64,000 nucleotides of DNA from Polycladomyces zharkentensis (GTDB lineage: Bacteria; Bacillota; Bacilli; Thermoactinomycetales; JIR-001): positions 19,053 to 83,052 of the forward strand of contig NZ_JAFHAP010000007.1 of assembly GCF_016938855.1 (NCBI RefSeq), written 5' to 3'. A program made the position numbers and the translations under genes. This document shows, in pieces, positions 1-64,000 of this stretch (position 1 is its first letter; each line of letters begins with the position of its first letter). A model generated the notes under the pieces. It searched no databases. It was not told where the DNA came from and saw nothing but the letters and a program-made list of their open reading frames with translations.

Positions 1-55
1 GATAGAAAGTTTCTTGGATGGGGAATAAGTGGGCTATGTGTGATTCGTGGTCACA

Positions 56-83
56 GAGCGGGCATGATGCCTGCTCTTTTTTT
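56..83 (+). terminator. Rho-independent terminator of an upstream gene outside the window
   Basis: A 9-bp stem (GAGCGGGCA pairing with TGCCTGCTC, one G-U wobble, 3-nt loop TGA) is followed by seven T residues. It closes a transcript that enters from the left edge. No coding frame is supported in bases 1-55. Confidence 0.8.
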
Positions 84-201
84 GTCATTAGATATTGTAT
101 TGCTAAGTATGCACAATCCCCGAATCCGATCGGTTGGTCTTATTTATAAATAAATCGAAATTAAGGGTAAAATAAAACTATCATAAGGGGAAGGGTGAAT
201 T

Positions 202-534
202 ATGAGAGTTTTTTGGATTCTTTGCATGAGCTTGATGCTGATGATGGGATGTGCTCAGGAGGAAAAGAAGACGGTACCTGTTGTCATCAAAGTGAAGAAT
301 ACGCAGGGGCAACCGCTTTCCCATTCAGTGGTTGGGATTACGCCAATCATCCCAAAAGAGCTTCAAAAAGAAGAAGTAGGCGTGATTCCAATGGCCATCC
401 ACACGAATCAAAAAGGAGAATTGGTTCGTCAGCTTACCCTTGGCCGGAAATATGAAATCTCGTATCAAGAGCAGAAAAGGATTGTGGAAGTCAGGAATCA
501 ACCGGTGACGGTGGAGTTCATCGCCAAAGAATAA
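202..534 (+). CDS. Small putative lipoprotein, function unknown
   Basis: This 110-residue protein starts at an ATG preceded by the purine-rich AAGGGGAAGGGTG. The first 16 residues are a hydrophobic signal peptide ending in MMGC, so Cys17 is a plausible lipidation site, although methionine at -3 departs from the usual lipobox. The rest is a short, soluble, beta-rich-looking domain (KVKNTQGQPLSHSVVGI, then a region rich in Val and Glu), reminiscent of carboxypeptidase-regulatory-like or transthyretin-like folds that ride on secreted proteins. I do not recognise a specific family. It stands alone, between a terminator and a long noncoding stretch, and is probably an extracytoplasmic membrane-anchored protein. 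Confidence 0.6.
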   Translation: MRVFWILCMSLMLMMGCAQEEKKTVPVVIKVKNTQGQPLSHSVVGITPIIPKELQKEEVGVIPMAIHTNQKGELVRQLTLGRKYEISYQEQKRIVEVRNQPVTVEFIAKE

Positions 535-1118
535 ACGCCCCGGCAGATAACGCTCTTTTTGTGGCAACCTGCTCTTGATATTGATCTCCGGGTCTGGATC
601 GATTCCATTTCAAAAATCCAATAACCACCTGAATAGACGCCTGTTGGAGATCCGTTATGAGTTGATTTTGATCCATTGTCTGTTCTTTACCATGCATTAT
701 ATGGGACATAAACCAATGGGAGATGATAAATTGAAAATGAAGATTTCCAATGTTGGTTAATGGAGATGGGTGACATCTTGGGACAGTTTATCGATTCATG
801 CCTCAAGAATGAAATCTTGATTTCAACCCCGAATCGTTGCGTGGAAAATACTCTGGAAGATGACTGGATTTTACACAAAAAATATGATTATTGATAAAAA
901 AATCCATGTCGCGTTTTACGAAACAAAATATCGCCTCCGGAACTCGCGGAGGACGTTTTTCCAGCTGATTCACAAGGAGATTTATGGAAGATTATTGGGT
1001 GTCTATACTTTTGCGAACAACCATTTTCAAACCATGATCATCATAAAACTTTAGAGAAGGAATTTTTTCAATAACGTAGAACTCAAAAAGAGCAACGACT
1101 TCGAGAGGAGTAATGGAA
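535..1118. other. Long region with no supported gene
   Basis: About 580 bases between the lipoprotein gene and the P450 gene. The short open frames here lack ribosome binding sites and show no family signal. I see no RNA gene and no clear promoter or terminator. Confidence 0.5.
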
Positions 1119-2339
1119 ATGTCCGATCACGCAAGCTTGTTGACAGTGGATTTTTTTTCGCCCGAATTCAAGTCCAATGCCTGGAAGGCTTATCGGGAAC
1201 TGCGAGAAAGGGGGGCGATTCACCGGATTCGGATGCCCTGGGACGAACCGGCCTGGCTCATCGTCCGCTATGATGAGGCCCAAGCGGCACTGACAGAGAA
1301 ACGATTGCTCAAAAATGTGGAACGATTCCAGGATAAAGAAATATTACGCCGCCGTCCCAAAGAAATGGAAGTATTTGTACATCATATGCTCACATCCGAC
1401 CCGCCGGATCATACACGGCTCCGCAATCTGGTGCAACAGGCTTTCACCCCCAGGATGATTGAACAGCTCAGGGAACGCATTGAAGAGATCGCAGAAGATC
1501 TGTTGGACAAGATTGCCGGTGCACCGGGCCGCGAGGCGGATTTGATCCGGGATTACGCATTTCCTCTGCCCATCATCGTCATCAGCGATATGCTGGGTGT
1601 TCCGCGGGAAGACCGCGATCGGTTTCGGGAGTGGTCCAATGCGGTGATTTCCACAATCAACCGCCCGGAGAGGTTCGAAGCGATCCGTTCCCGGATGAAG
1701 GACTTCCAAGACTATCTGGGAAGGCTTTTTGAAGAACGCCGACGCAATCCGCGGGAAGACCTGATCAGCGGCTTGTTGGCGGCGGAAGAGCAAGGGGATC
1801 GTCTCAGTGAGAAGGAACTTTACTCCATGGTGTTTTTGCTCATCATCGCGGGACATGAAACCACCGTCAACCTGATTGGAAACGGTGTTCTCGCCTTGTT
1901 GCAACATCCGGAACAGATGGCACTTTTACGAAGGGAACCACAACGGATCACGACTGCGGTGGAGGAAATCCTGCGTTACTACAGCCCTGTGGAGATGTCG
2001 ACCAACCGGTGGGTCGGGGAGGATTTTTCCTTTGAAGGCCACCCGTTTCGCCACGGGGATCTGGTTTTGGTTGCCATCGGTTCCGCCAACCGGGATGAAC
2101 GCCGTTTTTCCGATCCCGACGTCTTTGACATCACGCGCGATCCCAATCCCCATATCGCTTTCGGCAAGGGTATCCACTATTGTCTGGGGGCTCCCCTCGC
2201 CAGGTTGGAGGGGCAAATCGCCATTTCCCGCCTCCTCGACCGTTTGCCGGACCTGCGTCTTGATTTGGATGAGTCATCCCTTCCATGGCGTGAGGATTTC
2301 CTCATGAGAGGATTGCTGCGGTTGCCTGTCCGATTTTGA
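1119..2339 (+). CDS. Cytochrome P450 (bacterial class I, CYP107-like)
   Basis: A soluble haem monooxygenase of about 406 residues, the usual length for bacterial class I P450s. Visible signatures are the I-helix oxygen-activation motif AGHETT near residue 245, the K-helix ExxR in EEILRYYSP, and the haem-binding loop FGKGIHYCLGAPLARLE, whose Cys (near residue 354) is the axial ligand. The extended frame begins at 1113, but the Shine-Dalgarno GAGAGGAG at 1103-1110 is only two bases from that ATG and eight from the ATG at 1119, which I prefer. No ferredoxin or reductase gene is adjacent, so redox partners must come from elsewhere. The substrate cannot be read from the sequence. The gene is monocistronic, ending in a strong terminator. 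Confidence 0.93.
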   Translation: MSDHASLLTVDFFSPEFKSNAWKAYRELRERGAIHRIRMPWDEPAWLIVRYDEAQAALTEKRLLKNVERFQDKEILRRRPKEMEVFVHHMLTSDPPDHTRLRNLVQQAFTPRMIEQLRERIEEIAEDLLDKIAGAPGREADLIRDYAFPLPIIVISDMLGVPREDRDRFREWSNAVISTINRPERFEAIRSRMKDFQDYLGRLFEERRRNPREDLISGLLAAEEQGDRLSEKELYSMVFLLIIAGHETTVNLIGNGVLALLQHPEQMALLRREPQRITTAVEEILRYYSPVEMSTNRWVGEDFSFEGHPFRHGDLVLVAIGSANRDERRFSDPDVFDITRDPNPHIAFGKGIHYCLGAPLARLEGQIAISRLLDRLPDLRLDLDESSLPWREDFLMRGLLRLPVRF

Positions 2340-2341
2340 GA

Positions 2342-2374
2342 AAAAAAGCCGCCGGTGAACCCGGTGGCTTTTTT
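2342..2374. terminator. Terminator, probably bidirectional, between P450 and rsr
   Basis: An 8-bp GC stem (GCCGCCGG / CCGGTGGC) with a TGAAC loop is flanked by an A run on the left and a T run on the right. It can therefore stop the P450 transcript (+) and the rsr transcript (-). Confidence 0.85.
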
Positions 2375-2406
2375 CGGGAATGATGATAGTTTTACCCCTG
2401 TGTGCA

Positions 2407-4002
2407 TTAGATCTCCCCGTTTGCGATCATCTGAATCAATCGCGGATGGCTTGGGTCAAAACCGCCGAGATCCCAGGAGTTCGGATCATCCGGGTCGACC
2501 AGCGTGATTTGATAGGGTGTCAGCGTCACATAAATCGCCTTGATGTCCGGATTTACCCTGCGCCGATACTCCGCCAGAGCCTGGCTGGGATGACGGTCGC
2601 CGGCCCAGGATTCGCTGTCGGTCCAGAAACAGATCACGTCGGCGTGGAACCGGTTTTGGATCATCCAATCGTATGCGACGGAAGCATCCGTGGCACCGAA
2701 GGTTTGGTTGGTTGTCTTTTGGAGAGCGGAAGCGAAACTGTCCTTGGCGGTGATGTCCAAGTCACGGAACTCGTCGGAAAACCCGCGTATCATGTAGTTT
2801 TTCTCCGCTTTGGCAGTGACCAGTGCCATCGCCGTTGCGATTTCACTGCAGGATAGTCCGACGGAAGCAACTTGATAGTAACTCATCGAGCCGGAAACAT
2901 CCACCGCATGCATGAATACCTTTCCGGTCGGCTCCTGCACTTCAAAAGACAGCTCCACCGCCCGGTCCAGAATCTCCACGATTCTCGGTACCGGTTCCCA
3001 TGTTTTTTGGCTCCGGCCGATCTGCCCTCCTGATTGATAGGTTTTGAGCGCCCTCAGCACGTCAATCGGGTGGATGCGCCCTTTCCGCAAATATTCTTTG
3101 TTGTTGAGGACGGCTTCCACCCTGTCCAGGTTGGCCGTTTCATCTGCACGAAGGACGCCGATTTCGGTCAAGGAGCCGAGATTGCGAAGCAACGCGGTGA
3201 TCGGCATGCCTTCAAACAGCAGTTGCCACGCTTTTTTATCCATGATACCGACCGGGGCTGCCATTTCATGGGTCAGCCTGCCTTCGCGGATGGCTTTGTG
3301 GGTTTGGTCGGGATTCCGCTTCAACCATTCATACCACCAGATTTGCGAGAGTGCTTCGGATGGCGGTTGCTCGGGCAGTGTGTCCCATCCCTTTACGATC
3401 CACTCAAACAGGCGCTGATGATCGGCTGTCGGCGGATGGACATGGAACAGTCGCAATACATCCCGATTGGAGAAACCGTGCCGCTGCCGGTATTTGAGCA
3501 GTTGGTAGGCGAGACCTTTTACGTCGTTTCGGGACAACCACGCGTTTCCCGCTTTGCGAACGATCTTCCCGAATCCGCGCAGTGCTTTGGAGTAGGCGAG
3601 CCATTCATAAAAATGGCTGGCTGTTCGGACCACTTCAGGGAAAATGTCCAGAAACGCCTGTTTGGCTTCCGGTTTGCTTCCCATCGAGAGCAGGACGAGT
3701 GCGAGCAGAGGCGCACTGTTGTTGACGGACCGGCCGTCGGATGCATAGACGATCTCTTCCGCCACTCTTCGCGGGTCTTCCTCGATGGCCAGCTTCAATG
3801 TGTTCACAAAGTCTTCGGTCAATTCGTGGTGATCGGCATAATAGGCCCCGCTCGCCGTTCCCGTGATCAGGCAGCGACGTACCATCGCCCAGGTGCCCGC
3901 TTCAAATGCATAACCTCCGGAACGCCCCTGAACCATCCGTTTTCCCGGGATGGGTTTCGTTTGCGGAGTGGACTTCAGCGAATCAGTGAAAAATTTGTAC
4001 AT
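2407..4002 (-). CDS. rsr: Ro60 ortholog (Rsr): TROVE domain plus von Willebrand A domain, Y-RNA-binding protein
   Basis: A 531-residue bacterial Ro autoantigen ortholog. The N-terminal two thirds is the TROVE/HEAT-repeat ring (opening with TDSLKSTPQTKPIPGK and YAFEAGTWAMVRRCLITG) that in the family binds Y RNAs outside and misfolded RNA ends in its central hole. The C-terminal third is a von Willebrand A domain with an intact MIDAS: DVSGSMS near residues 365-371, a downstream Thr in TFGATDAS, and TDSESW near 460. The ATG at 4002 is chosen because GGAGG lies eight bases upstream; a GTG at 4011 is also in frame but overlaps that site. Two tRNA-like RNAs sit immediately upstream on the same strand, as expected for Rsr/YrlA pairs. 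No PNPase gene is in the window, though Rsr tethers to PNPase in other bacteria. Confidence 0.95.
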   Translation of the reverse strand: MYKFFTDSLKSTPQTKPIPGKRMVQGRSGGYAFEAGTWAMVRRCLITGTASGAYYADHHELTEDFVNTLKLAIEEDPRRVAEEIVYASDGRSVNNSAPLLALVLLSMGSKPEAKQAFLDIFPEVVRTASHFYEWLAYSKALRGFGKIVRKAGNAWLSRNDVKGLAYQLLKYRQRHGFSNRDVLRLFHVHPPTADHQRLFEWIVKGWDTLPEQPPSEALSQIWWYEWLKRNPDQTHKAIREGRLTHEMAAPVGIMDKKAWQLLFEGMPITALLRNLGSLTEIGVLRADETANLDRVEAVLNNKEYLRKGRIHPIDVLRALKTYQSGGQIGRSQKTWEPVPRIVEILDRAVELSFEVQEPTGKVFMHAVDVSGSMSYYQVASVGLSCSEIATAMALVTAKAEKNYMIRGFSDEFRDLDITAKDSFASALQKTTNQTFGATDASVAYDWMIQNRFHADVICFWTDSESWAGDRHPSQALAEYRRRVNPDIKAIYVTLTPYQITLVDPDDPNSWDLGGFDPSHPRLIQMIANGEI

Positions 4003-4028
4003 TCTGAACACCTCCGGCCCTTCCGGGC

Positions 4029-4054
4029 AAAAAATAAAACGGTAAAGCTACCGT
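4029..4054 (-). terminator. Terminator between the Y-RNA locus and rsr
   Basis: Read on the minus strand, ACGGTA pairs with TACCGT across a 4-nt loop and is followed by TTTATTTTTT. It would end the small-RNA transcript about 27 bases before the rsr start codon, with partial read-through possibly feeding rsr. Confidence 0.7.
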
Positions 4055-4077
4055 GTGTGTCCAGCGGTGATAAGGAG

Positions 4078-4114
4078 CGGCTCAAGGGAATCGGAGCAAC
4101 GTTCCCTTGAGCCG
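4078..4114. other. Perfect 13-bp hairpin downstream of the tRNA-like RNA
   Basis: CGGCTCAAGGGAA pairs perfectly with TTCCCTTGAGCCG around an 11-nt loop. On the minus strand (direction of the Y RNAs) no T run follows, so it looks like a processing or stability element. On the plus strand it is followed by TTTCTTTTTG and could terminate an antisense transcript, although no plus-strand gene precedes it. Confidence 0.7.
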
Positions 4115-4126
4115 TTTCTTTTTGTT

Positions 4127-4254
4127 GGACGGGGCGGGATTCGAACCCGCGTTCCCCAGATTGAACGATAACCCTCCATCCTTCGACCCTTTCGGATAAG
4201 TGATCGGACAAGGGATATACTGATCTGGTGTCTTACCAACTCGACCACCCGTCC
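4127..4254 (-). ncRNA. yrlA: YrlA-type bacterial Y RNA with a complete tRNA-like body
   Basis: On the minus strand a 128-nt element folds like a tRNA. It has a 7-bp acceptor (GGACGGG 4254-4248 with CCCGTCC 4133-4127), a 2-nt linker, a D-arm with GG in the loop (4245-4230), and a 6-bp stem CCAGAT/ATCTGG (4228-4223 and 4161-4156) in the anticodon-stem position. A 5-nt variable loop GGAAC and a perfect T-arm with loop TTCGAAT (4150-4134) follow. The anticodon loop is replaced by a 61-nt insert (4222-4162) containing GGGTCGAA and GGGTTATC. This matches the known tRNA-mimic plan of bacterial Y RNAs encoded beside rsr. A tRNA finder may report it as a tRNA pseudogene or intron-bearing tRNA; there is no encoded CCA (the 3' end reads AACA). 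Confidence 0.87.
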
Positions 4255-4362
4255 ATGGATGGAGAAGGACTCGTGTTGAAGGATCATCACAAAATGAGAT
4301 ACGGAAGTCTGGTTCATCCGTGCAATATTTCGAGGAAATGTACAAAGAGGGCAAGGAGTGAC

Positions 4363-4549
4363 CAAGGGATCAATCCGGTGGGATTCGAACCCACGTGACG
4401 AGTAATCTCGCCTTTGCCCACAAATAACGGTAACCCTTGATCTTCGGCCCTCAATGTTTCAAAAGGACGAGTGATGAACGAAGGGACCGGGAACGCTCCA
4501 AAAATTTTTCGGAGTCAAGGATAACCCTCTCATCTTATTTTCGACCCTT
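4363..4549 (-). ncRNA. Second Y-RNA-like noncoding RNA with a T-arm and variable-arm-like hairpin
   Basis: The minus-strand transcript predicted to start near 4549 carries a perfect T-arm (stem GTGGG/CCCAC, loop TTCGAAT, 4394-4378), preceded by a 6-bp hairpin with loop ATTA (4412-4397) that resembles a class II variable arm. No D-arm is recognisable. Two copies of the motif seen in the neighbouring RNA are present: GGGTCGAA/GGGTTATC at 4547-4520, closed by CAAGG/CCTTG, and GGGCCGAA/GGGTTACC at 4450-4429. The 5' end CAAGGG can pair with CCCTTG at 4368-4363, giving a closed body of about 187 nt. The true 3' end and whether this is one RNA or two are unknown. Confidence 0.72.
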
Positions 4550-4555
4550 GTTTTT

Positions 4556-4584
4556 AGTGTAAAGAAATGTTTTTGTGATGTCAA
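4556..4584 (-). promoter_or_regulatory. Sigma-A promoter of the Y-RNA locus
   Basis: On the minus strand the -35 TTGACA (4584-4579) and -10 TACACT (4561-4556) are separated by exactly 17 bases. The predicted start is near 4549, right where the first GGGTCGAA motif begins, so the RNA would start without a leader. Confidence 0.85.
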
Positions 4585-5010
4585 TATTTTTGTTTATCAT
4601 AATAATAAATCTTGGGAAGAAAAATGCATGATGCAGAATGGGCCATTTGAAATACCGAATGAGTATGGTCGATCGGTTTTTTGAGACGGAGCCGATCAAA
4701 TCTGAACCGCAAGATGGTGATGGGCCGTGATGAGGTGTCAGAGTCCAAAAGAGATCAGGTTGCTTGTCGCGGTACATGCAATGGAAAGATTCCTGCAAAC
4801 CGAAATATGTTGAGCCAGTAATTGCTATTGAGGGTGGGTTACAAGTGAGGTACTCAATTACAGGTTGTAGAGAATGAAAAAATCGATCCCGGAAAGTAAG
4901 TTTGTAACGGATGGGTCGTACCCGGTGGTAAATATCATGATCAAACCCCCTGTCCAGGTCAATTGGTCAACCTTGCGAAATGGATAACCCGAAAAACAGG
5001 AGGATGATCA
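4585..5010. other. Region with no supported gene
   Basis: About 425 AT-richer bases between the Y-RNA promoter and the TPR gene. A minus-strand open frame of 87 codons here overlaps the Y-RNA promoter and lacks a ribosome binding site. I see no RNA gene or clear promoter. Confidence 0.45.
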
Positions 5011-5670
5011 GTGAATCCTGATGTGATGGAACAAATCAGGAAATGTTACAAGGGAGATGGCGGAAAAGAGGAGACAGAAAAGGTTTTGGAACGGTATCTT
5101 GAGGTTGATCCGGAATGCATCGAAGCATGGATGCGGTTGGCGATCACGGTTTTTGAACCCCCAATTGCCGATTATGATAAAAGCATCCATTGTTTAAAGA
5201 GGGCAATCCGGATCGGTCCGGGTTGTTTGGAGGCGTTATTCATATTGGCCCGCATCCAGGATATCATCTATCGGGAAGTAGACGAGGATGTGTTTCAAGA
5301 ACTCCATTCTATCCAAACAAATGATCCAGAGGAACAATCGATGTTGGAATATGCCAAGGCTTGGTATTATGAGTCGAAGGAAATGTGGCACGAATACGAA
5401 AATGCATTGAAAAGATCGATTGTGGTCTATCCGGGACATGTATTGAATCATATATCCTTGGGCTTGTTCTATGTGAATCAAGGTGACCGGGAAAAGGGGA
5501 AATCCCTGTTGGTCAAGGGGGTCCGCAATGTAAAACATGTCTATCAAGCTGACGATGGGTTTGATGAGGTTGGTGATTACAACGAATTCATCAATGAACG
5601 GATCAAAGGAATCCATGTGACCGATGTGATCAATGAGTTATGGAAGAAGACCATCCGGTCACTGTCGTGA
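5011..5670 (+). CDS. TPR-repeat protein, function unknown
   Basis: A 219-residue soluble protein read from a GTG with an excellent CAGGAGG site eight bases upstream. It consists of degenerate tetratricopeptide-type helical pairs: VLERYLEVDPECIEAWMRLA, SIHCLKRAIRIGPGCLEALFI, ALKRSIVVYPGHVLNHISLG and LFYVNQGDREKGKSLLVKG show the usual Ala/Gly/Pro pattern. There is no signal peptide, membrane segment or catalytic domain, so it is probably a cytoplasmic protein-interaction scaffold. It is monocistronic and ends before a bidirectional terminator shared with the convergent lipoprotein gene. I do not recognise a named family. Confidence 0.75.
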   Translation: MNPDVMEQIRKCYKGDGGKEETEKVLERYLEVDPECIEAWMRLAITVFEPPIADYDKSIHCLKRAIRIGPGCLEALFILARIQDIIYREVDEDVFQELHSIQTNDPEEQSMLEYAKAWYYESKEMWHEYENALKRSIVVYPGHVLNHISLGLFYVNQGDREKGKSLLVKGVRNVKHVYQADDGFDEVGDYNEFINERIKGIHVTDVINELWKKTIRSLS

Positions 5671-5786
5671 AAGAAGGATTGCAAAAATCGTTTCATCCAT
5701 CTGGGATGATCCGAGGTAATTGTGTCCGGTCATTTTAGCACGTGTCTCGCTTCCCTGGTTCCAAGCGGCGGACCGGTGTCACTGGC

Positions 5787-5823
5787 AAAAAACCCGTTAC
5801 CCTCCTTGGGCAACGGGTTTTTT
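5787..5823. terminator. Bidirectional terminator between convergent genes
   Basis: AAAAAACCCGTT pairs with AACGGGTTTTTT around a short loop, so there is a T run on both strands. It serves the TPR gene (+) and the convergent lipoprotein gene (-). Confidence 0.9.
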
Positions 5824-5831
5824 CATACGAC

Positions 5832-6626
5832 TTACAACGTGTCGCCACTATCGGAATCGGACGAATCATCCGTGGTTGAACCGTCCGTGGAATCGCCGGA
5901 CGAGTCTCCGTTCGGATCTTCTTCCTGCAGGATCTGGATCCATTTTTGCCGTTCGTCCTCCGACAACGGCACGCTCAGTTTGTTGGTATAGTGGAGGGCT
6001 ATGATTTCCTCATCCGTGGCCACTACACGGCTGATTTCATGCTGATTGTCCTGGTAGCCGTCGTTTTCAATGATGAATTCGTACATCAGATCGTCCTGTG
6101 TTTCGGACAACGTACGCCAAGTGACCTTGCCGCCGTTGCGGACTTGTTCGTTGACCGAATTGCGCATTTCGGTGGCGTAATCGTTGACGGTCGCCTCGTT
6201 TTGGAGACCTTTGTGAATGTCGATGGTGATCGCTTCCGTCCAGTCGTCCGCCGATTGCCCTTCCGGCACGTACAGGACCCGCACGTTGCCGTCATTTTGT
6301 GCGTGAACATCGACCGGTGTCCAAGTACGCCCGTCCACATGGATGTTTTTATCTTCCGGCTCCCCCTGATCAGAAGAATCACCGGAGTCGAGAGAGGAAT
6401 CCTCGTCTTGGTTGTTGGGCGCCTGGGCGATGTCGGACAGGTCGTCGTCATTCTGCTGTTGTTCCTGCTCTTTTTTGGGCTTGTCCTGTTCCTTTTTGGC
6501 TGCCGGCTGTTGCTTGGCTTGTTGTTGGGCCTCAATCGCCTGTTGTGCCATAGAGATAACGGTGGAGCAACCGGTGGAGAAGATCGCCATGACAAAAATC
6601 ATAAGGACGAGCCACAAACGTTTCAC
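5832..6626 (-). CDS. Putative lipoprotein with low-complexity linker, function unknown
   Basis: This 264-residue protein starts at a GTG with GAGGTG about ten bases upstream. The signal peptide ends in FSTGC, giving a plausible lipidated Cys20. Residues about 28-95 are low complexity (Gln/Lys, then Asp/Ser/Glu), a typical flexible cell-wall-spanning spacer. A folded domain follows from about 96 (NIHVDGRTWTPVDVHAQN) to about 235, containing MRNSVNEQVRNGGKVTWRTL. The last 30 residues are an acidic Ser/Asp/Thr tail. The folded part looks like a small extracytoplasmic alpha/beta domain but I cannot assign a family. The adjacent divergent gene encodes a secreted von Willebrand A protein, so both may act at the cell surface. 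Confidence 0.75.
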   Translation of the reverse strand: MKRLWLVLMIFVMAIFSTGCSTVISMAQQAIEAQQQAKQQPAAKKEQDKPKKEQEQQQNDDDLSDIAQAPNNQDEDSSLDSGDSSDQGEPEDKNIHVDGRTWTPVDVHAQNDGNVRVLYVPEGQSADDWTEAITIDIHKGLQNEATVNDYATEMRNSVNEQVRNGGKVTWRTLSETQDDLMYEFIIENDGYQDNQHEISRVVATDEEIIALHYTNKLSVPLSEDERQKWIQILQEEDPNGDSSGDSTDGSTTDDSSDSDSGDTL

Positions 6627-6998
6627 TGGATGCCATCACCTCGGTAACTGTATCAATCGTTCTATTTTTATCAATATTTTCCGCCGTTCGTCAACCCCTT
6701 TCGACATGGTTCGGGAACTATTTTTGTAGGATTTTGTCTAATTCTTTTGGTCTAACCTGTCGGGAAAGGTAGTTTTTCAGCCAAAAGCGTGGGTTTTCTT
6801 GTAAATAGGGAATGTATACAATCAATGTTGTCGAACCTTGGAAGTTGTGGTTTGGGATAGAGGGCGTGTCTGGGAACCGGAAAGCGCGGACATTCATTCG
6901 CGGGCCATTTCCTCTGATTGAAGCGTACGAACGGATTCGCCGGACACGCCCGGTTCAATCACCCGGATCAGCAGCTTGACAAAGGGAGTGTGGAAAAC
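6627..6998. other. Divergent intergenic region carrying one copy of the dispersed repeat
   Basis: About 370 bases between two divergent genes. The first part is AT-rich and should hold the promoter of the minus-strand lipoprotein. Bases 6862-6951 are a repeat copy (see separate entry). I see no additional gene. Confidence 0.5.
6862..6951 (+). repeat. Dispersed intergenic repeat, copy with clear terminal inverted repeats
   Basis: A 90-bp unit bounded by GGGCGTGTCTGG (6862-6873) and CCGGACACGCCC (6940-6951), an inverted pair matching at 11 of 12 positions. The core reads GGAAAGCGCGGACATTCATT and continues ATTCGCGGGCCATTTCCTCT. Related cores occur near 11.6, 12.9, 25.2, 39.5, 42.9 and 57.6 kb. 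The layout resembles a miniature inverted-repeat element or a REP-like unit. Confidence 0.65.
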
Positions 6999-8357
6999 GT
7001 GCGGTTGGGAAAATGGTTGTCCTGGATCGTGGTGCTGGCATTGGCCGGCGGATGTTCGCTTCCGCTGTGGGCGGACAAACCGGCGCCGAAACAGGCACAA
7101 ACGCCGAAGCCGAAAGCGCAGCCGATGATGGATCTGTCGGTGAAGCCGTCCGAGTTGTTGAAAAGAGGGGATGCCCGCGCCATGGCGCTGGTGGGTCCGG
7201 GGAAATACGGTGACGACCGTTATGACCGGGCCAAGGTGGAAAAAGAGCTGGACAAAATCCCTGCCAACGCGACACCGGAGGAGATCTATGACAAACTCAT
7301 CGTCCTCCTGGCCAATGATTACCGTCCTTATGTGAAAAAATACGATCATTTCAAAGCTTACATCGAGACGAAAACGACGCCCATGCCCAAAGAGGCGAAA
7401 CTGGCGGCCCTGCCTGAGGGAAAACGGATGAATGTGGTCATCCTTTTGGACGACAGCGGAAGCATGGCGGGGAAGGTGCCGGGCGGCGTCAAATTGGATT
7501 TGGCCAAAAAGGCAGTAAAGGAGTTTGCCGCCAAATTCCCGGAAGGGGCAAACGTCTCGCTTCGCGTCTACGGACACAAAGGAACCAACCAGCCCAAGGA
7601 CAAGGCACTTTCCTGCCAAAGCAGCGAGGTGCTCTATTCCTCCGGCCGGTATGATGAGAAGCGTATGCAGCAGGCACTGAACGGGCTGAAACCGGGCGGT
7701 TGGACTCCGCTCGCCAAAGCGATACAGGATGCCCAGCGGGATTTTGCGAGCCGCGGCGGTGAAGGGGCGACCAACATCGTCTACGTGGTGAGCGACGGCG
7801 TGGAAACCTGCGGCGGTGATCCCGTGGCGGCGGCGCGGTCATTGCACGCATCCAACATCCAGGCCGTGGTCAACATCATCGGGTTTGATGTGGATGATGC
7901 GGGGCAACGCGCGTTGAAGGCGGTATCGGACGCGGGCGGCGGCACATTCGCCACGGTGGACAACCAAACGGAGTTGGAAGAGGCGTTTGACGCGGAGTAT
8001 AACCGGCTGTACGACGAATGGAGCCGGTGGGGCAACGAAAACTACGACAAGGTGGGGAAGGAAGGGAGCCGGAAATATGACGAGTTGAGCAAGATTTCGA
8101 ATGAATTTTATAACTTGAAGGATCAGGAGATCAATCGATTGTGGGACGCAAAAAATTATCTGGACGGCAAACGGGGGTTTATCCCGGATGTGGGGGATAT
8201 GATCTTGCACCGTGATGTGATGTTGGGTGAATATATTTTGGAAACGAGCAGCCAATTGCAGGACCGGGTTCTGAAACATCAAAATGAATTGCAGGATGCC
8301 ATTTTGGAGAAACAAAACAAAGAGCAGGACAAGGTATTGCAAAAACAGCTCCGGTGA
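6999..8357 (+). CDS. Secreted von Willebrand factor A domain protein
   Basis: A protein of about 452 residues from a GTG start with AAGGGAG ten bases upstream; the open frame extends further left but lacks a site. An N-terminal hydrophobic segment (WLSWIVVLALAGGCSLPLWA) is a signal peptide, with AGGC as a weak lipobox. A von Willebrand A domain spans about residues 145-340: the MIDAS begins VVILLDDSGSMAGK near 151 and includes VVSDGVETCGG. The C-terminal 110 residues are charged helices (YDEWSRWGNENYDKVGKEG) ending in a repetitive Gln-rich coil (LQDRVLKHQNELQDAILEKQ). It resembles TerY/YfbK-type metal-dependent adhesion domains. It is likely envelope-bound and protein-binding; no partner gene is obvious. 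Confidence 0.85.
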   Translation: MRLGKWLSWIVVLALAGGCSLPLWADKPAPKQAQTPKPKAQPMMDLSVKPSELLKRGDARAMALVGPGKYGDDRYDRAKVEKELDKIPANATPEEIYDKLIVLLANDYRPYVKKYDHFKAYIETKTTPMPKEAKLAALPEGKRMNVVILLDDSGSMAGKVPGGVKLDLAKKAVKEFAAKFPEGANVSLRVYGHKGTNQPKDKALSCQSSEVLYSSGRYDEKRMQQALNGLKPGGWTPLAKAIQDAQRDFASRGGEGATNIVYVVSDGVETCGGDPVAAARSLHASNIQAVVNIIGFDVDDAGQRALKAVSDAGGGTFATVDNQTELEEAFDAEYNRLYDEWSRWGNENYDKVGKEGSRKYDELSKISNEFYNLKDQEINRLWDAKNYLDGKRGFIPDVGDMILHRDVMLGEYILETSSQLQDRVLKHQNELQDAILEKQNKEQDKVLQKQLR

Positions 8358-8697
8358 CAAAGATGAAGAAGTACCGGATGGAAGAAGAGAAATGGATGCT
8401 CTCCGGCGGTTATCAGGCATTTCAGAATGTCGGGAAGAAATGAGTCAGAGATGGGGCATCATCAAAGAAACACCGAAGCGTCCATGATGGGAGCAAACGG
8501 CTCGGCAATGGTGCGTCGTCAGGTTGTGGCGCGTGGTTGCCAAGCCTTTTTTATGTTGAAAGGAACGTCGAACGTGGCAGAAACGACGCAAGTTGACCGT
8601 AGAGGGAACGCTTTCTCCGGTGGGTGACTTCACTATGTGGGAAACAAGGGTTCACGAAAAGGTGGATGAATGGGAAAAAGCGGAGACAGAAAAGGGA
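8358..8697. other. Region with no confidently supported gene
   Basis: About 340 bases between the von Willebrand A gene and the marR promoter. A 26-codon frame at 8363-8443 (begins MKKYRMEEEKWML) directly follows the upstream gene, but its ribosome binding site is poor. No hairpin with a T run is visible. Confidence 0.4.
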
Positions 8698-8726
8698 TTG
8701 TTTGATCTCGTTAATCTCTTTATAAT
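8698..8726 (+). promoter_or_regulatory. Sigma-A promoter of the marR efflux operon
   Basis: TTGTTT (8698-8703) and a perfect TATAAT (8721-8726) are separated by 17 bases. I see no convincing MarR palindrome at this promoter. Confidence 0.7.
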
Positions 8727-8770
8727 AAAGATGTTTTGACAGAAAGATATGAACGAGGAGATGCGGGCGA

Positions 8771-9187
8771 ATGGATTCAAAAGAAAGACCGTGTATGGAG
8801 CGGTTGAGCAAAATGCTGCTGCGTATGGCCCGTTCCTTCGATGCCGCATTGGAGGATGAGATCACGCCGCAGAAATTTCTGCTGTTAAACAGTTTGTTGC
8901 GGATGAAGAAGTGCAAGGTGAATGATCTGGCCCAGGAAGTGAATCTCTCCTCGGGTGCGACCACCCTCGCGTTGAACCGTTTGGAGAAAGAGGGGCTCAT
9001 CCTGCGTTCGCGGGATGAGAAAGATCGGCGAGTCGTGTGGGTGGAGTTGACCGGGGAGGGGCGATCGCTCATCCTGCGGTTGGTGAAGAAGCGGCACCAG
9101 GTATGGGAGAAGATGTTGAGCGCATTGACCCGGGAGGAAGAACGGGAGTTCTTCCGCCTCCTCGAAAAAATGGTCAACCAATTGTGA
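8771..9187 (+). CDS. MarR-family transcriptional regulator
   Basis: A 138-residue winged-helix regulator of typical MarR length. The recognition-helix region LLRMKKCKVNDLAQEVNLSS, followed by GATTLALNRLEKEGLILRSR and the wing DEKDRRVVWVELT, is the family hallmark. The ATG has GAGGAG ten bases upstream. It is the first gene of an operon with a membrane-fusion protein and a 14-helix drug exporter, the usual layout in which MarR represses its own efflux operon until a ligand binds. An ATG at 8804 is a less likely alternative start. Confidence 0.93.
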   Translation: MDSKERPCMERLSKMLLRMARSFDAALEDEITPQKFLLLNSLLRMKKCKVNDLAQEVNLSSGATTLALNRLEKEGLILRSRDEKDRRVVWVELTGEGRSLILRLVKKRHQVWEKMLSALTREEEREFFRLLEKMVNQL

Positions 9188-9205
9188 GCAAGGAGGGATT
9201 TTCGG

Positions 9206-9859
9206 ATGAAAAAGATGATCGCCATTATGATTGTGTTTTCCGTCGTTGTTCTCGGCGGGGGCGCCGCTGCGTTGTACTACATGAATGAAGTGCAAAATTA
9301 CGTCCTGGTGGATGACGCCAAAGTGCAAGGGAACCTGACGATGATTCACGCACCTGTTGCCGGCAAGATCACGGAGTGGAAAGTGAAAGAGGGTCAATAT
9401 GTGAACAAGGGGGATGTGGTGGCCCGGATTCAGGCATCGCCGGCACAACCGGGCGAAGCGCCGAAAACCGTGGATGTCACTGCACCCCAGGCCGGAACCG
9501 TGATCCAATCCAAATCCGAGACGGGTGATTTGGTGTCACCGGGCACGCCGCTTGCGATGACCACGGATCTGAATCATCTGTACGTGGTCGCTGAGGTGGA
9601 TGAGACCAAAATTCAGGATGTCCAACAGGGAAATGCGGTGAAAATCTCGATCGATGCCTTCCCGGATCAAAAGTTTACAGGCAAGGTGGAACAGATCGGA
9701 CTGGGAACCGAGTCCACTTTCTCGATGATGCCCAACATCAACGCCGGGAGCAATTATACGGAAGTGGTGCAACGCATCCCGGTCAAAATCTCGTTGGATG
9801 GATACGCTGGTGCCCGATTGGTCCCGGGGCTGAACGCGGACGTCAAAATTGAGAAATGA
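9206..9859 (+). CDS. HlyD/EmrA-type membrane fusion protein
   Basis: A 217-residue periplasmic-adaptor-like protein, short for the family, as is common in Gram-positive bacteria. An N-terminal membrane segment (about residues 4-27, IAIMIVFSVVVLGGGAAALY) is followed by a biotinyl/lipoyl-like half (VQGNLTMIHAPVAGKITEWK), no long coiled coil, then the second lipoyl half (VTAPQAGTVIQSKSETGDLV) and a beta-barrel region (VVAEVDETKIQDVQQGNAVK). It lies 18 bases after marR and 36 before the exporter gene, with which it should form a complex at the cytoplasmic membrane. The substrate is unknown. Confidence 0.9.
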   Translation: MKKMIAIMIVFSVVVLGGGAAALYYMNEVQNYVLVDDAKVQGNLTMIHAPVAGKITEWKVKEGQYVNKGDVVARIQASPAQPGEAPKTVDVTAPQAGTVIQSKSETGDLVSPGTPLAMTTDLNHLYVVAEVDETKIQDVQQGNAVKISIDAFPDQKFTGKVEQIGLGTESTFSMMPNINAGSNYTEVVQRIPVKISLDGYAGARLVPGLNADVKIEK

Positions 9860-9895
9860 TCCCGGTACCATCCCTGACAGAAAGGAGGGTTTGCC

Positions 9896-11476
9896 ATGGC
9901 TGACCACATCCCGAACCCGCCGACAGAACATCGTGAAAACGGAGGTGAGGAAAACCGACTATTAGTAACAGCGGTGCTGATCATCGCCGTTTTCATGGCC
10001 GTATTGGACATGAGCGTCGTCAACGTGGCATTGCCCAGCATGATGGCGGAATTCGGCGTGGATACGTCGGACATTCAGTGGGTGATCACCGCATATACGC
10101 TGGTGGTGGGGACGCTCGTGCCCGTCACCGGATTTGTCAGCGATCGGTTCGGATACAAGCGCGTCTTTTTGCTTGCGCTGATCCTGTTTACCGTTGGGTC
10201 GTTTCTTTGCGGGTTGGCTTGGAGCAACCCGTCGATGATCCTGTTTCGCATCATTCAAGGGCTTGGCGGCGGAGCATTGATGCCGGTGTCGATGGCGATG
10301 ATTTTCCGGATGTTCCCGCCGGAACGGCGCGGGACGGCGATGGGCTTTTTCGGAATCGCCATCATGTTCGCGCCCGCGGTGGGGCCGACACTGAGCGGAT
10401 ATTTGACGGAATACCTCAATTGGCGGCTGATCTTCTACATCAACGTACCGATCGGCATCGTCGACCTTTTTCTGGCGATGTTGCTGATGAAGGAGTTGGC
10501 TCACGGTGCCCGGCAAAAGTTCGACTTGTGGGGATTTCTCACCTCGACGCTGGGATTTTCCACTTTGCTGTACGCATTGGGAATTGTACCGGACAGAGGA
10601 TGGACCGACCCGGAAGTGCTCGGATTTTTGGCGGTGGCCATCGTGTCGCTGGTTGTGTTCGTCCTGATTGAGTGGAACATCGATCATCCGATGCTGGATT
10701 TGAAATTGATCCGCAACGGTGCTTTTACGGTATCACTGGCGATTGTCAGCATCAGCAGTATCGTCCTGTTTGTGCCGTTGTTCATGATCCCCCTGTTTTT
10801 GCAGAATATCTCGGGATTATCCCCGGTCGACACCGGGTTGCTGCTGTTGCCCCAAGCGTTGGTGACGGGGCTGATGATGCCGATCGCCGGCTTTCTTTTC
10901 GATCGGATCGGGGCGCGCTGGCTGGCAGTGATCGGTTTGTGTCTGACGGCGTATTCGCTCTATCTGAACCATTTTCTTGATGTGAACACGCCCCATTCGA
11001 CACTTGTCTGGTGGATGGTGCTTCGGGGCATCGGCGTCTCCCTGTTGATGATGCCCGTGACCACGGCCGGGATGAACGCGGTGCCCGACGAAAAAGTGGG
11101 GCAGGCCACAGCCATCAACAATACGTTCCGCCAGGTCAGTGCTTCGTTCGGGATCGCGTGGGCAACGCTGCTGTTGTCACATCGCCAGGCGTATCATGCG
11201 GCGGTGGGAGCTGAACAGTTTTCGCTGTTTTCGCCGCAAGCGAATGAGACGTTGCGGCAACTCCAAAATATGTTTGTCTCGATGGGCCAGCCGCTGTTCC
11301 AGGCCAAGGCATCTGCCATGGGTCTGTTGATGGGGCAGATTCAGGCCCGCGCCATGGTACAGGCGATGGATGACGTGTTTTGGGTGACCATGTGGATTAC
11401 CATCGCCATTCTCGCATTGGCCTTTTTCCTGAAAAAAGGAGGAAACGGAGCCAAGCGGCGGTCGATGATGGGATGA
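9896..11476 (+). CDS. DHA2-family drug:H+ antiporter (EmrB/QacA type)
   Basis: A 526-residue major facilitator with about 14 hydrophobic segments, the DHA2 size and topology. The first helix carries AVLDMSVVNVALPSMMAEFG, the family motif D1; VSDRFGYKRVF is motif A between helices 2 and 3; and FRIIQGLGGGALMPVSMAM is motif B with its conserved Arg. The gene starts at an ATG behind AAAGGAGGG. Together with the upstream adaptor and MarR regulator it forms a proton-driven efflux pump, probably for hydrophobic drugs or an endogenous metabolite. No terminator with a clear T run follows directly. Confidence 0.95.
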   Translation: MADHIPNPPTEHRENGGEENRLLVTAVLIIAVFMAVLDMSVVNVALPSMMAEFGVDTSDIQWVITAYTLVVGTLVPVTGFVSDRFGYKRVFLLALILFTVGSFLCGLAWSNPSMILFRIIQGLGGGALMPVSMAMIFRMFPPERRGTAMGFFGIAIMFAPAVGPTLSGYLTEYLNWRLIFYINVPIGIVDLFLAMLLMKELAHGARQKFDLWGFLTSTLGFSTLLYALGIVPDRGWTDPEVLGFLAVAIVSLVVFVLIEWNIDHPMLDLKLIRNGAFTVSLAIVSISSIVLFVPLFMIPLFLQNISGLSPVDTGLLLLPQALVTGLMMPIAGFLFDRIGARWLAVIGLCLTAYSLYLNHFLDVNTPHSTLVWWMVLRGIGVSLLMMPVTTAGMNAVPDEKVGQATAINNTFRQVSASFGIAWATLLLSHRQAYHAAVGAEQFSLFSPQANETLRQLQNMFVSMGQPLFQAKASAMGLLMGQIQARAMVQAMDDVFWVTMWITIAILALAFFLKKGGNGAKRRSMMG

Positions 11477-12070
11477 CGTTGTGATGGACCTGGAGCATGT
11501 CCGGGGCGATGTTTTCCCTGGTGAGTGACGACCTGAGCCCCCGAGTAGGGGAACTGAAAACGAAGAACAAGGGCGAGTATGCTTCGTTCAAGCGAATTGC
11601 CCGCGTCCTGTGCTCCGGCTTTGGTTATTGTTTTTGCAGGGACAGTGGAGCGAACCGGGAAATCGTGCCTGTGGACATTGAACATTCATGCCACCTCCGG
11701 ACAACAGGGGGTGGCTTCCGTTTTTACTTACCCTGACAATCCCCGTGAAGGGGATAGCGGCAAAGCTGTCTTTCGTCCCGCAATTCAAATGCCACAAGCG
11801 TACTCCTATGGTCGCCATGGGCTTTCTGACAGCCATTTATGCAAGAGATGTATGGAAAAAACAAAGGAAAAACCGAAAAATGTGAAGAAAGGTGCGGGGA
11901 AAAGGAAGGGTTTCGTCTATCCAGAAAAACCCGTTCATGATAGAATAAGAAAGGCGAATGTCTGCGTTGGTCAAGAACCAATGATGATTGGACTTCATAT
12001 ATTTTGAGCATGCGTTGAGTCGTTTTTCTTTCATTCACACGACCCCGGCAGGAAAGGTGATCGAAACAAA
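11477..12070. other. Noncoding region with one reverse-oriented repeat core
   Basis: About 590 bases without a convincing gene. Bases 11575-11622 match the dispersed repeat core on the minus strand. GGCGAC and GTCGCC-type hairpins occur but no T run follows. A 142-codon frame at 11579-12007 overlaps the repeat and lacks a ribosome binding site. Confidence 0.45.
11575..11622 (-). repeat. Dispersed intergenic repeat, partial copy
   Basis: Read on the minus strand this contains CGCGGGCAATTCGCTTGAAC followed by GAAGC, matching the cores near 39.5 kb and 6.9 kb. The terminal inverted repeats are not obvious here. Confidence 0.45.
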
Positions 12071-12883
12071 ATGCGGATGAAAGAGAAAGGTGAGTGGATA
12101 CGGGAGTCGTATGAAGTGATCCATGCATTCCCCTTTGTACAGGGGGTTCTTTATTACACGGCATATCGCAACCGGAATGAGGCGGAATCCGGAGGGGAAC
12201 CGGTTCGAACGCGGTTTGTTCACGCGCTGGATGCCCGTGCTTTTCACGGAGAAAGCGGACGTGACCTGGAAAAGTTGCTGATGCGGGATGAAGATGCGTT
12301 TTTTCCGGTGCAGGAAGTGTTCATCGAAGACGGTGTCCTGTATCAGGTATATCGCAAGTTGGAGGGGACGCTGCTCGCTCACTATTTGTACCATGCGTTG
12401 CCGTTGCCGTTGGAACAGGCCATGTGGATTTTGAGGCGGATCACAGGTCATTTGTTGCGCCTGTATGACCACGATCAGTTTACGATGGTCCATCCGCAAA
12501 ACGTACTTTTGGCCCCGGGCGGAGCGGTTCGTTTCATATACGGCGGCCCTGCGGGCTTGTTGCCCAAAGGAGGACTTCATCCGCAACCGTCCGCGGATGG
12601 CCGGCGGCGTGAAGATCCGTATGATGCGTTTACGGTCGGCGCCTTGGCATACACGATGTTTACAGGCAACAGTCCGACAGCATTTTCGCTGAACCCTGCT
12701 CCCATTCGTCAGTTTCGGGAAGATGTGCCGGAAGAGCTGGAAGATTGGATCATGCGCACCCTGTCCTTCAATCCGGAACAACGCCCCACGATCGAGGAGA
12801 TGGCCCGTTTTTTTCATAAGGTGACGGCCATGATCGAAGGGGAACCGGAAGGTTTATTTGGATGGGAACGCATGCTGTTGTAG
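12071..12883 (+). CDS. Pseudokinase-like protein, paralog of the next gene
   Basis: This 270-residue soluble protein has a protein-kinase-like fold without the catalytic residues. The hinge/C-lobe region GVLYQVYRKLEGTLLAHYL is followed by VHPQNVLLAPGG, where an active kinase has HRDLKPENILL: the Asn remains but the catalytic Asp is gone. IYGGPAGLLP stands where DFG would be. The C-lobe end (DAFTVGALAYTMFTGNSP and LSFNPEQRPTIEEMARFF) is kinase-typical. It is about half identical by eye to the N-terminal part of the adjacent 674-residue protein, suggesting tandem duplication. It probably binds a protein or nucleotide rather than phosphorylating. The start ATG at 12071 has AGGAAAGGTG upstream. 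Confidence 0.75.
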   Translation: MRMKEKGEWIRESYEVIHAFPFVQGVLYYTAYRNRNEAESGGEPVRTRFVHALDARAFHGESGRDLEKLLMRDEDAFFPVQEVFIEDGVLYQVYRKLEGTLLAHYLYHALPLPLEQAMWILRRITGHLLRLYDHDQFTMVHPQNVLLAPGGAVRFIYGGPAGLLPKGGLHPQPSADGRRREDPYDAFTVGALAYTMFTGNSPTAFSLNPAPIRQFREDVPEELEDWIMRTLSFNPEQRPTIEEMARFFHKVTAMIEGEPEGLFGWERMLL

Positions 12884-12902
12884 TTGCCAAGCTCGACTGA
12901 TC

Positions 12903-12970
12903 ATGGATCAGGAATGCGCGGAATTCGGGTCCGCGTACCATTTCCTTTTGAGTGAAGCGGACAATATGCC
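12903..12970 (+). repeat. Dispersed intergenic repeat, copy between the pseudokinase genes
   Basis: CAGGAATGCGCGGAATTCGG leads to CCATTTCCTTTTGAGTGAAG, which aligns with the repeat cores at 6.9 and 25.2 kb. Confidence 0.5.
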
Positions 12971-13032
12971 GCATCACACGTCATGGTGATGGATGATGTG
13001 ATGTCCAAAGTCGGTTGAAGGGGCAAGAAGCG

Positions 13033-15057
13033 ATGATGGATATGAAACGGCAAGGGGAAACCATTCGCGGTTGTTATGAAGTGATCCATGCGTTTCCTTT
13101 TGTGGAGGGTGTCTTGTATTACGTATCAGCACCTGCGTCACCGGGGCGATCCACACGGTTTGTTCATGGGTTGAATGCCCGTTTGCTTCCGCCGCTTGCC
13201 AAGGTGGAGCGTCTGTTGGACCGGGATGATACCGTCTTTTTCCCGGTACAGGAAGTGTTCATCGAAGACGGGGTATTGTATCAAGTATATCGGCGGGTGG
13301 AAGGAGATCTGCTCGCCCATCGGTTGGCGCAAGGACGCATGCCGTTTGCAGATGCCGCCGATTTGCTGAAAAAACTGCTGATGCAGATGCGTCGGATGGC
13401 GGAATCGGGGCAAATGGCAGTGATTCATCCGCTGAACATCATCATCACGCCGCAAAGAGAACCGAGATTGTTATATGGCGGTCCGGCCGACCTCCTGCCA
13501 AGATTCGGCGGCTGGACGGAGCGTGAGGCGATGCGCGACTGGGCGTGTTTGTCGTTTCATGTGTTGACCGGACGGCCGTATACGGAGGGTGAACCGGTAA
13601 ACGGTTGGACCCAATCGACACCCGGCATCCCGGGGGTGTGGGTGGATCTTGTAACGCGGGCGTTGTCCGCTGATCCGTCGGCTCGCCCCAACCTGATGGA
13701 AGCATGGGATGCCTTGTCCCGGCAGGATGAGGAGTTCGTCGCCGGATCTCAGGCGCCTCAGCCGACCACGGTGACAAACTCGCCTGATCCCCATTCATCG
13801 GAAACTGCTGGGGCAACCGGCCGTTGGTCGACACCGGCACAGACGCCTCTATCAACAGAGCCGTCCTCTTCTTTCCGGGAAGAGGCGGCAGTCGGCAGCG
13901 ATACGGAACCACCGCGGATGCCATTGTGGAAGCGGGGACCGTTCCGTATGGCACTGATGTCGGCAGCCGCGCTGATCGTCGTGACGGTACTTGGCTACAC
14001 TGCGTTTGCCCTTTTCGGTTCATCGTCGGACAGTCCCGACGATCAGGCATTGGCCAAGGCGTTGGGCAGGGAGATCGATCCCGATCCGAAGCAGGCGACG
14101 CTGTATTACCATCAATCTACGGCAGCGTATGACCGCAAGCAGTATGATCAAGCGATCGGGCTGGCCAAACAAGCCATTGCCGCGGCTCCCGATGTCAAGG
14201 AATATTACCTGCATCTGGCCAACCTGTACGGAGTTGTGGAAGATTATACCAGCGGGAAACGGCTTCTGTCCCTGGCCGCTGCGCGTTTCCGCGATGCGAC
14301 CGTGTACGATGCTTGGGCCGTCCATGCTTATCGGGCGGGAGATTTGCCGCAGGCGAAAAGCGCAATCGATCAAGCGGTCAAAATGAATACCGCCAACGAT
14401 CGCTTTTTGTACCATCAGGGGCGGATATACGGAGCGATGGGGGATTATGCCAAAGCAGTCACCCAGTTGCAATATGCCATTTACCAAAACAAGGACGTCA
14501 GTCTGTATCATCACGATCGTGCAGTGTTTCTCGGGAAAATGGGACAGATCGATCCGGCGATCGAGGAAGTGCGCGACGCGATCCGTCTGAACAAACGGAA
14601 CGAGCGTTACCGGATCACATTGGGGACGTTGTATTTGCAAAAACGGGAGCGGGTCGCGCGGGATCAAACGATGGCGGCGGAGGAAAAACAAAAAGAAATG
14701 AAAGAACTGGCCAAAAAAGCGGCCGAGCAGTTCGACCGTGCCCAAGAGCTAAAAAAACGATTCGCCCAGGCTTACTACTATGAATCGATTGCCCAATATT
14801 ATGCCGGCAATTTCAAACGCGCGCTCAAAAGCGCGGAATCGGCGATCCGTATTGATCCACGGCAGGCTTGGTACCACTATCAAAAAGGCGTCGTGCTCAT
14901 GGCGATGAACCAACCGGTTGATGCAATCAAATGGCTTCAAAAGGCCGCCAAAATCGATCCCACCAACAAGTTGGTCAAGCGGGCGATGGAGAAAGCCCAA
15001 AAGATGCCGCAGTCCAAACCGGCATCAAAACCTGCGGGAGGGAAAAAATCGTCATGA
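13033..15057 (+). CDS. Pseudokinase domain, membrane segment and TPR repeats
   Basis: A protein of about 674 residues. Residues 1-240 are a kinase-like domain with the catalytic motifs lost (VIHPLNIIITPQ in place of HRDLKPEN, LLYGGPADLLP in place of DFG), conserved with the preceding paralog. A Ser/Thr/Pro-rich linker follows, then one membrane helix at about 304-329 (MALMSAAALIVVTVLGYTAF). From about 350 on are at least six TPR units (YDRKQYDQAIGLAKQAIAAA, AVTQLQYAIYQNKDVSLYHH, RALKSAESAIRIDPRQAWYH). The predicted topology (pseudokinase inside, repeats outside) recalls EssB/YukC of type VII secretion, but no other ESX gene is present. The ATG at 13033 is preferred to the upstream TTG. Confidence 0.75.
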   Translation: MMDMKRQGETIRGCYEVIHAFPFVEGVLYYVSAPASPGRSTRFVHGLNARLLPPLAKVERLLDRDDTVFFPVQEVFIEDGVLYQVYRRVEGDLLAHRLAQGRMPFADAADLLKKLLMQMRRMAESGQMAVIHPLNIIITPQREPRLLYGGPADLLPRFGGWTEREAMRDWACLSFHVLTGRPYTEGEPVNGWTQSTPGIPGVWVDLVTRALSADPSARPNLMEAWDALSRQDEEFVAGSQAPQPTTVTNSPDPHSSETAGATGRWSTPAQTPLSTEPSSSFREEAAVGSDTEPPRMPLWKRGPFRMALMSAAALIVVTVLGYTAFALFGSSSDSPDDQALAKALGREIDPDPKQATLYYHQSTAAYDRKQYDQAIGLAKQAIAAAPDVKEYYLHLANLYGVVEDYTSGKRLLSLAAARFRDATVYDAWAVHAYRAGDLPQAKSAIDQAVKMNTANDRFLYHQGRIYGAMGDYAKAVTQLQYAIYQNKDVSLYHHDRAVFLGKMGQIDPAIEEVRDAIRLNKRNERYRITLGTLYLQKRERVARDQTMAAEEKQKEMKELAKKAAEQFDRAQELKKRFAQAYYYESIAQYYAGNFKRALKSAESAIRIDPRQAWYHYQKGVVLMAMNQPVDAIKWLQKAAKIDPTNKLVKRAMEKAQKMPQSKPASKPAGGKKSS

Positions 15058-15215
15058 AAAAGCGTTGGTTCATCCGCGGCGTTTTCATCGTGTTGGTCGT
15101 CGCCGCGTTTGCTTTGGCATTCGCCGCCGGGTCGTTTGCGGCCGTCTACGTGAAAACGCCGCCGTTGGAAATGGACCCGATCCAGTTGGAAGATGTGCAA
15201 CCGATCCAGCCATAG
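15054..15215 (+). CDS. Small single-pass membrane protein overlapping the pseudokinase-TPR gene
   Basis: A 53-residue protein whose ATG overlaps the preceding stop codon (ATGA), indicating translational coupling. GGGAGGG lies about ten bases upstream, inside the previous gene. It has a basic N-terminus (MKKRWFIRG), one hydrophobic helix (about residues 10-33, VFIVLVVAAFALAFAAGSFA) and a short Pro-rich acidic exterior tail (TPPLEMDPIQLEDVQPIQP). It is probably a subunit or regulator of the pseudokinase-TPR membrane protein. No family is recognised. Confidence 0.65.
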   Translation: MKKRWFIRGVFIVLVVAAFALAFAAGSFAAVYVKTPPLEMDPIQLEDVQPIQP

Positions 15216-15354
15216 GACCAACGGTCCAACGGTGAGCATGCCGGCAAAGCAGTCCAACACCCGCGAATGTCAGGTGCGCCGTTTTTCCTCTCGCTTCTGT
15301 AACGCAAACGCTCAAAAGTCGTTTACGGGAAAACGGCCACCTGAAAAATGATGC

Positions 15355-15383
15355 TTGACTTTTTCCATGGACCCGTGTACAAT
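15355..15383 (+). promoter_or_regulatory. Sigma-A promoter of tRNA-Ala
   Basis: TTGACT (15355-15360), 17-base spacer, TACAAT (15378-15383). The predicted start lies about 22 bases before the mature tRNA. Confidence 0.9.
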
Positions 15384-15412
15384 AATCCCTGTCGTCAATT
15401 GATCTGTTATAT

Positions 15413-15488
15413 GGGGCTGTAGCTCAGCTGGGAGAGCGCCTGCCTTGCACGCAGGAGGTCAGCGGTTCGATCCCGCTCAGCTCCACCA
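15413..15488 (+). tRNA. tRNA-Ala (anticodon UGC)
   Basis: A complete 76-nt cloverleaf with encoded CCA. The acceptor is GGGGCTG/CAGCTCC, the D-arm GCTCAGCTGGGAGAGC, and the anticodon stem CCTGC/GCAGG holds loop CTTGCAC (anticodon TGC). The T-arm is AGCGG/CCGCT with loop TTCGATC. It is a single-gene unit with its own promoter and terminator, away from any rRNA operon in this window. Confidence 0.98.
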
Positions 15489-15491
15489 GAC

Positions 15492-15526
15492 AAAAACCTC
15501 GTTGAATCATCAACGAGGTTTTTTTT
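15492..15526 (+). terminator. Terminator of tRNA-Ala
   Basis: CCTCGTTGA pairs with TCAACGAGG around ATCA and is followed by eight T residues; it starts four bases after the CCA. Confidence 0.93.
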
Positions 15527-15535
15527 GTGCATTTA

Positions 15536-15552
15536 CGTCAGAAAATATGACA
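15536..15552. promoter_or_regulatory. GlnR/TnrA-like box 1
   Basis: CGTCAGAAAATATGACA fits the nitrogen-control consensus TGTNA-N7-TNACA with one mismatch. It lies upstream of the nitrate-cluster promoter. Confidence 0.5.
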
Positions 15553-15597
15553 TAATATAATGGAAACTGAACGAAGGCTTGTTTTATTGGAGTTGTA

Positions 15598-15614
15598 TGT
15601 TAAAAAAACTTACA
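15598..15614. promoter_or_regulatory. GlnR/TnrA box 2 (perfect consensus)
   Basis: TGTTAAAAAAACTTACA is an exact TGTNA-N7-TNACA match. Its centre lies about 53 bases upstream of the predicted start of the ANTAR-narK transcript, where TnrA activates in Bacillus. Confidence 0.72.
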
Positions 15615-15622
15615 TATAGGAC

Positions 15623-15652
15623 TTGCGGAATCGGGGAGTAATTCGTTACAAT
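15623..15652 (+). promoter_or_regulatory. Promoter of the ANTAR-narK-nasC unit
   Basis: TTGCGG (15623-15628), 18-base spacer, TACAAT (15647-15652). The weak -35 and the activator box just upstream suggest activated expression under nitrogen limitation. Confidence 0.6.
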
Positions 15653-15671
15653 AAAGCCATACCGAATTTTG

Positions 15672-15687
15672 TGTAAAAAAACTGACA
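15672..15687. promoter_or_regulatory. GlnR/TnrA-like half-matched box 3 downstream of the start site
   Basis: TGTAAAAAAACTGACA matches the consensus arms but with a 6-base spacer. It sits at about +21 and could mediate repression. Confidence 0.4.
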
Positions 15688-15707
15688 TAAAGGAGTGTGC
15701 CCTCCCG

Positions 15708-16316
15708 TTGAATATCTGGGTGTTGCATGAGCAGCCGTTTACGATGTCGGCAGGTGCTTATGTGGACAGTCTGCGCCGGGCGGGGCTTTCCATCACCGCC
15801 GTGGATGAAAAGGCGTTGGAAACCGGTGTTCCCGATGCGGTCATGTTGGTTTATCCGTCGGAAGGATGGAAACGTCGGGTGACGGCGGTTTCGGAAAAAT
15901 GCCCGTGGGTGTTGATGTTGGATCGAGGGGGACTGCCACGGGCGGATGAATGGGATGAAGACCGCCGTCCGTCCGCTGTGATCGCGACGACGATGGACGT
16001 TCGCCATGCTGTTTGGGCGATTCGGCAAGGCGTGTACCAAGCGAAGGAACGAGCCGCTTGGCAAAAGCGCATCCAACAGTTGGAACGCCGTCTGGCCCAA
16101 CGGGCCGTGATTGATCGGGCCAAGGGGAAGCTGATGGACGAGCGGAGATGGACGGAGGAGCAAGCCTACCATTATTTGCGGCAGACGGCGATGAACGAGA
16201 GAAAGACCATGCAGCAAGTCGCCCATGAAGTGTTGTCGTTGAAGCGACAACCCGTTTTTGCCGGTTCCGCAACCCGTACCATACGAGCCGGTTCGGGCAA
16301 ATGGAAAGTAACCTGA
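15708..16316 (+). CDS. ANTAR-domain RNA-binding antiterminator with degenerate receiver (NasT-like)
   Basis: About 202 residues from a TTG start, chosen because AAAGGAG lies about eleven bases upstream; an in-frame GTG at 15669 has no site. Residues 1-120 have a response-regulator fold, but the phospho-acceptor Asp is missing: the third strand reads AVMLVYPSEGW. A coiled linker (KERAAWQKRIQQLERRLAQR) leads to a C-terminal ANTAR domain (RAVIDRAKGKLMDERRWTEE, then AYHYLRQTAMNERKTMQQVA). ANTAR proteins bind two-hairpin leaders in nascent mRNA to prevent termination. The neighbours are a nitrate transporter and a nitrate reductase remnant, so the protein is probably the nitrate regulator of this cluster. 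Confidence 0.85.
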   Translation: MNIWVLHEQPFTMSAGAYVDSLRRAGLSITAVDEKALETGVPDAVMLVYPSEGWKRRVTAVSEKCPWVLMLDRGGLPRADEWDEDRRPSAVIATTMDVRHAVWAIRQGVYQAKERAAWQKRIQQLERRLAQRAVIDRAKGKLMDERRWTEEQAYHYLRQTAMNERKTMQQVAHEVLSLKRQPVFAGSATRTIRAGSGKWKVT

Positions 16317-16338
16317 CAACGGGGTGGGGGGACAAACA

Positions 16339-17547
16339 GTGCGCTCATTTTTCAGAGCTGGACATTTGCCCAGTTTGTTGTCCGCGTTTTTGTATTTTGA
16401 TGTCAGTTTCATGGTGTGGGTACTGTTGGGGGCTTTGGGTGTGTTGGTGGCGCAGGATCTCAATTTGAATGCCACACAAAAAGGACTGATGGTGGCGGTG
16501 CCGATCCTGGGCGGCTCCATTTTTCGGATTGTCATGGGTCTTTTGACCGACCGGATCGGTGCCAAGCGCACCGGTCTGATCGGAATGGCCGTCACGATGG
16601 TGCCGCTTTGTTTACTGTGGTTGACGGGTACCAATTTGCCGCAGGTGTTTGCCGCCGGCTTCCTGCTGGGGATTGCCGGTGCCAGTTTTGCTGCAGCCAT
16701 TCCGTTGGCCAGTCGTTGGTATCCGCCGGAATACCGGGGGTTGGCGATGGGCATTGCCGGGGCTGGCAACAGCGGTACCGTGTTTGCCGTGTGGTTTGCT
16801 CCCCGGTTGGCGGAAACGTTTGGCAGTTGGCATGCCGTGTTCGGATTGGCGATGATCCCGATCGGACTGGTCATGATCATTTTTGCTCTTTTTGCAAAGG
16901 ACGCGCCTGATCAACCGCCGGCCCAACCGCTCCATTCGTATTTTGCTGTATGGAAAGAAAAAGATGCGTGGCTGTTTTGCTTTTTTTACAGCGTCACGTT
17001 TGGCGGTTTCGTCGGTTTTTCCAGTTTCTTGCCGATCCTGATTCATGATCTGTACGGGCTGAACCAGATACAGGCGTCCGGTTTTGTGACGGCTTGCGTG
17101 TTTGCGGGCAGCTTTGTCCGTCCGATCGGCGGTTGGCTGGCAGATCGCATCGGCGGAATTCGTATGCTGCTGATTCTCTTTTCCGTCATTACCTGTCTGG
17201 TGGCCTATGCTGCTCAATTGCCGCCGTTTGGCTGGATGATGGGACTCTTGATCATGATGATGATGGGGCTGGGCATGGGCAATGGTGCCGTATTCCAGTT
17301 GGTGCCCCAGCGGTTTGCCAAGGAGATCGGCGTGATCACCGGAATGGTGGGTGCGGCCGGTGGCATCGGCGGATTTTATCTTCCGTTTGGTTTGGGTGCG
17401 CTCAAGGACATGACCGGGACCTACGCTGCCGGTTTGTGGGCGATTGCGGGCGTGGTGGCATTGGCATTCATCTCGATGTGGGTGGTCAGCCGGCGTTGGC
17501 GTCGTGAGTGGGCTGGTGAATCGTCGGTCGGCAACATTGCGGCGTGA
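16339..17547 (+). CDS. Nitrate/nitrite transporter (NarK/NasA family MFS)
   Basis: About 402 residues with 12 predicted helices. Nitrate-porter signatures are GIAGASFAAAIPLASRWYPP and GIAGAGNSGTVFAVWFAP in the first half, and GMVGAAGGIGGFYLPFGLGA in the second; these Gly-rich stretches line the nitrate path in NarK. GTG at 16339 is chosen because the G-rich site at 16321-16331 fits it better than the in-frame GTG at 16324. It lies 22 bases after the ANTAR gene, so the two are co-transcribed. The downstream nitrate reductase is broken, so in this strain transport may be coupled to another reductase or be vestigial. Confidence 0.92.
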   Translation: MRSFFRAGHLPSLLSAFLYFDVSFMVWVLLGALGVLVAQDLNLNATQKGLMVAVPILGGSIFRIVMGLLTDRIGAKRTGLIGMAVTMVPLCLLWLTGTNLPQVFAAGFLLGIAGASFAAAIPLASRWYPPEYRGLAMGIAGAGNSGTVFAVWFAPRLAETFGSWHAVFGLAMIPIGLVMIIFALFAKDAPDQPPAQPLHSYFAVWKEKDAWLFCFFYSVTFGGFVGFSSFLPILIHDLYGLNQIQASGFVTACVFAGSFVRPIGGWLADRIGGIRMLLILFSVITCLVAYAAQLPPFGWMMGLLIMMMMGLGMGNGAVFQLVPQRFAKEIGVITGMVGAAGGIGGFYLPFGLGALKDMTGTYAAGLWAIAGVVALAFISMWVVSRRWRREWAGESSVGNIAA

Positions 17548-17560
17548 GGCGGGATGGGAT

Positions 17561-18257
17561 ATGAAGGGGTTTCTCGATCATTTTCGCAATCAAAACCGGA
17601 GTCAGTCAACGACGCGTTCCGATCTTACACAGTGTCCCTATTGCAGTATGCAGTGCACCAAGTGGCTTCATGAGGATCGTGGGCGTTTTGCCGTTGTGAA
17701 CCGTACGGTCAGTCCCAACAAGGAGGACCCGGTCACCGGCGGAAAGTTGTGTGTCAAAGGTATACATGCCCCCGCCCATGTGTGGCACAACCAGCGGTTG
17801 ACCACGCCCCTGCTCAAAAGCGGCGGGAGATGGGTGCCGGTGACGTGGCGGACGGCGCTTCGGTGGTTCGCCAGGAACATCGGCGGTTTGCAACGACAGT
17901 GGGGACGGGATGCCGTCGGGGTGTTCGGCGGCGGCTCCATGACCAATGAAGAGACGTATCTATTGGGAAAAATGGCACGGCTCGCCTTGGGTACCGGTAT
18001 ATCGACTACAACGGTCGATACGCATGTCTTCGGCAGCTGCGGCCTCTCAGCGGGCTTTCGGCATTGACCGGGGATTGACCAATCCGCTGTCCGATTTGCC
18101 CCTCGCCCGGTGCATTTTGATCGCCGGAGCCAATATTGCCGAGTGTCAGCCGACAATGATGCCATATTTCCGGAAGGCCAAAGCCAACGGAGCGACAATC
18201 GTGGTCATCGATCCGCGCAAGACTGGCACTGCGACCACATTGTCAGCAGGTTTCTAG
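17561..18257 (+). pseudogene. Assimilatory nitrate reductase catalytic subunit (nasC/nasA type), truncated and frameshifted
   Basis: Only the N-terminal third of a molybdopterin oxidoreductase remains (full enzymes are about 700 residues or more). The 4Fe-4S Cys cluster is present (CPYCSMQC and GGKLCVKGIHAP). The frame is then lost twice. Near 17997 one base is missing, so LALGTG should continue as RYIDYNGRY, read in another frame. Near 18032 a further base is missing before CMSSAAAASQRAFGIDRG. The third frame continues through ILIAGANIAECQPTMMPYFR and VVIDPRKTGTAT and stops at 18257, where family proteins would run on. A terminator follows. The gene therefore cannot make an active reductase. 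Confidence 0.9.
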
Positions 18258-18272
18258 ATATGAGTATTTGAG

Positions 18273-18299
18273 ATCTGGCACCGTTGCCAGATTTTTTTT
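18273..18299 (+). terminator. Terminator after the nitrate reductase remnant
   Basis: ATCTGGCA pairs with TGCCAGAT around CCGT and is followed by a T run. It overlaps the stop codon of the convergent phosphoribosyltransferase-like gene. Confidence 0.85.
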
Positions 18300-19329
18300 A
18301 AGCAACATCAACACCACAGAGCATGTCGATCCATTGTCTGAAAGACTGCGCTGCCCTTCCGCTTTCCAGTGCCGCACGAGCCGCGGCTACACCATCCCCC
18401 AGGGAATCGCACTTTTCGGCCAGCCACAACCGAATGCCCGCGTTCCATACCGCCATGTGAATCCATGCAGGATCGGCGTCCCCTTTCAACACATCCTTGG
18501 TGATTTCGGCCTGTCTTTGTGCTGTCCACGTTTCATCCGGCAACTCTGCGGACATGTCATAATCACCGGGAGAGAGGACCGTTTCCTCCACGTTTCCCCG
18601 ATCGATCAAAAGTGAACGGGTATCGCGATTCACCGGGAGATCTTCCGAACCTTCCATCCCCTGCACGATCAATCCCCGCTTCAGCGGCAACCGGGTGAGC
18701 ACCTGCACCATTTTGGTCAGAGCGCTCCGGTGAAAAACACCGAGGGCCAAATAGGGCGAATCAGAAAGACGAAGCAATTTCTCCGCATTGTTGAACAACG
18801 TCCGCAAGCCCACCTCCTCCCGATAAGGGCGAATACGAGCGAGTGGCGGACACCATTGTTCCGTATGAACGAACAGGACCCCAACCCGATCGGCAGCTTC
18901 GATCCAATGCTCAGGAGTAAGCTGTTCACAGGGGATATTCATCCCATTCATCACATCCAACAGACTGATGCCATATTTCGGTGGCAGGGAGGCGCTGGCG
19001 TGCAATGTGATCGACAAACCACAGGCGGCCGCGATAAATGCGGCGGGGAGTGTGGCGAAAAACGATTTGCTCCTGCCGTCATAAGGTCCGGCACAATCCA
19101 GCGATTCCGGCAAGGCATGATGTCGGCTTTTTTCTTTCAGCGCATGAACAAAAGCGACGATCTCATCAGGGGATTCCGTCTTCAGACGCAGGGCGATCAA
19201 AAAAGCGCCGATCTGGGCCGGTGTCGCCTCTCCCGACAAAATACACCGGGCCGCATCCCATGCTTCTTTATAGGTCAAATCGCGTTTCCCTCTGGGCCCG
19301 CGCCCAACTTCTTTCAAAAAACGGAACAT
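18298..19329 (-). CDS. Anthranilate phosphoribosyltransferase-like protein (TrpD2/YbiB type)
   Basis: A 343-residue member of the nucleoside-phosphorylase/TrpD superfamily. The helical N-terminal domain shows ARCILSGEATPAQIGAFLIAL, the standard dimer-domain pattern, and the catalytic half shows CAGPYDGRSKSFFATLPAAF and a Ser/His-rich region HASASLPPKYGISLLDVMNG. True TrpD has GTGGD and a KHGNR motif; here these are CAGPYDG and LHASA, so it is probably not the tryptophan enzyme. The tryptophan operon is not nearby. An AAGGAGG site precedes the ATG. Its convergent position beside nitrate genes suggests a link to nucleotide or nitrogen metabolism, but this is a guess. Confidence 0.8.
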   Translation of the reverse strand: MFRFLKEVGRGPRGKRDLTYKEAWDAARCILSGEATPAQIGAFLIALRLKTESPDEIVAFVHALKEKSRHHALPESLDCAGPYDGRSKSFFATLPAAFIAAACGLSITLHASASLPPKYGISLLDVMNGMNIPCEQLTPEHWIEAADRVGVLFVHTEQWCPPLARIRPYREEVGLRTLFNNAEKLLRLSDSPYLALGVFHRSALTKMVQVLTRLPLKRGLIVQGMEGSEDLPVNRDTRSLLIDRGNVEETVLSPGDYDMSAELPDETWTAQRQAEITKDVLKGDADPAWIHMAVWNAGIRLWLAEKCDSLGDGVAAARAALESGRAAQSFRQWIDMLCGVDVA

Positions 19330-19577
19330 GGGAGGTGATCCCCTCCTTTTCGCAAAATGCAGATATTTTTCCTATGTCAATAAATATAACATGAAAGACA
19401 GACCGAGTCGACAAGGCGGGATACTTTAAAAAAAGGGGGTTGGACTTGTTCGACCCGGAAATTGTCGGCTTTCGGTCAAGCACGCTCGGCCCGGATTGTT
19501 ATGCGTGAAAAGTCGAAACTTGTGATAACATGGAATGGGAGAGGCGATTGCAGTGACGGATAAGGAGGAGTAAGCGC

Positions 19578-20687
19578 TTGGCACACCGTGATACCAGGAA
19601 CAGCGGCATGAAAAAAACATGGTGGGGCGGATTGATCGCGCTTTTGATCGGTTTGGGTGGGAAGCTCAAGTTTCTGCTCCCGATTCTCAAACTGGGAAAA
19701 GCGGGCGGAACCGTCTGGACCATGCTTTTGTCCATCGGCGCGTATGCCCTGTTTTATCCGTGGACGTTTGCTCTCGGATTGGTGGCAATGATGCTCGTCC
19801 ACGAGATGGGGCATGTGTGGGCGGCGCGCAGGAAAGGATTGCCCGTGTCTGCACCCTCATTCATCCCGTTTGTGGGAGCGTTGATCATGATGCGGAAAAT
19901 GCCCGCCGATGCCGTGACTGAGGCTTATATTGCCTACGGCGGTCCATTCGTGGGTACCATCGGCGCGGTGTTGTGTTTGGCGATCGGTGTGGCGACCGGA
20001 TACGAACCGCTCTACTCGATTGCGCAGGTGGGATTTTTGCTCAATTTGTTCAACCTGTTGCCGATTCATCCCTTGGACGGCGGGCGGATCGTCAGTGCCA
20101 TCTCCCGTTGGTTGTGGGTGGTGGGACTCGTTGCCGGCCTCGTCTTGGTGATCGTGACGTTCAGCCCGTTGTTGTTGGTGATCTGGTTGCTGTTTGCATG
20201 GGAATTGTGGTCGTCCTTTCTCTCCGACAGGCGCAATAAGCCCAGGAAGATCGCCGTGGAGGCGTTTGTGCCGGAAAGTCGCTGGGAGGAGGCGCATGTC
20301 TGGATACCGGCTGAGTCTCATCAGCGGGTCTTGCCCCATGTGCAGTATTGTCGGGTGGCGGATCGGGAACACGTGTGTTCTGTCAATTATCCGGGTGTGG
20401 GAGAAATCTTTCAATTTGAAGGGATGAAGGGGCGGTTTGAGGAGGTGCGGATGACCGGAGCCGACCGCGTTACGGATGATACCGGTCAACCCCTCATCCG
20501 TCTGCGGCTGGAAGCCGAATATGTTCCGTCCGTTGAGGAAGATCCGTCGTTGCGCAAGAGTGCGGAATATTATCAAGTCTCTGGCCGGACGCGTTTCGTA
20601 TATGGCGTGATGTATTTCGGTCTGATGCTGGTGTTGGTATTGTTAATGGGAGTAACGCATATGTTGATATCCGGTATGGGTACGTAA
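19578..20687 (+). CDS. Site-2-protease-like membrane metalloprotease (M50 family)
   Basis: A 369-residue membrane protein. The zinc-binding motif HEMGH (within MMLVHEMGHVWAARRKGLPV) and the second signature LPIHPLDGGRIV, which supplies the third ligand Asp, identify an M50 intramembrane protease. At least four hydrophobic helices span residues 10-220, and a soluble C-terminal domain with a final membrane helix (LMLVLVLLMGVTHMLI) follows. The TTG start is chosen because AAGGAGG lies nine bases before it; ATG at 19608 is an alternative. The gene is monocistronic. The substrate is unknown; relatives act in regulated intramembrane proteolysis. Confidence 0.88.
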   Translation: MAHRDTRNSGMKKTWWGGLIALLIGLGGKLKFLLPILKLGKAGGTVWTMLLSIGAYALFYPWTFALGLVAMMLVHEMGHVWAARRKGLPVSAPSFIPFVGALIMMRKMPADAVTEAYIAYGGPFVGTIGAVLCLAIGVATGYEPLYSIAQVGFLLNLFNLLPIHPLDGGRIVSAISRWLWVVGLVAGLVLVIVTFSPLLLVIWLLFAWELWSSFLSDRRNKPRKIAVEAFVPESRWEEAHVWIPAESHQRVLPHVQYCRVADREHVCSVNYPGVGEIFQFEGMKGRFEEVRMTGADRVTDDTGQPLIRLRLEAEYVPSVEEDPSLRKSAEYYQVSGRTRFVYGVMYFGLMLVLVLLMGVTHMLISGMGT

Positions 20688-20979
20688 GGACTTCGGTTGG
20701 CCACACCCCATGCGTACACAAAGGGAATTTCCCACGGGGGGACTTTCCACGGTCTCTTGGTTGATCCGTTCCGCGAAAGAGAAATATACCAAGCGAACCC
20801 CGAGGGGACAGGTGAAACGCTGTTAATGTGGATTTTCATAGTCGGCCCAATCTCTTCATGCCATTGTGTCATATTGTATATAAGTAAACCCCGAGTTCCT
20901 CTACTCGGGAAAGTTCCCTTCCAGCACATGCTCCTTCATCTTTCATTGGCGTGGTTCATTCTACGCCTTTTATTTTTGC

Positions 20980-21445
20980 CTCAAAACACTCGTAACAGAG
21001 ATCTGTTGAATCAGGCTCGAAAACCGCTCTTTGAATATCTCCAAGAACAATTGAACGATCACCGGCACAAAGACATCGAGTTTGTGTTTACTTCCCATGC
21101 GCGTGGGAATCGAAGAGATCCTATATAAACGGATCTTTTGTAACAAACAAACCCCGCCCAGGAGATATAGACGGTTATTACGTATGCGATGCTCGTTCTA
21201 TAGCGGATGGCTCTAAATTCAAGGCTTTAAAAGAAGCAGCTGAGGATGATTTATGTGATATCACAAAAAGGGTTCGCTACCATGGTGGGCCACCAAAACC
21301 GCTTATGTGGCATAAGTACCGGATTGAATTGTACCCGCATTGTGAGGAGATCCACCTGAACTTTCCTCACCCGCCATTTCCCCAGTTTTTCCGGCAAACT
21401 AGAGCGGGAACCGGCAAAGGCATTGTCAAATTGATAAAGGGGTGA
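20980..21445 (+). pseudogene. DUF6932-like gene remnant (toxin-antitoxin-like partner), frameshifted
   Basis: Two frames together resemble one protein. The first reads RNRDLLNQARKPLFEYLQEQ and breaks at about 21090 after DIEFVF, where about 35 extra bases seem inserted. The second frame resumes at about 21125 with INGSFVTNKPRPGDIDGYY and runs to 21445, ending FPQFFRQTRAGTGKGIVKLI. The GSFVT.K..PGD.DG and FF.T...G.pKGIV motifs are those I associate with DUF6932 proteins, which sit beside Xre antitoxins. The stop codon overlaps the start of the next (Xre) gene. The N-terminal boundary is uncertain and no start codon is assigned. Confidence 0.6.
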
Positions 21446-21450
21446 CTTCT

Positions 21451-21915
21451 GTGATCAAAACGGAACAGGAGTACAAAAGAACAAAACAAATGGTCGAAAC
21501 CGAAAAAGCGGCCATTCAAGATCAGATCAACAAACTAAAGGAAAAAGGCTTTTCCGATAACGAAATCAAGAACCTGATGGCAGCAGGTATGGCGATCCAC
21601 GAACAGAAGAAATGGGAAGTTGAGCTGTATGAACGAATCAAAAGAGGGGATTTTAGCGGAATCGAGCACGATTTAGGTAAGATGCTGATTGCATTTCGAA
21701 TCTATAGGGGGATGACTCAGAGAGATCTGGCCAAAAAGCTTGGTGTATCTCCCGCTCAGGTATCAATGGATGAGCGGAATGAGTACCATGGCATCTCGGT
21801 TTCCAAGTTGGAGCGAGTGATGAAAGCCCTGGGGGTCAAGGCATACTTCAAACCCGTAGAAAAGCAAGGGACTGAACCCGTTTTTGATTTGGAAAACAAC
21901 CTTGTTACTAACTGA
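21451..21915 (+). CDS. Xre-family helix-turn-helix protein, antitoxin-like
   Basis: A protein of about 154 residues from a GTG behind AAAGGGG. The N-terminal half is coiled (EQEYKRTKQMVETEKAAIQD and LKEKGFSDNEIKNLMAAGMA). The C-terminal half has a lambda-type HTH: MLIAFRIYRGMTQRDLAKKL then GVSPAQVSMDERNEYHGISV. It follows directly on a broken DUF6932-like gene. In intact loci this pair has the size and order of a type II toxin-antitoxin or a related regulatory module, so this gene may be an orphan antitoxin. Confidence 0.78.
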   Translation: MIKTEQEYKRTKQMVETEKAAIQDQINKLKEKGFSDNEIKNLMAAGMAIHEQKKWEVELYERIKRGDFSGIEHDLGKMLIAFRIYRGMTQRDLAKKLGVSPAQVSMDERNEYHGISVSKLERVMKALGVKAYFKPVEKQGTEPVFDLENNLVTN

Positions 21916-21919
21916 TTGT

Positions 21920-21949
21920 ACCGTCGGGGATTACTCCCCGGCGGTTTTT
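21920..21949 (+). terminator. Hairpin with T tract between Xre gene and small ORF
   Basis: ACCGTCGGGG pairs with CCCCGGCGGT (one G-U) and runs into TTTTT; the ribosome binding site of the next small gene starts immediately after. It may terminate partially or attenuate. Confidence 0.7.
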
Positions 21950-21961
21950 AGGAGGATACCC

Positions 21962-22180
21962 ATGGCCAACGACATGAAACAAGCAATTAAAAAGCTAAGG
22001 GAAATGGGCTACTCTGATGAGGAAATTAAAAATCAGCTATGGGACAAGTTATGGGACATACTCCCCAAGGACGACGAGCACTTGACACCTGAAGAGCTGG
22101 AGCAGCTGAAACGGAACCGAGAAGACAAAGATTGGACTAGCCTGGAAGAGTTGAAGCGTGAGCTTGGTTTCAAAAACTAG
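21962..22180 (+). CDS. Small charged protein, function unknown
   Basis: A 72-residue soluble, strongly charged protein with a good AGGAGG site seven bases before its ATG. It begins MANDMKQAIKKLREMGYSDE. The segment MGYSDEEIKNQLW resembles KGFSDNEIKNLMA in the Xre protein just upstream, so both may share a small helical N-terminal module or common origin. The rest is helical and acidic (TPEELEQLKRNREDKDWTSL). No family is recognised. Its position suggests it belongs to the decayed Xre locus. Confidence 0.6.
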   Translation: MANDMKQAIKKLREMGYSDEEIKNQLWDKLWDILPKDDEHLTPEELEQLKRNREDKDWTSLEELKRELGFKN

Positions 22181-22185
22181 TAGGC

Positions 22186-22300
22186 TTGGACGAAGCGATC
22201 GTGGATGGATGTGGGCTGCCACGCCGGATCAAGCGGGAAGCCCACGACTGCCAAAGGGAGTGCCTCCGGTGCTTCGCAGTGTGGGGCAGGTCACCCATTT
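22186..22300 (+). repeat. Relic resembling an IS200/IS605-type right end (omega-RNA-like), copy 1
   Basis: GTGGATGGATGTGGGCTGCC continuing ACGCC, then GGGAAGCCCACGACT. It aligns over about 110 bases with 45264-45375. The pattern (GG-TGCCACGC followed by GGGAAGCC-CG) resembles the conserved right end of IS200/IS605/IS1341 elements that encode TnpB guide scaffolds. No transposase or tnpB frame is nearby, and the hairpin after GAAGCC is degenerate. Confidence 0.45.
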
Positions 22301-23103
22301 CGCTTCAGCTTGCCCGTGCGCATCGCATAACGTTCCGCCTGCAGGAAGATCCACAATCCCATCGGAACCAGTACGATGCCGATCAACAACAGAATACCCA
22401 ATTTCGGCAACAGTGCGATGACACCGGTTCCGTGCAGGATGGCGTCCCGTGCCGCATCCAGCGCATAGGTTGCGGGGGAGAGGACGGACAGGGGGTGAAG
22501 CCATTTGGGCAATACGTCGATGGGATAGTACACACCGGAGACGAGCAGGATGATACCCTGGATGATATGCGTTGCCTGTGTTCCGCGTTCGGGGGACAAC
22601 AGGGGAAGGACTGCCGCAATCAGGCCCAAACCCATAAAAGCGGGGCTGGCAACCGCCAGTACGACCAGTGCGGCAGGGAAATCCGCCTGTGCCAAAGGCA
22701 GGTCAAAAAAGAGAGCCACAATGGCCAAGACGATCACGGATCGGATGGTTCCGTACAGCAGTGCGAACAGGCACATCCCCGCCAAGTGCGTGATGCGGCG
22801 GATCGGTGCCATAAACGTGTATTCGATGGTTCCTTCCCATCGTTCCCACGTGATGGAGTTGGCCACCTCTTCGAACAGTACGGACATGAATCCCCAGAAA
22901 AGCGCGCCGATCACCAGATACAGCACCATTTCCTCTTGGTTGGGCGCACCCTGCATGGTCAGTCCGATCAATCCAATCGTCAGGGTATTGATGATATTAT
23001 AGAAGAGAAACACGACTTCCCAAGCCAGATAGCGCCGGATCAGACGGAAGCTGCGCTCGACAAACGCATAAGCGGCGTTCCACTCACGCATCCATGTCTT
23101 CAT
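22291..23103 (-). CDS. ABC-2 type transporter permease
   Basis: A 270-residue membrane protein with about six hydrophobic helices and the ABC-2 layout. It starts MKTWMREWNAAYAFVERSFR, and WERWEGTIEYTFMAPIRRIT is the typical cytoplasmic loop before helix 3. It overlaps the ATPase gene stop by 20 bases, so the two are translationally coupled, and GGAGGAGG precedes its ATG. It forms the membrane part of an exporter with the upstream ATPase (CcmA/DrrA class). The substrate is unknown. Its end lies next to the IS605-like relic. Confidence 0.92.
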   Translation of the reverse strand: MKTWMREWNAAYAFVERSFRLIRRYLAWEVVFLFYNIINTLTIGLIGLTMQGAPNQEEMVLYLVIGALFWGFMSVLFEEVANSITWERWEGTIEYTFMAPIRRITHLAGMCLFALLYGTIRSVIVLAIVALFFDLPLAQADFPAALVVLAVASPAFMGLGLIAAVLPLLSPERGTQATHIIQGIILLVSGVYYPIDVLPKWLHPLSVLSPATYALDAARDAILHGTGVIALLPKLGILLLIGIVLVPMGLWIFLQAERYAMRTGKLKRNG

Positions 23104-23959
23104 CGGCCAACGCCTCCTCCCAATCTTTTCCCGTCAGTTCAAAAAAGACGGTTTCCATCGAGTCGGTTCCGACGAGTCGTTTTAAACCGTCGGGCGTGTC
23201 CAAGGCGATGATGCGTCCTTGGTCGATGATGGCGATCCGGTCGCACAATGATTCCGCTTCTTCCATATCATGTGTGGTCAAAATCATGGTTGCATCATGC
23301 GTTTGCATCACTTCCTTGATGTATGCCTGCACATCCCGTTTCGATTTGGGGTCCAGCCCCGTCGTGGGTTCATCCAGCAGAACCAGCACCGGGGAGGTCA
23401 TCAGCGCCCGGGCGATTGCCACTTTTTGCTGCATCCCCCGGGAGAGATTCTCCAACGGCGTGTGTGCCTTGTTTTCCCGAATTCCCAGCCGTCGAAGAAT
23501 CTGCATCGCCCGTTTTTCTCCTTCCTTTACGGGCAATCCGTACAACCGGGCGGCATACCGCAGGTTTTCCATCGCCGACAGCTTTTTGAAAAAGGATGCC
23601 TCCACCGAGACCCGGTTGATCCACCGGCGCACTTCGTGCTGATGATGTACGACATCCTTGCCGAAAACGGTCAATGTACCACTGTCGGGAAACAGGAGTG
23701 TTGACAGCAATCGGATCAGTGTCGATTTACCTGATCCGTTCGGTCCCAATAAACCGAAGATTTCTCCTCGCCGAACCGTGAACGATACGTCATTCACCGC
23801 TTTGATCATCCGTCGTTCCCCGCGAAACCAGTTGGACCAGCGTCGGCTGCCTTCCACTGTTTCCACAAACCGTTTGCTGACATGCTGACAATGGATGGCG
23901 ACATCTTCATCGGCTTGACGGAGGACAGGATGTTCCGGGGTTGAAACGGTTTGAGTCAT
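23084..23959 (-). CDS. ABC transporter ATP-binding protein (DrrA/CcmA class)
   Basis: About 291 residues from an ATG with AAAGGAG upstream; the open frame extends to 24079, but that part is leader RNA. Walker A GPNGSGKSTLIRL, Q-loop region, signature LSRGMQQKVAI, Walker B VLVLLDEPTTGLDP and switch His in LTTHDMEEAE are all intact. The N-terminus MTQTVSTPEHPVLRQADEDV is a short extension. With the overlapping permease gene it forms an ATP-driven exporter. Expression is probably attenuated through the 290-base leader, which ends in a terminator hairpin and a second hairpin beside the ribosome binding site. Confidence 0.95.
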   Translation of the reverse strand: MTQTVSTPEHPVLRQADEDVAIHCQHVSKRFVETVEGSRRWSNWFRGERRMIKAVNDVSFTVRRGEIFGLLGPNGSGKSTLIRLLSTLLFPDSGTLTVFGKDVVHHQHEVRRWINRVSVEASFFKKLSAMENLRYAARLYGLPVKEGEKRAMQILRRLGIRENKAHTPLENLSRGMQQKVAIARALMTSPVLVLLDEPTTGLDPKSKRDVQAYIKEVMQTHDATMILTTHDMEEAESLCDRIAIIDQGRIIALDTPDGLKRLVGTDSMETVFFELTGKDWEEALADEDMDA

Positions 23960-24249
23960 GAGCACGTTCACTCCTTTCCCAAAGAAAATGCCACAAGCTG
24001 GCAGGCCTGTGGCGATGTGCATGCAAACGTAAAAAAAGCCACAGGCCGCTCGCCCTGTGGCGGGGGTGCAAGATACCATGGGTCAAAGGAGGAAATCTCA
24101 GATCATCCGTCGAGGTCGCCGGTGGGAATATATGATACGATTGTCCCACTTGCCGTTGATTGGAAAGAGGGTGGAACAGTGAATCGGAAGCTTCTCATGT
24201 CGGCGACTTCCCTTTCCTCCTCAGTAACGAAAAACGATGACTGACCAAC
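23960..24249 (-). promoter_or_regulatory. Long structured leader of the ABC exporter operon, candidate attenuator or riboswitch of unknown class
   Basis: On the minus strand, nested pairings are visible: GGAGGAAA (24220-24213) with TTTCCTCC (24095-24088), GTCGCC (24207-24202) with GGCGAC (24120-24115), and GTGGGA (24149-24144) with TCCCAC (24127-24122). A terminator hairpin follows, then a second hairpin (24013-23990, GCCACAGG with CTTGTGGC, a G-U pair included) just before the ribosome binding site. The terminator 3' arm CCTGTGGC can also pair with the second GCCACAGG, giving an alternative fold. I do not match it to any riboswitch consensus I know. Confidence 0.6.
24031..24061 (-). terminator. 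Terminator inside the ABC exporter leader
   Basis: On the minus strand GCCACAGG pairs with CCTGTGGC around GCGAGCGG and is followed by seven T residues, about 70 bases before the ATPase start codon. This is the position expected for transcription attenuation. Confidence 0.85.
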
Positions 24250-24255
24250 GATTTT

Positions 24256-24284
24256 ATTTTATCGATCGTCCCAGGAAATGTCAA
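24256..24284 (-). promoter_or_regulatory. Sigma-A promoter of the ABC exporter operon
   Basis: On the minus strand TTGACA (24284-24279), 17-base spacer, TAAAAT (24261-24256). The predicted start is near 24249. Confidence 0.85.
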
Positions 24285-24396
24285 CCATCCCACGTTCTTT
24301 TTTCCTCGTATGATAGACTTGCCTATTTTCCGCTCGCCCGGTATGGTATCGTCAAGTTGATCAAAATATACATGGATAAAGGGGAGACGTGGAACG

Positions 24397-25080
24397 ATGT
24401 CGCATCATGCCATGATTTTTGATTTGGACGGAACGTTGTTTCAAACGGAGAAAGTGGCGGTACCGGCTTTTCGCCGGGCATTTGAGCGATTGCTGCAGTC
24501 GGGTCGGTATGAAGGGCCTTTACCGACCGATAAAGAGATTCAATCCGTATTCGGTCTCACTCATACAGAGATCTGGAACCGATTGCTCCCCGGAGCTGAC
24601 GAAGAGACCAAACAAATGGCCGATCGCTGGATGTTGGAGGAAGAGTTGCACTGTTTGCGGCAGGGAATGGGAGCGTTGTACCCCGGTGTGGACGAGACGC
24701 TGCACAGGCTTGCGCGGGATGGATGGCGTCTGTTTATCGCCAGTAACGGCATTTTACCCTATGTGAAAGGTGTATTGACGGCATTTGAGCTGCTTCCGCT
24801 GTTTTCCGGCATCTATACCGCGGGTGAATACCAGACCCGTGAAAAAAAGGTGTTGGTTCGCATACTGATGGAGGAACACGGGGTGACGGGCGGTTACATG
24901 GTGGGTGACCGCAGTTCGGATGTGGAAGCCGGTCTGTACAACGGTCTGACGGTCATCGGATGTCGATACGCCGGTTTTCCCAGTTTCAGCGGAGAAAAGG
25001 AGCTGGAAGGGGCGCATGTGGTGATCGACTCGTTCCCCACTTTGTTGGACGTGGTAAAGTACTCATCTGAAAAAGAGTAA
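24397..25080 (+). CDS. HAD-superfamily hydrolase (phosphoglycolate phosphatase-like)
   Basis: A 227-residue HAD phosphatase. Motif I is FDLDGTLFQTE near residues 8-18 with the nucleophile Asp, motif II is FIASNG, and motif IV is YMVGDRSSDVEAG, with Asp residues for Mg2+. A helical cap lies between motifs I and II (FRRAFERLLQSGRYEGPLPT). Its ATG at 24397 has GGGGAGACG upstream. A possible promoter reads TTGCCT-17-TATGGT just upstream. The closest functional label is a phosphoglycolate phosphatase or a nucleotide/sugar phosphatase, but the substrate cannot be set from sequence. It is monocistronic. Confidence 0.9.
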   Translation: MSHHAMIFDLDGTLFQTEKVAVPAFRRAFERLLQSGRYEGPLPTDKEIQSVFGLTHTEIWNRLLPGADEETKQMADRWMLEEELHCLRQGMGALYPGVDETLHRLARDGWRLFIASNGILPYVKGVLTAFELLPLFSGIYTAGEYQTREKKVLVRILMEEHGVTGGYMVGDRSSDVEAGLYNGLTVIGCRYAGFPSFSGEKELEGAHVVIDSFPTLLDVVKYSSEKE

Positions 25081-25119
25081 AAACGGGGAAGCTCGTTTGC
25101 CGGTGAGTGTATCACGTCA

Positions 25120-25290
25120 GGGTGTCTGCCAAATTCATGAGCGAGCAGACTTGCCAGGTGATCGAAAACCCTTGCCCGGCCTGATGAGGACCAGGAACGC
25201 GCTGGAATGAAATCGCGGGCAACTCCTTCCGAGTGAAGCCCACTTTGCCCGCGTCTGCACTCCGGGTCGGAGCGGCCATGACACACCGAG
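25120..25290 (+). repeat. Dispersed intergenic repeat, copy before the MgtC gene
   Basis: The core CAGGAACGCGCTGGAATGAA continuing AATCGCGGGCAACTCCTTCC lines up with the 6.9-kb copy. The ends GGGTGTCTG and CATGACACACC are imperfect versions of its terminal inverted repeat. It fills most of the 298-base gap between the HAD gene and the MgtC gene. Confidence 0.5.
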
Positions 25291-25378
25291 CCGGGGAGCG
25301 ATGTGGGTGATATTCGTTCACCCAAAACGCCTTGGAAAAACAATGACGGAATTTAAGGAGGATGAGGAGGGGAAACGG

Positions 25379-26068
25379 ATGGAGAATGTATGGTCGATTT
25401 CCATCGGAGAAGCGACATTGCGGTTGTTTTTGGCGGTTGTTTTGGGTGGTTTGATCGGGTGGGAGCGGGAACACAACAACCATCCCGCCGGTTTTCGCAC
25501 CCATATTTTGGTGAGTTTGGGATCAGCGCTGATCATGTTGTTGTCCATCTACGGCTTTTCGGAGTTTGTACATGAGCCCAACGTCAGGACCGATCCGGCA
25601 CGGTTGGCGGCCCAGGTCGTCAGCGGAATCGGGTTTCTGGGAGCGGGTACGATTTTGCGTCACGGATTTTCGGTGACGGGACTCACCACTGCCGCTTCGT
25701 TGTGGGTGGTCTCCGGCATCGGGCTGGCGTCGGGTGCGGGATTTTATTACCCTGCCATATTGACTACCGCACTGGCGCTGATCAGTTTGGAACTGTTGAA
25801 CCGGGTGGAACATCTCCTGTTTGTCTCCCGACGTCTGAAAACGTTGCGCATCCGAGTGAAGGACCGGCCGGGTACATTGGGGGATTTGGCGACAATCCTG
25901 TCGCAGTTCGGTGCCAGCATCCGCAAGGTCTCCATTGAGGAGGAGGACCCGGAGGAGAACATGATCGATATCGTGTTTACGATTCGGATGCCGGAAAAAT
26001 TCCCGGAAAGCGATTTGATTGAAAAAATGAGGCAAGTGGAAGGTGTGAAGGCTGTTGTTTCCGGGTAA
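25379..26068 (+). CDS. MgtC/SapB-family membrane protein
   Basis: About 229 residues from an ATG seven bases after GAGGAGGGG; the longer frame from 25301 has no site. The N-terminal 130 residues hold about four hydrophobic helices with the family signatures GGLIGWEREHNNHPAGFRTH, AAQVVSGIGFLGAGTILRHG and VTGLTTAASLWVVSGIGLAS. The C-terminal 80 residues (LKTLRIRVKDRPGTLGDLAT) look like an ACT-type regulatory domain. MgtC proteins act in Mg2+ homeostasis and membrane energetics; a direct transport role is not established. The gene stands alone. Confidence 0.92.
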   Translation: MENVWSISIGEATLRLFLAVVLGGLIGWEREHNNHPAGFRTHILVSLGSALIMLLSIYGFSEFVHEPNVRTDPARLAAQVVSGIGFLGAGTILRHGFSVTGLTTAASLWVVSGIGLASGAGFYYPAILTTALALISLELLNRVEHLLFVSRRLKTLRIRVKDRPGTLGDLATILSQFGASIRKVSIEEEDPEENMIDIVFTIRMPEKFPESDLIEKMRQVEGVKAVVSG

Positions 26069-26137
26069 TCCAGTAAATGAGAGATTGTATGAAATGCCGG
26101 CGATCAAGAAAAAATGAGAAGGACGGCTGTTCCCCTC

Positions 26138-26166
26138 TTGGCGAAAAAATGGGAATGAATTATAAT
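26138..26166 (+). promoter_or_regulatory. Sigma-A promoter of the ctsR-clpC operon
   Basis: TTGGCG (26138-26143), 17-base spacer, TATAAT (26161-26166). The CtsR operator begins 10 bases downstream and overlaps the expected start site. Confidence 0.85.
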
Positions 26167-26176
26167 AAAGTCAGAA

Positions 26177-26193
26177 GGTCAAAGTTAGTCAAA
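26177..26193. promoter_or_regulatory. CtsR operator (tandem heptad)
   Basis: GGTCAAA (26177-26183) and AGTCAAA (26187-26193), three bases apart, match the CtsR direct-repeat operator. It gives autoregulation of the heat-shock operon. Confidence 0.88.
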
Positions 26194-26212
26194 GTCAGCA
26201 GGAGGTTGTCCG

Positions 26213-26683
26213 ATGAGATGCATCACGGACATCATCGAACATCATCTGAAGAAAATTCTCAATGAAAGCCCGACGGGGACGATTGAGATAAAAAGAAGCG
26301 AACTGGCTCATCTGTTTCAATGTGTGCCTTCGCAAATCAACTATGTGATCAGTACCCGTTTTACCCTGGAAAAAGGGTACGTGGTGGAGAGCAAACGGGG
26401 CGGGGGTGGATTTATCCGCATTCGCAAAGTGAAACACGCTTCCAAACGCACCTATTTCGATGTGTTGCTCAAACAGATCGGTCATTCGATCCATCAGGCG
26501 GCTGCGGAAGATGTGATCGACCGTCTGCGGGATGACGGCATCATCACGGAGCGGGAAGCCAAGTTGCTGCGCAAATCGGTGTCCCGCGAAGTGCTGACAT
26601 TACCCGTCAATATTCGGGACCAGGTACGGGCGGATATGATGCGGGCGTGGGTCGCGATTCTAATGGCGGACAAAGGAGAGTGA
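26213..26683 (+). CDS. ctsR: Class III heat-shock repressor CtsR
   Basis: A 156-residue repressor of clp genes, the usual family length. The N-terminal winged helix (SELAHLFQCVPSQINYVIST) with the glycine-rich wing VESKRGGGGFIRI is diagnostic; its Arg-Gly-Gly-Gly loop senses heat and is the target of McsB. The C-terminal half is the dimer domain (LLRKSVSREVLTLPVNIRDQ). The ATG has GGAGG eight bases upstream. It heads ctsR-mcsA-mcsB-clpC and carries its own operator. Confidence 0.97.
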   Translation: MRCITDIIEHHLKKILNESPTGTIEIKRSELAHLFQCVPSQINYVISTRFTLEKGYVVESKRGGGGFIRIRKVKHASKRTYFDVLLKQIGHSIHQAAAEDVIDRLRDDGIITEREAKLLRKSVSREVLTLPVNIRDQVRADMMRAWVAILMADKGE

Positions 26684-26688
26684 CGCCG

Positions 26689-27216
26689 ATGCTATGTCAA
26701 GAGTGCGGAAAACGGCCGGCGACACTTCATTACACCAAAATTGTCAACGGCGAGAAAACGGAATTTCATCTCTGTGAAGTTTGTGCCCAGGAAAAAGGGG
26801 AACAGATCCCCATGATGGAAAACGGATTTTCCATTCATCAACTGTTGTCCGGACTGCTCAATTTCGATGCTCCTTATGGGGAAGGCGGACAGGCGAAGCA
26901 GTCGGTGCAGTCCGGTTCGCTCCGTTGTCCCACGTGTGGACTGACCTACACGCAATTCAGCAAGATCGGACGGTTGGGATGCAGTGATTGTTACCAAGCA
27001 TTCGGGGAGCGACTGATTCCGCTGTTTCGCCGGGTTCACGGCAGTACCAGCCACCGCGGCAAAGTGCCGGAACGAACGGGGGGACGGTTAAAGATTCGGC
27101 GGGAAATCGAACAGCTCAAGGAGCAGCTCAAGCAGTGCGTTGCCCGGGAAGCATTCGAGGAAGCGGCTCGTCTGCGTGACCGGATCCGCGCCCTGCAGAG
27201 GAAACTGGAAGGCTGA
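26689..27216 (+). CDS. mcsA: McsA, zinc-binding activator of the McsB arginine kinase
   Basis: A 175-residue protein with four zinc-finger CxxC pairs: CQECG, CEVC, CPTCG and CSDC. The C-terminal helix pair EIEQLKEQLKQCVAREAFEE is a UVR-type motif. McsA binds and activates McsB and regulates CtsR. The ATG at 26689 follows AAAGGAG with an 11-base gap and fits McsA homologs, which begin MxCQxC; the upstream in-frame start is rejected. It lies five bases after ctsR. Confidence 0.96.
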   Translation: MLCQECGKRPATLHYTKIVNGEKTEFHLCEVCAQEKGEQIPMMENGFSIHQLLSGLLNFDAPYGEGGQAKQSVQSGSLRCPTCGLTYTQFSKIGRLGCSDCYQAFGERLIPLFRRVHGSTSHRGKVPERTGGRLKIRREIEQLKEQLKQCVAREAFEEAARLRDRIRALQRKLEG

Positions 27217-27228
27217 AAGGGAGGGAGA

Positions 27229-28311
27229 ATGTTGTCGCTTCAACGCTTTATCCAAAGCGCGATGAGCGAGTGGATGCGAGGCGGAGGACCCCAATCCGAC
27301 ATCGTGATCAGCTCTCGCGTTCGCATCGCACGAAATTTGGCCGGCCTTCCCTTCCCGATGCTGGCGACCGCATCCCAGTCAGAAGAAGTGGTACGGCGGA
27401 TTGAAGAAGCATTTCAGGAAGAGAAGGAACAGCCGTATTTTCGCGACGCGGAATTGATCCGGATGGACACGTTGAATGACTTGCAGAAGCGCGTGTTGGT
27501 GGAGAAGCATTTGATCAGCCCTCATCTGGCGGAAGAGTCCCGTCACGGTGCAGTGATTTTAAGCGGAAACGAAGCGGTCAGTATCATGATCAACGAAGAG
27601 GATCATTTGCGCATTCAGTGCCTGTTCCCGGGATTTCAGCTGAAGCAAGCCTGGCAGTTGGCCGATCATATCGATGATACGTTGGAACACCATCTGTCGT
27701 ATGCATTTGACGAACACTGCGGATTTTTGACCAGCTGTCCCACCAATGTGGGGACGGCCATCCGGGCATCGGTGATGTTGCATTTGCCCGCCTTGGCCAT
27801 GACCCAGCAGCTGAACCGTCTGTTTCAGGCGATTGCCCAAGTCGGATTGGCCGTACGCGGAATCTACGGTGAGGGGAGTGAGGCGCTGGGCAACCTTTAC
27901 CAGGTATCCAACCAGGTTACATTGGGGCAGAAAGAAGAGGAGATCATCGATAATCTGGTCAGCGTGGTCGGCCAGATTATCGACCAGGAGCAGTCGGCCC
28001 GCCGGAGGTTGCTGGAATCTTCCCCGATCCAGCTGGAAGATCGTGTGCACCGGTCCTACGGCATCCTCGCTCATGCCAGGGTGATGGATTCCAAGGAGGC
28101 GATGCACCGGTTGTCCGATGTCCGGTTGGGCATCGACCTGGGGTTGATCAAAGGCGTTTCGGCTACGGTGCTGAATGAATTGATGGTAATGACCCAACCC
28201 GGATTTTTGCAACAATACGCTGGTCAGCGTCTGGACTCGGGCGAACGGGATATTCGTCGGGCGGTATTGATCCGGGAACGTTTGGCTATCGAACACAACG
28301 ACGAAAATTAA
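27229..28311 (+). CDS. mcsB: Protein arginine kinase McsB
   Basis: A 360-residue phosphagen-kinase-like enzyme that phosphorylates arginine side chains in proteins, marking them for ClpCP. Family landmarks: the nucleotide-binding SSRVRIARNLAGLPFP near residues 24-39, HLRIQCLFPGFQLKQAW, GFLTSCPTNVGTAIRASVML with the catalytic Cys, and RGIYGEGSEALGNLYQVSNQ. It starts at ATG 27229 with GGGAGGG upstream, 12 bases after mcsA, and is co-transcribed with clpC. Confidence 0.97.
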   Translation: MLSLQRFIQSAMSEWMRGGGPQSDIVISSRVRIARNLAGLPFPMLATASQSEEVVRRIEEAFQEEKEQPYFRDAELIRMDTLNDLQKRVLVEKHLISPHLAEESRHGAVILSGNEAVSIMINEEDHLRIQCLFPGFQLKQAWQLADHIDDTLEHHLSYAFDEHCGFLTSCPTNVGTAIRASVMLHLPALAMTQQLNRLFQAIAQVGLAVRGIYGEGSEALGNLYQVSNQVTLGQKEEEIIDNLVSVVGQIIDQEQSARRRLLESSPIQLEDRVHRSYGILAHARVMDSKEAMHRLSDVRLGIDLGLIKGVSATVLNELMVMTQPGFLQQYAGQRLDSGERDIRRAVLIRERLAIEHNDEN

Positions 28312-28328
28312 AGTGAGGTGGATGAACG

Positions 28329-30770
28329 ATGATGTTTGGCCGATTCACGGAACGCGCACAGAAGGTGTTGGCGCTGGCACAGGAGGAAGCCGTTCGTTTG
28401 GGTCACAGCAATATCGGTACGGAGCATATTTTGCTCGGTTTGGTGCGTGAAGGGGAAGGCATCGCCGCCAAGGCGCTGATCGGACTGGGTTTGGGCTTGG
28501 AAAAGATCCAAAACGAAGTGGAATCCCTCATTGGCAGGGGACAGGGCCAACCGACCAACATCGCCTATACACCCCGGGCGAAAAAGGTGATTGAACTCTC
28601 GATGGATGAAGCGCGCAAACTGGGTCATACCTATGTGGGTACGGAGCATATCCTGCTCGGCCTCATCCGTGAGGGTGAAGGAGTGGCTGCACGTGTGCTG
28701 AACAATTTGGGCGTCAGCCTGAATAAAGCACGGCAGCAAGTGCTGCAGCTGTTGGGAAGCAATGAAGCCGTTACCTCCCACCAAAGCGGGGGAGCCGGGG
28801 CCAACACACCGACGTTGGACAGCCTCGCCCGCGATTTGACCGCAGCGGCCCGGGAGGGCAACCTGGACCCGGTGATCGGGCGGAGCAAAGAAATTGAACG
28901 GGTGATCCAAGTGTTGTCCCGGCGGACCAAAAACAACCCGGTTCTGATCGGGGAGCCCGGTGTCGGGAAAACGGCGATCGCCGAAGGACTGGCGCAAAAG
29001 ATCGTCGACGGTGAAATCCCGGAAACCCTCCGGGGCAAGCGGGTGATGACGCTTGACATGGGCACCGTGGTTGCCGGCACCAAATACCGCGGGGAGTTTG
29101 AGGATCGGCTGAAAAAAATCATGGACGAGATCCGGCAGGCGGGCAACATCATCCTTTTCATCGACGAGCTGCACACGCTGATCGGCGCCGGTGGTGCGGA
29201 AGGAGCGATCGATGCCTCCAATATCCTGAAACCGGCACTGGCGCGTGGTGATCTGCAGTGCATCGGTGCCACCACGCTGGATGAGTATCGTAAATACATC
29301 GAGAAAGATGCCGCTTTGGAACGGCGCTTCCAACCGATCCAGGTTGACGAGCCGACACCGGAGGAAGCTGTTCTGATCCTGCAGGGTCTGCGCGACCGCT
29401 ATGAAGCGCATCACCGCGTGAAGATCACCGATGAAGCGATCGAAGCGGCGGTGAAACTGTCCGATCGTTACATCACTGACCGGTTCCTGCCGGACAAAGC
29501 GATCGACCTGATCGACGAGGCGGCTTCCCGTGTCCGTCTGCGTTCCTATACGGTGCCGCCTGAGTTGAAAGAGCTGGAGCAAAAATTGGAGGAAGTGCGC
29601 AAGGAAAAAGATGCGGCCGTGCAAAGCCAGGAGTTTGAAAAAGCCGCATCCCTGCGCGACCGGGAACAAAAACTGCGTGAGGAATTGGAAGAGACGCGTA
29701 ATCGGTGGAAAGCCGATCAAGGCAAAACCGATTCCGAGGTGACGGCCGAAGACATCGCGGATATCGTCTCGCATTGGACGGGTATTCCGGTGCGCAAATT
29801 GGCCGAGGAAGAGTCGGAGCGCCTGTTGAAGATGGAAGAAATCCTCCATCAGCGCGTCATCGGACAGGAAGAAGCGGTCAGAGCCGTCTCCCGGGCAATT
29901 CGCCGGGCACGTGCGGGATTGAAAGATCCGAAGCGTCCGATCGGCTCCTTCATCTTCCTCGGTCCGACCGGTGTGGGGAAAACCGAATTGGCACGGGCGC
30001 TGGCCGAAGCGCTGTTCGGAGATGAAAATGCGATGATTCGCATCGACATGTCCGAGTATATGGAGAAACACTCCACCAGCCGGTTGGTCGGAGCACCTCC
30101 GGGATACGTGGGATATGAAGAGGGCGGCCAATTGACCGAAAAAGTGCGGCGCAAACCGTATTCGGTGGTGTTGTTCGACGAGATCGAAAAAGCGCATCCC
30201 GAAGTGTTCAATATCCTGTTGCAAGTGTTGGAGGACGGTCGTTTGACCGACGGCAAGGGACGTTTGGTCGACTTCCGCAACACCGTGATCATCATGACCT
30301 CCAACGTTGGAGCGGACACGATCCGCAAAAGCACCCGGCTCGGGTTCACGACGGGTGACAATGACGGCTACGAGAACATGAAAGAAAATGTGATGCAGGA
30401 ACTCAAACGCAGTTTCCGTCCCGAGTTCCTCAACCGGATCGACGATGTCATTGTGTTCCACTCTCTGAAAGAAGAGCATTTGCAACAAATCGTCACTTTG
30501 ATGTCCGAGGAACTGCGTAAACGCCTGAAAGAACAGGACATTGACTTCGTGCTGACCGACGAGGCCAAAAAACACTTGGCCAAAGTCGGGTTTGACCCGC
30601 AATACGGTGCTCGTCCGCTGCGTCGCGCCATTCAAAAACACATCGAAGATCGGCTTTCCGAAGAGCTGTTGCGCGGCACAATTCAACGGGGTGATACCGT
30701 GAAAATCGATGTGAAGGACGGTCAGTTGACGGTGGAAAAAACGGAACTGAGTCCGTCGCCTACGCAGTGA
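28329..30770 (+). CDS. clpC: ClpC ATPase, protein unfoldase
   Basis: An 813-residue Hsp100 ATPase. Two N-terminal Clp repeats ([20 protein letters not shown] and [20 protein letters not shown]) bind adaptors. The first AAA+ module has Walker [12 protein letters not shown] and Walker [14 protein letters not shown]. The middle coiled domain includes a UVR-like stretch ([20 protein letters not shown]). The second AAA+ module has [15 protein letters not shown] and [14 protein letters not shown]. The RLGF sequence before TTGDNDGY is in the ClpP-contact loop region. It unfolds substrates for ClpP, including arginine-phosphorylated ones. ClpP is not in the window. It follows mcsB by 17 bases. Confidence 0.98.
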
Positions 30771-30780
30771 CGGTTGCCAC

Positions 30781-30812
30781 GGCCCCTCTAGCGAGGGGCC
30801 TTCCGGTTTTCT
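30781..30812 (+). terminator. Weak terminator or hairpin after clpC
   Basis: GGCCCCTC pairs with GAGGGGCC around TAGC, followed by TTCCGGTTTT, a poor T tract, so read-through into radA is likely. Confidence 0.5.
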
Positions 30813-30882
30813 GACCAACGTGCCGAACCCGAATGATCGTGCTATAATGAGAATGAATATCGACGATGGATGGGGTCGCCAA

Positions 30883-32265
30883 GTGGCAAAAACGAAAAGC
30901 AAATTCGCCTGTCAGGAATGCGGGTATATATCGGCCAAATGGATGGGACGCTGCCCCGGATGCGGTGGATGGAACACCATGGTGGAAGAACGGGAAACAA
31001 CCGGGTCACGAGCAGGAGGATGGGGCGGTGTATCCCGTAAAAAACAGCAGAAAGCTGTTCCGATCACACGGGTGGAACAGGTGAGGCAAACCCGTGCAGA
31101 CACCGGTATTCGCGAACTGAACCGTGTATTGGGCGGCGGTGTGGTTCCGGGATCGCTCATCCTGGTGGGGGGCGATCCGGGCATCGGCAAATCCACGTTG
31201 CTGTTACAAGCATCATTTCAGTTGGCTGTTCGCGGCGTCTTGGTGCTCTATGTCTCAGGGGAAGAATCAGCGGAGCAGACCCGAATGCGTGCGGACCGCC
31301 TCGGGGCGTTGGACGAGCGTTTGCTGGTGGCATCGGAAACGGATCTGACTGCCGTGGAGTCTCTGGTAGAGCAAGTACAACCGAAAGTGCTGGTAATCGA
31401 CTCCATCCAGACGATATACCATCCCGACTTGGGATCGGCCCCCGGGAGTGTCGCGCAAGTGCGGGAATGTACCGGACAGTTGATGCGACTCGCCAAGGAA
31501 CGGGGAGTCACGGTCATCATCGTCGGTCACGTCACCAAAGCGGGCGCGATCGCAGGTCCCCGGCTGTTGGAGCATATGGTGGACGCGGTGTTGTATTTTG
31601 AAGGCGAGCGGCATCACACCTACCGCGTGCTCCGGGCCGTGAAAAACCGGTTTGGCTCTACCAACGAGATCGGCGTATTTGAAATGAAGTCAGAAGGATT
31701 GGCAGAAGTATCCAATCCTTCTGAGATGTTTTTGTCCCAGCGCCCGTCCGGTGTGGCCGGTTCAGCCGTAACGGCGAGCGTCGAAGGAACACGGCCGATT
31801 TTGGTCGAATTGCAAGCGTTGGTGGCACCTACCAGTTTTGCGACCCCCAAACGGATGGCAACCGGTGTGGACCACCATCGTGTGGCCATGATTTTGGCTG
31901 TGTTGGAAAAGCGTCTGGGCATGTTTCTGCAAAATCAGGATGCATACGTCAATGTGGTGGGGGGCGTGCGCTTGGACGAACCGGCCGCTGATCTGGCCGT
32001 GGCTGTCAGCATCGCTTCCAGTTTTCGCGATCGTCCGACGGGAGCGCGTGACGTCGTCATCGGAGAAGTGGGTTTGACCGGTGAGGTTCGGGGCGTTTCC
32101 CGAATGGAACAGCGGGTGGCGGAAGCCCATCAAATGGGCTTTCGACGAGTCATCATTCCGGAGAAAAGCCGGAAAGGCTGGACGCCGCCGGCCGGGTTGG
32201 AAGTGATCGGGGTTTCGACGGTTGAAGAGGCATTGGAAGTCGCGTTGGGAGGGTCGGATCAGTGA
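30883..32265 (+). CDS. radA: DNA repair protein RadA
   Basis: A 460-residue RecA-like branch-migration protein. A C4 zinc finger ([18 protein letters not shown]) opens the protein, then Walker [13 protein letters not shown], the RadA motif [12 protein letters not shown], and a C-terminal Lon-protease-like domain ([20 protein letters not shown]). The GTG at 30883 is preferred since homologs begin MAKxKxxFxCxxCG; the upstream extension is not conserved. The stop overlaps the start of disA (GTGA), as in other Bacillales. Confidence 0.96.
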
Positions 32266-33341
32266 GGGAAAAAAGCGAAAGGGATCAATTTGTCAGCCGT
32301 GTGTTACGAATGGTTGCTCCGGGAACCCAATTCCGTGAAGGATTGGACAATGTGTTGGGGGCCAAGACCGGGGCGTTGATCGTGGTGGGCTATGATGACA
32401 GTGTGCGGGAGATCGTGGACGGTGGATTTCACATTGACAGTCCGTTTTCGGCCGCCCACCTGTATGAGCTGGCCAAAATGGATGGCGCCATCATTTTAAG
32501 TGACGACGGGAAACGCATTTTGTATGCCAACACCCAACTGGTGCCCAGTTCATCCATCCCTTCGACGGAAACGGGGATCCGTCACCGAACGGCCCAACGA
32601 ACAGCACGGCAGACGAATAAACTGGTCATCGCCATTTCCCAGCGGCGAAATGTGATCACGCTGTACCAGGGCAACTTCCGTTATGCGCTGAAGGATATCG
32701 GTGTCATTCTCACCAAAGCCAATCAAGCCATCCAGACGCTGGAGAAGTACAAATCCGTACTGGACCAGTCAACGACCAATCTGAGCGCATTGGAATTTGA
32801 AGAGTTGGTTACGTTAAACGAAGTGGCCATGGTGATCCAGCGGATCGAGATGGTATTGCGCATTAAGAGTGAAATCCAGACCTATATCAACGAGCTGGGG
32901 ACGGAAGGCCGTCTGATCAGTATGCAGATGGAAGAGCTGGTGGCCAATGTTGAAGATGAAGCGTATCGGCTGATCAAGGATTACTGTTATGACCCGCATA
33001 AAATCTCACCGGAAGATGTGTTGAAGGAACTGAAGGAACTGTCTGCTGATGAATTGTTGGAACACGGCAACATTGTACGCATTTTGGGATATCCGTCGAA
33101 TATCAATATTCAGGAAGAGGCCGTCTCTCCGCGAGGCTACAGAATTCTGAACAAAATTCCACGTCTTCCCGCCCCCATTATCCAAAAGCTGATCGATAAA
33201 TTCGGTTCGTTGCCGCGCGTGATGATGGCAACGATCGAAGAGCTGGACGAAGTGGAGGGAATCGGAGACGTGCGGGCCCGGGCGATCAAGGAGGGGCTGA
33301 AGCGCATTCAGGAACAGGTCTTTATTGACAGACATATCTAA
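32262..33341 (+). CDS. disA: DNA integrity scanning diadenylate cyclase DisA
   Basis: A 359-residue c-di-AMP synthase that scans DNA for branched structures. The DAC domain shows DGA (residues 74-76 in [11 protein letters not shown]) and RHR (107-109 in [13 protein letters not shown]), the signature ATP-binding residues. A helical spine follows, then a C-terminal helix-hairpin-helix DNA-binding domain ([20 protein letters not shown]). It starts at a GTG overlapping the radA stop. It is coupled to radA, and RadA is known to inhibit DisA. Confidence 0.97.
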
Positions 33342-33448
33342 ATAACCTAGAATGAAACCACAACAAAGCCTGCCAATTATGAAGGGAGATGACGTGTTAT
33401 TTTCGTTCGCGGAAACGGCATTTCAAAGGATTTGGGGGGTTCCCTTCT

Positions 33449-34153
33449 ATGTTTGCCAGAGCACTGCCCAGCTTTTTTACTATCGGGAACTTATTTTTAG
33501 GAATTATATCGATCATTCTCGCGGTTCAGGGCGAGTGGCAATATGCTGCGATCATGGTCATTATCGGTATGTTTTTGGACGGTTTGGACGGCCGGGTGGC
33601 CCGCATGCTCAACACGCAGAGCGAGTTCGGCAAAGAGCTTGATTCGCTGTCCGATGTCATCTCCTTCGGAGTAGCCCCCGCTTTGATCATGTATGTAGCG
33701 GTTTTGAAGGGATACGATATCTGGGGATGGATCATCACCGCGGTGTTCCCCATTTGCGGTGCGTTGCGGTTAGCCCGATTCAACGTGCAACCGGGGATCC
33801 CCGGCTATTTTATTGGTCTGCCGATTACGGCCGCGGGCGGCGTGTTGGCGACGATGGCCCTGTACAGTGACCTGGTTCAGCGTCCGATGTTGGTATTGGG
33901 CATGTTGCTGTTGTCGTATTTGATGATCAGCCAGATCAAGTACCCCAACTTCAAAAAAATCGGGATTCCGCGGAGTTCCTTTTGGATGGCTCCGCTGTTG
34001 CTGATTTTAGTCGCGATTATCGCCATTCGATATCCGGAGCAGTTTCCCAAAGTCGTGTTTGTACCGCTTGCGCTGTATGCTTTTTACGGATTGATGAAAA
34101 AATCCATTCTGAAGCGGAGAAGAGAGGATTTGGAAGAACCGGTCGAAGAATAA
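33449..34153 (+). CDS. pssA: CDP-diacylglycerol-serine O-phosphatidyltransferase
   Basis: A 234-residue CDP-alcohol phosphatidyltransferase. The catalytic motif DG-x2-AR-x8-G-x3-D-x3-D is seen as DGLDGRVARMLNTQSEFGKE followed by LDSLSD. About seven hydrophobic helices follow, and MFARALPSFFTIGNLFLGII aligns with PssA N-termini. The ATG at 33449 is the best fit to homologs; an earlier ATG at 33389 lies too close to AAGGGAG. It makes phosphatidylserine in the membrane. The C-terminus is basic (KKSILKRRREDLEE). Confidence 0.86.
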   Translation: MFARALPSFFTIGNLFLGIISIILAVQGEWQYAAIMVIIGMFLDGLDGRVARMLNTQSEFGKELDSLSDVISFGVAPALIMYVAVLKGYDIWGWIITAVFPICGALRLARFNVQPGIPGYFIGLPITAAGGVLATMALYSDLVQRPMLVLGMLLLSYLMISQIKYPNFKKIGIPRSSFWMAPLLLILVAIIAIRYPEQFPKVVFVPLALYAFYGLMKKSILKRRREDLEEPVEE

Positions 34154-34429
34154 CAAAAGCGTAAAGTTCGAAGAGAATCGGAATAAGGGTGACCATTTTC
34201 CCGCGAACGAGCAGGAAGACGGTCGACCCCCAAATCGTGAACGGCTCAGATTTTCTTTCCACGGAACGTTGTCCGGAGTCTTGTCGCCGAGTGATTGCTT
34301 GGCGGCTTTTTTTTATCTGTTGTGATGGGATTTTGCAACCTTTTTTGAGGAAACCGCGTTGATGATAATACACGCGGATCTTGATATTTTTGAATAATAG
34401 AAAAAAGTCGATACTCTTAAACCTGCTGA
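34154..34429. other. Noncoding gap after pssA
   Basis: The gap holds a terminator (separate entry) but no gene. Confidence 0.5.
34283..34314 (+). terminator. Terminator downstream of pssA
   Basis: GTCGCCGAG pairs with CTTGGCGGC (two G-U pairs) around TGATTG and is followed by eight T residues. Confidence 0.85.
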
Positions 34430-34834
34430 TTATCGCAGGTTAAACACCCCAAGCGTGGACAGCTTGTCCGACTCCTGGTGCACGATCTCGTCCAGGGGCA
34501 ATTCCAGCAGATTGCACAGGGCGGTGAAATAAAACAGGTGTTTTCCCATCTCCGCTTTGACCACATCTTGACAATGGTCGCACAAGCAGCCGGATAAATG
34601 GGTTTTGAATCTGTCCTTCAATTCAGAAATCGAAGCCTCATAGTCCAATGGTTGTCGTGCGGCGTGGACTTCGATGCATCCGCATTCGGTTACGGCCTTC
34701 ATCAGCGCGCGGTTGACGCGTGAGGTGGAATCCTGGAATTTGGAGGTCACATCGAGAAAACTGCGGTGGCGCAACAAGAGGTCCGACACCTGCTTTTGAA
34801 ACGAGGTCAGGCGGCTGTCGCCCATCGTTTTCAC
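34430..34834 (-). CDS. Conserved Bacillales-type protein, function unknown
   Basis: A 134-residue soluble, mostly helical protein. It begins MKTMGDSRLTSFQKQVSDLL and includes TECGCIEVHAARQP and SGCLCDHCQDVV; the four Cys (ECGC, CLCDHC) could bind a metal. It ends KLSTLGVFNLR, a tail I have seen in conserved Bacillales proteins near carD. GAAAGAGGTG lies just upstream of the start. It is divergent from carD. No domain name is assigned with confidence, and no enzyme motif is visible. Confidence 0.8.
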   Translation of the reverse strand: MKTMGDSRLTSFQKQVSDLLLRHRSFLDVTSKFQDSTSRVNRALMKAVTECGCIEVHAARQPLDYEASISELKDRFKTHLSGCLCDHCQDVVKAEMGKHLFYFTALCNLLELPLDEIVHQESDKLSTLGVFNLR

Positions 34835-35072
34835 CTCTTTCGTGGAGCTTGGACATATGTCAGATGGGGTCAGGTAACGTTTGGAAAATGTCTATGCCCA
34901 TTATAGCCGTCAGGGAAACGAGGTGTCAATTTATTCAAACAGGGCGTTTGTGTCAAAAAATCTATTGACGCTAATTTGTCAGGTATGATAATATAATGTT
35001 TTTAAATTTGTTGACATCTCCCCAGGTATGTGATATCTTGGAAACAGATATTGCCCTTTGGAGGTGGGTTGA

Positions 35073-35570
35073 TTGTTCAACATCGGCGACAAGGTGGTAT
35101 ATCCGATGCATGGCGCAGGCATCATCGAATCGATCGAGGAGAAAGAGATTCTCGGTGAACGCAAGAAGTACTATGTTATGCGCATGCCGATCGGGGACAT
35201 GAAAGTGATGATCCCGATGAACAATGTGCAAAGTATCGGATTGCGTGAAGTGGTGGATGAGGAGACCGTTGAGCGTGTCATCGCCCGCTTGCGCAATCGG
35301 GACAAGGGATTGACGGCCAATTGGAATCGACGATATCGCGCCAATATGGACAAGATGAAAAGCGGGGACATCTACGAAGTGGCAGACGTCGTCAGAAGCT
35401 TGATGCTCAGGGATCGCGAAAAGGGATTATCCACCGGTGAACGCAAGATGTTGGACAACGCCCGCCAGATTTTGATCAGCGAATTGGTTTTGGCCAAAGG
35501 AATGAATGAAGAACAAGCTTTCTCTTTGCTTGACGAATTGGTTTGTTCAACCGAAAATGCCTCCGGCTGA
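35073..35570 (+). CDS. CarD-family transcriptional regulator (CdnL-like)
   Basis: A 165-residue regulator with an N-terminal RNA-polymerase-interacting Tudor-like domain (FNIGDKVVYPMHGAGIIESI) and a helical C-terminal domain (LTANWNRRYRANMDKMKSGD, then GERKMLDNARQILISELVLA). It binds the RNA polymerase beta subunit and stabilises open promoter complexes. The TTG start has GGAGGTGG eight bases upstream. A promoter-like AT stretch lies upstream (TTGTCAGGTATGATAATATA). It is the first gene of the carD-yacL-ispD-ispF cluster. Confidence 0.93.
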   Translation: MFNIGDKVVYPMHGAGIIESIEEKEILGERKKYYVMRMPIGDMKVMIPMNNVQSIGLREVVDEETVERVIARLRNRDKGLTANWNRRYRANMDKMKSGDIYEVADVVRSLMLRDREKGLSTGERKMLDNARQILISELVLAKGMNEEQAFSLLDELVCSTENASG

Positions 35571-35653
35571 AAGATTCACAATAAAATCCCAGAAACCGGG
35601 TTTTCATTTCGAAGGATTGTCTATAATGGGTAATAAGAAGGAGGTGAAGCCCC

Positions 35654-36742
35654 ATGTTGAAGCGATTTGTGCATCTCGCCTTTGCATTGACCGGCGCAAC
35701 GTTGGGGTACACGTTGGGTCCCGCGCTGTTTGCGATGCTTCGCCAATCTCCCCTGAATTTCGGCGACGTACCCGCACCACATTACATCGGAGCCGTTTTG
35801 GGGGCGCTCCTCCTGTATCTGTCGGCGATATGGCTTTCAACCAATGTCGTGCAATGGATCAAATGGAGCGAGGAACGGTTGGTGAAAATACCGGCCGCAG
35901 ATATCCTGTTCGGTGCCTTGGGTCTCATCTTCGGACTGATCGTCGCATTTTTGATCGAACCGCCGTTGTCCAAACTGCCCATTCCTGGGATTTCGTCCAT
36001 CCTTCCGTTTTTGGTATCCGGGTTGTTGGGTTATCTGGGATTTCGAGTCGGTTACAAGAAGCGCGATGAACTTTTATCCATTTTTACGGTGGGTCGCCAA
36101 GGCAAGGAACAAAAGAAAAAAGAACCGCGGGATATTGAACATAAAATCTTGGATACCAGTGTGATCATCGATGGTCGCATCTTTGACATCTGCCGCACCG
36201 GCTTTCTGGAAGGAACGTTGGTCATCCCCAGTTTTGTGCTGGAAGAACTGCAACATATAGCGGATTCATCGGATGTGTTGAAACGGAACCGCGGCCGCCG
36301 CGGTCTGGACATTTTGAACAAGATCCAAAAGGAACTTCGTATGGAAGTGCTGATCTACGAGGGCGATTTTGACGAAGTGTCCGAAGTGGACAGCAAACTG
36401 GTCAAGTTGGCCAAAGTGTTGTCGGGGAAAGTGGTTACCAACGACTTCAACCTGAATAAAGTGTGCGAATTGCAGGGTGTCAAGGTGTTGAACATCAACG
36501 ATCTGGCCAATGCGGTCAAACCGGTTGTCTTGCCGGGAGAAGAGATCAACGTCCAAGTGATCAAGGACGGAAAAGAGCATGGACAAGGTGTCGCCTATCT
36601 CGATGACGGCACCATGATCGTCATCGAAGGCGGCCGTGAGTACATCGGTGAACGGATTGACGTCCTGGTGACCAGTGTCCTGCAAACGTCCGCCGGTCGC
36701 ATGATTTTTGCCAAGCCGAAATTGTTGGAACGTGCGCTATAA
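35654..36742 (+). CDS. yacL: PIN/TRAM-domain membrane protein YacL
   Basis: A 362-residue protein. Four N-terminal membrane helices (residues about 5-135, including LGLIFGLIVAFLIEPPL) anchor a cytoplasmic PIN nuclease-like domain with acidic residues at DTSVIIDGRIFDICRTG, EELQHIADSSD and VVTNDFNLNKVCELQ. The last 75 residues are a TRAM RNA-binding domain (INVQVIKDGKEHGQGVAYLD). AGGAGGTG precedes the ATG. It is conserved between CarD and IspD in Bacillales and is predicted to be an RNase or RNA-binding protein at the membrane; the substrate is unknown. Confidence 0.94.
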   Translation: MLKRFVHLAFALTGATLGYTLGPALFAMLRQSPLNFGDVPAPHYIGAVLGALLLYLSAIWLSTNVVQWIKWSEERLVKIPAADILFGALGLIFGLIVAFLIEPPLSKLPIPGISSILPFLVSGLLGYLGFRVGYKKRDELLSIFTVGRQGKEQKKKEPRDIEHKILDTSVIIDGRIFDICRTGFLEGTLVIPSFVLEELQHIADSSDVLKRNRGRRGLDILNKIQKELRMEVLIYEGDFDEVSEVDSKLVKLAKVLSGKVVTNDFNLNKVCELQGVKVLNINDLANAVKPVVLPGEEINVQVIKDGKEHGQGVAYLDDGTMIVIEGGREYIGERIDVLVTSVLQTSAGRMIFAKPKLLERAL

Positions 36743-36827
36743 TAAAAGTGGATCAATGGAGGATGACCGCATCGCCCGCGGTGAAACAACCGCCGGGCGA
36801 TGCTGTGTCTGAAGGGGGATTTTCGGT

Positions 36828-37517
36828 TTGAGTGTAGGCGTCATCATCCCGGCCGCCGGACGGGGAAAGCGGATGGGGACCAAAGAGAGCAAACAGTTCC
36901 TCCCGTTGGGGGACAAGCCCGTACTCATTCATACGTTGATGGTCTTTGAAACCCATCCGGAAGTGGATGAGATCGTCGTGGTGGCCGGTGCCGAAGAAGT
37001 GTCGCGCGTCGAGGAGATGGTCGCACAGTACGGCTTGGAAAAAATCAGTGCGATTGCAATCGGTGGACAAGAACGGCAGGATAGCGTACGATCAGGACTG
37101 GAGCATTTGCAATCCGAATGGGTGCTGGTACACGATGCCGCGCGTCCATTTGTCACTCACGGGCACATCACGGAGCTCTTGAAAGTGGTTCGCCTGCACG
37201 GAGCGGCCATTTTGGCCGTGCCGGTCAAGGATACGATCAAACAGGTGGACACCGCCGGCATCGTGGAACGGACACCCGATCGCCAATCGTTGTGGGCGGT
37301 GCAGACACCACAAGCTTTTCGTCGTGCTCTGTTGGTACAAGCCCATCAGCGGGCGTTGGAACAGGGGATGACAGGAACGGACGATGCGATGCTGGTGGAG
37401 GAATTGGGGATCGACGTCCGGGTGGTGATGGGGGATTACCAGAACATCAAGTTGACCACGCCCGAAGATCTGGCGATTGCGGAAGCGATCTGGAAAATGA
37501 GGGGTACGGAAAGATGA
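36828..37517 (+). CDS. ispD: 2-C-methyl-D-erythritol 4-phosphate cytidylyltransferase (IspD)
   Basis: A 229-residue enzyme transferring CMP to MEP in the non-mevalonate isoprenoid pathway. Visible: the nucleotide-binding [20 protein letters not shown] at the N-terminus, [22 protein letters not shown] and the dimer-arm region [10 protein letters not shown]. The TTG start is preceded by AAGGGGG. It overlaps ispF by four bases. Confidence 0.96.
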
Positions 37518-37996
37518 TTCGTATCGGACAAGGTTTTGATGTGCATCAATTGGTCGAAGGGCGTCCGTTGATCATCGGAGGCGTGCGGATTCCGCATCCG
37601 TTGGGATTGTTGGGCCATTCCGACGCCGACGTGCTGTTGCACGCCATCACCGATGCGGTGCTGGGTGCGCTCGGCGAGGGAGATATCGGCAAGCATTTCC
37701 CGGACACGGACCCGGCTTTCAAGGATGCGGACAGTGCGGTGCTGCTCCGCGACGTGTGGAAGCTGGCCAAGGAAAGAGGATATGCACTCGGTAACGTGGA
37801 TGCCACGATCATTGCTCAAGCGCCGAAAATGGCACCACATATCCCGGCCATGCGCGAACGGGTGGCGACACTGTTGGAGGCGGACGCGGATCGGGTGAAC
37901 ATCAAAGCGACCACTACCGAACGGCTCGGGTTCACCGGTCGGGGGGAAGGCATCGCGGCGATGGCGGTTGTCTGTCTGATTGCGCAACAAGGTTGA
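37514..37996 (+). CDS. ispF: 2-C-methyl-D-erythritol 2,4-cyclodiphosphate synthase (IspF)
   Basis: A 160-residue enzyme making MEcPP. The zinc ligands appear in GFDVHQL and [34 protein letters not shown] and [20 protein letters not shown] complete the family pattern. Its ATG overlaps the ispD stop (ATGA), so they are translationally coupled and consecutive in function. Confidence 0.97.
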
Positions 37997-38029
37997 ACGG
38001 GACAGGAGAGCAGGAGGGAGTGGATCGAG

Positions 38030-39496
38030 ATGGCAAAAACGGTACGCACGCGCTACGCACCCAGCCCGACGGGCCATTTGCACATCGGCGGGGCGCGAAC
38101 GGCACTGTTCAGTTATTTGTACGCGAAAAAACACGGTGGTTCCTTTGTCGTTCGCATCGAGGACACCGATGTGGAACGGAACGTGGCCGACGCTGAGCAA
38201 AAACAGTTGGCGGGATTGAAATGGCTCGGCATTGACTGGGATGAGAGCGTCGATGTGGGAGGCCCTTACGGCCCGTACCGATCGATGGAACGGTTGGACA
38301 TCTACAAACGTTATCTGGACAAGCTTTTGGAAGAAGGGCACGCTTATCCCTGTTACTGCACGCCGGAGGAGCTTGAGCGGGAGCGGGAAGCCCAGCTTGC
38401 CCGCGGTGTCGCACCCAAATACTCCGGACGGTGCCGTCATCTCACGCCGGAAGAGAGAGCCAAGCTGGAAGCGGAAGGGCGCAAGCCCAGCATTCGTTTC
38501 CGCGTACCCGAAGGGCGCACGATCACCGTGGAAGATGAAGTGCGCGGCCGGGTGCAATTTGAATCGGACGGGATCGGAGATTTTATCCTGGTGCGCCCTG
38601 ACGGACGGCCCACCTACAACTTCGCCGTGACCGTGGATGACGCGTTGATGGAGATCACTCATGTGGTCCGGGGGGAGGAGCACTTGTCCAACACGCCGCG
38701 GCAAATTTTGCTGTATGAGGCGCTGGGCTTCACACCTCCGAAATTCGCTCACGTGTCGCTGATTCTCAATCCGGAAGGCAAAAAGATGAGCAAGCGGGAC
38801 GAGTCGATCATTCAGTTTATCGACCAGTATCGCGAGTTGGGCTATTTGCCGGAAGCGCTGATCAACTTTATCGTTTTGCTCGGTTGGGCTCCGGAAGGGG
38901 AAGAAGAGATTTTCAGCAAGGAAGAGCTGATTGATCGCTTTTCCCTGGATCGTGTCTCCAAGGCGCCGGCCGTGTTTGACACCGGCAAACTGAAGTGGAT
39001 GAACAACCATTACATCAAACAGGCGCCGGTTGAACGCATCACGGAACTGGCCCTGCCGCACCTGGAAAAAGCCGGTCGCATCACCTTGCCGATCGACGAG
39101 GAAAAACGGACGTGGGTGACGCGGTTGGTCGGATTGTATCAGGAGCAATTGGACTACGTGGCGCAAATCGTGGAGTTGTCGGAGATGTTCTTCCGCTCCG
39201 AAGTGACGTATTCCGATGAGGCCAAAGAAGTGCTCACCCAGGAACACGTTCCGGAAGTGGTTGAAGCGTTCCTGAAACAGTTGGGGGATGTGGACACGCT
39301 CACGCCGGATGACATCAAGGCGATGTTGAAACAAGTGCAAAAAGAGACGGGCTATAAAGGGAAACAGTTGTTCATGCCGATTCGTGCCGCGGTGACGGGA
39401 GAAGTGCACGGCCCGGATTTGCGCGAAACCTTGTCGCTGCTCGGCCCTGAAACGGTTCGCACCCGTCTGCAACACTTCATGGAAAATTGGATATGA
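38030..39496 (+). CDS. gltX: Glutamyl-tRNA synthetase
   Basis: A 488-residue class I synthetase charging tRNA-Glu (and, where GatCAB is used, tRNA-Gln). The HIGH-type motif is [20 protein letters not shown], and KMSKR is in [10 protein letters not shown]. Zinc-site Cys lie in [13 protein letters not shown]. The C-terminal helical domain ends [20 protein letters not shown]. The ATG has CAGGAGG upstream. It precedes the Cys T-box and cysE-cysS, as in Bacillus subtilis. Confidence 0.97.
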
Positions 39497-39744
39497 TAAT
39501 GAGTGAAGATCCAACCCGACCGGGTGCAGAACCGGGAAAGCGCAGGCATCAATCACGGGCATTTTCTCTGAACGAAGCGTATTTTATCCGTGCCGCGCTC
39601 CCGGTTCAAAACGGCCATGCCCTGTTTGCTCGCAGGACGCAGGCTGTACGATCAGGAAACGTGATGCGCGCTAGGTCAGATACGCTTGGTTTCACAGGCT
39701 TCTTTCACTCGTCAGTTGGAACCACTCTGTGTTAAACTAAAACA
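39497..39744. other. Gap before the T-box, contains one dispersed-repeat copy
   Basis: About 250 bases with no gene. Bases 39530-39611 are a repeat copy (separate entry). Confidence 0.5.
39530..39611 (+). repeat. Dispersed intergenic repeat, copy between gltX and cysE
   Basis: AACCGGGAAAGCGCAGGCAT then ATCACGGGCATTTTCTCTGA and CGAAGCG. It shares with the 6.9-kb copy a right flank ending CCCGGTTCAA. Confidence 0.55.
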
Positions 39745-40058
39745 AAACAGCCGACCTTCAACCTAAGGTCGTGAAAAGGGTTCCATCCGGGAAAATGATC
39801 AAAAGCGATGAACGGGAGAGTACCGCGATTCCGGTTCGCTCCAGAGAGGGACGCCGAGGCTGGAAGCGTCCTGCGAACGGTGCGCGGGAAATGCCCCCGT
39901 GAGCTGTCGCCCGAAACCCGATTGAAGGGAAGTAGGCGCGACCGGCTTTCCACCGTTAACGGACGAGAGGGGGATGGGTCCCGGCCGGGATTCGTCCAAG
40001 CAGAGTGGAACCGCGGAAATCAACCGTCTCTGCAGCGCAGGCTGCGGGGACTTTTTTA
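39745..40058 (+). promoter_or_regulatory. T-box riboswitch, probably tRNA-Cys responsive
   Basis: A leader of about 310 nt upstream of cysE-cysS. The invariant T-box AGAGTGGAACCGCGG is at 40002-40016, followed by a terminator (GTCTCTGCAGC with GCTGCGGGGAC, then TTTTTT) at 40026-40058. The AGTA element is at 39829-39832, and the likely specifier is TGC (Cys) at 39872-39874 in CCTGCGAACGG. Uncharged tRNA-Cys would promote antitermination. Confidence 0.9.
40026..40058 (+). terminator. T-box terminator
   Basis: GTCTCTGCAGC pairs with GCTGCGGGGAC around a 4-nt loop, then TTTTTTATT. It lies 17 bases before the cysE start. Confidence 0.9.
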
Positions 40059-40074
40059 TTGGGGGGTGGAACAG

Positions 40075-40797
40075 ATGTCTTGGATTCAACGTTGGAAAGA
40101 GATGCGGGAAGTCATTCGGGCGGATATCCAAGCCGTGTTTGACAGGGATCCGGCTGCGCGCAGCACGCTGGAGGTTGTGTTGACCTACTCCGGTTTGCAT
40201 GCGATTTGGATGCATCGGATCGCGCATGCACTCTATAAGCGGAAATGGTTTTTGTTGGCAAGAATCATTTCGCAGTTCAACCGGTTTCTGACAGGCATCG
40301 AAATCCATCCCGGCGCCAAAATCGGCAAAGGATTGTTCATTGATCACGGCATGGGCGTCGTGATCGGGGAAACGTGCGAAATCGGCGATTACGTCACCAT
40401 CTATCAAGGGGTCACATTGGGAGGGACCGGCAAGGAAAAGGGGAAACGGCATCCCACCATCGAGGATCACGTATTGATCGCATCCGGAGCCAAAGTATTG
40501 GGTTCCATGCGGATCGGACGCTGCTCCAAAATCGGAGCGGGCTCAGTCGTGTTGCGGGAAGTGCCGCCCCATTCCACCGTCGTTGGCGTCCCCGGACGTG
40601 TCGTCGTCCAAAACGGCAAGCGGGTTCCGAACGATTTGGATCACGTCAATTTGCCCGATCCGGTCGCGGACATGATTCGCTCGATGCAGGAGGAAATTCG
40701 CCGTCTGCGACAAGAAGTGGACGCCTTGAAAAAGGAGCGGGAAGCTGAAGGAGGAGATCAACGCGATGTCGGTGCAACTATACAACACGCTGACTAG
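40075..40797 (+). CDS. cysE: Serine O-acetyltransferase
   Basis: A 240-residue hexapeptide-repeat acetyltransferase making O-acetylserine for cysteine synthesis. The left-handed beta-helix repeats run from [20 protein letters not shown] through [20 protein letters not shown] to [20 protein letters not shown]; catalytic His lies in IDHGMGVV and the [14 protein letters not shown] loop. A C-terminal coil of about 35 residues ([20 protein letters not shown]) is longer than usual. The ATG at 40075 has GGGGGGTGG upstream. It overlaps cysS by 32 bases, and the start of cysS lies inside the coil. Confidence 0.96.
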
Positions 40798-42166
40798 AAA
40801 AAAAGAATCGTTGGAGACGGTCCATCCCGGCAAAGTGAACATGTACGTTTGCGGACCGACCGTTTACAACTACATTCACATCGGCAACGCCCGGGTGTTT
40901 GTTTTTTTCGACGTGGTGCGGCGGTACCTGCAATACAAGGGTTATGAAGTGAAATACGTGCAAAACTTCACCGATGTTGACGATAAGTTGATCCGCACGG
41001 CCAATGAAGAAGGAACGACCGTACCGGAGGTTGCCGAACGCTACATCCGGGCCTATTTCGAAGATATGGATGCGTTGGGTGTTCGCCGGGCGGATGTGCA
41101 TCCGCGGGCGACAGAACACATCCCGGACATGATTGAGGCCATTCGCGAATTGATCGACAAGGGCTGGGCCTATGAACGGGACGGGGATGTGTACTACCGT
41201 GCGCTGAAGAAGGATGACTACGGAAAATTGTCCCATCAGGCGATCGCCGAACTGAAAGCGGGCGCCCGGATCGAGGTGAACGAGCGCAAGGAACACCCGC
41301 TTGATTTTGCCCTGTGGAAAAAGGCCAAACCGGGTGAGATCAAATGGGACAGCCCATGGGGGGAAGGACGGCCCGGATGGCATATCGAGTGCTCGGTCAT
41401 GTCCCGCAAATATTTGGGTGAGACGCTCGATATCCACGCCGGCGGCAAGGACTTGTGTTTCCCCCATCACGAAAACGAGATCGCGCAGAGCGAGGCACTG
41501 ACGGGAAAACCGTTTGCCCGATATTGGCTGCACAATGAATTTGTCAACATGGGCGGCGAAAAAATGTCCAAGTCGCTCGGAAACATCGTCACCGTTCATG
41601 ATTTGCGGAAACGGTATCCGGCGCGGGTGATCCGCTATTTCCTGATCTCGGCACATTACCGCAACCCGATTCAGTTCAGCGAAGAAGTGATGGATCAGCT
41701 GAAAAACGGGTTGGAACGGATCGACAACGCCTGGTTCAACCTGCGGCACCGGATGACCGCGGCAACGGAGGGGTCCGCCGATCCGAAGGTGGAGAAACAG
41801 CTGAAAGCCTTGTCCGCACAATTTGAGGCGGCCATGGACGATGACATGAACACCGCCAACGCGCTAAGCGTGCTGTTTGAAGCGGTCAAACTGGTGAACG
41901 AGACGGTGGCCCAACCGGTTGTGACGAGGGGAACATTGGAAGCATTGACGGATTGGATGACCACGTTCGGGGGAGAGATTTTGGGCTTGATCGAGCTGGA
42001 GGGGGAAGACACCCTGGATCGGGAAATCGAAGCCCTGATCGAAGAACGCCAACAGGCGAGAAAACGTCGCGATTTCGCGCGGGCTGACGCGATTCGTGAC
42101 AAGCTGGCCGCGATGGGAATCTTGTTGGAAGACACACCACAGGGTGTTCGGTGGCGGAGAAAATGA
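40766..42166 (+). CDS. cysS: Cysteinyl-tRNA synthetase
   Basis: A 466-residue class I synthetase. The zinc-binding and HIGH region is [20 protein letters not shown], with further Cys/His ligands in WHIECSVM and [10 protein letters not shown], and KMSKSLGN. The C-terminal helical domain ([20 protein letters not shown]) is typical. The gene overlaps cysE by 32 bases and mrnC by four, giving one translationally coupled operon under the Cys T-box. Confidence 0.97.
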
Positions 42167-42603
42167 GCGGCCCGTGGGTTGGGATGACCCGGCGTCCGCT
42201 CCCCCGTTCCCCCGAACAGCTCAATCCGTTGGTACTCGCTTATGTGGGCGATGCTGTCTATGAATTGTATGTCCGTTATCATTTGCTGACTGAAGGCATC
42301 GTCAAGCCCCAGGAACTGCAGCAAGCGGCAGTACGGTATGTTTCGGCCGGGGCACAAGCGGCGGCGTTTCGCGATTGGGAACCGATGCTGACCGAAGAGG
42401 AGTTGGCCGTATGGCGCAGGGGCCGCAATGTGAAAAGCGGACGGGTGCCCAGACGGGCGTCCGTATCGCAGTACCGTGCGAGTACCGGACTGGAGGCGTT
42501 GGTCGGTTATTGGTATCTCACCGGACAGATTGGTCGGTTGACCGAGATGATGGAGCGGATGTTTCAGATTCCCCGTTCGGATGTGGATGGTTCATCCGAC
42601 TAG
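42163..42603 (+). CDS. mrnC: Mini-ribonuclease III (MrnC)
   Basis: A small RNase III-like enzyme, about 146 residues from ATG 42163 (GTG 42151 and ATG 42184 are alternatives; GGCGGAG precedes 42163). It has only the catalytic domain and no dsRNA-binding domain. The signature [19 protein letters not shown] has the catalytic Asp, and [20 protein letters not shown] and [20 protein letters not shown] hold the rest of the active site. It matures 23S rRNA in Bacillus. It lies after cysS as in Bacillales. Confidence 0.92.
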
Positions 42604-43121
42604 TCACAACTGGTGAATACTGTCCAAATGCTTTCCTCGGTTTGCTCCATCTGCGCCTTGCAAGAAAGCAGGGCATGGCCACTCCGGCTTGGAGCGCAGG
42701 AAGCGGGCGCCCGGCTGATGCGGAGATAGCGGAGCAGATCGCCGAGGAGCATGTGGAGCGTGTCCTGCAGGCGGCTCGACTGTACTACGACTACATCCTG
42801 GTGGATCTGCTGACGGAGAGCGCCGGAACGGTTGGCGTCATTCCTGCGCTTTCCGTGGCTTCGCTCGGTCAGGCTGAAGTCTTCGCTCACCCGGGAAAGC
42901 ATTTCTCTCTCACGGATGTACCAGACACGCCCTGGATCATGTCTGGTAATTCCATCAAGCTGCAACGTCTCAGGCAAGTGAAGGCCTGAGAGACACAGCT
43001 CCCGATTTGGCCATTCATATAGTCATTCGACGAACCAAGAACCGGTGACCGTTTTCTCTTGAACGAGGGAAAACGGTTCACCTCGGTCAATTCTTTTCAA
43101 ACACGGAAGAAGGCGAGAACG
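42604..43121. other. Gap between mrnC and rlmB
   Basis: About 520 bases. An open frame at 42375-42989 covers much of it but starts inside mrnC in another frame, and its C-terminal part overlaps a repeat copy. The segment 42700-42830 has some coding-like bias (LYYDYILVDLLTESAG) but matches no family I know. A degraded gene is possible. Confidence 0.35.
42838..42942 (-). repeat. Dispersed intergenic repeat, reverse-oriented copy
   Basis: On the minus strand GGGCGTGTCTGGTACATCC leads to GGAAAGCGCAGGAATGACGC. The first 15 bases of this end are identical to the copy at 57582. Confidence 0.5.
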
Positions 43122-43856
43122 ATGAAGACAGAATGGATCATGGGGAGGCAATCCGTCCAGGAAGCACTGAAAGCGGGCAGGGAAATGGAAAAAGTGTTGA
43201 TCGCCGAAGGAGCAGGCAAGGGTGTCCAATCCCTGATCCACATGGCGAAGGAACGGGGAATTCCCGTTCAGCATGCGCCTCGTAACCGTTTGGATCAATT
43301 GGCGGACGGCGGCCATCATCAAGGGGTGCTTGCCTTGGTATCCGCTTATCGTTACGCATCGGTGGACGAGTTGTTCGAACGGGCGCAATCCCGCAATGAA
43401 CCCCCGTTTTTCGTGTTGTTGGACGGCATCGAAGATCCCCACAATCTGGGCTCCATTTTGCGCACGGCGGATGCGGCCGGCGTCCATGGGGTGATCATCC
43501 CCAAACGGCGGGCGGTCGGGCTTACGAGGGTGGTGGCCAAGACCTCTGCGGGTGCGATCGAGTATGTGCCGGTGGCCCGCGTCACCAATCTGAACCGGAC
43601 GGTGGAGGAGCTGAAGGAAGCAGGTTTGTGGATTGTGGGTGCGGACGCCTCGGCGGCGCATTCTTTCGACGAGATTGACTACACTGTTCCCGTCGCGCTC
43701 GTTATAGGGAATGAGGGACAAGGGATCAGCCGGCTGATGAAAGAGAAATGCGATTACCTGGTGCAGTTGCCGATGGCCGGACGGGTGGCCTCTCTCAATG
43801 CGTCGGTCGCCGCCGGTTTGATGATGTACGAGGTATTTCGCACACGGCGCCGATAG
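43122..43856 (+). CDS. rlmB: 23S rRNA (guanosine-2'-O-)-methyltransferase RlmB
   Basis: A 244-residue SpoU/TrmH-family methyltransferase that 2'-O-methylates a guanosine in 23S rRNA (the family target is G2251, E. coli numbering). The N-terminal substrate-binding domain starts MGRQSVQEALKAGREMEKVL. The knotted SAM-binding region has LDGIEDPHNLGSILRTADAA, VIGNEGQGISRLMKE and VASLNASVAAGLMMYE. The ATG at 43122 is chosen by homology. It forms a tight unit with rae1 and sigH. Confidence 0.94.
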   Translation: MKTEWIMGRQSVQEALKAGREMEKVLIAEGAGKGVQSLIHMAKERGIPVQHAPRNRLDQLADGGHHQGVLALVSAYRYASVDELFERAQSRNEPPFFVLLDGIEDPHNLGSILRTADAAGVHGVIIPKRRAVGLTRVVAKTSAGAIEYVPVARVTNLNRTVEELKEAGLWIVGADASAAHSFDEIDYTVPVALVIGNEGQGISRLMKEKCDYLVQLPMAGRVASLNASVAAGLMMYEVFRTRRR

Positions 43857-43868
43857 CGGGGGAACAAC

Positions 43869-44375
43869 ATGGAAGAGTGGCTGATAGTTGACGGTTACAA
43901 TGTGATCGGCGCCCAGCCCGACGTGGAATGGGGTGAGTCCCTGGAAGAGGCGCGGGACAAGCTTGTACGTGCGTTGTCCGAATATCAGGCGCTGTCGGGG
44001 AGAAAAGTCGTCCTGGTTTTTGATGCGCATCGGGTTCCGGGAGCCGGTGCCAAGCTGTTGGAGCAGAAAATCACCATTCATTACACCAAACAACATGAGA
44101 CGGCGGATGAATGCATCGAAAAACTGGTGCGCAAATTGAGCGGGGAAGATCGGCGAATCTATGTGGCCACGTCCGACTACCTGGAACAACGCCTGATCTT
44201 CGGACAAGGGGCGTATCGAATCAGCGCACGTGAACTGCTGCGCGAGATGACAAGTGCCAAGAGGGAGGCGACCAGGGAAATGCACGAACGGCACCCACCC
44301 AAAAGACCCACGCTGGGTCAGGGGCTAAAGGCGGAAATATGGCGCAAATTAGAAGGTTGGAGAAGGAAAAAATAG
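43869..44375 (+). CDS. rae1: Rae1/YacP NYN-domain ribosome-associated endoribonuclease
   Basis: A 168-residue NYN/PIN-like nuclease. The N-terminal motif LIVDGYNVIG carries the catalytic Asp, and VLVFDAHRVPGAG and TADECIEKLVRKL supply other acidic positions. The basic C-terminus (KRPTLGQGLKAEIWRKLEGW) is RNA-binding-like. In Bacillus, Rae1 enters the A-site and cleaves specific mRNAs. It lies 12 bases after rlmB. Its last bases precede the sigH promoter. Confidence 0.93.
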   Translation: MEEWLIVDGYNVIGAQPDVEWGESLEEARDKLVRALSEYQALSGRKVVLVFDAHRVPGAGAKLLEQKITIHYTKQHETADECIEKLVRKLSGEDRRIYVATSDYLEQRLIFGQGAYRISARELLREMTSAKREATREMHERHPPKRPTLGQGLKAEIWRKLEGWRRKK

Positions 44376-44383
44376 GGGAAAAT

Positions 44384-44413
44384 TTGACGTTTTTGTTGCA
44401 AGTCAGATATAAT
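44384..44413 (+). promoter_or_regulatory. Sigma-A promoter of sigH
   Basis: TTGACG (44384-44389), 18-base spacer, TATAAT (44408-44413), just past the end of rae1. Confidence 0.8.
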
Positions 44414-44458
44414 AAGTTTACCCTGGGCTTTCCAGCAAACGTGGTCGGAGGGATGAGA

Positions 44459-45115
44459 GTGAGCGCAAACCTTCAAACCAGTGTACGGGACGCGGCGAAC
44501 TATGAAACGATGACCGATGAACAGCTGGTGGACGGTGTGCGGATGGGGGACAGTGGGGCGCTGGAGTATTTGATCCATAAGTATAAAAATTTCGTCCGTG
44601 CCAAGGCGCGCTCGTACTTTTTGATCGGCGCCGATCATGAGGACATCGTACAGGAAGGAATGATTGGCCTTTACAAAGCGATTCGCGACTTTCGCGGGGA
44701 CAAGCTCGCCTCGTTCAAGGCGTTTGCGGAGCTGTGCATCACGCGGCAGATTATCACGGCCATCAAGACGGCAACGCGCCAGAAACACATTCCGCTGAAC
44801 TCTTATGTGTCGTTGGACAAGCCCATTTATGACGAGGATTCGGACAGAACGCTCATGGATATCCTGACCGGCGGCCGGGTGTCCGATCCGGAGGAGTTGT
44901 ACATCAATCAAGAAGAATACGATGACATAGAGGATAAAATGTCACAAATCCTGAGCGAATTGGAACGGCAGGTACTGATGCTCTACCTGGACGGCCGCTC
45001 GTATCAGGAAATCGCGGTCGACCTGAATCGACACGTCAAGTCAATCGACAATGCCTTGCAACGCGTCAAACGCAAACTGGAACGTTACCTGGAAGTGCGC
45101 GAAGTGACCCTGTAA
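44459..45115 (+). CDS. sigH: RNA polymerase sigma-H factor (sporulation/transition-state)
   Basis: A 218-residue sigma-70 family factor with the same length as Bacillus SigH. Region 2 has NFVRAKARSYFLIGADHEDI and VQEGMIGLYKAIRDFRGDK, followed by FKAFAELCITRQIITAIKTA (the -10-binding helix). Region 4 is the C-terminal HTH LYLDGRSYQEIAVDLNRHVK. GTG at 44459 is chosen since GGAGGG fits it and not the ATG at 44453. It controls early sporulation and transition-state genes. Its presence supports a spore-forming Bacillales. Confidence 0.95.
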   Translation: MSANLQTSVRDAANYETMTDEQLVDGVRMGDSGALEYLIHKYKNFVRAKARSYFLIGADHEDIVQEGMIGLYKAIRDFRGDKLASFKAFAELCITRQIITAIKTATRQKHIPLNSYVSLDKPIYDEDSDRTLMDILTGGRVSDPEELYINQEEYDDIEDKMSQILSELERQVLMLYLDGRSYQEIAVDLNRHVKSIDNALQRVKRKLERYLEVREVTL

Positions 45116-45220
45116 TGTTTGGACCGACACTTCCCGCCCCCCCTTGCGGGAAGTGCGATTCCATGTGGTAGTTATTCGACAGGAACCCCCAAAATCCTCT
45201 TGACTGTGTAAAAAAATTGT

Positions 45221-45253
45221 AAAACCCCGTCGACATGCACGGGGGCTTTTTTT
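45221..45253 (+). terminator. Terminator downstream of sigH
   Basis: CCCCGT pairs with ACGGGG around CGACATGC and is followed by a T run (TTTTTTT after GGC). Confidence 0.75.
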
Positions 45254-45263
45254 ATCCGGGCTT

Positions 45264-45375
45264 GGCGAAGCCGTTGTGGATGGATGTGGGTTGCCACGCG
45301 TCATGAAGGGGAAGCCTTCGCCGAACAAAAAGGGGCCCTCCGGGGTGCTTTGGCCGTTAGAGCAAATCACGGGCA
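45264..45375 (+). repeat. Relic resembling an IS200/IS605-type right end, copy 2
   Basis: Contains GTGGATGGATGTGGGTTGCC continuing ACGC and then GGGGAAGCCTTCG. It aligns with 22186-22300 and carries the same ordered motifs. No transposase remains. Confidence 0.45.
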
Positions 45376-45623
45376 GGGATACAGGTTGCCACCCGTCGGG
45401 CGACAACGTTCCCCTGCAGAACGAAGACCTGATCCCGACATGCGGATACCGGTAATCGCAGGGATTGCATCACGAACCATACCCGTAAAAGCGTGCTTTG
45501 TCCGCGCCCCTGTTTTCGGTTCGGGTGCAAGTGATCGGATGGAACTGGAAGGTGTGGTGCAGCCGGCGCCGGTTTTGGCTTTCACTTATTTTGTCTATAA
45601 TGAGAGAAACAAGCAGGACCCGT

Positions 45624-45652
45624 TTGACACCCGCCAGGCCTTGTGCTAAAGT
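45624..45652 (+). promoter_or_regulatory. Sigma-A promoter of rpmG-secE-nusG
   Basis: Perfect TTGACA (45624-45629), 17-base spacer, TAAAGT (45647-45652). Confidence 0.8.
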
Positions 45653-45723
45653 GGATAGGGTATGTTATATTCCGGTACATTATGGCCGCTTTGGCCGTCG
45701 GCATAAGCAAGGAGGTGTGTCAC

Positions 45724-45873
45724 ATGCGGGTCATCATCACATTGGCTTGCACCGAGTGCGGGGAACGTAACTACACCACCAGCAAAAACAAGCGGAAACA
45801 CCCGGATCGTCTTGAGTTCCGGAAACACTGCCCCCGCTGCAACGCTCACAAGGTGCATCGTGAGACAAAATAA
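45724..45873 (+). CDS. rpmG: Ribosomal protein bL33
   Basis: A 49-residue bL33. It begins [20 protein letters not shown] and carries a four-Cys zinc ribbon (CTECG and CPRC), so it is the zinc-dependent (C+) form. ATG 45724 lies after AAGGAGGTG. It is the first gene of the rpmG-secE-nusG block. The Bacillus-type position next to secE is conserved. Confidence 0.96.
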
Positions 45874-45906
45874 CGATTGATCGCTTAAACATTTGGGGGG
45901 ACGCTC

Positions 45907-46131
45907 ATGGGTTTGCTAGGTCGCCTCGGCTCCGGGATTTCCAAGAGCATATCCGGCACCGCCCAGTTTTTCCGGAGCGGGATCGCCGAGCTGAAAAAAG
46001 TGCGCTGGCCCAACCGGCAAGAGCTGATCAGCTACACGACGGTCGTCATCGTGACGGTGACGATTCTCACCCTCTTTTTCGCGGCCGTGGACTTTGGGAT
46101 TGGTCAACTGCTGAAATTGCTCACAAGGTGA
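45907..46131 (+). CDS. secE: Preprotein translocase subunit SecE
   Basis: A 74-residue protein with a single C-terminal membrane helix (residues about 42-68, TTVVIVTVTILTLFFAAVDF) preceded by an amphipathic cytoplasmic helix. The conserved SecE motif is SGIAELKKVRWPNRQELISY. It clamps SecY in the membrane channel. ATG 45907 has GGGGGG about eight bases upstream. Confidence 0.95.
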   Translation: MGLLGRLGSGISKSISGTAQFFRSGIAELKKVRWPNRQELISYTTVVIVTVTILTLFFAAVDFGIGQLLKLLTR

Positions 46132-46189
46132 GACGGCGTCGACGAAATTACGCCATAAGGGGGGACAGGGTGCGATTCGGCCCTGAATC

Positions 46190-46723
46190 ATGGAGAAGAA
46201 TTGGTATGTGGTTCACACTTATTCCGGCTACGAAAACAAAGTGAAAACCAACCTGGAGAAACGCGTGCGCTCGATGGATATGGAGGACAAGATTTTCCGT
46301 GTCCTCGTTCCGACCGAAGAAGAGATCGAGCATAAGGACGGCAAGAAGAAAACCGTCCAGCGCAAGGTTTTTCCGGGATATGTCCTTGTGGAGATGATCA
46401 TGACGGACGACTCTTGGTATGTCGTGCGCAACACGCCGGGAGTCACGGGGTTCGTCGGATCATCCGGAGCCGGTTCCAAGCCCACTCCCCTTATGCCGGA
46501 AGAAGTGCATGCGATTCTGCGTCAGATGGGGATGGAAGAAGCGCGTCCCAAATTGGACTTTGCCGTCCATGACAATGTGAAAGTGAAGGAAGGTCCGTTC
46601 GCGAACTTTGTCGGAACCATCGAAGAGGTGGATGCGAGCCGGGGCAAGCTGAAGGTGCTCGTCAACATGTTCGGGCGTGAAACTCCGGTGGAGCTGGACT
46701 TTGCCCAAGTGGAGAAAATTTGA
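46190..46723 (+). CDS. nusG: Transcription antitermination/pausing factor NusG
   Basis: A 177-residue NusG. The NGN domain starts [20 protein letters not shown] and has [20 protein letters not shown] and [12 protein letters not shown]. The C-terminal KOW domain begins [20 protein letters not shown]. It binds RNA polymerase and, in Bacillus, stimulates sequence-specific pausing. A putative attenuator hairpin follows before rplK. Confidence 0.97.
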
Positions 46724-46789
46724 AGCGATCACATCTTCCCCTCGGGTGCCTGTTTGTGTTAAAGTGAATATGTTTTGATCCCCTTCGGG

Positions 46790-46826
46790 GGTTCGGGGGT
46801 CGTCCGTGGATGGGCGAACCTTTTTT
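46790..46826 (+). terminator. Terminator/attenuator before rplK
   Basis: GGTTCG pairs with CGAACC over a 19-nt loop and is followed by TTTTTT. It separates the nusG and rplK units or attenuates the L11 operon. Confidence 0.65.
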
Positions 46827-46880
46827 CCGTGGGAGGGTGCGACCCGAAAGAACCACATTTTTGTAAGGAGGTTGGTTGGC

Positions 46881-47306
46881 GTGGCCAAAAAAGTCATCAA
46901 AGTGGTCAAGCTGCAAATCCCCGCTGGTAAAGCCAATCCGGCGCCGCCGGTCGGTCCTGCGCTGGGTCAAGCCGGGGTCAATATCATGGGATTTTGCAAA
47001 GAGTTCAACGCTCGTACCGCGGACCAAGCGGGGCTGATCATTCCTGTTGAGATCACGGTGTACGAAGACCGTTCGTTCACCTTCATCACCAAAACCCCGC
47101 CGGCGGCCGTGTTGCTCAAAAAAGCGGCCGGCATCGAGTCCGGTTCCGGTGAGCCGAACAAAAAGAAAGTGGCCAAAGTGACGCGGGACAAAGTGCGTGA
47201 AATCGCCGAGCTGAAAATGCCCGATCTGAATGCGGCTTCGGTGGAAGCGGCGATGCGCATGGTGGAAGGTACCGCCCGCAGCATGGGAATCGAAATCGTA
47301 GACTGA
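46881..47306 (+). CDS. rplK: Ribosomal protein uL11
   Basis: A 141-residue uL11, the standard length, from a GTG start behind AAGGAGG. The N-terminal domain is [20 protein letters not shown] with the proline-rich switch, and the rRNA-binding domain ends [20 protein letters not shown]. It binds the 23S GTPase-associated centre and is needed for RelA-type stringent response. The longer frame to 46806 lies in leader RNA. Confidence 0.97.
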
Positions 47307-47399
47307 TCGGATAGAGGATCTGTCGCAGTTGTCGCCGCCACGGGTGATGGCTGCAAGTGGGAGGATTATCCGTTATGACCACGAAAGGAGGAAGCAACC

Positions 47400-48098
47400 G
47401 TGGCTAAGCATGGGAAAAAGTATCTCGAAGCGATCAAGAAAGTGGACCGGGAAAAGCAATACGATCCGACCGAAGCGCTCCAACTGGTAAAAGAGCTGGC
47501 TTCGGCCAAATTTGATGAGACGGTGGAAGCGGCGTTCCGTCTGGGGATCGACACCAAACGCGCGGACCAACAAGTACGCGGAGCCGTGGTTCTGCCGCAC
47601 GGTACCGGAAAAACCAAACGGGTGCTGGTTTTCGCCAAAGGTGAGAAAGCAAAAGAAGCGGAACAGGCCGGTGCCGACTATGTGGGCGATGAAGACCTGA
47701 TCAACAAAGTGAGCCAAGGCTGGTTCGAATTCGACGTGGTGGTGGCCACCCCGGATATGATGGGTCAGGTCGGGAAATTGGGCCGCATCCTGGGTCCCAA
47801 AGGCTTGATGCCCAACCCGAAAACGGGAACCGTCACCTTTGACGTGGCCAAAGCGGTTCAGGAAATCAAAGCCGGTAAAATCGAATACCGGGCCGACAAA
47901 GCCGGTAACGTCCATGCACCGATCGGCAAGGTTTCCTTTGATGTCGAAAAACTGGCGGAAAACCTGCAAGCGCTGGCTGAAGCACTGATCAAAGCCAAAC
48001 CGGCTGCGGCAAAAGGGCAATACATGAAGAGTGTGACCGTTTCTTCCACCATGGGACCGGGCATCTCGATCAACCCGGCACGGTTTATGGGCCGCTGA
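47400..48098 (+). CDS. rplA: Ribosomal protein uL1
   Basis: A 232-residue uL1 from a GTG start, 93 bases after rplK and behind AAAGGAGGAAG. It begins with [20 protein letters not shown] and includes [20 protein letters not shown], the RNA-contact hallmark. It forms the L1 stalk at the E site and represses its own operon by binding mRNA in E. coli. Confidence 0.97.
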
Positions 48099-48113
48099 GA
48101 ACTTGTTCCGTTC

Positions 48114-48142
48114 TTGACAATGTCGGACCCATTGGTTATGCT
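48114..48142 (+). promoter_or_regulatory. Sigma-A promoter of rplJ-rplL
   Basis: TTGACA (48114-48119), 17-base spacer, TATGCT (48137-48142). Confidence 0.8.
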
Positions 48143-48154
48143 ATAAGCGTTTGT

Positions 48155-48300
48155 TTGGTTGCTTGACAATTGAACACCCGCTTCTACCGTAGACAGCAGG
48201 TGCCGCCGGCTTAATATCCTGCCGAGGTAGGGATTCCGATTCGTATTGTATAGAGGATTTTCCCGGCCTTCGTGTGTCTGCGAAGGCTTTTTTGTTTGCA
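48155..48300 (+). promoter_or_regulatory. L10 leader RNA (rplJL operon)
   Basis: The 5' UTR contains the L10 leader core ACCGTAGACAGCAGGTGCCG with TAATATCCTGCCGAGGTAGG, and ends with a terminator (GCCTTCG with CGAAGGC, then TTTTTT, at 48266-48293). It matches the known autoregulatory L10(L12)4-binding leader in Bacillales. Confidence 0.85.
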
Positions 48301-48322
48301 ATCCCTGCGAGGAGGTGTGACG

Positions 48323-48835
48323 ATGTCCAAAGCGATCGAAAAGAAGAAACAAGTCGTGGCGGAGATCGTGGAAAAGCTGAAAACCAGCAAAAGCACGATT
48401 TTGACGGATTACCGCGGTCTCACCGTCGCTGAAATGACCGAGCTGCGGAAGCAGTTGCGCGAAGCCGGCGTCGAGTTCAAGGTGTTGAAAAACACGTTGA
48501 CCCGCCGCGCGACCGAAGAAGTGGGTCTGACTGAATTGAACGAATCCCTGACCGGGCCGACCGCCATTGCATTCAGCTATGAAGATGTGGTGGCGCCGGC
48601 GAAGATCCTGCACAAGTTCGCCAAAGACCACGAAGCGCTGGAAATCAAGGGCGGCGTGGTGGAAGGCCGCATCGTCAGCCTGGATGAAGTGAAGGCGCTG
48701 GCGGAACTGCCGTCCCGGGAAGGACTCCTGTCCATGTTGCTCAGCGTGTTGCAGGCGCCGATGCGGAACTTTGCCCTGGCCGTCAAAGCGGTGGCCGACA
48801 AAAACGGGGAAGCGGGCGAAGCGGCGGAAGCCTGA
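48323..48835 (+). CDS. rplJ: Ribosomal protein uL10
   Basis: A 170-residue uL10 from ATG 48323 behind AGGAGGTG; the earlier frame from 48272 lies in the leader. The N-terminal RNA-binding domain has [20 protein letters not shown] and [17 protein letters not shown], and the C-terminal helix (about residues 130-165) holds the L7/L12 dimers. It autoregulates through the L10 leader. Confidence 0.97.
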
Positions 48836-48922
48836 TGCACCGAGTTCGTTTGCCGGCGTGATGTGCCGGGACCATTTTCACTTGCGAATTCCATTTGATC
48901 TGATACAAGGAGGTTGTTTCGC

Positions 48923-49288
48923 ATGACCAAAGAGCAAATCATTGAAGCGATCAAAGGCATGAGCGTGCTCGAACTGAATGAATTGGTGAAAGCGATCGAG
49001 GAAGAATTCGGCGTGACCGCTGCTGCTCCCGTGGCTGTTGCCGCTCCGGGTGCCGCTGCGGATGCTGCTGCCGAAAAAACCGAATTCGACGTCATTCTGG
49101 CGGATGCGGGTGCTTCCAAAATCAACGTTATCAAAGTGGTGCGCAGCATTACCGGCCTCGGCCTGAAAGAAGCCAAAGCGTTGGTCGATGGTGCGCCGAA
49201 CCCGATCAAAGAAGGCGTCTCCAAAGAAGAAGCCGAAAACATCAAATCCCAACTGGAAGAAGCCGGTGCGAAGGTGGAACTCAAGTAA
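48923..49288 (+). CDS. rplL: Ribosomal protein bL12 (L7/L12)
   Basis: A 121-residue bL12 from ATG 48923. The N-terminal dimer domain ([20 protein letters not shown]) is followed by an Ala-rich hinge ([20 protein letters not shown]) and the globular C-terminal domain with [20 protein letters not shown], which recruits translational GTPases. It lies 87 bases after rplJ. Confidence 0.97.
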
Positions 49289-49302
49289 CCACCCGCCGGT
49301 TG

Positions 49303-49335
49303 ACCCGCCGGCAACTGGGCCGGCGGGTTGTTTTT
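49303..49335 (+). terminator. Terminator downstream of rplL
   Basis: ACCCGCCGG pairs with CCGGCGGGT, followed by TGTTTTTT. The methyltransferase gene begins 20 bases later, so partial read-through is expected. Confidence 0.8.
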
Positions 49336-49354
49336 TCATCGGGAGGAACGTCAC

Positions 49355-49966
49355 ATGACCGAACATTACTACAGTTCACAACCGGATACCGCTCACGATG
49401 TGCGGGAGATACACGCCCAACTGCGCGGACGGGCATTTCGATTTCTGACGGATGCCGGTGTCTTCTCAAAAAAGGGGGTTGATTTTGGCAGCCGCCTGTT
49501 GATCGAGACGGCAGCGTTGCCGGACGCAGGCGTGTTTGCCGACGTCGGATGCGGATACGGACCGATTGGGATCGCGGTGGTCGCGACCGTGCCGGACAGT
49601 CGGGCCGTTTTGATGGATGTCAATGCGCGTGCAGTGACGCTGGCACGGAAAAATGCGGAGATCAACGGTGTGGCCGACCGCGTTACGGCTCTCGTCAGTG
49701 ACGGGTTTGAGGCGGCGGGGGAACGCCGTTTTGACGCCGTGCTGATCAATCCGCCGATTCGTGCGGGCAAACAGGTGGTGTACCGACTGTTTGCGGAAGC
49801 GAGGGATCATCTGAAACCGAGCGGAACGTTGTGGGTCGTCATCCGCAAGAAACAGGGGGCGGCTTCCGCGCGCGACGAGTTGAACCGGTTGTTCGCATCG
49901 GTGGATGTGGCGAAACAGAAAAAGGGATATTGGATTCTCCGAGCTGAACAGGGAAGAGAGTATTGA
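49355..49966 (+). CDS. Class I SAM-dependent methyltransferase (YbxB, RsmC-like)
   Basis: A 203-residue methyltransferase between rplL and rpoB, as in Bacillus (YbxB). Motif I is FADVGCGYGPIGIAVV and the catalytic NPPI motif is AVLINPPIRAGKQV, as in RsmC-type N2-guanine methyltransferases. The ATG at 49355 lies after GGGAGG. The substrate is probably rRNA but this is by family only. Confidence 0.88.
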   Translation: MTEHYYSSQPDTAHDVREIHAQLRGRAFRFLTDAGVFSKKGVDFGSRLLIETAALPDAGVFADVGCGYGPIGIAVVATVPDSRAVLMDVNARAVTLARKNAEINGVADRVTALVSDGFEAAGERRFDAVLINPPIRAGKQVVYRLFAEARDHLKPSGTLWVVIRKKQGAASARDELNRLFASVDVAKQKKGYWILRAEQGREY

Positions 49967-49991
49967 CACAATATCCTGTCTATGATATCGT
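49963..49991 (+). promoter_or_regulatory. Likely promoter of rpoB-rpoC
   Basis: TTGACA (49963-49968), 17-base spacer, TATCGT (49986-49991), 5' UTR of about 210 bases. Confidence 0.65.
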
Positions 49992-50201
49992 TATAAAATG
50001 CTAATAAACTAGTCGGGCGTAGTATACCTTTTTTTAGGCGTACGAGGGAATTTTTCCTTCAAGCAGTTTAATGGCGCTAGTAATTGGTTAACATAGGTAA
50101 ATAGACGCTTAGCAGCTGGAAAAATGAGGTGTCCTCGCCCATTTTCTTTTTTTGCAGTTTGATTCGCGCGTCAATCGACTGGGTACGAGGGGGGAACTTG
50201 C

Positions 50202-53200
50202 TTGGCAGGTAAACTTGTCCAATATGGTCGGCGACAGCGCAGAAGTTATGCGAGGATCAACGAGGTTCTGGAACTGCCCAACCTGATTGAGATTCAGCAA
50301 CGGTCGTACCAGTGGTTCTTGGAAGAGGGACTGCGCGAAATGTTCCAGGACATCTCGCCGATCGAAGATTTCACCGGAAACTTGGTCTTGGAGTTTATTG
50401 ACTACAGTCTGGGTGAGCCCAAGTATTCGGTCGAAGAGTGCAAGGAACGGGATGTTACTTATGCTGCTCCGCTTCGCGTGAAAGTGCGTCTCATCAACAA
50501 GGAGACGGGCGAAGTGAAGGAGCAGGAAGTGTTCATGGGCGATTTCCCGCTCATGACGGAAACGGGAACGTTCATTATCAACGGGGCCGAACGGGTGATC
50601 GTCAGCCAGCTGGTCCGTTCGCCGAGTGTCTACTACAGCACCAAAGTGGATAAAAACGGAAAACCTGCATACACCGCCACAGTGATTCCAAATCGTGGTG
50701 CTTGGCTGGAGTACGAAACCGACGCCAAAGACATCCTTTACGTTCGGATCGACCGTACCCGGAAGATCCCTGTGACGGTGCTTTTGCGTGCCCTCGGTTT
50801 CAGCACCGACGCCGAGATTTTGGAACTCCTGGGCGATGACGAATATGTACGCAATACGTTGGACAAAGACAACACCGGTTCAACGGAAAAAGCGCTGATC
50901 GAAATCTACGAACGCTTGCGTCCGGGTGAACCTCCGACTGCGGACAATGCCAGAAGCCTCTTGTATTCCCGCTTCTTTGACCCCAAACGCTATGATTTGG
51001 CGAGCGTGGGTCGCTACAAGATGAACAAGAAGTTGCACATCAAAAATCGCCTCCTCAACCAACGGTTGGCGGAGCCGATCGTCGATCCCGAAACCGGTGA
51101 AATCATCGCGGAAGCCGGACAGGTGATCGACCGTCGTGTTCTCAACAAAATTTTGCCGCTTCTGGAGAAAGAAGACGGTCTCGGTTGGGAGGAACACAAC
51201 GTTCGCGGCGGTGTGCCGGAGGACGGGACGATCCGACTGCAATCGGTCAAGATCTTCTCTCCCGTGGAAGACGGTAAGGTGATCAAGGTCATCTCCAACG
51301 GAAACGTCGATTCTTCGGTGAAACATATCACCCCGGCCGATATCGTCGCCTCAATCAACTACTTTATCAACCTGCTCCACGGCGTGGGCAGTACGGACGA
51401 TATCGACCACCTGGGGAACCGGCGTTTGCGTTCCGTTGGCGAACTGCTGCAAAACCAGTTCCGAATCGGTTTGTCCCGGATGGAACGGGTGGTACGCGAG
51501 CGGATGTCGATTCAGGATGCCAATGCCATTACACCGCAGGCCTTGATCAACATCCGTCCTGTGATTGCATCGATCAAGGAATTCTTCGGCAGCAGCCAGT
51601 TGTCGCAATTCATGGACCAGACCAACCCGTTGGCTGAACTGACGCACAAACGGCGTCTGTCCGCGCTGGGACCGGGTGGTTTGACGCGGGAGCGTGCCGG
51701 TTTCGAAGTGCGGGACGTTCACCACTCGCACTATGGCCGGATGTGTCCGATCGAAACGCCGGAGGGTCCCAACATCGGGCTGATCAACTCGTTGTCTACC
51801 TACGCACGGGTGAACGAATACGGGTTTATCGAAACGCCCTACCGCAAAGTGGATCCGGATACGCACGTGGTCACCGACGAGATCGTGTATCTGACGGCCG
51901 ACGAAGAGGACAATTACTACATTGCACAGGCCAACGCGGAATTGGATGAAGAAGGTCGGTTCGTCAACGATCAGATCGTCGTCCGTTACAAGGATGAAAT
52001 TTTGACCGTTCCCCGCGAGCGGGTCGATTTCATGGACGTATCGCCCAAACAGGTGGTCTCCGTCGCGACGGCGTGCATTCCGTTCCTGGAGAACGACGAC
52101 TCCAACCGTGCGCTGATGGGGTCCAACATGCAGCGTCAAGCCGTGCCGCTGTTGAAGCCGGAAGCGCCGTTCATCGGTACGGGAATGGAATACAAAGCCG
52201 CCCGCGACTCGGGTGTGATGGTTCTGGCGAAGCGTCCGGGTGTCGTTGAACGGGTCACCGCGGACGAAATCTGGGTCCGTCATGAAGAGGAAGTGGACGG
52301 CAAGCTGGTGAAAGGCGACCTGGACAAATACAAGCTGATCAAGTTCCAGCGTTCCAACCAAGGGACCTGCATCAACCAGCGCCCGATCGTCAAGGTGGGC
52401 GACCGCGTGCAAAAAGGCGACACGCTGGCCGACGGCCCTTCCACCGAACAAGGGGAACTGGCGTTGGGCCGCAACGTGTTGGTCGCCTTTATGACATGGG
52501 AAGGGTACAACTACGAAGACGCCATTTTGCTCAGCGAGAAACTGGTGAAGGAGGACGTCTACACCTCCATTCACATTGAGGAATACGAGTGTGAAGCCCG
52601 TGACACCAAACTGGGGCCGGAAGAAATCACCCGCGACATTCCCAACGTCGGGGAAGATGCGCTCAAAAATTTGGATGAGCGCGGCATCATCCGCATCGGG
52701 GCGGAAATCAAAGCGGGGGATATCCTTGTCGGAAAAGTAACCCCCAAAGGTGTGACCGAACTGACGGCGGAAGAGCGGCTGCTCCACGCCATCTTCGGGG
52801 AAAAGGCCCGTGAGGTGCGGGATACGTCCCTGCGCGTGCCGCACGGCACGGACGGGATCGTTGTTGACGTCAAGGTCTTCACCCGCGAAAACGGCGACGA
52901 GTTGCCGCCGGGGGTCAACCAATTGGTGCGCGTCTACATTGCGCAGAAGCGGAAGATTTCCGAAGGGGACAAAATGGCGGGACGTCACGGAAACAAAGGG
53001 GTTATCGCCCGCGTTCTGCCGGAGGAAGATATGCCGTTCTTGCCGGACGGCACCCCGGTGGAGGTCGTTTTGAACCCGCTCGGCGTGCCGTCGCGGATGA
53101 ACATCGGTCAGGTGTTGGAAGTGCACCTGGGAATGGCGGCCAAAGCGATGGGCCTGCACATGGCAACACCGGTATTCGATGGCGCGACGGAGCAGGATGT

Positions 53201-53756
53201 GTTCGAAACGCTGAAAGAAGCGGGCTTGCCCGAGGACGGGAAAACCATCCTGTATGACGGGCGCACGGGTGAACCGTTTGAAAACCGTGTCACCGTGGGC
53301 GTGATGTACATGATCAAGCTGGCCCACATGGTGGACGACAAGATTCACGCGCGTTCGACCGGTCCGTACTCGCTGGTCACGCAACAACCGCTGGGCGGGA
53401 AGGCGCAGTTCGGCGGTCAGCGTTTCGGAGAGATGGAGGTGTGGGCGCTCGAAGCTTACGGTGCCGCCTACACGTTGCAGGAGATACTGACGGTCAAATC
53501 GGACGACGTGGTTGGCCGCGTCAAAACCTACGAATCGATCGTCAAGGGAGAGAACGTACCGGAGCCCGGTGTGCCTGAATCGTTCAAGGTGTTGATCAAG
53601 GAACTGCAAAGTCTCGGCATGGACGTCAAGATCCTGTCGGGAGACGAGCAGGAAATCGAGATTCGGGAGATCGATGAGGAAGATGAGCCAGCGAACGACA
53701 GGCTGGGATTCGATCTGGACAGCGGGGAAGACGAGAAGAAGTCTTCGTCGTCGTGA
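50202..53756 (+). CDS. rpoB: RNA polymerase subunit beta
   Basis: An 1184-residue beta subunit. It begins [20 protein letters not shown] from a TTG start behind GGGGGG. The rifampicin region shows [20 protein letters not shown] and [11 protein letters not shown], which reads as wild type. The C-terminus includes [20 protein letters not shown] and the invariant [20 protein letters not shown]. It ends in a Ser/Asp-rich tail ([12 protein letters not shown]). It is followed by rpoC after 73 bases. Confidence 0.98.
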
Positions 53757-53829
53757 GCGCGCCGAATCCCGTGGGTTTGAGCGGAAAAATCCGGCGTGAT
53801 ATGGGATGATCCTGAGGGAGGAATGCCCT

Positions 53830-56800
53830 GTGCTCGATGTCAACAACTTTGAATTCATGAAAATCGGCCTGGCCTCTCCGGATAAAATTCGCTCCTGGTC
53901 TCGTGGTGAGGTAAAGAAGCCGGAAACGATCAACTACCGGACGCTGAAGCCCGAGAAGGAAGGGTTGTTCTGCGAGAAAATCTTCGGTCCGACCAAGGAC
54001 TGGGAGTGTCATTGCGGTAAATACAAACGCGTCCGGTACAAAGGTGTCGTCTGTGATCGATGCGGTGTGGAAGTGACGCGGTCCAAAGTGCGGCGTGAGC
54101 GGATGGGACATATCGAGCTCGCCGCACCCGTCTCCCACATTTGGTACTTCAAGGGGATTCCCAGCCGCATGGGGTTGGTGCTGGACATGTCGCCCCGCGC
54201 ATTGGAGGAAGTGATTTATTTCGCCTCCTACGTGGTGGTGGATCCGGGACCGACACCGCTGGAGAAAAAGCAATTGCTTTCCGAAAAGGAGTACCGTGCG
54301 TATCGCGAGAAGTACGGCAACGCCTTCACGGCGATGATGGGGGCGGAAGCGATCAAGCGCCTCCTGCAGGAGATCGATTTGGACAAAGAGGTCGAAGCAC
54401 TGAAGGAAGAAATTCAAACGGCGCAAGGACAACGCCGCAACCGGGCGATCAAGCGGCTGGAAGTGCTGGAGGCGTTCCGCAACTCCGGTAACCGGCCGGA
54501 GTGGATGATTCTCGACGTGTTGCCGGTCATTCCGCCGGAATTGCGGCCGATGGTCCAGCTGGACGGCGGACGTTTCGCCACGTCCGATCTGAACGACCTG
54601 TACCGCCGCGTGATCAACCGGAACAACCGGCTGAAACGGCTGTTGGATCTGGGTGCGCCGGACATCATCGTGCAAAACGAGAAACGGATGCTCCAAGAGG
54701 CCGTTGATGCGCTGATCGACAACGGACGCCGCGGCCGTCCGGTGACCGGCCCGGGTAACCGGCCGCTCAAATCCCTTTCGCACATGCTGAAAGGGAAACA
54801 AGGACGGTTCCGTCAAAACCTGCTCGGAAAACGGGTGGACTACTCCGGCCGTTCCGTGATCGTGGTGGGCCCCAATCTGAAAATGTATCAGTGCGGCCTG
54901 CCGAAGGAAATGGCGCTGGAGCTGTTCAAACCGTTCGTGATGAAAGAGTTGGTGGCCAAAGGGCTGGCTCACAACATCAAAAGCGCGAAACGAAAAGTGG
55001 AGCGCGTTCATCCGGAAGTGTGGGACGTTCTGGAGGAAGTGATCAAGGAGCATCCCGTCCTGTTGAACCGGGCGCCGACGTTGCACCGGTTGGGAATTCA
55101 GGCGTTTGAGCCGGTCTTGGTCGAAGGGCGCGCCATCAAACTGCATCCGCTCGTCTGTACGGCGTACAACGCTGACTTCGACGGGGACCAGATGGCCGTA
55201 CACGTACCTCTGTCCGCGGAAGCGCAAGCGGAGGCGCGCATCCTGATGCTGGCGGCGCAGAACATCCTGAACCCCAAAGACGGAAAACCGGTTGTCACGC
55301 CGTCGCAGGATATGGTGTTGGGGTCGTATTACCTTACGCTCGAAAAAGAAGGCGAAAAGGGCGAAGGCCGCGTCTTCGCCACGCCGGGTGAAGCGATCAA
55401 TGCCTATCAACAAGGGTATGTCACCCTGCATTCGCGGATCGCGATTCCGGCGCGAAGCCTGAACAAAACGTCCTTCACGGAAAAACAACAAAACGCCTTG
55501 TTGGTGACGACGGTAGGGAAGATCATTTTCAACGAGATTTTCCCGAAAGAGTTCCCGTACATCAACGAACCGACCAAAGAAAACCTGAATGGGACGCCGG
55601 ATCGGTACTTCATCTTCGAAAAAGGCGTCAACATTCCGGAGTTCATCCGGCAACTCCCGGACCCGGGTGCGGTGAAGAAAGGGTACCTCGGCACGCTCAT
55701 CGCCGAGTGCTTCCGCCGGTTCGGCACGACGCAAACCGCGATCATCCTGGACAACATCAAGGAACTCGGATTCAACTATTCGACCAAGGCCGGGATCACG
55801 ATGGCGGTGTCCGACGTGGTGGTGCCGGAAGAGAAGCAGGATATCCTGAAAGAAGCGGAAGAAAAGGTACAGGCCGTGCTGAAGCAGTACCGCCGCGGTT
55901 TGATTACGGATGAAGAGCGCTATAACCGGGTCATTTCGATCTGGAGCCAAGCCAAGGACGACATTACGAAGATCCTGATGAAGAAGCTTGGTAAATTCAA
56001 CCCGATCTACATGATGGCCAACTCGGGTGCGCGGGGGAACGTCTCCCAGATTACCCAGCTCGCCGGGATGCGGGGGCTGATGGCCAACCCGTCGGGCCGG
56101 ATCATCGAGTTGCCCATCAAATCCAACTTCCGCGAAGGCTTGACCGTGTTGGAGTACTTCATCTCCACCCACGGAGCGCGGAAAGGATTGGCGGATACGG
56201 CGCTTCGGACCGCGGACTCGGGATACCTCACCCGCCGTTTGGTCGACGTGGCGCAGGACGTCATCGTTCGCGAAGAGGACTGCGGTACGGACAAAGGCCT
56301 GACCGTGCGCACGATTCAGGAAGGCAACGAAGTGATCGAGGAGCTGTACGACCGGATCGTCGGCCGGTTGGCGTTCAAAACGATCCGTCATCCGGAAACG
56401 GGCGAAGTGATCGTCGAGCGCAACCAGATGATCGACGAAGTGATCGCCAACAAGATCGTCGAGGCCGGTATCAAGGAAGTGGAAATCCGCTCGGTACTCA
56501 CCTGCCGCACCAACCATGGTGTCTGCAAACGTTGTTACGGTCGCAACCTGGCACTGGGCACGCAGGTGGAGATCGGCGAAGCGGTCGGGATCATCGCGGC
56601 CCAGTCGATCGGGGAACCGGGTACCCAGTTGACGATGCGGACTTTCCACACCGGCGGTGTGGCCGGCGACGACATCACCCAAGGTTTGCCGCGGATTCAA
56701 GAGCTGTTTGAAGCGCGCAATCCGAAAGGGCAAGCCGTCATTACCGAAATCGACGGGGAAGTCGTGGACATCCGCGAGGTGAAGGATCGCCGCGAAATCG

Positions 56801-57444
56801 AGATCAAAGGCGACGTGGAGACCAAAGTGTATCAAGTGCCGTACGGTTCCCGTGTCTCCGTGGCCGTTGGCGATACCGTGCAGGCGGGCGACGTGCTGAC
56901 GGAAGGCTCCGTTGATCCGAAAGATCTGCTCCGGATTCGCGGTGTGCGGGGCGTGCAGGAATACCTGCTGTCCGAGGTGCAAAAGGTATACCGGATGCAG
57001 GGCGTGGAGATCAACGACAAGCACGTGGAAGTGATGATCCGGCAGATGTTGCGCAAGGTGCGCATCACCGATGCCGGTGACACCGACCTTTTGCCGGGTT
57101 CGTACGTGGATCTGCACGAATACGAAGAAGCCAACAAAAAAGCCTTGTTGAACGGCGGTGAACCTGCTGTTGCGCGGCCGGTTCTCTTGGGAATCACGAA
57201 AGCGTCGCTGGAAACCGAATCGTTCCTGTCGGCGGCTTCGTTCCAGGAGACGACCCGCGTGTTGACGGACGCGGCCATCAAGGGCAAAGTGGACCGTTTG
57301 CTCGGTCTGAAGGAGAACGTGATCATCGGGAAGCTGATCCCGGCGGGTACCGGTATGGCCCGTTATCGTTCCTTGAAATTGAACATCAAAGGTCAGGGCG
57401 CCGAAGAAGGCGCAGGGTCGAAGGAAGCCGTCACGGTTGACTGA
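53830..57444 (+). CDS. rpoC: RNA polymerase subunit beta'
   Basis: A 1204-residue beta' subunit from GTG 53830, giving the standard N-terminus [20 protein letters not shown]. The zinc-binding [20 protein letters not shown] lies near residue 60, the catalytic [12 protein letters not shown] near residue 450 has the three Asp that hold Mg2+, and the second zinc site reads [16 protein letters not shown]. It ends [13 protein letters not shown]. The TTG/GTG starts of rpoB and rpoC match other GTG/TTG uses here. Confidence 0.98.
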
Positions 57445-57813
57445 GTGATGCCGGGGATGCGTTGGCAGGATCACCTCCATCCCCGGGAGCGGACCTTTCG
57501 CTTGTGGAGATGGGGGCAAGAAGGCGAGGTTGGCGGAAACAGTGAGAGGGCGAGAAGCCCTCTCTCACCTGAGCCGCTCTGGGGCGTGTCTGGTACATGG
57601 ATCAGGATGCAACGTTTCCCGGAAGAGCGATTCGCCAAGCCCGGTCGAGGGAATCGGAAAACACCGCAGTCGATTCGCGGGAATTTCCTCTGAGCGGCGC
57701 TCTCAAAGCGGTGGAGGAAGGCGGCTGTTCGTGGAACTTGCTGAATCGGTCCCCGGACACGCCCGGGTGGACTCGGGCGCCCCATGTGGGAAAATCGCCC
57801 GCCCCATACCTTA
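57445..57813. other. Gap after rpoC with a large repeat copy
   Basis: The hairpin GTGAGAGGG/CCCTCTCTCAC (57542-57568) could end the rpoC transcript but lacks a T run. Bases 57582-57764 hold the longest copy of the dispersed repeat. Confidence 0.55.
57582..57764 (+). repeat. Dispersed intergenic repeat, 183-bp copy with terminal inverted repeats
   Basis: Bounded by GGGCGTGTCTGG (57582-57593) and CCGGACACGCCC (57753-57764), with ATTCGCGGGAATTTCCTCTG in the core. It is about twice as long as the 6.9-kb copy, so it carries an internal insertion or the shorter one is deleted. Confidence 0.65.
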
Positions 57814-57842
57814 TTGACATCCTCTGATCAAGGTGGTAATAT
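57814..57842 (+). promoter_or_regulatory. Sigma-A promoter of the ybxF-rpsL block
   Basis: TTGACA (57814-57819), 17-base spacer, TAATAT (57837-57842). Confidence 0.85.
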
Positions 57843-57884
57843 ATCTCCGTGTGCTTGGTAAATTTCACTTTGGAGGGCTTTCTA

Positions 57885-58133
57885 GTGCTTTATGAAAAAG
57901 TGAAACAAGCGACCAACATGGTGATCGGTACCAAGCAGACCAAAAAAGCGATCGAGCAAGGAAAGGCACAAGAGGTGATCGTGGCGAAGGATGCCGACGA
58001 CAAGGTGACGGCACCCATCATCTCGATGTGCCGCGATCGGGGTATCGCCGTTGCTCATGTCGATTCCATGCGTGAACTCGGAAAAGCATGCGGAATCGAA
58101 GTTGGCGCAGCCGCGGTTGCGATCCTGAAGTAA
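57885..58133 (+). CDS. L7Ae-family K-turn RNA-binding protein (YbxF-like)
   Basis: An 82-residue L7Ae-type protein, the Bacillus YbxF length, from a GTG behind GGAGGG. Signature: VIGTKQTKKAIEQGKAQEVI and ARELGKACGIEVGAAAVAIL (read as MRELGKACGIEVGAAAVAIL here). The family binds kink-turns, including riboswitch k-turns, and some members bind the ribosome. It sits before rpsL as in Bacillus. Confidence 0.95.
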   Translation: MLYEKVKQATNMVIGTKQTKKAIEQGKAQEVIVAKDADDKVTAPIISMCRDRGIAVAHVDSMRELGKACGIEVGAAAVAILK

Positions 58134-58286
58134 ATAAGGAACGACAAGATAGATGACCGCGTACCGGCAATGGCACGGAACGCGGTCCAATCATGCATGT
58201 AAAAGTCGTTCGTATTCCTTGCTTTTTAATGAGCCGCCCGGCTCTGTGGTCTTGCGAAACACCGAATCAAGAGGAGGTGGACCAGG

Positions 58287-58700
58287 ATGCCCACGATTAA
58301 CCAACTGGTACGGAAAGGTCGGAAGCAGAAAAAAACCAAATCCAAATCTCCGGCGCTGCAATACGGCTACAACAGCTTCCGCAAAGAGTTGATCAAGCAA
58401 AGCTCTCCGCAAAAACGGGGCGTTTGCACCCGTGTGGGAACCATGACCCCGAAAAAGCCGAACTCGGCGCTGCGGAAATACGCCCGTGTGCGCTTGACCA
58501 ACGGCATTGAAGTGACCGCCTACATTCCGGGAATCGGTCATAACCTGCAAGAGCACTCCGTCGTGTTGGTGCGCGGCGGACGGGTGAAAGACCTGCCGGG
58601 TGTGCGCTACCACATCGTGCGCGGCGCGTTGGATACGGCCGGCGTGCAGAACCGGATGCAGGGCCGCTCCAAATACGGAGCCAAACGGCCGAAGAAGTAA
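58287..58700 (+). CDS. rpsL: Ribosomal protein uS12
   Basis: A 137-residue uS12 with the AGGAGG site upstream of ATG 58287. The decoding loop [20 protein letters not shown] carries the Lys equivalent to streptomycin-resistance position 43, present as Lys (wild type). C-terminal part [20 protein letters not shown]. It begins the rpsL-rpsG-fusA-tuf operon. Confidence 0.97.
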
Positions 58701-58735
58701 CGGTTACAGATACATGATGCGAAGGAGGGATCAGC

Positions 58736-59206
58736 ATGCCTCGTAAGGGACCAGTGCCTCGCCGTGATGCCCTCCCGGATCCGATTTACAACAGCAAACT
58801 GGTGACGCGCTTGATCAACCGGCTGATGTATGACGGGAAAAAGGGGAAGGCACAAAAAATCCTGTACGAAGCGTTTGATATCATTCGCGAGCGTACAGGC
58901 AAAGATCCGATGGAAGTGTTTGAACAAGCCCTGAAAAACGTGATGCCGGTCTTGGAAGTGAAAGCCCGCCGGGTTGGGGGCGCCAACTACCAAGTGCCGG
59001 TGGAAGTGAAACCGGAACGGCGCACGAGTCTGGGGCTGCGTTGGTTGGTCAGCTACGCCCGCCTGCGTGGCGAAAAAACGATGCAGGAGCGTCTGGCCAA
59101 TGAAATCATGGACGCGGCGAATAACACCGGCGCGGCTGTGAAGAAGAAAGAAGACACGCACCGGATGGCGGAAGCCAACCGTGCTTTTGCTCACTACCGC
59201 TGGTAA
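58736..59206 (+). CDS. rpsG: Ribosomal protein uS7
   Basis: A 156-residue uS7. It begins [20 protein letters not shown] and includes [18 protein letters not shown] (near residues 72-90) and the C-terminal [11 protein letters not shown]. It nucleates the 30S head and contacts tRNA in the E site. It lies 35 bases after rpsL with GGAGGGATC upstream. Confidence 0.97.
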
Positions 59207-59240
59207 GCGGACTGCTTGAACACGAAAGGAGACATTTCCG

Positions 59241-61316
59241 ATGGCACGTGAGTTCTCCTTGGAGAAAACGCGGAATATCGGGATCATGGCTCACATCGAC
59301 GCCGGTAAAACCACGACCACTGAGCGGATCTTGTTCTACACCGGCCGCGTGCACAAAATCGGGGAAGTGCACGAAGGCGCGGCCACCATGGACTGGATGG
59401 AGCAAGAACAGGAACGCGGGATCACCATTACCTCCGCGGCGACGACCTGCCAGTGGAAAGGCCACCGGATCAACATCATCGACACTCCGGGTCACGTGGA
59501 TTTTACGGTCGAAGTGGAGCGATCCCTGCGCGTATTGGACGGAGCGGTTGGGGTGTTCTGCGCCAAGGGTGGCGTAGAGCCGCAATCGGAAACTGTATGG
59601 CGTCAAGCTGACAAATATGGCGTACCGCGGATCGCGTACGTGAACAAAATGGACATCGTCGGCGCCGATTTCTACGGTGCGGTGGAGCAAATGCGGGATC
59701 GCCTGCAAGCCAACGCCGTACCGATTCAATTGCCGATCGGTGCTGAAGACACCTTCGAAGGAATCATCGACCTCGTCAAAAACTGCGCGTACTTTTACCT
59801 GGATGATCTGGGCACACAGACGGAAGCGCGGGAGATTCCGGACGAGTACAAGGAGAAAGCGGAAGAATACCGCACTGCTCTCTTGGAAGCCGTCGCGGAG
59901 ATTGACGAGGAACTGATGATGAAATACCTCGAAGGGGAAGAAATCACCGAAGAGGAAATCGTGGCCGCTTTGCGGAAAGGTACCTGTGAAGTGAAAATCA
60001 CTCCGGTACTGTGCGGTTCCTCGTACAAAAACAAAGGAGTGCAAATGCTCCTGGATGCCGTCGTCGCATATCTGCCGTCTCCGGTGGACGTGCCGGATAT
60101 TCGCGGCGAACTGCCGGACGGAACGGAAGCGACCCGGAAATCGGGCGACAACGAACCGTTCGCTGCACTGGCGTTCAAAATCATGTCTGATCCTTACGTC
60201 GGAAAACTCACCTTCTTCCGGGTGTATTCGGGTACGCTCAACTCCGGTTCCTACGTGCTGAACTCCACCAAAGGCAAGCGTGAGCGGATCGGTCGGATTC
60301 TGCAAATGCACGCCAACCACCGTGAAGAGATCAGCACCGTATATGCCGGAGACATCGCGGCCGCGGTCGGTCTGAAAGACACGACGACCGGGGACACCTT
60401 GTGCGATGAGAAACACCCGATTATCCTGGAATCCATGGTCTTCCCGGAACCGGTGATCTCGATCGCCATCGAGCCGCAATCCAAGGCGGACCAAGACAAG
60501 ATGGCGATGGCGCTGGCCAAACTGGCCGAGGAAGATCCGACGTTCCGTACCCATACGGATGAAGAGACGGGACAAACCATTATCTCCGGTATGGGCGAGC
60601 TGCACCTCGACATCATCGTGGACCGTCTGCGCCGCGAATTCAAAGTGGAAGCCAAAGTGGGCAAACCGCAAGTGGCTTACAAAGAAACCTTCCGCAAATC
60701 GGCCAAAGTGGAAGGGAAATTCATCCGGCAAACGGGTGGACGCGGTCAATACGGTCACGTCTGGATCGAATTCGAGCCGCTGCCGGAAGGCTCCGGTTTC
60801 GTATTCGAAAACAAAATCGTCGGCGGTGTGGTGCCGAAAGAATATATCCCGGCCGTACAGGCGGGGATCGAGGAAGCCATGCAAAACGGCGTGTTGGCCG
60901 GATATCCGATGGTGGACATCAAGGCGACCATCTTCGATGGTTCGTACCACGATGTCGACTCGTCGGAAATGGCCTTCAAGATCGCCGGCTCTCTTGCTCT
61001 GAAAGCGGCCAAGGACAAATGTGACCCGGTTCTCCTGGAGCCGATCATGAAAGTGGAAGTGGTCGTTCCGGAGGAATACATGGGTGACATCATGGGTGAC
61101 ATCAACTCCCGCCGCGGTCGCGTCGAGGGCATGGAAGCGCGCGGTGGCGCGCAAGTGATCCGCGGTATGGTGCCGCTGGCCGAAATGTTCGGTTATGCGA
61201 CCAGCCTGCGGTCCAAAACGCAAGGGCGCGGTACCTTCACGATGCAATTCGACCACTATGAAGAAGTGCCGAAAAACATCGCGGAAGAGATTATCGCGAA
61301 CAACGCGGGTAAATAA
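59241..61316 (+). CDS. fusA: Elongation factor G
   Basis: A 691-residue translational GTPase. G1 is [16 protein letters not shown], the switch-I region is [21 protein letters not shown]3 DTPGH, G4 NKMD and G5 in the [14 protein letters not shown] region. Domain IV has [20 protein letters not shown]. It drives ribosomal translocation and recycling. It starts at ATG 59241 with AAAGGAG upstream and ends in a 248-base gap before tuf. Confidence 0.98.
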
Positions 61317-61564
61317 TCAATCGGTTGTTGACAACCGTTCATCACAGGGCGGAAGCCGTCTCCCGGACGAGCGGTTCATCCGCCGGCCCTTCCGGCGGAG
61401 CTTCGGGCGGGGGACGGTGATTCGCGGAACATTGTCGGCGATTTCACATGCCTGCGGCGTATCATCATGAAAGTCAGTGGCGGAACCGTTATGAATGATT
61501 TCGCCTCGACTTTCTCACATACATCCAAAAACCATTTGGCAAATTTAAAGGAGGATCACGTAAA

Positions 61565-62755
61565 ATGGCCAAAGCCAAATTCGAGCGTACGAAACCGCAC
61601 GTCAACATTGGTACGATCGGTCACGTTGACCACGGTAAAACCACGTTGACCGCCGCCATCACCACCGTTTTGGCAAAAACCGGTGGCGCTGTGGCGACCG
61701 CTTACGACCAAATCGACAAAGCTCCGGAAGAAAAAGAACGGGGCATCACGATCTCCACGGCTCACGTGGAATATGAAACCGAAAACCGTCACTATGCGCA
61801 CGTGGACTGCCCGGGTCACGCCGACTACGTGAAAAACATGATCACCGGTGCGGCCCAAATGGACGGTGCCATCCTCGTGGTGTCCGCTGCGGACGGTCCG
61901 ATGCCGCAAACCCGGGAGCACATCCTGCTGTCCCGTCAGGTTGGCGTTCCGTACATCGTTGTGTTCCTGAACAAAGTGGACATGGTGGACGACGAAGAGC
62001 TGCTTGAACTGGTGGAAATGGAAGTGCGCGACCTGTTGTCCGAGTACGAGTTCCCGGGCGACGAAATCCCGGTTGTGAAAGGTTCCGCTCTGAAAGCCCT
62101 GGAAAACCCGGACAGCGAGTGGGCCGATGCCATCCTGGAACTGATGAAAGCCGTGGACGAGTACATCCCGACTCCGGAACGCGACAAAGACAAACCGTTC
62201 CTGATGCCGGTCGAGGACGTGTTCTCCATCACCGGTCGTGGTACGGTGGCCACCGGTCGTGTGGAACGCGGTACCATTAAAGTCGGCGACGAAGTGGAAA
62301 TCGTGGGTCTGGCCGATGAAACCAAGAAAACGGTTGTTACCGGCGTGGAAATGTTCCGCAAGCTGCTCGATGTGGCTGAAGCCGGGGACAACATCGGTGC
62401 CCTGCTGCGCGGTGTCGACCGGAAAGAAGTCGAACGCGGTCAAGTGTTGGCCAAACCGGGCAGCGTGAACCCGCACACCAAATTCGAAGCGCAAGTTTAC
62501 ATTCTGACCAAAGAAGAGGGCGGCCGTCACACCCCGTTCTTCAACGGTTATCGTCCGCAGTTCTACTTCCGGACCACGGACGTGACCGGCGTCATCAAAC
62601 TGCCGGAAGGCACCGAAATGGTGATGCCTGGTGACAACGTCAAAATGGAAGTGGAACTGATCGCACCGATCGCGATCGAAGAAGGTACCCGTTTCGCGAT
62701 CCGCGAAGGTGGACGCACCGTGGGTGCCGGTGCCGTGTCCAAAATCCTCGGCTAA
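61565..62755 (+). CDS. tuf: Elongation factor Tu
   Basis: A 396-residue EF-Tu. G1 is [15 protein letters not shown], the effector region is [19 protein letters not shown]3 [15 protein letters not shown]4 FLNKVDMV. Domain 2/3 ends [20 protein letters not shown]. It delivers aminoacyl-tRNA. ATG 61565 follows AAAGGAGG. It is the last gene before a strong terminator. Confidence 0.98.
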
Positions 62756-62773
62756 TCAGAGCGGGGATAGAAA

Positions 62774-62805
62774 AACCCTCCGGGAACTTTTCCGGAGGGT
62801 TTTTG
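62774..62805 (+). terminator. Terminator of the rpsL-tuf operon
   Basis: ACCCTCCGG pairs with CCGGAGGGT around GAACTTTT and is followed by TTTTTG. Confidence 0.92.
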
Positions 62806-63750
<945 letters not shown>

Positions 63751-63792
63751 TACAGCATCAGAGAGGAAACACGGTGGTAGGAGGTGTGCGAC

Positions 63793-64000
63793 GTGAAAGG
63801 GATTCTCGGCAAAAAACTGGGGATGACTCAGGTGTTCACTGCCGATGGTACCGTGGTGCCCGTTACGGTGATCCAAGCCGGTCCGTGCGTGGTTCTGCAA
63901 AAGAAAGAAGAGGCCACCGACGGATACGAAGCCATTCAATTGGGCTTTGAAGACAAAAAAGAGCATCGGGCCAACAAGCCGGAAATCGGCCATGCGAAAA
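63793..64000 (+). CDS. rplC: Ribosomal protein uL3, 5' part only (runs off the window)
   Basis: The N-terminal 69 residues of uL3 from GTG 63793, 42 bases after rpsJ and behind GGAGGTG. It begins [20 protein letters not shown] and continues [20 protein letters not shown]. The rest of the gene lies beyond base 64000. The order rpsJ-rplC marks the start of the S10 operon. Confidence 0.95.

Follow-up and report, generated by a model that had tools for sequence, protein, structure and literature searches.

Bacterial Y RNAs that carry a tRNA-like domain and lie beside rsr, the gene of the Ro60 orthologue Rsr, are already known. In the ordinary order of YrlA (Rfam RF02553; Salmonella effector domain, PDB 6CU1), the Y 5' strand is followed by the T arm, an acceptor closed by a loop, the D arm and the Y 3' strand, and the Y stem joins the two ends of the RNA. 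A passage of one study describes the crystal structure 6CU1 as superposing on tRNA with a circular permutation (PMC11472068), and a passage of another reports that YrlA is a substrate of DusA and TruB and that its tRNA-like domain binds PNPase (PMC8394870). The Deinococcus Y RNA (RF01053) is also of ordinary order, and its Rfam consensus has a GGNCGAAG...GGUUAC motif in the 5' strand and a T arm, while an acceptor and a D arm were not seen in that consensus.

The 64,000-nt stretch of DNA analysed here (the window) carries on its minus strand, in this order, a promoter-like site, a probable simple Y RNA, a Y RNA of the Deinococcus type, a Y RNA whose parts follow the order of a tRNA, a terminator-like site and rsr (Table 1). 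The encoded protein matches the solved structures of Ro60 and of Deinococcus Rsr (E 7.2e-76 with Rsr, PDB 2nvo). Its gene starts with GTG at 4011, which leaves a gap of 114 nt, with the terminator-like site inside it, after the tRNA-order Y RNA and bears out the position upstream of rsr given in the first-pass annotation. Between this RNA and the terminator-like site there is also a 13-bp inverted repeat, CGGCTCAAGGGAA/TTCCCTTGAGCCG, at 4114-4078 (-), with no T run. The probable Y RNA at 4552-4460 has its Y 5' strand at about 4550-4525 and folds weakly (z -0.97), and in the Y RNA at 4341-4455 the parts come as 5' strand, hairpin, T arm and 3' strand.

Table 1. Features of the Y RNA-rsr locus, in window coordinates.
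Feature	Position	Strand	Evidence or remark
Promoter-like site, TTGACA-17-TACACT	4556..4584	-	10/12 matches, consensus match only; immediately precedes first Y RNA
Probable further Y RNA without tRNA-like part	4460..4552	-	Motif GGGTCGAA...GGGTTATCC, by eye
Ordinary-order Y RNA, Deinococcus-type	4341..4455	-	Deinococcus_Y_RNA 30.5 bits, below gathering score of 80; fold z -3.29
tRNA-order Y RNA	4126..4254	-	Rfam tRNA 55.0 bits; R1 74 bits; covariation in its class
Acceptor of tRNA-order Y RNA	4254-4248 with 4133-4127	-	
D arm of tRNA-order Y RNA	4245-4230	-	
Anticodon-position stem of tRNA-order Y RNA	4228-4223 with 4161-4156	-	
61-nt Y module	4162..4222	-	Sequence; R2 61.6 bits, not independent, as R2 was built with this hairpin included; covariation
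Y 3' strand of Y module	4214-4194	-	GAAA loop next
Y 5' strand of Y module, with GGGUCGAA and GGGUUAUC	4189-4166	-	
Variable loop of tRNA-order Y RNA	4155-4151	-	
T arm of tRNA-order Y RNA	4150-4134	-	
Discriminator A of tRNA-order Y RNA	4126	-	
Terminator-like hairpin and T-rich tail, between Y RNA and rsr	4039..4054	-	1 found, 0.9 expected by chance
rsr, Ro60 orthologue, TROVE and Ro60 vWA domain, 534 aa	2407..4011	-	Pfam PF25045 128.9 bits, PF05731 62 bits

The element at 4254-4126 has the frame of a tRNA. A 7-bp acceptor (GGACGGG/CCCGUCC) is followed by U8 and G9, by a D stem of three Watson-Crick pairs (10-12 with 23-25) with G.A at 13:22 and GG18-19 present, and, after A26, by the anticodon-position stem CCAGAU/AUCUGG, which counts 6 bp if 32:38 is included. 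The strands of this stem are separated by 61 nt and there is no 7-nt anticodon loop. The variable loop is the 5-nt GGAAC, the T stem has 5 bp (GCGGG/CCCGC) with the loop UUCGAAU, and A73 is followed by ACA. CCA is therefore not encoded here and could be added post-transcriptionally; it is encoded by all 41 distinct tRNA genes that ARAGORN reports in the examined stretches of the window's genome. Every joint of a tRNA that the first-pass annotation had listed (acceptor, linkers, D arm, stem, variable loop, T arm) was found, as were the 61-nt insert in the anticodon loop and the missing CCA.

In the covariance search proposed by that annotation, the Rfam tRNA model matches the element at 55.0 bits (gathering score 29, E 4.3e-9 in 64 kb), making it one of 52 Rfam tRNA matches in the genome, and the Rfam YrlA model does not match 4126-4254 with E allowed up to 10. 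ARAGORN makes no call at 4254-4126. Fold energy alone is insufficient to reveal the cloverleaf, since the element has a z of only -1.26 and its minimum-energy fold (-47.7 kcal/mol) is not the cloverleaf with Y hairpin (-44.1 kcal/mol). A recent origin of the body by copying of a single cellular tRNA was also considered and has little in its favour: among the 41 distinct tRNAs compared, tRNA-Val(TAC) comes closest, with 71% identity over the body.

The insert is a 61-nt hairpin, CCCUUGUCC...AUCC-GAAA-GGGU-CGAA-GGAUGGAGGG-UUAUCG, whose second strand carries GGGUCGAA...GGGUUAUC, a motif that serves as 5' strand in the neighbouring Y RNAs. The motif recurs at the start of the adjacent ordinary Y RNAs as GGGCCGAAGAUCAAGGGUUACC at about 4450 and as GGGUCGAA...GGGUUAUCC at about 4549. 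The bulge motif GGNCGAA...GGUUAYC is present on one strand of the Y stem, which we take to be the Ro60 site. The stretch linking the anticodon stem to the Y hairpin is variable among Thermoactinomycetales relatives. Since its Y stem lies inside the chain as a hairpin and does not bring together the two ends of the molecule, the element is a variant of YrlA and not a standard YrlA.

The two RNAs share the Y stem, the D, T and acceptor arms, the same spatial connections and the position next to rsr. They differ in that the Y stem of YrlA joins the ends and its acceptor is closed by a loop, whereas the window element has an open acceptor and a GAAA loop that closes the Y stem. The tRNA-order Y RNA and YrlA are circular permutations of one fold. 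The first-pass annotation had described a clean insertion of a Y module into a standard tRNA; the frame and the module stand, and the arrangement is better termed a circular permutation of the YrlA fold, of which the window holds one of many examples. With the Deinococcus Y RNA the element shares the 5'-strand motif and the T arm, and with tRNA (RF00005) the acceptor, D arm, anticodon-position stem, variable loop and T arm in the same order; unlike tRNA, it lacks the anticodon loop and CCA and holds the Y hairpin. Among the titles and abstracts listed from the open-licence literature, and among Rfam families, we found no description of the tRNA order, of a hairpin placed in the anticodon arm or of the link to one Rsr clade, and we lean towards regarding the variant as previously unreported.

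Elements of this kind form a large multi-copy family in cyanobacteria and a few Gram-positive relatives, close relatives of Rsr occurring in Thermoactinomycetales and cyanobacteria. Of 227 Y motifs that a script located, spread over 72 of 84 loci, 170 lie within a tRNA frame (acceptors were accepted at 6 or more of 7 pairs, and the pairing counts of this finder are selected accordingly); the other 57 were left unclassified, and 158 distinct better-scoring elements were taken further. We built a covariance model, R1, with 33 cyanobacterial sequences taken from 25 loci and none from the window or Thermoactinomycetales; its alignment (A1) holds 33 of 34 kept sequences, L029:2345-2457 being left out for its truncated Y hairpin. 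The score of the window element with R1 is 74 bits (E 4.2e-13 in a search of 84 sources) and R1 reaches at least 54 bits in 77 of the 84 sources, or in 52 of 59 when the 25 contributing loci are set aside. The sources below 54 bits are L006, L007, L048, L055, L060, L081 and L088, and in L007, L081 and L088 rsr is only partial.

The best plain tRNA among the R1 matches listed from 398 Bacilli genomes (8 candidates scored per genome) has 53.2 bits. Because plain tRNAs reach about 47-53 bits, R1 is of little use for counting in these genomes, and we used a model of the Y hairpin in tRNA order, R2, whose 30-row alignment (A3) includes the window hairpin and consists of 29 kept hairpins minus L029:2345-2457, plus one each from L009 and L005. 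R2 also matches two tandem ordinary Y RNAs, in the window at 4490-4429 with 33.1 bits. In the scans of more than 40 genomes (398 Bacilli, 292 cyanobacteria, 42 of the order), some of the candidates were scored and the filters were stricter.

Chlorogloeopsis fritschii PCC 6912 (L017) has an R1 match of 133.8 bits, and on plasmid pAQ7 of Picosynechococcus PCC 7002 (L175 2535-2938, with matches at 2535-2659, 2683-2790 and 2815-2938) three R1 matches of 90.7, 54.2 and 47.5 bits lie directly upstream of the TROVE gene; their Y hairpins, taken in that order of score, have 47.7 bits (clear), 18.5 bits (weak) and 11.5 bits (unrecognised). In L006, whose Rsr is 59% identical, the scores are low (R1 17.4 bits; R2 11.5 bits, E 0.62); a tRNA-order element was nevertheless recognised by eye and by folding upstream of rsr on the minus strand. 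Its tetraloop is replaced by a very long hairpin, and GCCA is encoded at its end. One match, L126 (G371; R1 51.6 bits, 115 nt), was set aside, as it looks in the alignment like a tRNA with an internal duplication. ARAGORN reports no element in 21 loci, and the Rfam models miss tRNA-order elements or label them tRNA, which suggests that these RNAs probably often go unannotated. Two further forms were observed. Downstream of rsr in many cyanobacterial loci (L011 4174-4282 and similar) there is a shorter element made up of acceptor, Y hairpin, one additional hairpin and T arm, in which a D arm was not seen and which is followed by a T run; and the tRNA-order elements L075 1559-1696 and L009 2251-2384 seem by eye to have a long variable arm like that of class II tRNAs.

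The distribution of the family follows one type of Rsr. Among 292 cyanobacterial genomes, 27 have rsr, and the 23 in which Rsr is 67-75% identical are exactly the 23 with R2 matches, some of which contributed sequences to R2; R2 found none in the four cyanobacterial rsr genomes at 32-36% identity. Only one of 69 cyanobacterial R2 matches lies far from rsr (G554 contig 3, 861367, 51.7 bits); a weak tRNA match was seen at this hairpin (L182 822-990). In Thermoactinomycetales, R2 matches 4 of 42 genomes, all with full-length rsr; a fifth genome with full-length rsr (G011, the source of L006) is missed by R2, and G040 has an rsr fragment only. In 10 whole rsr genomes, every R1 match longer than 90 nt among the matches listed sits at the rsr locus.

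Eight divergent rsr loci (L178-L181, L185-L188) give no R2 match with E allowed up to 1. L187 and L188 have weak matches to ordinary YrlA (39.9 and 39.8 bits, gathering score 69), L186 has on inspection an ordinary-order YrlA with a closed acceptor and its own anticodon loop (R1 25.9 bits), and in L185 and the four divergent cyanobacterial loci no Y RNA was found by the Rfam and R1 searches. The Rsr clade that goes with tRNA-order RNAs has a support of 93/97 in a tree of 28 hand-picked sequences with 8 open inner branches and long branches that meet; in the drawing, where the midpoint root serves for display only, the Thermoactinomycetales branch below the cyanobacterial set.

Across the family, the Y hairpin interrupts the anticodon arm in two ways. 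In 103 of the 158 elements (class A) it breaks into the anticodon stem on the 5' side, in most cases following nt 28, with a 7-nt loop coming next. Most cyanobacterial members keep such a loop. The loops have U33 in 102 of 103 cases, although U33 was not a selection criterion, and display 19 anticodon triplets, such as AGG, GCC, UCC, CAU and GUU. Pairs 27-28 with 42-43 are formed in 103/103 elements (mean of shuffles 74.7), and 29-31 are all paired with 39-41 in 84/103 (mean of shuffles 38.8), both counts being favoured by the selection rule. The window element belongs to class B, with the hairpin in the loop; no complete anticodon loop can be defined in it or in the other 14 members of this class, and the class rule leaves 40 of the 158 elements in neither class. 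At the ends, CCA follows nt 73 in 27 of 158 elements, and G-1:C73, a pair known from tRNA-His, occurs in 115.

We had thought a kept anticodon loop specific to the tRNA order and dropped this idea, since the ordinary-order YrlA of L186 has one. The YrlA-like RNAs of the divergent Bacillota L186 (3180-2960, minus strand), L187 and L188 are of ordinary order and keep an anticodon stem-loop with GUU, located between the Y 5' strand and the T arm, which indicates that such a loop can be retained in the ordinary order too. An anticodon stem-loop common to both orders fits the descent of both from a whole tRNA.

The structure is supported by covariation in both classes. In class A (33 sequences), 97.2% of cells are paired and 24 of 34 pairs have changed on both sides, none of 500 shuffles is as high on any of the five measures, and sliding the partners reduces pairing to 41-52%. 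The alignment of the window's class (A4, 20 rows: the 18-row A2 minus L005, plus L009:1856, L016:2115 and L049:2335, with the ends of the L009 row reset) has 95.0% of cells paired and again 24 of 34 pairs changed on both sides; shuffles do as well in 0/500 cases on four measures and in 9/500 on further pair types, and sliding gives 37-51%. Related sequences beat shuffles too easily and the shuffle counts overstate significance, and for this reason more weight is given to the sliding control and to the helix count than to 0/500. The Y hairpin alone has 9 of 12 pairs changed on both sides, and the anticodon-position stem of the window's class 5 of 5, which together with the motif of the neighbouring Y RNAs in the hairpin supports the first-pass reading of a Y RNA with a tRNA body beside rsr.

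A possible origin of the permutation can be seen in Gordonia phage Cashline, where two tandem YrlA genes precede the Ro gene. The fold of the first (z -3.01) comprises a Y stem and a T arm, then an 8-bp acceptor with GCGA as its closing loop, and a D arm. The second has by eye an acceptor closed by UUCG, and its minimum-energy fold keeps the acceptor and the D arm and differs in the T arm. An R1 match of 42.8 bits runs across the boundary of the two genes. The probable source of the tRNA order is a tandem duplication of a YrlA unit, given that this order already spans the boundary of two adjacent YrlA genes. This suggests a route from YrlA to a permuted tRNA, or the reverse.

The Cashline match also raises the question of whether tRNA-order elements are themselves tandem ordinary YrlA genes read across their boundary, which we regard as highly improbable for the window element. 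Such readings do occur: besides Cashline, there is a weak case in the window (R1 at 4370-4517, 23.2 bits), the Rfam YrlA model spans two neighbouring PCC 7002 elements (L175 2608-2738, 31.0 bits, gathering score 69), and in 16 of 98 neighbour pairs the 3' acceptor half pairs 7/7 with the 5' half of the next element. However, a second acceptor half was not seen outside 4126-4254. Acceptors pair within elements at 7/7 in 160 of 165 cases (selected at 6 or more), compared with a mean of 5.2/7 with the next element (n=98); the gaps between elements range from 7 to 1865 nt (median 64) and are not a tetraloop; and TTTT occurs within 20 nt after nt 73 in 114 of 165 elements as opposed to 15% of background 20-mers. 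There is similarly very little chance, in our judgement, that the locus is an ordinary tRNA gene from which the 61-nt insert is excised as an intron and the halves are joined to a working tRNA, a case that the first-pass annotation had named as counting against its own reading. The insert, as in bacterial tRNA introns, sits in the anticodon arm, the Rfam tRNA model matches the element, and in class A removal of the hairpin leaves a full anticodon stem (5/5 pairs in 84 of 103 elements and 4/5 in 19, as favoured by the rule) and a 7-nt loop, nearly always with U33. Yet no intron family was matched in the window region (Rfam, E up to 10), the insert has the Y motif, covaries as a Y stem and goes with one rsr type in the genomes searched, the 15 class B elements without a definable complete loop include that of the window, and 51 other tRNA matches already exist in this genome. 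Splicing that depends on RtcB is rejected, as no RtcB match was found there. That a dead tRNA copy lies beside rsr by chance is hardly credible: the two other genomes examined from the genus lack the element, as a chance copy might lead one to expect, but the same two also lack rsr, and compensatory changes are found in every helix of both alignments.

A further alternative accepts the same anatomy and assigns it another use, the tRNA part serving as a decoy or sensor for enzymes that cut or charge tRNAs and not as a nuclease tether; we consider this unlikely, if less so than the readings above. It would account for the 19 anticodon triplets, the near-constant U33 of the cyanobacterial members and the frequent G-1:C73. 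To our knowledge no target nuclease is known for such a decoy, which counts against it, as does the window element itself, which has neither anticodon loop nor CCA. A passage by authors working on Salmonella suggests that YrlA could inhibit an anticodon nuclease (PMC7790460). The transcript data point to translation or RNA stress: passages report a strong rise of TROVE gene transcripts with erythromycin in C. fritschii PCC 9212 (PMC6424891) and a joint rise of TROVE and RtcB transcripts in a coculture of this strain with Synechocystis PCC 6803, where the passage does not specify the strain concerned (PMC11423583). RtcB is absent from 3 of 18 genomes searched, including that of the window, which also counts against this use.

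We consider the best explanation as a whole (probability about 0.8) to be that 4126-4254 is a tRNA-order Y RNA in which the internal hairpin is the predicted Ro60/Rsr-binding stem and the acceptor, D and T arms form the effector domain. Under this tRNA-order reading, the promoter-like site at 4584-4556 would drive transcription of this RNA together with the other Y RNAs. Rsr would bind the Y hairpin and be gated by it, as the motif and the known Y RNAs suggest. RNase P and RNase Z may form the ends by cutting as for a tRNA, since the ends are those of a tRNA; an RNase Z gene is present in the window's genome (355.2 bits). The tRNA-like part might, by analogy with YrlA, recruit an effector such as PNPase or tRNA enzymes.

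More tentatively, and with some doubt on our part, these elements can be joined in one picture. The Rsr RNPs of cyanobacteria and Thermoactinomycetales would use linear tRNA-order Y RNAs that mature as tRNAs; the cyanobacterial sets with varied anticodon loops would be a panel of tRNA mimics shown to anticodon nucleases and to modification or charging enzymes in translation stress; and the linear form and YrlA would be two natural circular permutations, derived from a whole tRNA and interconverted by tandem duplication.

The family links Y RNAs to tRNAs as variants in gene order, and, as a rearrangement found in nature, it tests what is essential in a Y RNA: the order and the ends change, and the Y stem and the tRNA-like fold stay. 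Should these RNAs turn out to be matured like tRNAs, there would be a direct connection between the Ro60 particle and RNase P, RNase Z and tRNA modification. Picosynechococcus PCC 7002 is a tractable host in which tRNA-order Y RNAs can be studied.

Elsewhere in the window, on the plus strand, three leaders match Rfam models above their gathering scores: a T-box leader at 39799-40034, an L10 leader at 48169-48302 and an S10-Clostridia leader at 63329-63426.
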